In this document: positions 1 through 32,309 of the stretch, in pieces | Position numbering within the stretch: position 1 is the stretch's first letter | Layout of the letters: each line of letters opens with the position of its first letter | Source: Nitrospirota bacterium | GTDB taxonomy: Bacteria > Nitrospirota > Thermodesulfovibrionia > Thermodesulfovibrionales > Magnetobacteriaceae | Direction: 5' to 3' | Assembly: GCA_015233015.1 (NCBI GenBank) | Contig: JADFYO010000037.1 | Span: 1-32,309, forward strand | Length of the DNA: 32,309 nt | The notes under the pieces: model-generated | Databases searched by the model: none | The model's input: only the letters and a program-made list of their open reading frames with translations | What the model was told of the DNA's origin: nothing | Position numbers and translations under genes: made by a program

Positions 1-9
1 AATGCAAAT

Positions 10-77
10 AAAGGAGCATTCTTCGACAAGCTCAGAATGATTCAAATCTTCTTACTTCTTTGAACGCATTTTGGTCT
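10..77. repeat. Partial copy (right arm) of a dispersed inverted-repeat element
   Basis: This stretch matches the right arm of the inverted-repeat element at 18131-18307. Shared blocks are AAAGGAGCAT, CTTCGACA-GCTCA, GATGATTCAA, TTACTTCT and TGAACGCA, followed by a diverged form of the terminal repeat (TTTTGGT here, ACTTGGT there). The left arm, if present, lies outside the window. The copy abuts the obgE stop codon at 84 and may shape the 3' end of that transcript. Similarity was judged by eye. Confidence 0.75.
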
Positions 78-83
78 GAGACG

Positions 84-1181
84 TTAAAGTGGATGTTTAT
101 CTTCCGGGCAGGTCAGCTGCTCGCTATCTTGCCCATGCTCAGGACATTTATTAAACAGAGTATTAACCGGCATCGATTTCTTCAACTCCGTAAGCCTCGC
201 AGAAACATAACTTACCAACTCGTCAAGCCCCTGGTGAGCTACGGCTGATATTGCGAAAAAAGGCATCCCGCGTTCAGCGCAGTATTGCTTTAAAATATTC
301 AGCCTCTCTCCCGCTCCCGCTACATCGAGTTTTGTGCCCACTACTACTTGTTCTTTTCCACCAAGAGTCTCACCATAAAAGCTGAGTTCTTGGTTTATTA
401 CTCCGAGTATGTCAACCGGGTCTTCCTCAATATGCTCTGATATATCTACCAAATGAAGCAACAGAGAGGTTCTCTCGGCATGGCGCAGAAACTGCAGTCC
501 AAGCCCTGCCCCATCATGCGCCCCTTCGATGATGCCCGGGATGTCGGCCACCGTGAAACTCATGTAATTCCTCAGTTTCACCACGCCAAGATTTGGCACA
601 AGCGTGGTAAACGGGTACGCCGCTATCTTTGGCCTTGCCGCGGAGACTGCCCCAATCAGCGTGGATTTGCCGGCATTTGGCATCCCTATAAGCCCCACGT
701 CGGCAATTAATTTTAACTCGAGAATAAGGCCGGCCTCCCCGCCATCTTCGCCGGGTTGGGCAAATTTAGGGGCCTGATACGTCGAGCTTTTAAAGTGCGC
801 ATTGCCCTTCCCACCCCTTCCACCTTGTAATACGACGGCCTCTGCCGAGTCTGTGGTCAGGTCTGCTATGATCTCTTGTGTTTCGGCATTTTTAATCACC
901 GTACCGGCGGGAACTTTTATGATTAGGTCTTCGCCGTTGGCCCCGTGCTGGTTGCTTCCCCTGCCGTGGCCGCCGTTTCTGCCCTTATAGTGCTTCTTAT
1001 ATTTGTGATCCAGGAGGGTGTTTAACTGTGCGTCGACCCTGAAGATTATATCCGCGCCCTTGCCGCCGTCACCGCCGTCAGGGCCGCCCCTGGGTTTAAA
1101 TTTCTCCCTCAGAAAACTTATGCATCCCCTTCCGCCATGTCCGGCCTTCGCGTAAATTGTAACATAATCAACGAATTTCAT
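84..1181 (-). CDS. obgE: Obg-family ribosome-associated GTPase ObgE/CgtA
   Basis: This protein of 365 residues is an Obg GTPase, which acts in late 50S ribosome assembly and stress signalling. The N-terminal glycine-rich Obg fold (about residues 1-158) begins MKFVDYV, has GGRGGKGN, and leads into the G domain. G1 is GMPNAGKST, the switch II region is DIPGIIEGAH, the G4 element is TKLD in place of the usual NKxD, and G5 is ISAVA. The C-terminal tail is short and has no OCT domain. I chose the ATG at 1181 because MKFVDYV is the usual family start; an in-frame TTG at 1214 would add 11 unlikely residues. It is the last gene of rplU-rpmA-obgE, a conserved order, though a hairpin with a T-tract lies between rpmA and this gene. 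Confidence 0.96.
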   Translation of the reverse strand: MKFVDYVTIYAKAGHGGRGCISFLREKFKPRGGPDGGDGGKGADIIFRVDAQLNTLLDHKYKKHYKGRNGGHGRGSNQHGANGEDLIIKVPAGTVIKNAETQEIIADLTTDSAEAVVLQGGRGGKGNAHFKSSTYQAPKFAQPGEDGGEAGLILELKLIADVGLIGMPNAGKSTLIGAVSAARPKIAAYPFTTLVPNLGVVKLRNYMSFTVADIPGIIEGAHDGAGLGLQFLRHAERTSLLLHLVDISEHIEEDPVDILGVINQELSFYGETLGGKEQVVVGTKLDVAGAGERLNILKQYCAERGMPFFAISAVAHQGLDELVSYVSARLTELKKSMPVNTLFNKCPEHGQDSEQLTCPEDKHPL

Positions 1182-1210
1182 AGGCTGCCCGCGATGTTTT
1201 ATTGTAAGAA

Positions 1211-1240
1211 ACAAAAACGGGGAGAAGGCTTCCCCCCGTT
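1211..1240 (-). terminator. Hairpin with T-tract between rpmA and obgE
   Basis: Read on the minus strand, AACGGGG pairs with CCCCGTT, extended by GAAG/CTTC across one mismatch, and is followed by TTTTTGTTTC. This has the form of an intrinsic terminator between rpmA and obgE, and could attenuate obgE relative to the ribosomal protein genes. Function is inferred from structure only. Confidence 0.6.
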
Positions 1241-1271
1241 AAGACATGCTTATTGTAATATTCTATAAGAC

Positions 1272-1538
1272 TCAGGCTTGAACCGCTAAGGGATATACGC
1301 TGATCTTCTGCCTCGTCTTGTCCTTTCTCTCGAATTTAACTACGCCGTCTATCTTTGAGAACAACGTGTCGTCAGAGCCTATGCCTACGTTTGTGCCGGG
1401 GTGAAAATGCGTCCCGCGCTGCCTGACAAGGATACTGCCCGCCGTGACGGCCTGACCGCCGTATCTCTTAACCCCCAGACGTTTTGCCTTGCTGTCTCTT
1501 CCGTTTCTTGTGCTTCCAACGCCTTTTTTGTGTGCCAC
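1272..1538 (-). CDS. rpmA: 50S ribosomal protein L27
   Basis: The 88-residue product is bacterial ribosomal protein L27, a 50S component near the peptidyl-transferase centre. It begins [17 protein letters not shown] and contains the family core [23 protein letters not shown] and [11 protein letters not shown]. There is no N-terminal extension of the Firmicutes type that needs protease processing. The start codon is GTG at 1538, preceded by GGAGG lying inside the last codons of rplU, three bases upstream, which suggests translational coupling. Confidence 0.97.
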
Positions 1539-1541
1539 GGT

Positions 1542-1856
1542 TTATCCTCCGATTATCTCTTCAATCTTTATCTTTGTGAATGGCTGCCTGTGGACTATGT
1601 GTTTTCTGTGGGCCTTGCGCGGTTTCATCTTAAATACCTCAACTTTCTTATCTCTGCCGCCACTGACCAACAGTGCCTTCACCTCTGCACCCTCCACATA
1701 TGGCTTTCCAATAGATAACTTCTCATCTTTATAGAGCAACATCACCTTATCGATTGTGATAATATCGCCGTCGTTGCCCACAATCTTTTCTACCTTGAGT
1801 ATTTCGTTGGTCGTAACCCTGTGCTGCTTGCCGCCCATTTCTATTATCGCGTACAT
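1542..1856 (-). CDS. rplU: 50S ribosomal protein L21
   Basis: The 104-residue product is ribosomal protein L21, a 23S rRNA-binding part of the large subunit. It starts MYAIIEMGGKQHRV, has the middle motif VEGAEVKA, and near its end KPRKAHRKHIVHRQPFT, which corresponds to the KRRKxxRKxxGHRQ-type signature. It is the first gene of rplU-rpmA-obgE. An AAGGAGG site sits ahead of the ATG, and a clear sigma-70-like promoter lies about 60 bases upstream. Confidence 0.97.
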   Translation of the reverse strand: MYAIIEMGGKQHRVTTNEILKVEKIVGNDGDIITIDKVMLLYKDEKLSIGKPYVEGAEVKALLVSGGRDKKVEVFKMKPRKAHRKHIVHRQPFTKIKIEEIIGG

Positions 1857-1908
1857 CGACTACTGCCTCCTTACTTAATTAAGCTCTCACTAATCACACT
1901 CAACAGAT

Positions 1909-1938
1909 ATTACAACATAAATTATAATGTTTTGTCAA
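1909..1938 (-). promoter_or_regulatory. Sigma-70-like promoter for rplU-rpmA-obgE
   Basis: On the minus strand the -35 box is a perfect TTGACA (1933-1938), then 18 bases, then TGTAAT (1909-1914), five of six matches to the -10 consensus. It lies about 50-80 bases before the rplU start, leaving a short leader with an AAGGAGG ribosome-binding site. Confidence 0.7.
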
Positions 1939-1951
1939 AATTTATTTATTC

Positions 1952-3271
1952 CTACCGGCACGAGGCCAGGTCTTTTTCCACAGTACATGATGTCATGGGT
2001 GTGCCGTTTTTGTCCCTGAGGGTTACGCTCCAGCCGTCCCCAGCCGGCTCGATAGTCGCAAAACCGAAGGCAGACAGACTTTTTACCGTTTTCAGGGTCT
2101 TAAGGCCAATCCTATAGCCCTGAACCTTTGAAGATATAGCGGGATAGAGCAGCGTTCCGCCATTGCCGATGATAAACTGGGGCGGTGTGCCCTGTTCGTT
2201 AAAGCTGAACATGTCAAACACGTTCAGGTGCCCGGAGATAACCATGTCATACTTTGACAGCAGTGTATCCCACTGCGCCGATCTGAATGCGGTTTGAAGT
2301 GTGGCGTTGAGAGTTCTGAGCCTGTCCACGGGTTTTTTCTCAGGGTCTTCGGTTAATGCCCAAATCGGTCTGTTGGTGAGAAACCAGCGGTGGACAGCGG
2401 TGGTGTTGTCATATGTCTTAATGTATGAGGAATATCTGCTGGATTTAACCGCTTTGAATGTGTCGTCATCCGCGTTTGTGGAGTCTAATACGCTTAGGGT
2501 GAGTGTATCGAGGACGACGTTATAAGGTTCCGAGTAATTCTCACATTTCTCCCGATATGGAAACGGGTCAAGGAGCCGGAACCATCCCTTTGGATTTAAT
2601 ACGCAGTTCTCCCTTTCGCCTCTGAGAAATATCCACGGGGCGGCGGGCAGCAGATTTCGCGCCGGTATCAGCAAGTCGGCCTCCCACGCGTCCCAGTTGT
2701 CGCCATAAGGGCTTGTGAGGCAGCCGCCCTGTTCCTGCGGGCAGATGGTATCGCGATACATATAATCCCCTGTGTGGATGATTAAGTCTGGCTTATAGCG
2801 GGCAGCCGCTTCGGAAATATCGGGGAAAGCCCACGCGTCGTTGTAATTACAGCTCTGTACCTCATCGTCGGCAATCTTACATCCCGTATCCCCAATTACC
2901 AGAATGCGGGTGGGGGATTTCTTAGGCAGCGGCAGCGCCTCGCCTTCAATCGATACGCTCTTTGCCTCAGGCGGTACCGCCGTCTCACACACCGTTACAT
3001 CCCAGTCACTTTTCTCCTTCACATTCGGAATCTCTGGCCGCATACGCATGTGCACGGACTCCGCGTCGATGACAGCATCGGGGCATACACCCCCCTTTGT
3101 CACAGCCCTCGCAATAACGCCGCCGTTAGGGCCAAGCTCTACCCACTTATATAAGGGCTTAGAATACTTCGCTGCCGGTGGCTTAGAGGCAGTACCGCCG
3201 CACTGTGCCAGAAACGGCAGAATAAATAGCCAGCAGAGCAGGCGGCTTAATAAATAAAATTGCTTTCTCAC
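1952..3271 (-). CDS. Calcineurin-like metallophosphoesterase, predicted lipoprotein
   Basis: The 439-residue protein has a hydrophobic signal (residues about 6-23) ending in a lipobox, LAQC, with Cys24 as the likely lipidated residue, so it should be anchored in the envelope. Metallophosphoesterase motifs follow: ILVIGDTGC (about 123-131), IIHTGDY (164-170), RGERENC (217-223, in the place of GNHE) and SGHLNVFD in the C-terminal half, consistent with a two-metal site. The start is a GTG at 3271 with only a weak Shine-Dalgarno. Substrate is unknown; purple-acid-phosphatase-like phosphomonoesterases or nucleotidases are possible. It sits alone between the ribosomal operon and a membrane protein on the same strand. 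Confidence 0.85.
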   Translation of the reverse strand: MRKQFYLLSRLLCWLFILPFLAQCGGTASKPPAAKYSKPLYKWVELGPNGGVIARAVTKGGVCPDAVIDAESVHMRMRPEIPNVKEKSDWDVTVCETAVPPEAKSVSIEGEALPLPKKSPTRILVIGDTGCKIADDEVQSCNYNDAWAFPDISEAAARYKPDLIIHTGDYMYRDTICPQEQGGCLTSPYGDNWDAWEADLLIPARNLLPAAPWIFLRGERENCVLNPKGWFRLLDPFPYREKCENYSEPYNVVLDTLTLSVLDSTNADDDTFKAVKSSRYSSYIKTYDNTTAVHRWFLTNRPIWALTEDPEKKPVDRLRTLNATLQTAFRSAQWDTLLSKYDMVISGHLNVFDMFSFNEQGTPPQFIIGNGGTLLYPAISSKVQGYRIGLKTLKTVKSLSAFGFATIEPAGDGWSVTLRDKNGTPMTSCTVEKDLASCR

Positions 3272-3328
3272 GGTGTGCTTTTATAATAATAGAAATGCCG
3301 GTATAAGTCAAGCGGCGTACGCGCTTCG

Positions 3329-5095
3329 TTATATGCGGCTGATGGCAAGGTCATATCGCGGCATGAAATAATGTCTCCTGTCTTTTGTCAAAACTATAAT
3401 AGACAGCCTGTGCTGCCCCTTGTCAATTAACGAAACAGGGATTTCGATTTCAAAGCCTGTTCGACGCGCTTTTATCTGATAACCTACGTCAGCCCTGTAT
3501 AAACCATAGAAGGCGGGAAATAACTTTTCATCGATTTTTATGTATATGCCGCCGGCGATATCTTTTTTTACAGCATCAACTGCCCAGCCTTCAATCTTCA
3601 TGATGTTATGGTTATCATCTAACACGACCTGCCCGTTAATCTTGTTCATGTTCTCCCCGTTAAGTACGCCTGAGCACAAAGCAGCGGAGTTCAGGGCGCT
3701 GAGGCTGCCAAGAGGAGGCAGAAAGGGACGCTGAAAGACGCTGTATTGTAATTTTTCCAATTCGGCTGCACTTTCTCTGAGCAGCTCCGGTGCAGGATAC
3801 TGAAAACGCTCCAGAACTTCATCAGGCTGATACCTGTAAGTGGATAAGTAGTAAGCCAGTATTTCCCTTCTCAGTTTTTCCGACCTGCCGCTTTTATATC
3901 CGTCTATGAAGGAATTAATAATGCTTACCAGCATGAATATCGATAAGGCAATAACTATGGTTCCGGTAAGTTTGTTCAGTTTTTCACCTGACGATACAAG
4001 CCCCAGATAAATCACATAGAGGCAAATTGGTATCATAAGCACAAAGGTTATATATCTGTCAGTCATAGTCCAGTAGTTAGGTAAAAGACCGGCACGTCCA
4101 ATAGCAATGAGAATGACCGTAACTAAAAAATAGCAAAGGGAGGCTATCCAGAATGAATATTTTTGCAGGAAGTTTCTATTTACAAATAGTAGGAGTAACA
4201 GACTGGCAGCGACAATAAAAAAACCGGAAATAAGTCTGACAGTCGTGCCGGAGAACAGGGAGCTGCCCGTCGTATATAAAAAGAAGTTAATGGTTGCAAC
4301 CGGATATTTTAAGAAGCCGTCTAAGGCGGGGTGCTGAGAAGGTTTTACGTAATTATGAAAATACAGGATAAACACTACCGCGCCAATAGCAGCCCACAGA
4401 AGGAGCATCTTAGTTCTATTTATTTTGCCTGAAACTAGTATTTGGAAAAAACCCGCCGGCCACACAAGCAGTCCCGAAATAATAGAAAACGAGGCGGCAG
4501 CCGCACTCACAGCGCCGAAAAAAAACTGCAACGGTAGATTATATTTATTTGTGGCTGAATTGATTTTCGACAGGAAATGAAAAGTAAGCAGCCCAAATAA
4601 AACGCAGTAGTAGATGCAGCTTTGATTTGCCCATAATATGTTTTCCCATGACCTCAGGCTTAGGATTATGTATGGAACGGGAAGGAAAAAAATCAGATAT
4701 GACTTCTTCTCAAGTATTTTCCTGAATTCGATATAAATCACAAGCAGGGCAATAATCATAGACAACTGTGTAAAAATCATCTCTGATTTTGAGTTGCAGG
4801 AGGTCAGCGAGCCAATGAAAATCTTGCCAATTCTCTGAGTTGCCGGCCTGTGTTCGTTATGCTGTTCAAACAGTTCTATAAGGGTATGTCTGCCCTGGAG
4901 AAATGAATTAACCCTGTGCATCTCATCCCACTCATCCATATAAGGGACGTTGACGCCAAACATCGATAAATACACAAACATAATCAAAACAGGCAGCACG
5001 CATAAAACAACCATTAGCCTAAGAATTAAAGACGAAGGGGGATAATCCCCCTTCACCCCTGTGCCGCCATTCGGCGGCTTCTGTACTCCGTTCAT
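3329..5095 (-). CDS. Polytopic membrane protein with C-terminal soluble domain, possibly GT-C-like
   Basis: The 588-residue protein has about eleven or twelve predicted membrane segments between residues 27 and 400, then a soluble C-terminal domain (about 485-588) containing IEGWAVD and LSIIVLTKDRRHY. The first loop carries acidic and His-rich motifs, YMDEWDEMHRV and QHNEHRPATQRI, recalling the acidic loop of GT-C glycosyltransferases; that link is an inference. Residues about 2-26 are encoded by the dispersed repeat at 5020-5090. The ATG at 5095 has an AAGAG just upstream; the alternative ATG at 5014 (Met28) begins right at the first membrane helix but has no clear Shine-Dalgarno. The gene diverges from the sugar cluster at 5216 and may work with it. 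Confidence 0.65.
   Translation of the reverse strand: MNGVQKPPNGGTGVKGDYPPSSLILRLMVVLCVLPVLIMFVYLSMFGVNVPYMDEWDEMHRVNSFLQGRHTLIELFEQHNEHRPATQRIGKIFIGSLTSCNSKSEMIFTQLSMIIALLVIYIEFRKILEKKSYLIFFLPVPYIILSLRSWENILWANQSCIYYCVLFGLLTFHFLSKINSATNKYNLPLQFFFGAVSAAAASFSIISGLLVWPAGFFQILVSGKINRTKMLLLWAAIGAVVFILYFHNYVKPSQHPALDGFLKYPVATINFFLYTTGSSLFSGTTVRLISGFFIVAASLLLLLFVNRNFLQKYSFWIASLCYFLVTVILIAIGRAGLLPNYWTMTDRYITFVLMIPICLYVIYLGLVSSGEKLNKLTGTIVIALSIFMLVSIINSFIDGYKSGRSEKLRREILAYYLSTYRYQPDEVLERFQYPAPELLRESAAELEKLQYSVFQRPFLPPLGSLSALNSAALCSGVLNGENMNKINGQVVLDDNHNIMKIEGWAVDAVKKDIAGGIYIKIDEKLFPAFYGLYRADVGYQIKARRTGFEIEIPVSLIDKGQHRLSIIVLTKDRRHYFMPRYDLAISRI
5020..5090 (-). repeat. Dispersed GC-hairpin repeat, copy A
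   Basis: Positions 5020-5062 are, on the minus strand, identical over 43 bases to 11263-11305. The adjoining 5063-5090 matches 11203-11227 with a few changes, including a GCCGCC/GGCGGC hairpin. The core (5034-5054) is a perfect palindrome, GAAGGGGGAT-T-ATCCCCCTTC. Copy B carries about 35 extra bases between the two hairpins. Copy A lies inside the coding sequence of the membrane protein. Confidence 0.85.
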
Positions 5096-5146
5096 ATCTC
5101 TTCAAGTCCTTGCCATATCTTACTTTATACCGTCTAAAAAGTAAAG

Positions 5147-5161
5147 GCTGCGAAGCGCAGC
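5147..5161. other. Perfect small hairpin in the divergent intergenic region
   Basis: GCTGCG pairs with CGCAGC around an AAG loop. It lies between the divergent membrane-protein gene and the pseG-like gene. No function is evident; it could be an operator, or an end of a read-through transcript on the minus strand, where TTTACTTTTTAG follows. Confidence 0.4.
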
Positions 5162-5176
5162 TTAATGTCTGTTGGA

Positions 5177-5204
5177 TTGCCTGTATTGAGCCTGTCATGA
5201 TAAT
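5177..5204 (+). promoter_or_regulatory. Candidate promoter for the sugar cluster
   Basis: TTGCCT (5177-5182), 16 bases, GATAAT (5199-5204; five of six to TATAAT). The start codon at 5216 is only 11 bases from the -10 box, giving a very short leader and no Shine-Dalgarno. Confidence 0.4.
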
Positions 5205-5215
5205 GTAGATGTGTT

Positions 5216-6214
5216 ATGGATGTTGTAATTCGGGCTGACGCGTATCCCGCAATCGGCACGGGGCATTTGATGCGGTGTCTTGCCCTCGGTCAGTCGTTTA
5301 AGGACAGCGGAATGAGCGTAGGATTCGTCACATACTGCGAAGCCGCAGGGCTTCTTGAGAGGCTGTCGTCGCTGGAGGAGGGGTTTGAGATTACGCCTCT
5401 TAAAAGCAAGTCAGACACCGTTCTCCCGCCCTCTCGATGGGCAGTCGTTGACGGCGTCGCCTTTGACATGAGCTTTCATAAATCTATGAAAGACTCTGGC
5501 TCTAAACTCCTTATAATCGACGACATGGCAGCCCTTGAGTTTTATCACTGCGACATAGTCTTAAATCAGAACCTCCACGCTGACAGCCTTAAATACAACA
5601 TCAGTCCCGGAACAAAACTCCTCTTGGGGCCGGAGTATATCCTCCTTAGGCGCGAGTTTATTAAATACCGGGGAGTAGAAAAGGGCGTCGCCGACAAGTG
5701 CGTTAACGTCCTGATAACCCTTGGCGGGGCCGACAGGGAAAATTTCACTCAGAAGGTTCTGTCTTCGATCAGGAATGTAGAAGATATAGTAATTACTGTA
5801 GTGGTGGGCGCTGGAAATCCTAACATCGGGCAGATAAAAACGGTAAAAACGGAAAGTCCCGTAACAATTTTGCAAAATGTTAAAGACATGGCTAGCCTCA
5901 TGGCCTCACAAGACATTGCCGTCACATCCGGGGGCACTACCGTGTGGGAACTTGCCTTTATGGGTGTGCCCAGCGTGGTGGGCAGAATTGCCCCCATTGA
6001 GGACTATCTGGTTGCCGGGCTAAACAGCAGGGGATTATTTATCGACACAGGATGGTTTGAGAATGCAACAGAAGACGAAATCAGGGGAAATCTGTTAAAA
6101 TTATCATCAAATATGAAACTGCGAAGGCATATGTCCACACTTGGGCAAAGACTTGTCGATGGTTACGGCTACAGCAGGGTAATCGAGGCGATGGCAGCCG
6201 CGGTCAAAACATAA
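5216..6214 (+). CDS. PseG/SpsG-like nucleotide-sugar hydrolase (GT28-like fold)
   Basis: The 332-residue product resembles PseG, which releases UDP from UDP-2,4-diacetamido-2,4,6-trideoxy-altrose in pseudaminic acid synthesis, and the related SpsG proteins. It opens VIRADAYPAIGTGHLMRC, with His17 in the position of the catalytic His of characterised PseG. The C-terminal half has TLGGADRENF and the nucleotide-binding segment SGGTTVWELAFMGVPS (238-253). It leads a plus-strand run with ten bases to the next gene, which also includes a PseI-type synthase, supporting a sugar-acid role. No good Shine-Dalgarno precedes the ATG. The exact substrate cannot be told, since the upstream enzymes PseB, PseC and PseH are not in the window. 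Confidence 0.85.
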   Translation: MDVVIRADAYPAIGTGHLMRCLALGQSFKDSGMSVGFVTYCEAAGLLERLSSLEEGFEITPLKSKSDTVLPPSRWAVVDGVAFDMSFHKSMKDSGSKLLIIDDMAALEFYHCDIVLNQNLHADSLKYNISPGTKLLLGPEYILLRREFIKYRGVEKGVADKCVNVLITLGGADRENFTQKVLSSIRNVEDIVITVVVGAGNPNIGQIKTVKTESPVTILQNVKDMASLMASQDIAVTSGGTTVWELAFMGVPSVVGRIAPIEDYLVAGLNSRGLFIDTGWFENATEDEIRGNLLKLSSNMKLRRHMSTLGQRLVDGYGYSRVIEAMAAAVKT

Positions 6215-6224
6215 TAATGAGGAT

Positions 6225-7190
6225 ATGAATGTGAAATCTGATTTCAATGGCACACGCTGTGTTGTAACTGGAGGGGCCGGGGTAATCGGCAAGGAACTCC
6301 TTAGTATTTTGCAAGCGTCACACTGTCCTGTCCTGTCAATAGATAAAAACCCGCTTCCCGAAGGCTTCAATTCCACGGGCATAACTCATATAGTCAAAGA
6401 CCTCGCTATAGACTCCTTAGACGAGATAGACGAGTTTCGGCCAGAGATATTTTTCCACCTCGCGGCGGCCTTCGGGCGCTCGAAGGAATCCCCTGACTTC
6501 TGGGAGGTCAACTGGAAAGATAATACGCTCTTAAGCCACAGAACTACCGACGCGGCGCGCCGCATCGATAGCCTGCGCGTATTTGTCTTCGCCTCGTCGT
6601 ATCTTATATATTCTACGGCCCTCTATATGTCGGGCGCACTACGGCACGACCCGGTTTATCTAAAAGAGAACTCCCCGGTTTATCCTCGTAACATCACCGG
6701 CGCTTCGAAGTATTACACAGAGAAGGAGCTTGATTTTATCAGGGAATACTTCAGGCCGGAATTAAGAACCGTCTGCGCGCGAATATACCGCGTCTATGGC
6801 AGAGGCTCCAAAGACGTTATATCGCGATGGGTGAGGGCTGCCCTGAACAACGACCCGCTTGAGGTCTATAACAAGGATAACCGTTTTGATTATATCTATG
6901 CCCGCGATGTGGCCGAGGGGCTTTACAGGCTTGCTATGGCAGAGGAAGCGGAGGGTATCGTAAACCTCGGCTCAGGCAAAAGCCACAGCGTCGATGATGT
7001 CTTAAACACCATTTTCTCATTCAATAATGTAAAAATAATTGACCGCGGCAGGACCGAAGACTACGAAAACAGCGCGGCAGACATCGGACTGCTTAGAAAT
7101 CTCACAAAGTGGCAGCCCCCGACAACCCTTTCCGAGGGCATAGGCCAGATAGTCAGATACGAACGGGAGGTCTCGAAGTCCGCCCTATGA
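6225..7190 (+). CDS. NAD-dependent epimerase/dehydratase (extended SDR) with atypical active site
   Basis: The 321-residue protein is an extended short-chain dehydrogenase of the nucleotide-sugar epimerase type. The Rossmann motif is TGGAGVIG (15-22), followed by Asp40 (VLSID), FFHLAAAFG (76-84), FASSYLIYS (122-130) and FDYIYARDVAEG (221-232). The usual YxxxK is TGASK (158-162): Lys162 is kept but the Tyr position is Thr158, so catalysis, if any, must differ from the family norm. The next-nearest Tyr residues are 163 and 164. It starts ten bases after the pseG-like gene and its stop overlaps the next ATG (ATGA). The likely role is modification of a nucleotide sugar for the same product as its neighbours. 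Confidence 0.85.
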   Translation: MNVKSDFNGTRCVVTGGAGVIGKELLSILQASHCPVLSIDKNPLPEGFNSTGITHIVKDLAIDSLDEIDEFRPEIFFHLAAAFGRSKESPDFWEVNWKDNTLLSHRTTDAARRIDSLRVFVFASSYLIYSTALYMSGALRHDPVYLKENSPVYPRNITGASKYYTEKELDFIREYFRPELRTVCARIYRVYGRGSKDVISRWVRAALNNDPLEVYNKDNRFDYIYARDVAEGLYRLAMAEEAEGIVNLGSGKSHSVDDVLNTIFSFNNVKIIDRGRTEDYENSAADIGLLRNLTKWQPPTTLSEGIGQIVRYEREVSKSAL

Positions 7191-8197
7191 ATATTCTTAT
7201 CACAAGCGCCTCGAAAAAGGTAACCCTTGTTAAATGTTTTAAAGAGGCCGTCAAGAAAGAATGTAGTGGTGGTGGAAGAGTATATGCCGCCGATGTAAAC
7301 CCGCTCTCTGCGGCGCTTTACGCGGCAGACGGCCATTTTCTTGTCCCTCCGGACAATGACCCCAGGTTTATTGCCACGCTGATTAAGCTCTGCAAGGCCA
7401 ATAAGATAAAGCTGATTGTGCCGACAAGGGACGAAGAGCTCCCCGTGTTCGCAGCCGCTAAGGAAAGGTTTTGCTCGATTGGAACAACCGTGATGGCAGC
7501 CCCCCCTGAGACGATTGCCATATGTCAGGATAAAAGGCTGTTCGTGAATTATTGTCTGTTTCAGGGAATTGGGATACCGCGCTGCTATGACATCTCCCCT
7601 GAGGGAGTGGCCTTGGATCGTATAAGTTATCCGGCCTTTTTAAAACCCCGATTTGGGAAAGGAAGCGCAGGCACAGTGCGCGTCGACAACGAAGACGCGC
7701 TTAAGTATCTGCTAAAGTGCGAACCAGACGCAATCGTTCAGGAGTATGTGCGGGCGGATGAATATACGATAGATGTGTTTGCCGATTTTACGCGGCAGGT
7801 GATCTCGGTTGTCCCGCGCCTGCGGGCAGGGGTTTTTGGCGGCGAGTCGTTTATTGGGAAAACAGTAAACAACCCGTTACTAACTGCCGCGGCGGTAAGG
7901 CTTTCAGAGATGCTGGGGTTGGTTGGGCATAATACGGTGCAGTGTTTCTTAGATGACGGCAATGTAAAGTTCATAGAGGTAAACCCGCGTTACGGCGGCG
8001 GTGCCTCGTTAGGGATTGCCGCGGGGGCGGATACGCCTAGCTTTCTCATAAAACTATTAAAGGGCGAGAAGTTAAATCCAGTGATTGGACAATTCAAAGA
8101 CGGCCTCTACATGCTCAGATATACGGACGATATGTATCTGGACGCCTCGTTTTTTGAAAACGCTCTGGATTGCTCACGCCAGAAGGGGAGCCAGTGA
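7187..8197 (+). CDS. ATP-grasp ligase, carbamoyl-phosphate-synthase-like
   Basis: The 336-residue product is an ATP-grasp enzyme (PylC/CarB-like). An N-terminal pre-ATP-grasp domain begins MNILITSASKK and has VIPTRDEE-like LIVPTRDEELP (77-86). The ATP-binding part has FLKPRFGKGSAG (151-162) and VQEYV (184-188). The metal-binding signature is FIEVNPRYGGG (262-272) with conserved Glu, Asn and Arg. Such enzymes join a carboxylate to an amine or thiol through an acyl phosphate. In this operon it could attach an amino acid or acyl group to a sugar, an inference. The ATG at 7187 was chosen over an upstream in-frame start because it overlaps the previous stop and begins the conserved domain. Confidence 0.85.
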   Translation: MNILITSASKKVTLVKCFKEAVKKECSGGGRVYAADVNPLSAALYAADGHFLVPPDNDPRFIATLIKLCKANKIKLIVPTRDEELPVFAAAKERFCSIGTTVMAAPPETIAICQDKRLFVNYCLFQGIGIPRCYDISPEGVALDRISYPAFLKPRFGKGSAGTVRVDNEDALKYLLKCEPDAIVQEYVRADEYTIDVFADFTRQVISVVPRLRAGVFGGESFIGKTVNNPLLTAAAVRLSEMLGLVGHNTVQCFLDDGNVKFIEVNPRYGGGASLGIAAGADTPSFLIKLLKGEKLNPVIGQFKDGLYMLRYTDDMYLDASFFENALDCSRQKGSQ

Positions 8198-8198
8198 A

Positions 8199-8891
8199 AT
8201 GAAATTATCAGCGGCACTTTTTGATTTGGACGATACTCTTTACAGGGAAATGGACTATGTCAGTAGCGGGTTTAGGGCTGCGGCAAGGTTTTTAAGAAGC
8301 AAATACGGGTTTAATGAGGAAATAGTATTTAATAAGACGATGGACATACTTAATTCATTTGGACGTGGTAATGTGTTCAATAAACTCCTCGAAGAGTTGG
8401 GCATATTCGACGAGGAAATACTTCGCTATCTCATATACATTTACCGTACGCACAGGCCAGCGATTCACGTCTTCGGGGATGTCCTGCCGGTTCTTGAGAG
8501 CTTGCGCGACTCAGGCATTAAAACGGGACTGATAACCAACGGCATGGCAATTGTTCAGCAAAACAAGGTCGCAGCCCTTGGGATAGCCAGGCTCTTCGAT
8601 GTAATTATATATCCTGACGCCATTGGCCCTGAATACTGGAAGCCCTCTCCTGTTCCATTTAAGATGGCACTTAATGTTCTTGGCGTCCCCGCAGTGGCGA
8701 GTGTGTATGTAGGGGATAACCCATCGAGGGATTTCCTCGTGCCCAACGCCCTTGGCATGAAAAGTGTGCAGATTAAACGAGAGACCTGCATTGTTAAAGA
8801 AACACCTGAAGGACAGGGATACGCAGCGCAGACTATTATCGGCAGTTTATCTGAGTATTTTGGATCTGAATATTTCAGAGTGGCCACTTAA
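8199..8891 (+). CDS. HAD-superfamily phosphatase (subfamily IA)
   Basis: The 230-residue protein has all four HAD motifs: FDLDDT (Asp9 nucleophile, Asp11 acid/base), LITNG, the Lys in EYWKPSP, and YVGDNPSRDF. Motif IV suits a subfamily IA phosphatase with a helical cap. In a nonulosonate cluster such an enzyme could dephosphorylate a 9-phosphate sugar acid, as in sialic acid routes, but PseI-type synthases give an unphosphorylated product, so a different substrate is possible. The ATG at 8199 follows the ATP-grasp stop by one base and has GGGGAG upstream. A longer in-frame form from 8085 would overlap the preceding gene deeply and was not used. Confidence 0.85.
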   Translation: MKLSAALFDLDDTLYREMDYVSSGFRAAARFLRSKYGFNEEIVFNKTMDILNSFGRGNVFNKLLEELGIFDEEILRYLIYIYRTHRPAIHVFGDVLPVLESLRDSGIKTGLITNGMAIVQQNKVAALGIARLFDVIIYPDAIGPEYWKPSPVPFKMALNVLGVPAVASVYVGDNPSRDFLVPNALGMKSVQIKRETCIVKETPEGQGYAAQTIIGSLSEYFGSEYFRVAT

Positions 8892-8892
8892 A

Positions 8893-9960
8893 ATGCCAGC
8901 GATAACGATAGAAACGATAACGATAGAGAGCCGAAAAATCGGCGGCGGTGAGCCGGTGTTTATAATTGCCGAGCTGTCGGGCAACCACCAGCAGAACCTT
9001 TCTGTTGCCCTCGATGCGATTGCCGCGATGAAAGAGGCAGGGGCGGACGCCGTCAAACTCCAGACCTATCGCCCCGATACGATAACTATGGACTCTGCCC
9101 AAGAGTGTTTTCAAATAACCCAGGGCACGATATGGGATGGAAGAACTCTGTATCAGCTCTACACTGAGGCGGCGACCCCGTGGGATTGGTATCCACGGCT
9201 TAAGCACGCGGCTCAGGCGCTTGGCCTCATATGTTTTTCATCCCCGTTTGACATGACCGCGGTCGATTATCTTCAGACTATGGACGCCCCGGCATACAAG
9301 ATCGCATCGTTTGAAATAACCGACATTCCTCTTATCAGATACGCCGCATCGAAAGGAAAACCAATAATTCTCTCAACCGGCATTGCCGAACTGGCGGACA
9401 TAGAGGAGGCAATTACGGCGGTCAGAGAGACGGGCAACAATGAGATAGCGCTCCTGAAATGCGCCTCCGTGTATCCGACGCCGTTTGAGGAGCTGAACCT
9501 GCGGGCTATGCCGTATCTTGGGGAGCGTTACAGCGTGGTAATGGGGCTTTCAGACCATACGACGGGGCATTCGGCGGCGGCGGCGGCAACAGCCCTTGGG
9601 GCGTCAATAATAGAAAAACATTTTATATTAGATAAAGCATTAGGCGGTCCGGACGCGGCCTTTTCGCTTGACCCTGCCGAATTCGCCGCAATGGTGAAGG
9701 CCGTCAGAGAGGTAGAGGCTGCCCTTGGCCGAGCAGATTACACTATCTCTGAAAGGGTAGGGAAAAGCAGAGAACATGCCCGTTCCCTGTTTGCCGTAAA
9801 GGCAGTCAGGGCGCTTGAGCCATTTACAGAAGACAATGTCAGATCGATACGACCTGGTGCCGGCCTTCATCCCCGCCATTTAGACGAGGTACTGAGAAAA
9901 AGGGCGAAGGTGGCAATAGAAAAAGGTACGCCGCTGAGCTGGGACATTATGTGTGATTAA
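8893..9960 (+). CDS. pseI: PseI/NeuB-family nonulosonate synthase
   Basis: The 355-residue product is a NeuB-family synthase that condenses a hexosamine with phosphoenolpyruvate to give a nine-carbon sugar acid. The TIM barrel shows FIIAELSGNHQQNL (23-36), AGADAVKLQTYRPDTIT (49-65), the GLICFSSPFD segment, YKIASFE, LLKCASVYPTP, GLSDHTTGHS and IIEKHF. The C-terminal SAF antifreeze-like domain begins near residue 290 and includes RSIRPGAGLHP. SGNH in the first motif is typical of pseudaminic rather than sialic acid synthases. The start at 8893 fits family length. Its N-terminus includes a small duplication, ITIETITIE, from repeated GATAACGATAGA. Confidence 0.92.
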   Translation: MPAITIETITIESRKIGGGEPVFIIAELSGNHQQNLSVALDAIAAMKEAGADAVKLQTYRPDTITMDSAQECFQITQGTIWDGRTLYQLYTEAATPWDWYPRLKHAAQALGLICFSSPFDMTAVDYLQTMDAPAYKIASFEITDIPLIRYAASKGKPIILSTGIAELADIEEAITAVRETGNNEIALLKCASVYPTPFEELNLRAMPYLGERYSVVMGLSDHTTGHSAAAAATALGASIIEKHFILDKALGGPDAAFSLDPAEFAAMVKAVREVEAALGRADYTISERVGKSREHARSLFAVKAVRALEPFTEDNVRSIRPGAGLHPRHLDEVLRKRAKVAIEKGTPLSWDIMCD

Positions 9961-9968
9961 CGCGTCCC

Positions 9969-11141
9969 ATGACAATAGTTAACGCTATCATAATAGGCGC
10001 CGGGGCATCGGGGCTTTTCGCGGCGGCTGAGGAGGGAAGGCGCGGCCTTTTTGTAGTAGTACTGGAGCGTACCGCAACCATAGGGAACAAGATAAGGGTG
10101 TCTGGAGGCGGCAGGTGCAATTTTACTAATCTCAACGTTACGGCTGATAATTACATATCTGGCAATCCCAGCTTTTGCAAGTCTGCCCTTGCGGGGTTTA
10201 CCCCCTATGATTTTATTCAAATGGTTGAAAGTTATGGTGTCAGGTATTATGAAAAAGAACAAGGCCAGTTATTTTGCAGGGCAAGCTCGGGCGAGATAAT
10301 TGCCATGCTTCGCAAACGATGTGAAGAGGCGGGTGTGCGCATAATATCAAACACCAAGGTTCACGACATATCGAAGCGTGGCGACGTGTTTGTGACGACT
10401 ACCGATAACGGCACGTTTCATTCCAAATCGCTGGTAATAGCAACTGGGGGAATATCATACCCGCAGCTTGGCGCAACCCCGTTTGGGTATCGGATTGCGG
10501 GGCAGTTTGGCCTTAATGTCAAGCCCACGCACCCGGCCCTTGTGCCGCTTGTGTTTAACAGTGAAGACGGCGCAAATCTTACAATGCTCGCTGGCATCTC
10601 CATAGAAGCGGCAGTGAGCTGTAATGGAAGGGTCTTTCGTGGAGGCGTATTATTTACACAAAGGGGATTAAGCGGCCCTCCTATACTTCAGGCGTCTTCG
10701 TACTGGCGCGCGGGTGATTATATCTCGATAAATCTTTTTCCTGACGCAAACGCATACGAGTTTCTGTTAAGCAGGCGAAAACATAAGCAGGAGCTTTACA
10801 ATATACTGGAGTTTCCAAAGAACTTCGCCCGCAGATGGTGTGAACTTAATTCATACATGAAACCAATAAATCAATATAACGAAAAGGAGTTAAAAGAAAT
10901 AGCAGACAACCTCCAACACTGGCGCCTTTGGCCGGCAAAGACCGAAGGATACAAGAGGGCGGAGGCGGTAACCGGAGGAGTTGACACAGAGGAGCTGTCA
11001 TCGAAGACAATGGAGGCCAAAAGTGTAAAGGGGCTTTATTTTACCGGCGAGGTAGTAGACGTAACAGGCCAGTTAGGCGGATATAACCTGCACTGGGCAT
11101 GGGCGTCGGGGTATGCCTGTGGAAGACACATGCAGCCCTGA
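9969..11141 (+). CDS. BaiN/HI0933-like FAD-dependent oxidoreductase
   Basis: The 390-residue protein belongs to the HI0933/YhiN/BaiN flavoprotein family. The dinucleotide-binding motif is IIGAGASGLFAA (8-19), followed by the family signature GNKIRVSGGGRCNFTN. Further family features are ATGGISYPQLGATPFGY and the C-terminal TGEVVDVTGQLGGYNLHWAWASG, where the flavin-contacting GGYN motif lies. Members reduce unsaturated bile acid intermediates or have unknown roles. It follows the synthase gene by eight bases and may be co-transcribed, but its participation in sugar synthesis is not established; it may be simple co-location. Confidence 0.88.
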   Translation: MTIVNAIIIGAGASGLFAAAEEGRRGLFVVVLERTATIGNKIRVSGGGRCNFTNLNVTADNYISGNPSFCKSALAGFTPYDFIQMVESYGVRYYEKEQGQLFCRASSGEIIAMLRKRCEEAGVRIISNTKVHDISKRGDVFVTTTDNGTFHSKSLVIATGGISYPQLGATPFGYRIAGQFGLNVKPTHPALVPLVFNSEDGANLTMLAGISIEAAVSCNGRVFRGGVLFTQRGLSGPPILQASSYWRAGDYISINLFPDANAYEFLLSRRKHKQELYNILEFPKNFARRWCELNSYMKPINQYNEKELKEIADNLQHWRLWPAKTEGYKRAEAVTGGVDTEELSSKTMEAKSVKGLYFTGEVVDVTGQLGGYNLHWAWASGYACGRHMQP

Positions 11142-11202
11142 TACATGTTAGCGATAAAATTCTGTATAAAAAGAATATAGTTGTGATACAATTACAAGCA
11201 GC

Positions 11203-11305
11203 CGGAGTACCGAAGCCGCCAACGGGCGGCAGCTGGAACTTGATGATAAAACATGTGCGAGAACAGGGGTGAAGGGGGATTATCCCCCTTCGTCTTTAAT
11301 TCTTA
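11203..11305 (+). repeat. Dispersed GC-hairpin repeat, copy B
   Basis: This is the second copy of the repeat at 5020-5090, here intergenic and just upstream of the HIT gene. The segment 11263-11305 is identical to copy A over 43 bases and contains the perfect palindrome 11271-11291. A GCCGCC/GGCGGC hairpin is at 11215-11230. Read in the frame used by copy A it encodes KGDYPPSSLIL here too, which is the source of an in-frame upstream extension to the HIT gene. The hairpin followed by GTCTTTAATTCTT could end transcription from the sugar cluster. Confidence 0.85.
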
Positions 11306-11320
11306 AAAGGAGGCATAGCA

Positions 11321-11661
11321 TGGACTGCTTATTCTGCAGGATAGCCAATAAGGAAATACCGGCGAGGATTGTCTATGAAGACGACCTGATGGTTGCCTTT
11401 GAAGATGTGAACCCTCAGGCTCCTGTCCATGTCCTCGTAATTCCAAAAAAACACATCGCGACCAGCCTTGAAATCACCGAGGTGGACAATGCCCTTATAG
11501 GTCTCATGTTTCAGACGGCAAACAAGATAGCGAGGGAGCGGGGCGTTGCAGGAAGTGGGTTCAGAATGGTGATGAACTGTAATAAAGACGCCGGGCAGAG
11601 CGTGTTTCATATCCACCTGCACGTACTCGGAGGAAGGCTGTTCCAGTGGCCGCCGGGATAG
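11321..11661 (+). CDS. HIT-family (HINT-type) nucleotide hydrolase
   Basis: The 113-residue protein is a histidine triad enzyme of the HINT branch, which hydrolyses purine nucleotide phosphoramidates and acyl-adenylates. It begins DCLFCRIANKEIPARIVYEDD with the family's CxFC-type start, has DVNPQAPVHVLVIPKKHI, and the catalytic triad HIHLHVLGG followed by the terminal WPPG. I placed the start at 11321 because a strong GGAGG lies seven bases upstream and MDCLFC is the family start; the longer frame from 11269 only translates the dispersed repeat. Its last codons overlap the GTG start of mqnD by 16 bases. Confidence 0.93.
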
Positions 11662-12452
11662 GGAAAGGTTATACATTGGGATATTCTCCCTGCCCCAACG
11701 ACACATTTATTTTTTATGCCCTTGTCCATAAAAAGGTAGATTGCGGAGGGCTTGATTTCATTGAGCATATAGAGGACGTCGAGACACTTAATCAGATGGC
11801 GCTTGAGGGCCGTCTGGACATAACCAAGGTGTCGGCGGCGGCCTATGGACATATCGGCGGCAGGTATGAGCGGCTTAGGAGCGGTGGGGCTGCCGGATGG
11901 GGCTGTGGGCCTCTTTTGGTGTCGAGAGAGAGATTATCAGATCTCAGAGGGAAACGCCTTGCCATTCCTGGTGAGATGACAACGGCGTACGTCCTTGCCG
12001 GCCTGTTCGATTTTAAATTAAGGGAAAATGTGATAGTGATGCCATTTGACAAAATAATCCCCGCGGTAAGGGATGGGGAGGCAGATTTGGGCTTGATAAT
12101 CCATGAAGGCAGGTTTACGTACAAGGACTACGGCCTTAATTTGGTAGCAGACCTGGGGGCATGGTGGGAACGGGAGACCGGCCTGCCTATTCCCCTTGGC
12201 GTAATTGCGGCGAAAAGGGAAATCCCTTCCGCGGTACGCTCACAGATAGACAATGCAATAAAGGCGTCGGTCGCATACGCCTACGCCAATACTGATGAGG
12301 TTATGGAGTACGTCAGACGCTACGCTCAGGAACTCTCTGACGAGGTTATAATGAACCATATCAGGCTCTATGTAAACGACTATACTATTGATTCCGGCAG
12401 TGAGGGAGAGCGTGCGGTTGAAACCCTTTTAGCTATGGCGCATAATATATGA
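11646..12452 (+). CDS. mqnD: 1,4-dihydroxy-6-naphthoate synthase MqnD (futalosine menaquinone pathway)
   Basis: The 268-residue product matches MqnD, which converts cyclic dehypoxanthine futalosine to 1,4-dihydroxy-6-naphthoate, so the cell should make menaquinone by the futalosine route. It has a periplasmic-binding-protein-like fold with YSPCPNDTFIFYAL (13-26), ITKVSAAAYGHI (59-70), GAAGWGCGPLLV, GEMTTAYVLAGL and LIIHEGRFTYKDYGL, with His153 in the place of the catalytic His. The start is GTG at 11646, served by GGAGGAAGG inside the HIT gene. The end overlaps the transglycosylase start as ATGA, so the three genes look translationally coupled. Other mqn genes are not in the window. Confidence 0.93.
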   Translation: MAAGIGKGYTLGYSPCPNDTFIFYALVHKKVDCGGLDFIEHIEDVETLNQMALEGRLDITKVSAAAYGHIGGRYERLRSGGAAGWGCGPLLVSRERLSDLRGKRLAIPGEMTTAYVLAGLFDFKLRENVIVMPFDKIIPAVRDGEADLGLIIHEGRFTYKDYGLNLVADLGAWWERETGLPIPLGVIAAKREIPSAVRSQIDNAIKASVAYAYANTDEVMEYVRRYAQELSDEVIMNHIRLYVNDYTIDSGSEGERAVETLLAMAHNI

Positions 12453-14371
12453 GAGATTTAGTCCTGAGAATTTTAGTAATAATTGTCATTTTGGCGGCGG
12501 GAGATGTCCACGCATCGGATAAATCAGACAGACAGTATTTGCATTTAAAGGAAGGACGCACGGCGCTTAATAACAAGGACTATGAAAGAGCGGTATCGGA
12601 ACTATCTGTTTTCATGGAATCGCCAAACCTGCTGGCCGACTATGCCCTGTTGTGGAGGGCGAAGGCATATGACGGCCTTGCGGAAATGGAAAAGGCACTG
12701 AACGACCTCTCGCAAATCCAGAAAGAACACCTCAACTCGCCGGTTCTGAAAAACGCCCTCCAATACGAGATCAAAATAGAGACTAAATCACATCCCGAAA
12801 GGGCGCTCATACTGATTGAAAAATACCTGAAAGACAACCCTGACGACTACTTGTTAAGATTGACATACGCTAAGATGCTTGGGGACCAGGGCAGAGAAAA
12901 AGACTCCCTGCGTGAGTTTATGAGCATATACTTAAACGGCGGGCAGGGTTCGACCGAGGCGGCAAAATATATAGATACGGGGAGTTTAAGCCCCTCCGCC
13001 GTGCTGACAAGGGCAAAAAACCTCATAGGCAAGTTCCGGTACAAGGATGCCGAAAACGAACTCAGGGCAAATATCTCCCGCGCTCCGCAATCCCTGAACG
13101 CTCAGTACATTGAAAACATCGCCATGGCGCTATTTAAACAAAAGAACTATAAAGAGGCGGCGGGATATTTTAATAAACTCGGAATGAGCTATTACGAGGC
13201 GCGCTCTTTATTCAGAGCTGGTATGTATGAAGAGTTTCATAAAAAGATAGCGGCGCTTGACCCAAACAGCAGCCAGAAGGCCGCCGAGCTGACCCTTATT
13301 CGCGGACTATACTACCGGCGGAGTGGCGACACCGCCAGGGCGCTGTCTATATTCAATTCCCTCCAGGGAAACCAGTTTGTGGCGGAAGAGGCGCTCTGGC
13401 ATACTGGCTGGACATACTTTCTTACGGGAAGATACAACGACTCTTATAACATATTTAACTCCTTATATACAAAATACAACACCTCGAAATACCTTTACTG
13501 GATGGCCAGAGCGCTCGAGAGCAACAAAGAAGACCCCTCTGCCTTGTACAGACAGTTGACTGCCGGCGATGATTTTTATGCCTTCCTGTCATATTACAAG
13601 ACAGGCAGCCGGCCGACATTGATTCCGCAGCCAGATCTGAAAATTACAAAAGACCGCGACGAGCTGAAGAGACTTGCCTTCCTGCTGGAGCTCAACATCG
13701 AGGACGCCATAAAGACCGAGAGCCTATACATTGCAAGGCACGCCAAGTCGTATCCGGCAAACGTCATGATGCAGGCGGCCGTAATGCTTAACGAGGCGTC
13801 GATGTACCGCCACTCCATACTGCTTGCCGCGAATCTGAGCTATTCGGCAAAGACGCACTGGCTGCTCTATCCATACGGGCATAAGGCCGTGGTGGATGAG
13901 GCGGCGAGGAGGTTTTCCATCAATCCGCTGCTTATATTGTCTGTAATACGGGAAGAGAGCCGTTTTCAGGAGGACGCGTATTCACCGGCGGGGGCTATTG
14001 GGTTGATGCAGCTGATGCCCCAGACGGCACAGAAATATTCTGGCGCTGTGGATGAAAGGATAGATAACGACAGCGATATTTTCAATGTGAGAAAGAATAT
14101 ACTCCTCGGGGGTTACTACGTAAGCCAGCTTGTGAAGGAGATGCGCTGTGTGCCCGCCGCCATCGCCTCATATAATGCGGGGGAGCATGTAGTATATAAG
14201 TGGCTTGAGGCGTCGCATTACAAGGCTATAGACGAATTCATCGAAGATATCCCATACGATGAAACCGAAAAATACGTAAAGAGGGTGTTGAAGACCTACT
14301 TTCAATACGCAAGAGAGGCTAATCCCGACGGCGAGGCAGTAAATTTTGCGTTCGAATGTCAAATGATGTAG
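12449..14371 (+). CDS. Soluble lytic murein transglycosylase (Slt70-like)
   Basis: The 640-residue protein has a signal peptide (about 1-22, ending VHASD), a long alpha-helical TPR-like superhelix (about 30-470) and a C-terminal SLT domain. The catalytic region is SVIREESRFQ with Glu503 as the expected acid, followed by YSPAGAIGLMQLMPQTA and AIASYNAGEHVVYKW. It should cleave the MurNAc-GlcNAc bond of peptidoglycan in the periplasm, forming 1,6-anhydro ends. Length and layout match E. coli Slt70. The ATG overlaps the mqnD stop. A following AT-rich gap of about 65 bases separates it from the zap genes. Confidence 0.93.
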   Translation: MRDLVLRILVIIVILAAGDVHASDKSDRQYLHLKEGRTALNNKDYERAVSELSVFMESPNLLADYALLWRAKAYDGLAEMEKALNDLSQIQKEHLNSPVLKNALQYEIKIETKSHPERALILIEKYLKDNPDDYLLRLTYAKMLGDQGREKDSLREFMSIYLNGGQGSTEAAKYIDTGSLSPSAVLTRAKNLIGKFRYKDAENELRANISRAPQSLNAQYIENIAMALFKQKNYKEAAGYFNKLGMSYYEARSLFRAGMYEEFHKKIAALDPNSSQKAAELTLIRGLYYRRSGDTARALSIFNSLQGNQFVAEEALWHTGWTYFLTGRYNDSYNIFNSLYTKYNTSKYLYWMARALESNKEDPSALYRQLTAGDDFYAFLSYYKTGSRPTLIPQPDLKITKDRDELKRLAFLLELNIEDAIKTESLYIARHAKSYPANVMMQAAVMLNEASMYRHSILLAANLSYSAKTHWLLYPYGHKAVVDEAARRFSINPLLILSVIREESRFQEDAYSPAGAIGLMQLMPQTAQKYSGAVDERIDNDSDIFNVRKNILLGGYYVSQLVKEMRCVPAAIASYNAGEHVVYKWLEASHYKAIDEFIEDIPYDETEKYVKRVLKTYFQYAREANPDGEAVNFAFECQMM

Positions 14372-14436
14372 ACACAGGATATGGTTTTTTGTTATTTTAT
14401 ATATAACGTGTCCGTATTAACTAAGGAGGGAGCATT

Positions 14437-14697
14437 GTGGATAAATTAAAGAGTCTCGAGGAGAAAATATCCTCTGTAATAGAGAAGGCTAAGACATTGA
14501 AGCTGGAAAAAGAAACAATACAAAAGCGCGTAGAGGAGCTTGAGGGGCAGCTTGCGCAAAGTCAGAATGAGGCGAACGCCCTGCGTCAGGAGCTGAATAC
14601 TAAAAACGCGGAGATTGATAATATCAGAAGCGATAAGAACACTGTGTCTGAGCAGATAGACGCCATACTTGGCGAGCTTGATTCCATAGAGATATAG
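14437..14697 (+). CDS. Small coiled-coil protein, ZapB-like
   Basis: The 86-residue protein is almost entirely a predicted coiled coil with heptads of Leu, Ile and Val among Glu, Lys and Gln, starting MDKLKSLEEKISSVIEKAK. Size, composition and position directly before zapA suggest a ZapB-like division-associated protein, but the sequence itself is low-complexity coiled coil and could fit other small proteins. The start is GTG at 14437 behind AAGGAGGG. Four bases separate it from zapA. Confidence 0.7.
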   Translation: MDKLKSLEEKISSVIEKAKTLKLEKETIQKRVEELEGQLAQSQNEANALRQELNTKNAEIDNIRSDKNTVSEQIDAILGELDSIEI

Positions 14698-14701
14698 GGC
14701 T

Positions 14702-14968
14702 ATGGGCAGCGCTGAAGTATATATCATGGGACATAAATATACTCTGAGCGGGGATGGTCCGGACGAATATGTGATGGAGTTGGCCTTATACCTGAACAGT
14801 AAATGTCAGGAGGTTTTTGAGGCGGCGCCGCATGTGCATCCACTGAAGGCCTCGTTGCTGGCGTCGTTAAGCATAACCGACGAACTATTCAAGCTCAGGA
14901 AGCTGACAAAGGACCTTGAGGTAGAGACTCAGAGCGCCCTTGACAGCATTCTGGATGAAATAGATTAG
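14702..14968 (+). CDS. zapA: Cell division protein ZapA
   Basis: The 88-residue product fits ZapA, which bundles FtsZ filaments at the Z-ring. It begins with the small beta-hairpin domain VYIMGHKYTLSGDGPDEYV, followed by the helical segment ELALYLNSKCQEV, and a C-terminal coiled coil with ASLSITDELFKLRK. It sits directly after the coiled-coil ZapB-like gene. No 6S RNA candidate was seen downstream, where that RNA gene lies in many proteobacteria. Confidence 0.88.
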   Translation: MGSAEVYIMGHKYTLSGDGPDEYVMELALYLNSKCQEVFEAAPHVHPLKASLLASLSITDELFKLRKLTKDLEVETQSALDSILDEID

Positions 14969-14982
14969 GCTCGGGGGGTAAG

Positions 14983-15228
14983 ATGAAGGCCGAGATTTAT
15001 GTCAAACTGAAGCCTGTAGTGTTAGACCCACAGGGGAAGGCCGTATCTGGAGGGCTGAGAAACCTGGGCTTTGACGGCGTTAAGGATGTCAGGGTAGGGA
15101 AGTATATCGTATTAACTCTCGACGAGGGAATGACGGCGGCAGAGGCAGAGGAAAAAGTAAAGGCAATGTGCGAAAAACTCCTCGTTAACACAGTCATAGA
15201 GGAATACGAGTTCAAAATCGGGGCATGA
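14983..15228 (+). CDS. purS: Phosphoribosylformylglycinamidine synthase subunit PurS
   Basis: The 81-residue protein fits PurS, the small dimeric subunit that bridges PurL and PurQ in purine synthesis. Typical features are EIYVKLKPVVLDPQGKAV at the start, GLRNLGFDGVKDVRVGKYI in the middle, and the closing MCEKLLVNTVIEEYEF. It is preceded by GGGGGG. In most genomes purS sits beside purQ or purL, but here it follows zapA by 14 bases and is followed by a PilZ gene. Confidence 0.93.
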   Translation: MKAEIYVKLKPVVLDPQGKAVSGGLRNLGFDGVKDVRVGKYIVLTLDEGMTAAEAEEKVKAMCEKLLVNTVIEEYEFKIGA

Positions 15229-15340
15229 GACGCAGGCTGCTCCGCTGATTTTATTGGTTGCATGGGTTACTATAAGTTTGATAAGCTATGTGATATTGTA
15301 AAGTTGAGCTTGACAAATAGCTAAAAAGGGGAGAGACGAG

Positions 15341-16000
15341 ATGGAGATGGAAAAAATAGCAAATGAGGAGATCTTTCATTTAAACGCTTTCGACATTGGG
15401 TTAAATGTAGAAATAACATCGGACGTAATGCTTTCTAAGGTATCGGGTTTTATAGTTGACGTAAAATCAGATAATATTATAATCAAGCTCAGGAGTTGTG
15501 AAGATTTTCAGGATAAGATACCAAATGGGACTAAGCTTACGCTGAGATGTTTTACGGGAGAAACGGTATTCGGATTTACAAGTGAGTTAAAAGGCGTGGT
15601 TTTTGAGCCAACGATGTTGGTCATGATAGGGTGTCCTTTTTCACTGCAAAAAGAAGAGCGCCGCGATAACCGCAGGTTTAACTGTAAACTACCTTGTGTA
15701 CTCGTTATAAAGGAAAACAAGATAAAGGCATGTGTCGAGGACCTGACCCTGAAAGGCTGTAGATGTAGTTTGTACGAATCAGGTATGTTAGACAGATGGT
15801 CTGCGAAATTCTTATTCGAGGAAGATTGCGCGGTTGAAGTATTCCTGCCCGTAAGCGGCGCAAATAAGGAACAACTAATTAAGGGTATTGTGAAATATTT
15901 AAGCACATCGTATGACAAGTTCGACATAGGCATAGAATTTTGCCTGTCGATAGAAGAGGAAAAAGCCGCCATAGAAACGATACTAAAACGCGCCTTGTGA
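15341..16000 (+). CDS. PilZ-domain c-di-GMP receptor (YcgR-like)
   Basis: The 219-residue protein has an N-terminal YcgR-N-like beta domain (about 15-100) and a C-terminal PilZ domain. The c-di-GMP motifs are ERRDNRRF (106-113, RxxxR type) and DLTLKGC (134-140, in the D/NxSxxG position), followed near the end by FDIGIEF. Proteins of this design bind c-di-GMP and often act on flagellar motors or secretion. A GGGGAGAG site precedes the ATG; the 112-base gap before it holds no clear promoter though TTGACA is found at 15310-15315. A terminator-like hairpin follows. Confidence 0.88.
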   Translation: MEMEKIANEEIFHLNAFDIGLNVEITSDVMLSKVSGFIVDVKSDNIIIKLRSCEDFQDKIPNGTKLTLRCFTGETVFGFTSELKGVVFEPTMLVMIGCPFSLQKEERRDNRRFNCKLPCVLVIKENKIKACVEDLTLKGCRCSLYESGMLDRWSAKFLFEEDCAVEVFLPVSGANKEQLIKGIVKYLSTSYDKFDIGIEFCLSIEEEKAAIETILKRAL

Positions 16001-16016
16001 AAGATCGTGAAAAGGG

Positions 16017-16070
16017 GACACACTGCTTTGTTTCAAATACGGCAGCGAGTCTTTCGGTGTCATTTTTTTT
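16017..16070 (+). terminator. Terminator-like hairpin after the PilZ gene
   Basis: GACAC (16017-16021) pairs with GTGTC (16057-16061), with an inner CTGC/GCAG stem, followed by a run of eight T (16063-16070). It lies between the convergent PilZ and DUF1829 genes. The loop is long, so the call is tentative. Confidence 0.45.
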
Positions 16071-16087
16071 GATATTAATTTCCGGCA

Positions 16088-16903
16088 TTAAGCCGCAAGC
16101 TCATGTTGTATTTCCTCGCGCTGGCTCCACCGTATTGGCTTGACTCCGTAAGTTTTCAATGCTTCCTCTACACCACTTGGAATTGAGTCAGATTGGTCGT
16201 TTAGTATAGCATATGCGCTTGATTCGTCTATGCGAACCTCGTTTGTATCAATCAACTTAAAGGCAAGGGCTTGAGCTGTGTCCCTACCCGGACTATTTAT
16301 CGTTTGGAGAATGCGTACCGGAGCTGTCTTCGATTTAGGTATAACAAAATCGAACATATGGTCATATCCGCTTTTGCCCGTAAACTTGACCTTGGGTATG
16401 TATCGAATATCCACCAGGTCAAGCCATGACTCAACCTCTTCAAAAAAAAGGCTCTGAATTGTGGGTTTCGAGAGATAAAACATATCGTTGACAGTGAGCA
16501 TCGCTTGAATCAGATTATGTTTTTTTAATGAGAAGTTCTCAGCCGTCGCATGTATCTCAAGAGCTTCTTCTTTTTTTTGGATGCCAAAACCAGCTAAAGA
16601 CATTCTCAACAGGTCTTGCCGCTTGGGACTGTCCAATTTACACCCCGCATTCAACAGGTCATTAATTATGTAGCCATCGTCAGTCATGATGTATCCGCCA
16701 TTTTGCTTTTTGACATAGATCTGTAAACAGTCATTATGGCGGTCAAGGTGCGGGGTTGTAATTTGTACCCAGTTCTCTCCAACATCTTTAAGGGTGGTCT
16801 TATCTCTTAACCACTCCAAATATTGATTTATCAGGATCTTAACTTCGTCTATCATAGGCTTTTTATATTGATCATTCGTATCGTCATATCCATATAGTTT
16901 CAT
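16088..16903 (-). CDS. DUF1828/DUF1829 domain protein
   Basis: The 271-residue protein matches the DUF1828 plus DUF1829 architecture as I know it. The first domain (about 20-110) has INQYLEWLRDKTTLKD, ITTPHLDRHNDCLQIYV and YIMTDDGYIINDLLNAGC. The second (about 165-255) has FTGKSGYDHMFDFVIPKSK and DTNEVRIDESSAYAILND. An intervening helical part contains KKHNLIQAMLTVNDMFYL. Such proteins are found sporadically in bacteria and phages, and biochemistry is unknown to me. It follows a DUF6978 gene by ten bases with GAGG before the ATG, so the two are surely co-expressed. Composition is more AT-rich than neighbouring core genes, suggesting an accessory module. Confidence 0.8.
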   Translation of the reverse strand: MKLYGYDDTNDQYKKPMIDEVKILINQYLEWLRDKTTLKDVGENWVQITTPHLDRHNDCLQIYVKKQNGGYIMTDDGYIINDLLNAGCKLDSPKRQDLLRMSLAGFGIQKKEEALEIHATAENFSLKKHNLIQAMLTVNDMFYLSKPTIQSLFFEEVESWLDLVDIRYIPKVKFTGKSGYDHMFDFVIPKSKTAPVRILQTINSPGRDTAQALAFKLIDTNEVRIDESSAYAILNDQSDSIPSGVEEALKTYGVKPIRWSQREEIQHELAA

Positions 16904-16913
16904 TTTTCAAACC

Positions 16914-17360
16914 TCATATAATTAGCCTTCCGATTATATTTGGAGGATTGACGACATTGCAGAACTGCATGAACTCCCGGAGGGTCTGCCACTGGTTGTC
17001 TGGATTTGTGAATCTGTCAGGCGGCAAGGGGAAAGCCCACTTATCACCAAAGCCTTCTTTGTAGATGTGGATATGAGGGCATTGAACTTCTGCTGCATCA
17101 GGGTTTCTGTGAGTTGGGCCTCCTATATCTACTCTGATAAGAACAACATTATGTCGTTCCAAATTCTGAAATGTGCTGTTTATCAGGTCTATGCGCCCTC
17201 TTCTGATGGTGAGCATGAACTTTTCATGCTTGTCCCCAGAGACAAGCGGGATTCTTAGCGAATGACCAGCATATGGATATTTATGCTTGTCTTCGTTGAC
17301 GCGGTATTTGTGCATAGCAATCAGGGCATCGGCCTCTGTCTGTGACAAATCAATGTCCAT
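16914..17360 (-). CDS. DUF6978-family protein
   Basis: The 148-residue protein matches the family now called DUF6978 as I recall it. Notable segments are SQTEADALIAMHKYRV, IRRGRIDLINSTFQN, LIRVDIGGPTHRNPD, and CPHIHIYKEGFGDKWAFPLP near the C-terminal third. The conserved His, Asp and Lys-rich stretch might be a binding or catalytic site, but no activity is known to me. It is the first gene of a two-gene unit with the DUF1828/DUF1829 protein. A promoter lies so close to its ATG that the transcript would be leaderless, and no Shine-Dalgarno is present in the short space before the start. Confidence 0.75.
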   Translation of the reverse strand: MDIDLSQTEADALIAMHKYRVNEDKHKYPYAGHSLRIPLVSGDKHEKFMLTIRRGRIDLINSTFQNLERHNVVLIRVDIGGPTHRNPDAAEVQCPHIHIYKEGFGDKWAFPLPPDRFTNPDNQWQTLREFMQFCNVVNPPNIIGRLII

Positions 17361-17365
17361 AACTA

Positions 17366-17395
17366 ATTATACTACATAAACCCCTCCTTGTCCAA
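17366..17395 (-). promoter_or_regulatory. Promoter of the DUF6978-DUF1829 unit, predicted leaderless
   Basis: On the minus strand TTGGAC (17390-17395), 18 bases, then a perfect TATAAT (17366-17371). Only five bases separate the -10 box from the ATG at 17360, so initiation would fall at or next to the start codon. Confidence 0.6.
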
Positions 17396-17458
17396 TATGC
17401 GTTTGCCATGGAAAGCACACCTATTGCTATAACTGTTGTTTGCGTTCTATTATAGAAG

Positions 17459-18094
17459 ATGGAGTATGCGCGGTCTGTTTTTGAAATCACCCTTATTTGT
17501 TGCGGGTTTGCGCTGATACATTCTGTTATGGCAACGGATTGGATAAAGACCGCTGCTGTCGGCGCATTTGGCGGTAATTTTGTAAGGGCCGCCTATAGAT
17601 TTATTTATACGTGTATAAGCAGCGTTACTTTTGTGATTGCATATTTATTGATAAAAAGGCTGCCTGATGGCATTCTCGTAGAAATCCCAGGCTATTTTAA
17701 AATACTTTTCTATCTGATACAGACATTTGGGGCTATTATAATAATTTTATCATTTAAGGATTTAGGTATTCTTGAATTCAGCGGAGTAAGCCAGATTGTT
17801 AAATATATTTCTGGAAAAGAGATAGGTGGTAATATCGAGGGATTAACAATTGGCTCACTAACCAGAGCCGGAGTTTACGGTATCATCAGACATCCACTTT
17901 ATGCAGGTGGAATTCTCGTCTTTCTGTTTAATCCCAATGTAACTGTAAACAGCGCCATCGTTTCACTGCTTAGTACTATTTATGTCATCATAGGCGCCTA
18001 CATAGAGGACAGACGACTTAAAAATATTTTCGGCAGCCAATATGACGATTACGCAAAGGATATTCCCTCGTTCATACCGAAAATATTTAAATGA
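17459..18094 (+). CDS. Isoprenylcysteine carboxyl methyltransferase-like (NnrU/ICMT family) membrane protein
   Basis: The 211-residue protein has about five membrane segments and the conserved C-terminal signature of small membrane methyltransferases: YGIIRHPLYAGGILVF, then IIGAYIEDRRLKNIFGSQYDDYAKDIPSFIP. The RHPxYxG and EDRRL motifs form the S-adenosylmethionine site in this superfamily, which includes ICMT, phospholipid N-methyltransferases, NnrU and methanethiol methyltransferases. Substrate cannot be assigned. It diverges from the DUF6978 gene, with a TTGCTA-18-TATTAT promoter candidate ending only five bases before the ATG. Codon use is AT-rich like the DUF pair. Confidence 0.78.
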   Translation: MEYARSVFEITLICCGFALIHSVMATDWIKTAAVGAFGGNFVRAAYRFIYTCISSVTFVIAYLLIKRLPDGILVEIPGYFKILFYLIQTFGAIIIILSFKDLGILEFSGVSQIVKYISGKEIGGNIEGLTIGSLTRAGVYGIIRHPLYAGGILVFLFNPNVTVNSAIVSLLSTIYVIIGAYIEDRRLKNIFGSQYDDYAKDIPSFIPKIFK

Positions 18095-18130
18095 AGCCTT
18101 CCTAAGCCTGTCCCAATTTCCTGCTGATTA

Positions 18131-18307
18131 ATACCAAGTTGCAATCATATGAGTAAAAAGAATCCTGTTAAAAGAATCCTGTTAAAAGAATCATCCTGAG
18201 CTTGTCGAAGGATTTCCGATTTATGGGGAAATGAGAATTAAAGGAGCATCCTTCGACAGGCTCAGGATGATTCAAGTTTTATTACTTCTATGAACGCAAC
18301 TTGGTAT
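18131..18307. repeat. 177-bp inverted-repeat (MITE-like) element
   Basis: Terminal repeats ATACCAAGTTGC (18131-18142) and GCAACTTGGTAT (18296-18307) are perfect complements. Inside, 18188-18213 and 18248-18273 form a 26-base inverted pair with a single mismatch, built on the CCTTCGACA(A/G)GCTCAGGATGA palindrome. The intervening arm sequence is diverged, and a loop of 34 bases separates the arms. No coding frame is present. A second copy of the right arm is at 10-77. It resembles a REP-like or MITE-like element. Confidence 0.8.
18156..18192. repeat. 14-bp tandem repeat in the left arm of the element
   Basis: The unit AAAAGAATCCTGTT occurs twice in full and a third time as AAAAGAATC, running directly into the inner inverted repeat. 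It accounts for the longer left arm of the element at 18131-18307. Confidence 0.85.
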
Positions 18308-18321
18308 AAACTTTATTAAGC

Positions 18322-18360
18322 GCAACCAACGCCGGCAGCCTCAGCCGCCGGCGCAGTTGC
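18322..18360 (-). terminator. Hairpin downstream of tpx
   Basis: CGCCGGC (18330-18336) pairs with GCCGGCG (18347-18353), flanked by GCAAC/GTTGC. It lies just past the tpx stop on the minus strand. No strong T-tract follows, so it may be a transcript-stabilising hairpin instead of a terminator. Confidence 0.4.
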
Positions 18361-18380
18361 ATGACTTACGCTAACGCGAT

Positions 18381-18884
18381 TTACTTTGCGGCGGCAAGCG
18401 CCTTTTCGTAGTTCGGGTGGTTCGTAACCTCCGGCACTACTTCTAAGTATTTGATTGTGCCGGATTTATCGATTACTACTATGGCGCGCGTCAGGAGGCG
18501 CAGTTCCTTTATCAGAAGGCCATAGGCCATTCCGAATGACGCGTCCTTATAATCCGAAAGAGTTTTTACCCTGTCAATGCCCGCAGCGGCGCAAAATCTC
18601 GCATTGGCAAACGGCAGGTCCATGCTGATATTCAATACCACTACGTCAGTGCCAAGTGCGGCCGCCGATTCGTTGAACTTTCTTAACTGCATGTCACATA
18701 CCGGCGTATCCAGCGACGGCGTTACGCTGATTACTACCGTCTTGCCAGCGAAGTCCTTCAAGGCAACAGCCCCCAAACCGTTGTCTGATACTGTGAACTC
18801 CGGCGCCTTTCCCCCTACCTTCACCTCTGTGCCGAGCAGCGTCAGGCCGCCGCCCTGAAATGTAATAACCCCTGTTCTTTCCAT
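18381..18884 (-). CDS. tpx: Thiol peroxidase Tpx (atypical 2-Cys peroxiredoxin)
   Basis: The 167-residue product is Tpx, which reduces hydroperoxides with electrons from thioredoxin. It begins MERTGVITFQGGGLTLLG, has the peroxidatic motif SLDTPVCDMQ with Cys63, and the resolving Cys98 in ARFCAAAG, at the 35-residue spacing expected for the family. The C-terminal half keeps LLTRAIVVIDKSG and EVTNHPNYEKAL. An excellent GAGGAGGT precedes the ATG. Upstream, GAACCGG is repeated directly at 18916-18922 and 18927-18933, a possible regulator site. It is monocistronic and diverges from the methyltransferase-glycosyltransferase gene. Confidence 0.95.
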   Translation of the reverse strand: MERTGVITFQGGGLTLLGTEVKVGGKAPEFTVSDNGLGAVALKDFAGKTVVISVTPSLDTPVCDMQLRKFNESAAALGTDVVVLNISMDLPFANARFCAAAGIDRVKTLSDYKDASFGMAYGLLIKELRLLTRAIVVIDKSGTIKYLEVVPEVTNHPNYEKALAAAK

Positions 18885-18915
18885 TGCAGACCTCCTCGTA
18901 ATTAGTGTCGCATTT

Positions 18916-18933
18916 GAACCGGTGCAGAACCGG
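18916..18933. promoter_or_regulatory. Direct repeat upstream of tpx, possible operator
   Basis: GAACCGG-TGCA-GAACCGG lies 32 bases before the tpx start. A repeat of this size near a promoter could bind a regulator; nothing else supports it. Confidence 0.25.
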
Positions 18934-19149
18934 CTATTAAGATTCTACAATAAATCAGATCCTTTGTAAAGCGGCCGACAGGTAAGGATAATAGAAATTT
19001 GCAGACGAACGATGTGAATAACTATATTTTCATTGTTCCATAACCTGTCTTTCCATAACGGAACGGTATCGACAAACCCGTAAAGTTGAGAGTAGAATAC
19101 CATTATGAGGCAGGTAATAATATACATTAATGAGCGGGACAGCTGAACT

Positions 19150-20583
19150 GTGAACGGCCAATTTGATACTTATACGCAGAAGCGTATTGAATACTATGAC
19201 GCTCAGGCCCGGCGTGCCGACACGCGGCCAGGCTTGGGAAGGTACTATCGCCAGAGGACGACAGAGATATACAGACATCTGGTTGCAGAAGGTCTGAGGG
19301 TCATTGAGCTTGGTTGCGCGCAGGGAGGGCTTCTTGCGGCCTTAAGGCCGTCCTATGGCGTTGGCATAGACTTCTCAGAGGAGATGGTTAAACGAGCCGG
19401 CGCCAGTTATCCCCATCTTAGCTTCATGCGAGGGGATGCGCATGGGTTTGATATAGAAGAGAAATTCGACGTAATTATCCTCTCAGACCTGCTGCATGAC
19501 CTGTGGGACGTAGAGGCGGTGTTTAACCAGATATCAAAGATTGCCGACACGCACACAAGGATAATTATCAACGTATATAGCCGGCTTTGGGAGATGCCGC
19601 TCATGGCGGCCTCGCTGCTTGGTTTGACACATCCGCGCATAGAGCAAAACTGGCTTACCGTAGAGGATATTTGTAATATGCTCTATATTCAGGACTTCGG
19701 GGTTATCTCCTTAAGGCGCGAGATACTGTGGCCTCTGCCCGGGGCGGTTTTAAGCGGTCTCTTAAATCGCGGCCTTGTGAAGATATGGCCAATAAGTGAG
19801 CTTGCGCTGTCGAATTTCATCATCTGCCGCCCTATGCCAAAAAATAAGGACAACGCTGAAGCCCCGCCCTCCGTCTCCGTAGTAATCCCGGCCCGAAACG
19901 AGGCCGGTAATGTTGCCTCTATTTTCGAGCGGACGCCGCAGATGGGAAGCTCAACCGAGTTAATCTTCGTTGAGGGCCACTCTTCTGACAACACATATGA
20001 AATTATAGAGCAGGAGATTGCGAAACACCCCGGCGTAAGCGCGAGCGTTTACCGCCAGGGCGGCAAGGGCAAGGGCGACGCCGTGCGCCTCGGTTTTGAG
20101 AAGGCCGCCGGGGATGTCCTGATTATCCTCGATGCGGATATGACGGTTGCCCCCGAGGACCTCCCCCGGTTTTACCACGCCTTATGCTCAGGCAAGGGTG
20201 AGTTTATAAACGGTGTGCGCCTCGTTTACTCGATGGAAGACAATGCCATGCGTTTTTTTAATCAGGTTGGGAATAAGTTTTTCAGCCTTGCCTTTTCGTG
20301 GCTCTTGGGACAGCCGATAAAGGATACCCTCTGCGGCACTAAGGTTATCAGAAAAACCGATTATGAGAAAATCGCTATAAACAGGCCATACTTCGGCGAC
20401 TTTGACCCATTCGGCGACTTTGACCTGCTTTTTGGCGCGGCTAAGTTAAACCTGAAAATCGTCGAGATGCCCATCAGATACAGGCAGCGCCTCTACGGCA
20501 CAACAAATATTGAGCGCTGGAGCCACGGCTGGCTGCTCCTGAAGATGGTAATATTTGCCGCAAGCCGCATTAAGTTTGTATGA
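19150..20583 (+). CDS. Fused class I methyltransferase - family 2 glycosyltransferase
   Basis: The 477-residue protein joins two domains. Residues about 30-200 are a class I SAM-dependent methyltransferase with motif I VIELGCAQGG (51-60), then GVGIDFSEEM and FDVIILSDLLHDLW. Residues about 241-477 are a GT2 glycosyltransferase of the dolichol-phosphate-mannose-synthase-like kind: SVSVVIPARNEAGNV (241-255), VEGHSSDNT (274-282), GKGKGDAVR, the metal-binding LDADMT (327-332), and the later YFGDFDPFGDFDLLFG. No transmembrane tail is obvious except a weak one at the C-terminus. The start is GTG at 19150. It may modify a surface glycan or polyprenol-linked sugar, an inference. Upstream, TTCCATAAC is repeated at 19036 and 19051. 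Confidence 0.88.
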   Translation: MNGQFDTYTQKRIEYYDAQARRADTRPGLGRYYRQRTTEIYRHLVAEGLRVIELGCAQGGLLAALRPSYGVGIDFSEEMVKRAGASYPHLSFMRGDAHGFDIEEKFDVIILSDLLHDLWDVEAVFNQISKIADTHTRIIINVYSRLWEMPLMAASLLGLTHPRIEQNWLTVEDICNMLYIQDFGVISLRREILWPLPGAVLSGLLNRGLVKIWPISELALSNFIICRPMPKNKDNAEAPPSVSVVIPARNEAGNVASIFERTPQMGSSTELIFVEGHSSDNTYEIIEQEIAKHPGVSASVYRQGGKGKGDAVRLGFEKAAGDVLIILDADMTVAPEDLPRFYHALCSGKGEFINGVRLVYSMEDNAMRFFNQVGNKFFSLAFSWLLGQPIKDTLCGTKVIRKTDYEKIAINRPYFGDFDPFGDFDLLFGAAKLNLKIVEMPIRYRQRLYGTTNIERWSHGWLLLKMVIFAASRIKFV

Positions 20584-20604
20584 AAATATGGTATACTATA
20601 CACT

Positions 20605-20838
20605 ATGGGAGCGATAGAAAGAGATTTAGACTTAATGGATACTGCCGTTAAGAGGGCAGTCTATGAGAGATAGCGGATGCCGGAGTACTGGATAATCCTG
20701 CCAGAGTTTATGACTGTCGCGATTCTAACCATCGAAGGTGAAAGGTACAAGCTGCATTCATTCGCGGCACTGGAAGGCGTGGTTACATCTAAAGTAATAG
20801 AAGGGCTTCAAATTAACGTCAGGGAGATATTCGAGTAA
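20605..20838 (+). pseudogene. Uma2-family (DUF820) nuclease remnant with in-frame stop
   Basis: One reading frame gives DTAVKRAVYER, an amber TAG at 20671-20673, then MPEYWIILPE through YKLHSFAALEGVVTSKVIEGLQINVREIFE and a stop at 20836. This matches the C-terminal part of Uma2 proteins (VKRxxYERxGVPEYWIVDPE and a final GLxLxxxxIF). The N-terminal half, with the catalytic region, is gone, and the fragment is broken by the amber codon. It lies between a complete gene and the TIR element, in a decaying stretch. Confidence 0.75.
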
Positions 20839-20878
20839 CCGTGGTAAACTGTCCTGAAAAGAGGCGATATTATGTCAA

Positions 20879-21151
20879 ATGTCAAGACCTGACACCTGCC
20901 TTGAGGCTATCGTGGTAATTAAACTAAGCAACGAAGAATGTCAACGCATATCGCTTGACACCATTATAAACAAAACAAACATTATCGTTAATATAAACCC
21001 AAAGGCACTTACATACCTGGCCGAAGCCGGTCAAAAAAGGCTATATATCTACAATGCCGACAAAGCTATTATTTACGATGTATCCAATGTTTCACTACGG
21101 TTATTAGATGACGGACACCCACCTTTTTTCACGAAAGGTGTCAGGTCTTGA
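20879..21151 (+). CDS. Hypothetical protein encoded within the TIR element
   Basis: A 90-residue open frame whose ATG is the first triplet of the left repeat and whose TGA lies in the right repeat. I do not recognise the family. The middle, from VVIKLSNEECQRISLD to KRLYIYNADKAIIYDVSNVSLRLLD, looks like a small folded alpha/beta domain, while the ends (MSRPDT and KGVRS) are simply translated repeat. An upstream ATG at 20872 with AAGAGG before it opens a different, very short frame that overlaps. Whether it is translated is uncertain. Confidence 0.35.
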   Translation: MSRPDTCLEAIVVIKLSNEECQRISLDTIINKTNIIVNINPKALTYLAEAGQKRLYIYNADKAIIYDVSNVSLRLLDDGHPPFFTKGVRS

Positions 21152-21154
21152 CAT
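20879..21154. mobile_element. 276-bp element with perfect 19-bp terminal inverted repeats
   Basis: ATGTCAAGACCTGACACCT at 20879-20897 is the exact reverse complement of 21136-21154. Both ends are the same motif, a palindrome-rich TGTCAAGACCTGACA-like sequence. The inside holds one open frame on the plus strand (20879-21151). No transposase is encoded, so it would be a non-autonomous element or a gene bounded by repeats. It ends 15 bases before the addB stop. No convincing target duplication was seen. Confidence 0.75.
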
Positions 21155-21169
21155 GTGATATAATACTGA

Positions 21170-23980
21170 TTACGTCCCGCACATATACTTATACTGACAG
21201 TGCGGACAGATGTCTTTTGAATCAGATGCGGGGTTAAACGGCGTGTCAGGGTCGTGAATTTCATCGAGAATGCCGTTAATTACGTCCAAAAGCGGCCAAA
21301 AACTCTGATCATCTTCTTTAAACAGTGGTATCTCTGCGTCTTCTCCCATGTATGTACGCCCAAGATGTATGAATACTCCGTTGAGGTCTTCGGGGCTGCT
21401 GCCAGTTTTCAGCGAGTACAATAACAGATAAAAAGGCAGTTGAATTGTCCCTATTGCAGGGTGCCATGTGTCTCTGTCTTTGGCATTGAGGTGGGCGTGG
21501 TTTATTTCGAGATAGCGCCGGTTTGCCGTTGTCTTATAGTCGGTGATATAGATATTTTTCCCGTTGCGCAGCTCTACTTTATCCAGCCGCCCGGTGAGTT
21601 TATAACCCCTGTGGGTGAGCGATATGTAGTCCTCGAGGGACAGGATTTTTATTTCATGTTTCTTTATGAGCGGCAGTGCATACCTCTTTAGAAAATCTGA
21701 CATGCGCCGCCTGAGCTGCTTTTTTAACAGATACACCGCGCCCGCAGCGTCTTTCCCGTAGAGGGCGTCAAATCTGGCGTTTAAGATGTTAAACATGCCG
21801 CCTTCGTCTATATCTGTTTCACTTAAGACGCTCCCGACACGGGGCTTGAAATATTCGTTCAGGACTTCGTGTATAAAACTGCCTATATCCTTTTTCAGGA
21901 GAGAGCCGGTGATCTGTTCCTTTTTCTCAAGCCTCAGGACGTACCGGTAATAAAACGAGAGCGGGCATTTTAAATATGTATCGAGCGACGAGGCGCTGTA
22001 TGAAAGTTCGCTTTTTAACACATCGAGCATATAAGGGGTCTTGTCGATGGCAGACGGCGGGATATTTTTCAGGTCGATATTGTACTGAATTGGGATAATC
22101 GTATCGGATTGTGGTGAAGCCTTTTGTTTTTCCCACAGGATTTTCTCTATGAACCGGCTTTTTTCTTTCTTGCTGTTTTCGACAAAGAATATATGGACCT
22201 CTTTTGCCCCGGCAATCAGGGTCTGAAAGTATGTGGCGGCGAGGCGTTCTTTATCTATATGTGTGGGAAGCCCTAGTGTCTGCCTTGCCTTAAACGGCAC
22301 GAGGGTGTCCTCCTTCGACAAATTCGGCAGTGCGTCCTCGTTTACATCCAGTATATAGACATTGTCAAACCTTATTGTCCGCGTCTCCAGAAACCCAAGT
22401 ATCTGCACCCCCCGCAGCGGCATCCCCTCAAATGGGCAATAACACGTGGCCACATATCGCTTAAACAAATTAAAATAGCCGGCTGGTTCTGAAAACACAA
22501 TGCCGCGCATCATCGAGTTAGAAATCGAGTACGCGGCCAGCGTAAATGCCTCTGAAAATGGAAAGAAAAACGGGTGGCGGCGCGCCGTGCTCTGCTCATA
22601 TATATATGTTATGAGAGCAATAGTCTTCTCCGCAAAATCCCCCGTGTTGTCGAATGTCAGGTATGTTCTTATCGTTGCCGAGTGAACTGCCTTCAGGTGC
22701 GCCTTTATCCCCTTTTTGTCTGTTTCTATGCCGGCTTCAACTATCTGTTTTGTTGCGGCTTCGAGGAATTCATGGTCTTGTTCTATCTCATCGAGTGTTA
22801 TAAAGGTCTTTGTAGAGTTGCCTGTAAGTATTTCCTCCAGTGTGTGAAACATTATTCTGGTGGCGTCGGCGCGTCCCTTGAAGTAGATGTTTTTTGTATA
22901 TGGATGGAGGATAAACCTGATATAGTTTGCCACGTAGAGCCGGTCTCCATCGATTGACAGGACGAGTTCGATAAGATTCTTAAAAAAGCCAAACACGGGC
23001 GTGCGAAGAAGCGGGTAACCAAGCGATACGTTATACGCATTGGCTTCAAGCATGGAAATCCCGTGGTGAAGCACGGGGAAGACGGTCTCGGAAGACGGCA
23101 GGGCGACAACGGTATTCTCATCCCGATGGTTTCGGTTGTCAGTAAGCAGGCGGCTGAGAGCAAATACCTGCCCGTGCGTGTCAGGGCTTTTGTAGATTCT
23201 TATTACAGGCGGCTTGGTCTTCTCAGGTTCAGGCTCAGGGGTGTATTCGGCTATGCCGAGGCCTTTAAGGATTAGGCTTACGGCGTTTGTCCTCTGAAAT
23301 ATGAAGAGTGAGTTATCCCTTTCTGAGAGTGCCTTAAATAAATCTTTCTCAGATTTCGTGAGGGTTAAAAATCCCGCAACGATAATCCTGTCGAATGAGC
23401 TTAGATCTATATCGCCAACTCTCTCCGATACCGTGCGGTATCGCGTGGAGCGGCTTGAAAGATTGGATTTCGCGAGAGTTTCGTAGAATTCCCTGTAAAA
23501 CAGAGATAGGGATTGGAGATTCTTGAGGGTTTCTTTAGGGATTTTTTCGTCCGCTATAAGCTCAATCTCGCGTATCTTCTTATAGGGGATTTTCTCTATG
23601 CAAAATTCCTCAAAATCGCGGTAGAGCCTCAGCCCTAATGGGAAAAAACTATCGGCGCCGATATAGGCACCGTCACCGCCAAGTGGATTCTTTCTGTGAA
23701 TATTATAAAGGATGGCGGCGGCGTCTATCGTCTCTGTCTTGCGGTCAAAGATCTCCAGTTCTGTCTCATAGAGAAAGTCAATAAACTCGTCCATAGAGAG
23801 CGACACGGGGGGAACAAACGCGGCCTTTTCGCGCTGTCCAATGGCCTTTCTGAGAAAATGAGACGGCCTCTTGCCTGGGAATACTACGGCAGTGCCCGAG
23901 TAATCCCCGTTTTCCCCGGCTAAATTGGAGAGGACTTCATCTATAAGCCCCTTATGAGGCGGGATTAATCGATAGTTCAA
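21170..23980 (-). CDS. addB: AddB-like helicase-nuclease subunit (PD-(D/E)XK, Fe-S)
   Basis: The 936-residue protein is the partner of AddA in double-strand-break end resection. The N-terminal two thirds resemble a degenerate SF1 helicase; the expected Walker A site reads VVFPGKRPSHFLRKAIG with no GKT, so it is unlikely to be an active ATPase. The C-terminal nuclease has YSASSLDTYLKCPLSFYYRYVL, GSFIHEVLNEYF, GRLDKVELRNG and YITDYKTT. A four-Cys iron-sulfur staple is intact: the Cys of LKCP and DICPHCQYKYMC at the end. The start overlaps the addA stop by four bases. This AddAB system means no RecBCD is needed for recombination. Confidence 0.85.
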   Translation of the reverse strand: MNYRLIPPHKGLIDEVLSNLAGENGDYSGTAVVFPGKRPSHFLRKAIGQREKAAFVPPVSLSMDEFIDFLYETELEIFDRKTETIDAAAILYNIHRKNPLGGDGAYIGADSFFPLGLRLYRDFEEFCIEKIPYKKIREIELIADEKIPKETLKNLQSLSLFYREFYETLAKSNLSSRSTRYRTVSERVGDIDLSSFDRIIVAGFLTLTKSEKDLFKALSERDNSLFIFQRTNAVSLILKGLGIAEYTPEPEPEKTKPPVIRIYKSPDTHGQVFALSRLLTDNRNHRDENTVVALPSSETVFPVLHHGISMLEANAYNVSLGYPLLRTPVFGFFKNLIELVLSIDGDRLYVANYIRFILHPYTKNIYFKGRADATRIMFHTLEEILTGNSTKTFITLDEIEQDHEFLEAATKQIVEAGIETDKKGIKAHLKAVHSATIRTYLTFDNTGDFAEKTIALITYIYEQSTARRHPFFFPFSEAFTLAAYSISNSMMRGIVFSEPAGYFNLFKRYVATCYCPFEGMPLRGVQILGFLETRTIRFDNVYILDVNEDALPNLSKEDTLVPFKARQTLGLPTHIDKERLAATYFQTLIAGAKEVHIFFVENSKKEKSRFIEKILWEKQKASPQSDTIIPIQYNIDLKNIPPSAIDKTPYMLDVLKSELSYSASSLDTYLKCPLSFYYRYVLRLEKKEQITGSLLKKDIGSFIHEVLNEYFKPRVGSVLSETDIDEGGMFNILNARFDALYGKDAAGAVYLLKKQLRRRMSDFLKRYALPLIKKHEIKILSLEDYISLTHRGYKLTGRLDKVELRNGKNIYITDYKTTANRRYLEINHAHLNAKDRDTWHPAIGTIQLPFYLLLYSLKTGSSPEDLNGVFIHLGRTYMGEDAEIPLFKEDDQSFWPLLDVINGILDEIHDPDTPFNPASDSKDICPHCQYKYMCGT

Positions 23981-26900
23981 TGAATTGTTACCCCTTCTAA
24001 TAAATCTACGTATGCGATTAAACCTTCGACGCGACGCCCCGGATAGAGTTCTTTTAATAGATTGATATAGCCGCGTATCTGATAAATATAGCTGCCGCTC
24101 TTTTTCGAACCGGTCTTAAAATCTATGACGGTAACCAACTCGGGGGATGCCACTACCCTGTCCATGATTAACAGCGCCCCCTCAGAATTTGAAAATGTCT
24201 GCTCTTGTTTTACGGTCATCCCCTGCGTGTTAGAGAAATATGGCAAAATGAAAGGGCTGCTTAGAAATCTGGCCAGAGTATTTCTTATCTCTTCCGATGC
24301 GAATTTAAACGAGGATGTGCTGTTTACGTGGGCTATTGTCCTGTCAAGGACGCGTTCAACGTCGTCCTCTATGTAGTCAATGAAGTACAGGACACGGTGA
24401 ATGAAATCTCCCCGTTTTTTTTCTAAGACATTGAGTGACTCCTCGGTATAAACCGAACTGACAGGCCTTGTCGTGCTGTGGTGTACGAAGAATTGGTCAC
24501 CGGTGCTGCCATGCTTAGTTACAACCAATGGTTTTGCCTCCGGGGTGACAGCCAAAACGTCCCGGAAAATGCCTGATATCTGCTTGCCGACCTTGCCCTC
24601 GATGGCAATAACATAGAGTTCCGATATGGCCCTCGTCAGAGCGACATAGAGGGTGTTGAGGCGGTTGACGGTCTCCTTAGACCGCTCTTCGTCGTAGAGA
24701 CGCCTGTACCTGTCTGGTTCTGTTATAGCGATAGATTTAAGGAGCTTTTCGTTTAATTTAAGGAGATTGACGCCCTCTGCGGTCTCATATGCCACGTAGT
24801 CTAACCCCTTGTTGCCTTCATCGTAGAGCAGGACAATTACCACAGGAAACCCAAGTCCCTTGGCCTTATGTACGGTCATAACGCGTACGGCGTCGGTTGT
24901 GGTAGGCACGTCGATTGTCCATGAGGCGTCCGCCCCGCCGACGTCCTCGTCGAGGGCCATTGTCAGGAAATCCCGCAGATTGTTTGTGCCCTTGTCTTCA
25001 AATTCCTTTATGGCCTCGAGGATCTTGGCAAGTACGGCCTCTTTCTCTAAAACGTTCTCAAATACCTTAAATACCCTGTAAATTTCGCTGACGAGGTCAT
25101 AGAGAGGGAAAAAACCGGCGGCCTTAAAGAGGCCGTCAAAATACTTCTCCCAAAGAGCGGCAAATTGAGCCTGAAATGCCTTATAGAGCGGGGTCTTCAA
25201 CCTGTTATGAAGGAAAAAATCCCTTACTTCCGAAATAGTTGTCTTTTCGGCACCGCAGACGGCGGCAAATATTTCACCCGTACAAAATGTAATAAAGGAC
25301 AGGTCATCGATGGGGGAGTCCAGAAAGTTTAACAACGAGACAAGCTCACCGGTTATCTTTGATTTTCTTACGTCGAGGCTGCTGAAGGATATGAAGGGAA
25401 TGCCTGCGATATTCTTTTCCGGGATGGTTATCTCATTGAGCCATGAGGCTGCCCCAAGCACATCTTCATTTCTTCTTGCAATGACGGCTATGTCGCTTAG
25501 GTTGTGTCCGCGCATTATGAGGTCTTTGATAATAGACATAAATCTGACTTTCTCAGGCTCACCATCGTCCTCGGAGTCAGCCCTCAAGAGCACGGAGACT
25601 TCCACATATCCTGCGTTTTCGTTGCCGGGGCGGACCTTCTGTGTGAAACCGGTGAGGCCGCTTCTTTCCGCCGCCTCGCGTAAGGCATCGTTTTGAGGCA
25701 GGGTATGCTTAAAAACGCTGTCGTTGAAATCTATGATTTTCTGGAGACTTCTGAAGTTTGTGTCCAGTTCCCTGACAAGGTGGGTGGCAGCAGGGAAGGG
25801 AGGGGTTTCCTCATAGTGCTTCATAATGCTGTAGTCGGCTTCGCGAAAGCCGTAAATCGCCTGTTTGGTGTCTCCAACGGCAAAGAGGCTGCCGCCCTGA
25901 GAGATGGAATTCTCTATGAGCGGGTAGAGGTTTTTCCACTGGATAGGCGATGTGTCCTGATATTCGTCAATGAGATAGTGATAAACTGTCTCGCCAATCC
26001 TGAAATAGACATCGGGGACTATTTCACGCTCGAGATAACCGGCAAGCATCATGTTGATGTCTTCGATAAAGACAGAGCCGTAGTGTTTTTTAACCTTTGT
26101 AAGGGTATCGAGAAACGCTTCATAGATTGCGATATAGGGGGTATAGTATGTGTGTGCGTAGAAGATAGCGTATTGGCTTATCGAGGCGGTGAGAGTAGTC
26201 CACATAGCGCAAATATGCTCATAGCCGGCATTTAAATGACCTTCTTTCGGGCCTGGTTTTTTTACGGGCGGATAGGTTGAGCCTCTTCCCAGAATGTCGG
26301 CAAAGCTGCCGGCCCTTACGTCAGGGAGGATGTGTTTATAGGAACTACCGCCGTGTCTTTGGCACCCGGTGCGCTCAATCGCGTCCTCAATCGCCCCGAC
26401 GGTTTCCATTATGGAGTTCTTTATGCCGGTAATCTCTTTATCGAGAGAGAGCGTGCATGGTCTTTTACCTGCCGCGGCCAGTTTTTTGTAGATTTTCTTT
26501 ATTTCCGAGAGAACGGGCTGAGACGGCTCCCAGAGAAACGGGCTGTCCGATTGCCGGGCCTCAAGCAGCAGCGCTATGGCGTTTTCCACGATTGCGCCCT
26601 CTTTTGTGCCTTCCCTCACCTTTCTGAGAAACAGCTCGAAGGCATACTCCATGAGTGCGTCGCCATTTATTAGTATCTCGAAGTCCTGACTATATCCCAG
26701 GTCGATTACCGAGGCCTTAAAGACCGACGCCATAAAGCTGTCGATTGTCTTGACGTGGAAGTCCGTATAGTTATCGAGGATTTCATCGATTAAGGCGGTT
26801 GTGCGTGTCAGGAGTGTCTCTTCATCGATGGAGAGGACGCCAAGGAGTTCGGCGCGTTTTGACTGGTCGCCGAAATATATGTCCTTCAGCCACGTTAGTA

Positions 26901-27102
26901 TTCGTTCTTTCATCTCCTTTGCGGCATTGTTTGAAAATGTCACGGCCATGATGTTTTTCATACCATTATGCGCAACGGCGGTGGATAGAAGAAACTGGAC
27001 AAATCTCTTTGTCAGGGCGTGAGTCTTGCCGGAGCCGGCAGAGGCCTTTAGTATTACCGTGTGTGGAAAAGCAATGCTATCGTCTTTTTCTATTACATCC
27101 AT
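23977..27102 (-). CDS. addA: AddA-like UvrD/Rep helicase-nuclease subunit
   Basis: The 1041-residue protein is an SF1A helicase with a C-terminal RecB-type nuclease. Helicase motifs in order: ILKASAGSGKTHALT (Walker A, 18-32), MAVTFSNNAAKEMKERI, YLIDEYQDTSPIQW (Walker B), AVGDTKQAIYGFREAD, LDTNFRS, VRVMTVHKAKGLGFPVVIV and LYVALTRA. The nuclease end has FIHRVLYFID, IMDRVVASPELVTVIDFKTG and YQIRGYINLL, with the catalytic Asp and DFKTG intact. It unwinds and degrades DNA ends with AddB. It is the first gene of addA-addB, diverging from cheV with 98 bases between. Confidence 0.9.
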   Translation of the reverse strand: MDVIEKDDSIAFPHTVILKASAGSGKTHALTKRFVQFLLSTAVAHNGMKNIMAVTFSNNAAKEMKERILTWLKDIYFGDQSKRAELLGVLSIDEETLLTRTTALIDEILDNYTDFHVKTIDSFMASVFKASVIDLGYSQDFEILINGDALMEYAFELFLRKVREGTKEGAIVENAIALLLEARQSDSPFLWEPSQPVLSEIKKIYKKLAAAGKRPCTLSLDKEITGIKNSIMETVGAIEDAIERTGCQRHGGSSYKHILPDVRAGSFADILGRGSTYPPVKKPGPKEGHLNAGYEHICAMWTTLTASISQYAIFYAHTYYTPYIAIYEAFLDTLTKVKKHYGSVFIEDINMMLAGYLEREIVPDVYFRIGETVYHYLIDEYQDTSPIQWKNLYPLIENSISQGGSLFAVGDTKQAIYGFREADYSIMKHYEETPPFPAATHLVRELDTNFRSLQKIIDFNDSVFKHTLPQNDALREAAERSGLTGFTQKVRPGNENAGYVEVSVLLRADSEDDGEPEKVRFMSIIKDLIMRGHNLSDIAVIARRNEDVLGAASWLNEITIPEKNIAGIPFISFSSLDVRKSKITGELVSLLNFLDSPIDDLSFITFCTGEIFAAVCGAEKTTISEVRDFFLHNRLKTPLYKAFQAQFAALWEKYFDGLFKAAGFFPLYDLVSEIYRVFKVFENVLEKEAVLAKILEAIKEFEDKGTNNLRDFLTMALDEDVGGADASWTIDVPTTTDAVRVMTVHKAKGLGFPVVIVLLYDEGNKGLDYVAYETAEGVNLLKLNEKLLKSIAITEPDRYRRLYDEERSKETVNRLNTLYVALTRAISELYVIAIEGKVGKQISGIFRDVLAVTPEAKPLVVTKHGSTGDQFFVHHSTTRPVSSVYTEESLNVLEKKRGDFIHRVLYFIDYIEDDVERVLDRTIAHVNSTSSFKFASEEIRNTLARFLSSPFILPYFSNTQGMTVKQEQTFSNSEGALLIMDRVVASPELVTVIDFKTGSKKSGSYIYQIRGYINLLKELYPGRRVEGLIAYVDLLEGVTIH

Positions 27103-27200
27103 CTTCCGGCATCTTTAATCTTCGTTACATGTTGTGGTATTATGTCTAAGCATGATGTCTGATAAACAGATACTATACTGATTAACTGGAGGGGTGTCAA

Positions 27201-28172
27201 ATGGCTAAAAAGGCGGGTGCATTGCCGGAGGTTCTCAAAGTCGGTGCTAACGAGATGGAACTGGTTGTGTTTAAGATGCACTTCCTTGCGCAAGGCGGCC
27301 AAACTGAAAAGCGCAGCTACGGGGTCAATGTGGCAAAGGTCAGAGAAATCATACCGATGCCGGTACTTACGACAATTCCCGATTTGCCGGAATATTCTAA
27401 CTCGCTGGCGGAGGTACGCGGCGAGGTCATACCAATCATAGATCTGGGCAAGTGGATGAAGATGGATCTGCCGGAAGGCTCGGAAGAGACAGAGGTGAAG
27501 CGAAAGATTATAGTCCTGGAGATGCTTGGCACAACGGTAGGGATAATAGTTCACGAAGTAGAAAGGATACGGAGGATTAAGTGGGACCAGATAAAAGCGC
27601 CTCCAGAGTTCTTGCAAGTCAAACACGGAGGAAGGATAACCGGCGTAACCAAGATAGAAGGAAACGAGGACTTGCTCCTGATACTCGACCTCGAGAACGT
27701 TATCCAGAGTATTGGCGCGCTGGTTCCCAAAACAGGGATAGACTTTGAAGGGCTAAAGGGGCTTCACAAAAAGAAATTGTCCGGCAATGTACTGATAGTT
27801 GACGACTCTTTGGTGGCACGGAGGATTTTAAAAGACACCCTTGAAAACCTCGGCTTAACTACAATGGAGGCCATCGATGGGAAACAGGGTCTGGCGGTAT
27901 TAAACGAGTTCATTGCTAAAATAGGCACTGAGCCAATTACCAATTACCTAAGTCTGGTTATTACGGACGTGGAAATGCCTGAGATGGACGGCCTTACGCT
28001 TACTAAAACCATAAAAGCCGACCATAGATTTCAGGGCCTTCCGGTAATTCTGAATACCTCACTGAGCGGGGATGAAAACAGACAAAAATCAAAAACTGTC
28101 GGTGCCGACGGCTATCTCATTAAATTTGACGTAGCACAGCTGATAGCCGAGGTTACAAGATTCGTCAAGTGA
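27201..28172 (+). CDS. cheV: Chemotaxis protein CheV (CheW + receiver)
   Basis: The 323-residue product has a CheW-like domain (about 18-170), with YGVNVAKVREII, EVRGEVIPIIDLGKW and ITGVTKIEGNEDLLLILDLE, and a C-terminal receiver (about 194-323), with LIVDDS (Asp201/202), the phospho-acceptor Asp256 in VITDVEMPEMDG, and the Lys in YLIKFD. It couples chemoreceptors to CheA and may tune adaptation. GGAGGGG precedes the ATG. A TATACT box at 27174-27179 lies about 20 bases upstream of the start. No other chemotaxis genes are nearby; the next gene is for cobalamin synthesis. Confidence 0.95.
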   Translation: MAKKAGALPEVLKVGANEMELVVFKMHFLAQGGQTEKRSYGVNVAKVREIIPMPVLTTIPDLPEYSNSLAEVRGEVIPIIDLGKWMKMDLPEGSEETEVKRKIIVLEMLGTTVGIIVHEVERIRRIKWDQIKAPPEFLQVKHGGRITGVTKIEGNEDLLLILDLENVIQSIGALVPKTGIDFEGLKGLHKKKLSGNVLIVDDSLVARRILKDTLENLGLTTMEAIDGKQGLAVLNEFIAKIGTEPITNYLSLVITDVEMPEMDGLTLTKTIKADHRFQGLPVILNTSLSGDENRQKSKTVGADGYLIKFDVAQLIAEVTRFVK

Positions 28173-28173
28173 T

Positions 28174-28818
28174 ATGGCGGCCATGATAATGGGCAAAGGC
28201 TCTCAGATAGAAAGAGACAGCTTCTCGCTAATCGAAGCGGGGATGAAGAGGCATTTCGACGAGCAGTTGTTACCCATAGTAAAAAGGGTTATCCATGCTA
28301 CGGGGGATTTTGAGTTCGAGGCAATTCTGAAATTCCATCCCGACGCGGTAAGAAGCGGCATTGCGGCAATAAGGGCTGGGAAGGACATCTTTGCAGATGT
28401 AAAAATGGTTGAAGCCGGCATAAATAAGAAGGCATTGTCGCGCTTTGGCGGTGCTGTAATATGTCATATCTCCGATGAAGACGTAGAGAAGGCCGCAGAG
28501 GAAAAGGCGATGACCAGGGCCGGGTGCGCGGTGGAAAAGGCATTTTATAACAATAATAACGCAGTGAATATAGGAATCGCGGCAATTGGAAACGCACCGA
28601 CCGCCCTTATCAGACTGATGGAAATAATCGGGGACGGCGGGCTGTGGCCGGGACTGATTGTAGGAGTGCCTGTGGGTTTCGTCAAGGCGGAGGAGTCAAA
28701 GGCGGCGCTTTTCGGAAAGCCCTATCCCTATATCACATGTCTGGGGAAAAAGGGTGGAAGCCCCATAGCGGCGGCGATTATTAACGCAATAATAAAACTT
28801 GCCGGTTCACATGAATGA
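28174..28818 (+). CDS. cbiC: Precorrin-8X/cobalt-precorrin-8 methylmutase
   Basis: The 214-residue protein fits CbiC/CobH, which moves a methyl from C-11 to C-12 of the corrin ring. Features are IERDSFSLIE, the active-site VIHATGDFEF (His41), DVKMVEAGINKK and, later, IGNAPTALIRLMEI and GVPVGFVKAEESKAAL. The gene starts one base after the cheV stop; later Met codons at 28183 and 28189 are also possible. It overlaps the HAD gene that follows by four bases. No other corrin genes are in the window. Confidence 0.92.
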   Translation: MAAMIMGKGSQIERDSFSLIEAGMKRHFDEQLLPIVKRVIHATGDFEFEAILKFHPDAVRSGIAAIRAGKDIFADVKMVEAGINKKALSRFGGAVICHISDEDVEKAAEEKAMTRAGCAVEKAFYNNNNAVNIGIAAIGNAPTALIRLMEIIGDGGLWPGLIVGVPVGFVKAEESKAALFGKPYPYITCLGKKGGSPIAAAIINAIIKLAGSHE

Positions 28819-29510
28819 ACATGAAACTCGTCCTGTTTGACATAGACGGCACGCTGATGGACGCCGGAGGCGCGGGCGGCAAGAGCCTGAACGATGCCTT
28901 CTGCGAGTTGTTTTCTATTAAAGACGCCTTCAGGGACATAAGATTTGACGGAAAGACAGACTTGCGAATATTTAAAGAGGGGTTGAAATACCACAACCTT
29001 ACAAACGGCAACGGCATCTTAGACGCCATCGGGGAGCAGTACCTGAGACGCCTCAAGCTGGAAATTGACAATGACAACAGGCATATCAAGCCCGGCATTG
29101 CGGCATTAATAGAAAGACTGCTGGGCAAACACGGCATAGGGCTTCTGACTGGGAACCTTAGGGCGGGCGCACAGATAAAGCTGTCGTCGGTAGGTCTATG
29201 GCAGCTCTTTGACGGAGGAGGCGCCTTCGGAGACGCCCACGAAGACAGAAATGACCTGCTCCCCATAGCGGTGGAGGATTTCTATAAGAATACAGGGAAG
29301 CAATTTCCTTTCAGCCAATGCGTCATCATAGGCGACACCCCAAAGGATGTCGGTGCAGGCAAGGCACACGGCGCATTTACAATAGCTGTAGCCACAGGGC
29401 CGTACTCAGTGGTTGAACTCTCGGAGACCGGCGCAGACGCGGTGTTTGATGACCTGTCAGACACGGACGCCGTTATGGCTGTAATTAACGGCCAGACCGT
29501 TTCAAATTAA
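28815..29510 (+). CDS. HAD-superfamily phosphatase, phosphoglycolate-phosphatase-like
   Basis: The 231-residue protein has FDIDGT (Asp9 and Asp11), LLTGN as motif II, a Lys-containing middle region, and VIIGDTPKDVGAGKAHG as motif IV. The layout is that of Gph-like subfamily IA phosphatases with a helical cap (about 17-90). Substrate is not determinable from sequence. The ATG at 28815 overlaps the cbiC stop; Met3 at 28821 is an alternative. It is the end of a cheV-cbiC-HAD unit. Confidence 0.88.
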   Translation: MNMKLVLFDIDGTLMDAGGAGGKSLNDAFCELFSIKDAFRDIRFDGKTDLRIFKEGLKYHNLTNGNGILDAIGEQYLRRLKLEIDNDNRHIKPGIAALIERLLGKHGIGLLTGNLRAGAQIKLSSVGLWQLFDGGGAFGDAHEDRNDLLPIAVEDFYKNTGKQFPFSQCVIIGDTPKDVGAGKAHGAFTIAVATGPYSVVELSETGADAVFDDLSDTDAVMAVINGQTVSN

Positions 29511-29561
29511 CACCAATTGACATTTAATCGTTGAATTGATTACCTTATAAGAGATGTGTAT

Positions 29562-29636
29562 CGGGGCGTAGCGCAGTCTGGTTAGCGCACCTGCCTTGGG
29601 AGCAGGGGGCCGGAGGTTCGAATCCTCTCGCCCCGA
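29562..29636 (+). tRNA. tRNA-Pro (UGG)
   Basis: Acceptor stem CGGGGCG/CGCCCCG, D stem GCGC/GCGC, anticodon stem CCTGC/GCAGG with loop CTTGGGA (anticodon TGG), T stem with TTCGAAT, and discriminator A. The CCA end is not encoded. A TATAAG box lies at 29546-29551, and TTGACA at 29517-29522 is too far for a standard spacing. Confidence 0.93.
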
Positions 29637-29995
29637 TAGATTCCATGCGGTTCTACAAGCATCTCTCATCAGACAGCAAATCAAACGTCGCAAAACTTTT
29701 CACTTCTCAGCATGAAAATGGAGTCAGTTTTGTTGATTATTGTTTGCCACGAAGTTCAGAAAAAAGTTACAAAGTGTCCTTTGACTCCTTAGGCTGGTAA
29801 GCCGTTCACTCCATAAAAGGGCGAATCTACTGGCTCTATGGATTAAAAGACAGTTTAATGGGTCAGTTTTATAGGGCGGTACCATGCCAAATGAGAACTA
29901 TAATGAGTTCGGCTTTATTCATTGTAATCTCTCCAAGTATTAAAGTTTTTGTTCTAAGTACGCCTTATTCCATCTCTAATTCAAACATGATATAA
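29637..29995. other. Non-coding or decayed stretch after tRNA-Pro
   Basis: No gene is recognised in these 360 bases. A 51-codon frame at 29645-29800 (begins MRFYKHLSSDSKSNVAK) has no ribosome-binding site and no known match to me; it could be a remnant. The sequence GTCAGTTTT occurs twice (near 29722 and 29863). The right end runs into a TATAAT and the hairpin at 29996. Position beside a tRNA would suit an old integration site, but no integrase or attachment repeat is visible. Confidence 0.4.
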
Positions 29996-30023
29996 TATAC
30001 TCACCAATAAGGAGGTGAGTATA
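29996..30023 (+). promoter_or_regulatory. Perfect hairpin enclosing a ribosome-binding site
   Basis: TATACTCACC (29996-30005) pairs with GGTGAGTATA (30014-30023) around an eight-base loop that contains part of AAGGAGG. The stem ends on the A of the ATG at 30023, so the Shine-Dalgarno and start codon would be partly hidden. A TATAAT-like box overlaps the left side. Confidence 0.55.
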
Positions 30024-30330
30024 TGGCAAGACCTGCAGGCGGTTTGGATGTGTCGGGTAAGGCAAAGGAAGTTCTGTCAAAGGCGCGTACAGTGGGGGAA
30101 CTTCGATAGGCGCAAGTGGTGATTTTTCCGTTGGAATTTGGTTTTTTCATGGAGCAGACGGCAAGCGCTATTGGAATATCAAAAGGCTGGGCCTGTCAAT
30201 TGCGGCAGCAGTTCATCCGTTTTGACGGCGCGCGCATCGAGCGAAAATCGACCGCCAATGGTCGGGTGAAGCTCCGATCAGACTGATGTTTCAAGACGAG
30301 GCCCGCTTGACATACAGAGGCCGTTCCAGC
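30023..30330 (+). pseudogene. IS630-like transposase remnant (in-frame stop and internal deletion)
   Basis: The frame reads MARPAGGLDVSGKAKEV through ARTVGELR, then TAG at 30107-30109, then AQVVIFPLEFGFFMEQTASA and IGISKGWACQLRQQFIRFDG, ending at 30284-30286. This is the helix-turn-helix N-terminal part of an IS630-type transposase. A CAG-to-TAG change would explain the stop. The next frame opens MFQDEARL, which recalls the first catalytic region (MFQDEARFG) of the same transposase, implying loss of the segment between. No terminal repeats were identified. Confidence 0.7.
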
Positions 30331-30709
30331 ATGAGGGCTGCAACTGAAAAACTGCTGGAAAAGGCATCGAGGGCGGTATCTGCTGCACTGTCACTACTAA
30401 AAAGCGGTGATTGATTTCGCAGCCGGCGGAGCCTATTATGCAATGTTTTACACGACTGAGGCCTTGTTGAATGACAAAGTAGTTAATTTCAAGAAACACG
30501 GCAGCATACACAGCGCCTTTGGTGAACATTTCGTTAAGACCGGTCTGATGGACAAACGATTTCATAGATGGCTGTTGGATTCATATGACAAACGCATAAT
30601 GGGCGACTATGGTATTGAACTCACCCTGACCAGCGAAGACGTGAAGACCATGCTAGACCAAGCGAATGAATTTCTGAGTGAAGCAAGAAAATATTTTGAA
30701 CTTGGCTAA
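30331..30709 (+). pseudogene. Frameshifted HEPN-domain protein
   Basis: The first part reads MRAATEKLLEKASRAVSAA to LLKSGD and hits TGA at 30412. The second part, in another frame from about 30410, continues DFAAGGAYYAMFYTTEALL, KKHGSIHSAFGEHFVKTG and GDYGIELTLTSEDV, ending at 30709. Joined they make one HEPN (PF05168) protein of about 125 residues, a family found in toxin-antitoxin pairs and often next to MNT nucleotidyltransferases. The break at 30409-30412 is a net one-base insertion or two-base loss. The usual SRAYYAMFY is GGAYYAMFY here. No MNT partner is adjacent. Confidence 0.75.
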
Positions 30710-30787
30710 TATCGGGGAAACTATTGACTACGGCCATTTTAGGGTAAATATAATGGTCGCTGTCCATAGTTTCGTTGTCCGCTCTTC

Positions 30788-32197
30788 TTATTGAATAGCA
30801 ACGTATGAGCTGACAGGACAATCAGGAAAATACGCTAATTCCATCAGTATCCTATTAAGATGTATTATTTTATTTTGTTCGTCTTTCCTTATGTCTGAAT
30901 ATTGCTGCTTTCTAATGTTATTCGTCTCTTTTACCAGCGATTGAAGTTGATCGCTTTGTTTTATTGAATGTCTTGTGATTATTTTATCATATAGATCTGT
31001 GATACGAAGGACGTCATTTAATTTAACTATCTTGCACGAATCTAAGGATACATTATCTTGTGTTATCTTTTGACACAATTTTTCCATTTGTTTTGTATTG
31101 TCAAAATCTTCTTGTATAAAATAAGGAGTATTCCAAGTATATACTATGCTGGCAATATTTTCCCGCCTTATAGAATAAATTGTTGGACCATCCCCCTTCC
31201 TCCAAGCTTTAGGGCCGCCAGCGTCATTAATTTTCGCCACATATATTACAAATGGCGTCTCATGGATGACTTTAACCTTGTCGGACGTTAACCCTTTATC
31301 ACACGCATACAGGTCTCTTGGTATAGATGGAACTCTCGACTCACTATAATTGTCTCTAAACCATAGAGTAGCATTAACCATCTCAGATAAATCAGCACCA
31401 CCTTTATAGGCTGGGATATAAGAGTAAATACTAAAAGCGAATGCTATTACATTTAGAATATATAGAACTCCTACAATGCATATTCCTAAGAATATTAAAG
31501 GGTTAGCTATTTCTGGTGGCGAGTTCTTTATCTTGATTGAAAATGAGATATATGTTAATGCAATGAGCAAAAGAAAGATGAGGAAGAGCGCCGTTGCAGG
31601 GCGTTCCAGTACCTCTATTAATGTTGAATAAATATCCTTCCTGAATATAAGGAATTTGCCAGTTAACAATATTCCAATAAATGGCAGTCCCCTTAATATA
31701 TATGGGAGCATGCCTATTTTCTTTAGCTTTGTGTCAAATATAAGTGTTAAAGCAAGACCTAAAACTGTAAAAAGGCTTAAAAGCATAATCCATATCCATT
31801 CTTCTTTAATATAGTTGTGCGGAGCAAAATATAATAGAATACCAATAACCGCGAGGTAAACAATCGTGTTTGAAGTAGTAAGTAATGCCTTTAGATCATA
31901 AAGCCACTTATCTTTAGATAGTAACTTTGATTTACCCTCGTATTCAGGTCTGGCATCCAATTCAGCATGCCTTGCCATGCCAGCATTTATTAGCGAAAGA
32001 AAAGGTAGTAATATTATTAGATAAGGCAAGAAATATAACATTCCGGCAACAATATATCTTAGCTTTAAGTAATCGCCTCCAGCATCAATTATGCCTATTC
32101 TCCCTAGATTCAATGAAACAATAAAGTATCCGGAAATATACAATAAACCTGTTATACCCAAAAACCATTCCGGCAAATGACGTACTAATAAGTACAT
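30788..32197 (-). CDS. Multi-pass membrane protein of unknown function with C-terminal soluble domain
   Basis: The 469-residue protein has around eight predicted membrane segments between residues 10 and 275 and a soluble C-terminal part (about 285-469) including GADLSEMVNATLWFRDNY and KAWRKGDGPTIYSIRRENIAS. The N-terminal RIGI-DAGGDYLKLRYIVAGMLY pattern is seen in a family of uncharacterised bacterial membrane proteins, from memory. Base composition is clearly AT-richer than core genes in this window, suggesting acquisition. The ATG at 32197 has no clear Shine-Dalgarno, and an IS630-like transposase begins 43 bases away on the other strand. I cannot assign a role. Confidence 0.6.
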   Translation of the reverse strand: MYLLVRHLPEWFLGITGLLYISGYFIVSLNLGRIGIIDAGGDYLKLRYIVAGMLYFLPYLIILLPFLSLINAGMARHAELDARPEYEGKSKLLSKDKWLYDLKALLTTSNTIVYLAVIGILLYFAPHNYIKEEWIWIMLLSLFTVLGLALTLIFDTKLKKIGMLPYILRGLPFIGILLTGKFLIFRKDIYSTLIEVLERPATALFLIFLLLIALTYISFSIKIKNSPPEIANPLIFLGICIVGVLYILNVIAFAFSIYSYIPAYKGGADLSEMVNATLWFRDNYSESRVPSIPRDLYACDKGLTSDKVKVIHETPFVIYVAKINDAGGPKAWRKGDGPTIYSIRRENIASIVYTWNTPYFIQEDFDNTKQMEKLCQKITQDNVSLDSCKIVKLNDVLRITDLYDKIITRHSIKQSDQLQSLVKETNNIRKQQYSDIRKDEQNKIIHLNRILMELAYFPDCPVSSYVAIQ

Positions 32198-32239
32198 AAG
32201 TAAATAGACAATATAATAGAAAAAATGTTAAGATTGGAA

Positions 32240-32309
32240 ATGGAAAAATTAGACGGCAGGCAAATAGGTCATAAAGCATTAGAGGAAATAAGAATAAGAG
32301 CAATTCAGC
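32240..32309 (+). CDS. Start of an IS630-family transposase (truncated by the window edge)
   Basis: The frame MEKLDGRQIGHKALEEIR followed by IRAIQ matches the N-terminal start of IS630-type transposases (KxDGRKLxHxxLExxRxRAVQ). It runs open to the last base. An in-frame ATG at 32225 would add five residues. The rest lies outside the window, so intactness is unknown. Confidence 0.6.
   Translation, partial: MEKLDGRQIGHKALEEIRIRAIQ

Follow-up and report, generated by a model that had tools for sequence, protein, structure and literature searches.

Which sugar is made by an operon that couples a PseG-type hydrolase and a PseI-type synthase, two enzymes of pseudaminic acid biosynthesis, to an ATP-grasp ligase? 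We examined this question in a 32,309-nucleotide stretch of a Nitrospirota genome (hereafter, the window), in which a first-pass annotation had described an incomplete nonulosonate-like cluster. The explanation that we consider best, and reasonably probable, is a pseudaminic-type pathway in which the ATP-grasp enzyme occupies the slot of PseH and would ligate a carboxylic acid to the 4-amine of the sugar intermediate.

The five-gene operon and its products

The PseG, SDR, ATP-grasp, HAD, and PseI open reading frames are all intact in the window (Table 1), and the tight coupling pointed out in the first-pass annotation is borne out by the junctions: a 10-nt gap between PseG and the SDR, a 4-nt ATGA overlap between the SDR and the ATP-grasp, and 1-nt gaps on both sides of the HAD gene. 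The start of the ATP-grasp gene was revised, the ATG at 7187 replacing the mechanically assigned GTG at 7109. The HI0933-like flavoprotein gene that follows is probably cotranscribed with the operon; it also lies 8 nt after PseI at two other loci (L047 and L063) and does not at L046. A perfect 43-nt inverted repeat (5020-5062 and 11263-11305) brackets the operon exactly. Such a repeat could mark an operon that moves or inverts, a reading that we rejected: the approximately 489 kb of this genome that were examined contain four additional copies, with 1 to 6 mismatches.

Table 1. Coordinates of the operon genes and of the adjoining flavoprotein gene in the window
Feature	Position	Strand	Characteristics
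PseG-type UDP-sugar hydrolase	5216..6214	+	332 aa; TIGR03590, 206 bits (equivalog cut-off, 153.6)
Extended SDR, NAD-dependent epimerase family	6225..7190	+	PF01370; catalytic Tyr replaced by Thr (T158..K162)
ATP-grasp ligase, PRK12767/PylC-like group	7187..8197	+	PF21360, PF15632, PF02655
HAD-family phosphatase	8199..8891	+	PF13419; DxDxT motif intact
PseI-type nonulosonate synthase, NeuB and SAF domains	8893..9960	+	TIGR03586, 480 bits (equivalog cut-off, 340); PF03102, PF08666
HI0933-like flavoprotein	9969..11141	+	TIGR00275, 393 bits; 8-nt gap after PseI

PseG and PseI both score above the equivalog cut-offs of their families, and no Pfam GNAT domain was matched in PseG, which indicates that no acetyltransferase is fused to it. 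The ATP-grasp protein belongs nearest to PRK12767, an uncharacterized "carbamoyl phosphate synthase-like" group; it scores 292 bits against NF009405, under the cut-off of 390, and its nearest solved structure, 2pn1, is titled only as a carbamoylphosphate synthase large subunit. Alignment of 19 sequences showed K116, E264, N266, and R268 to be invariant and K153 and E192 to be at least 90% conserved, such that the ATP and Mg ligands of an ATP-grasp carboxylate-amine ligase are conserved. In the HAD protein, D9, D11, T113, K148, and D178 are invariant among 15 homologs. The SDR retains the nucleotide-binding GGxGxxG motif and K162, and the tyrosine of YxxxK is a threonine or a cysteine in 15/15 aligned homologs, the T158 position aligning to a tyrosine in two solved SDRs, MoeE5 and 4zrm. 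The window's SDR thus lacks the catalytic tyrosine of the oxidoreductase-type extended SDRs.

A pathway split over two clusters, and the slot beside PseI

The window corresponds to contig C80 of a 3.78-Mb draft genome that is 99.2% complete. Genome-wide searches placed no PseB, PseC, PseH, or CTP_transf_3 cytidylyltransferase on this contig, in agreement with the first-pass annotation, which had found PseB, PseC, PseH, and PseF to be missing from the window. PseB (TIGR03589, 466 bits) and PseC (TIGR03588, 473 bits), both above the curated cut-offs, are adjacent on contig C61 of this genome, where a CTP_transf_3 protein directly follows PseC and precedes glycosyltransferase-like genes. This PseF-like cytidylyltransferase has no TIGR03584 match at E≤1e-8 and carries an extra, unassigned C-terminal part. 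The cluster adjoins the flagellar rod and ring genes flgF, flgG, flgA, and flgH; a search for Maf-type flagellin glycosyltransferases (PF01973) gave no match. Seven relatives also yielded a PseB-PseC-cytidylyltransferase trio; in two of them (G236 and G242), about 0.7 kb separates the cytidylyltransferase gene from PseC. Since these three genes stand together on another contig, the pathway is not incomplete but divided between two conserved clusters, and because PseB and PseC are encoded in the genome, we also rejected the suggestion that the operon feeds from a different precursor. The search for the missing genes elsewhere in the genome thus located PseB, PseC, and a PseF-like gene but not PseH, which has no match at E≤1e-3 anywhere in the genome, whereas 13/14 control genomes were positive. 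PseH is the sole textbook pseudaminic gene for which no candidate was found, and none was found in either cluster.

We then compared the neighborhoods of bona fide PseI genes. Of the genomes without the SDR and ATP-grasp genes, 19/21 have an acetyl- or formyltransferase in this neighborhood, versus 1/14 of those with them (Fisher p = 9e-7, calculated on genome counts and thus on nonindependent genomes). The enzymes of these 19 genomes are GNATs, in many cases as fusions with PseG, formyltransferases, or both, and a PIG-L deacetylase often accompanies them. The single exception with the pair, G022, has a GNAT acetyltransferase adjoining an SDR-ATP-grasp fusion, which demonstrates that an acetyltransferase and an ATP-grasp can coexist, and the PseI neighborhoods L130 and L137 have no recognized acyl enzyme and no ATP-grasp. 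Acetyl- and formyltransferases of the types seen in other PseI clusters were absent from about 489 kb (13%) of the window's genome, and none was found near PseI, PseG, or PseB/C in the family. It is mainly the 19/21 versus 1/14 distribution that leads us to place the ATP-grasp at the PseH step. The idea of a sugar acid with an unusual amide, already put forward in the first-pass annotation, is supported by the absence of PseH and by the presence of an ATP-grasp in place of the acetyl- or formyltransferase of other genomes.

Conservation of the gene set

The closest relative is Candidatus Magnetominusculus, with an ATP-grasp homolog 82% identical in Candidatus Magnetominusculus xianensis HCH-1. 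The five-gene order is kept, at 64 to 82% identity, in three other Magnetominusculus-type genomes (M. xianensis HCH-1, Magnetominusculus sp. LBB02, and Nitrospirae bin nDJH5bin4), hence in four with that of the window, which places it beyond chance. Scattering of the genes in relatives, which the first-pass annotation had named as evidence against its reading, was observed in part: other genera of the family have them divided over two or three loci (HAD beside PseI; PseG beside SDR and ATP-grasp; ATP-grasp beside HAD), but the same genomes still keep the genes. Variants also occur: a distant genome (L057) has the order PseB, PseC, methyltransferase, GNAT, SDR-ATP-grasp fusion, HAD, and PseI, and two f7 genomes (L059 and L060) carry a 301-amino-acid gene between SDR and ATP-grasp, a methyltransferase in L059, the one that was scanned.

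A survey of 396 genomes of the phylum (E≤1e-50 for the SDR and E≤1e-25 for the ATP-grasp) recovered the SDR in 15 genomes and the ATP-grasp in 19, including all 15 with the SDR; 12 of these 15 belong to one family and only three lineages are represented in all, such that the counts are not independent. The HAD is present in 13 of the 15, and PseI exceeds its cut-off in 14, the remaining PseI being cut by a contig end (G386). The ATP-grasp matches in the four genomes lacking the SDR (G254, G174, G324, and G015; 26 to 32%) were set aside as other paralogs. In family f1, the 12 genomes whose PseI exceeds its cut-off all possess SDR and ATP-grasp and have no PseH match at E≤1e-15. The only member without the pair, G310, has a PseH-like gene, which scores below the family cut-off, and no PseI that exceeds its own. 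In two of the three lineages with the pair, f7 and f24, the ATP-grasps form a distant branch; ATP-grasps may have filled the slot more than once, or this branch may reflect fast change.

Proposed pathway, alternatives, and implications

We propose that the operon encodes the later half of a pathway of the pseudaminic acid type. The early enzymes, PseB and PseC from the other contig, would yield UDP-4-amino-4,6-dideoxy-L-AltNAc, after which the ATP-grasp, in the place of PseH, would join an ATP-activated carboxylic acid to the 4-amine and thereby form the amide found at C7 of the final nonulosonate. After removal of UDP by PseG, PseI would condense phosphoenolpyruvate with the sugar, and the product would be activated with CMP by the cytidylyltransferase encoded beside PseB and PseC. 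We infer the ligation and its position from the logic of the vacant slot, from the chemistry of ATP-grasp enzymes, and from the precedent of PglB2 discussed below. The most likely role of the HAD is to provide the acid or to trim it, as in the release of glycerate from phosphoglycerate, glycerate being a guess by analogy. The Tyr-less SDR may act on the same intermediate, whether acyl or nucleotide sugar.

A less likely scenario, although one that deserves consideration, is that ordinary Pse5Ac7Ac is made with an unrecognized acetyltransferase encoded elsewhere and that SDR, ATP-grasp, and HAD add an amino acid or a hydroxy acid to the finished sugar or to a neighboring residue. The combination of a GNAT with the fusion in G022 and the occurrence of non-PseH GNATs in such clusters (L136) are in line with this scenario, as are ATP-grasp precedents in flagellin modification: an ATP-grasp gene is required for late decoration of the flagellin glycan in C. 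difficile (PMC5207246), and an ATP-grasp affects flagellin modification in Shewanella (PMC3765264). However, the genome has no PseH-family match, the acyl enzymes typical of PseI clusters are absent from the portion cited above, the family has no acetyl- or formyltransferase near the relevant genes, and the close linkage to PseG and PseI points to a step that precedes CMP activation.

The HAD protein could alternatively serve a phosphorylated route like those of animals and Bacteroides, with PseI producing a nonulosonate 9-phosphate and HAD acting as the 9-phosphatase. Its profile indeed matches structures of mammalian N-acylneuraminate-9-phosphatases (E about 1e-20), and several genomes whose ATP-grasp is elsewhere have HAD immediately upstream of PseI (L113 to L115). 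Nevertheless, the products of PseB and PseC are 6-deoxy sugars, which yield a 9-deoxy nonulosonate without the 9-hydroxyl to be phosphorylated, and PseI is a clear TIGR03586 member. Furthermore, in Acholeplasma and Marinisporobacter, ATP-grasp and HAD genes adjoin aminotransferase, dehydratase, or PglC-like sugar-transferase genes with no PseI-like match nearby, which favors an acid-handling HAD over a nonulosonate phosphatase; overall, we regard the phosphorylated route as improbable. We give still less credit to the view that SDR, ATP-grasp, and HAD make an unrelated metabolite and are mere neighbors of PseG and PseI: the three genes do lie apart from PseI or PseG in some genera, yet the SDR occurs only in genomes that also have ATP-grasp and PseI (15/15, counting the truncated PseI of G386), and the five-gene order is conserved.

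The proposed pathway, with an ATP-grasp at the PseH step, resembles the PseB-C-H-G-I-F system that makes CMP-Pse5Ac7Ac in Campylobacter and Helicobacter in its PseB, PseC, PseG, and PseI equivalogs and in having a cytidylyltransferase, but differs from it by the lack of PseH, by the additional ATP-grasp, SDR, and HAD, by the distribution over two gene clusters, and by a cytidylyltransferase without a TIGR03584 match and with an extra C-terminal part. A likeness of role is found in Neisseria, where the acetyltransferase PglB and the ATP-grasp protein PglB2 are mutually exclusive and give acetyl and glyceramido sugars, respectively (PMC11130364), the ATP-grasp domain of meningococcal PglB2 replacing the acetyltransferase of PglB (PMC11130364; PMC6959607). 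As in Neisseria, the ATP-grasp of the window would stand in for an acetyltransferase acting on a UDP-4-amino sugar, and the alternatives are largely exclusive, G022 being the exception here; PglB2, however, is a fusion of phosphoglycosyltransferase and ATP-grasp in a bacillosamine-type route (to GATDH), whereas the window encodes a separate ATP-grasp in a nonulosonate route with SDR and HAD. The formyltransferase-type Pse clusters, also present in other Nitrospirota, likewise have a non-PseH acyl enzyme beside PseG and PseI but use a formyl donor, whereas ATP-dependent carboxylate ligation is proposed here. In Shewanella oneidensis, the sfmABCDE cluster shares with our system PseB and PseC encoded elsewhere, no clear PseH, and an SDR-type reductase and an ATP-grasp near a PseI-like protein; in contrast, it has a methyltransferase, neither PseG nor HAD has been described, and the ATP-grasp mutant was the mildest. 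Our literature search on ATP-grasp enzymes with nonulosonic or pseudaminic acid returned only Shewanella, C. difficile, and one paper on Campylobacter phase variation, and no paper in the collection searched contained both "Magnetominusculus" and "pseudaminic."

Nonulosonic acids differ chiefly in their amide groups, which govern the recognition of surfaces and flagella. We tentatively advance, with rather less than even confidence, that ATP-dependent carboxylate ligation is a third route to the C7 amide, besides acetyl-CoA and formyl transfer, and that SDR, ATP-grasp, and HAD form a dedicated module in which the Tyr-less SDR performs new chemistry on an acyl or sugar intermediate. A marker gene for amides formed by ATP-dependent ligation would make such sugars predictable from genomes, and the ATP-grasp might serve to attach acids of choice to CMP-Pse precursors. 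Based on its genes, this magnetotactic Nitrospirota bacterium probably bears a pseudaminic-like surface sugar with a nonacetyl acid attached by the SDR- and HAD-associated ATP-grasp, a first surface-sugar prediction for uncultured magnetotactic Nitrospirota.

Surroundings of the operon

On either side of the six-gene operon stands one copy of a perfect inverted repeat, 43 nt long and palindromic in its core; it is probably a dispersed repeat, since ~489 kb of the same genome contain four more copies with 1 to 6 mismatches each. PseI is separated by 8 nt from the downstream flavoprotein gene, as is also seen in two relatives. Divergent from the operon lies the gene for a 588-aa protein that has no match in Pfam or NCBIfam.

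Features in the window and in DNA stretches L023 and L024
Feature	Position	Strand	Remark
43-nt repeat	window 5020-5062, 11263-11305
588-aa protein	window 3329-5095	-	apparently membrane-bound
HI0933-like flavoprotein	window 9969-11141
PseF-like protein	L023:10439-11599		extra, unassigned C-terminal part, ~150 aa
Second nonulosonate-like cluster	L024:8232-13188		contig C76

Other nonulosonate genes

The L023 PseF-like protein has whole-length matches that adjoin PseB/PseC in relatives. The second cluster encodes a 574-aa cytidylyltransferase-like protein, part of which looks like a radical-SAM enzyme, together with a DegT aminotransferase, a PseF-like cytidylyltransferase, a glycosyltransferase and a short NeuB protein (268 aa).

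Acyl enzymes in other Nitrospirota

Many Nitrospirota carry a fusion of PseG to a PseH-like GNAT domain (loci L123, L125, L127, L129, L131, L133, L135, L098 and L099). Formyltransferases occur in other Nitrospirota Pse clusters (L117, L122, L124, L126, L128, L132 and L134), accompanied in five of the seven by a PIG-L deacetylase; this gene content suggests N-formyl pseudaminic acids as the products of these clusters.
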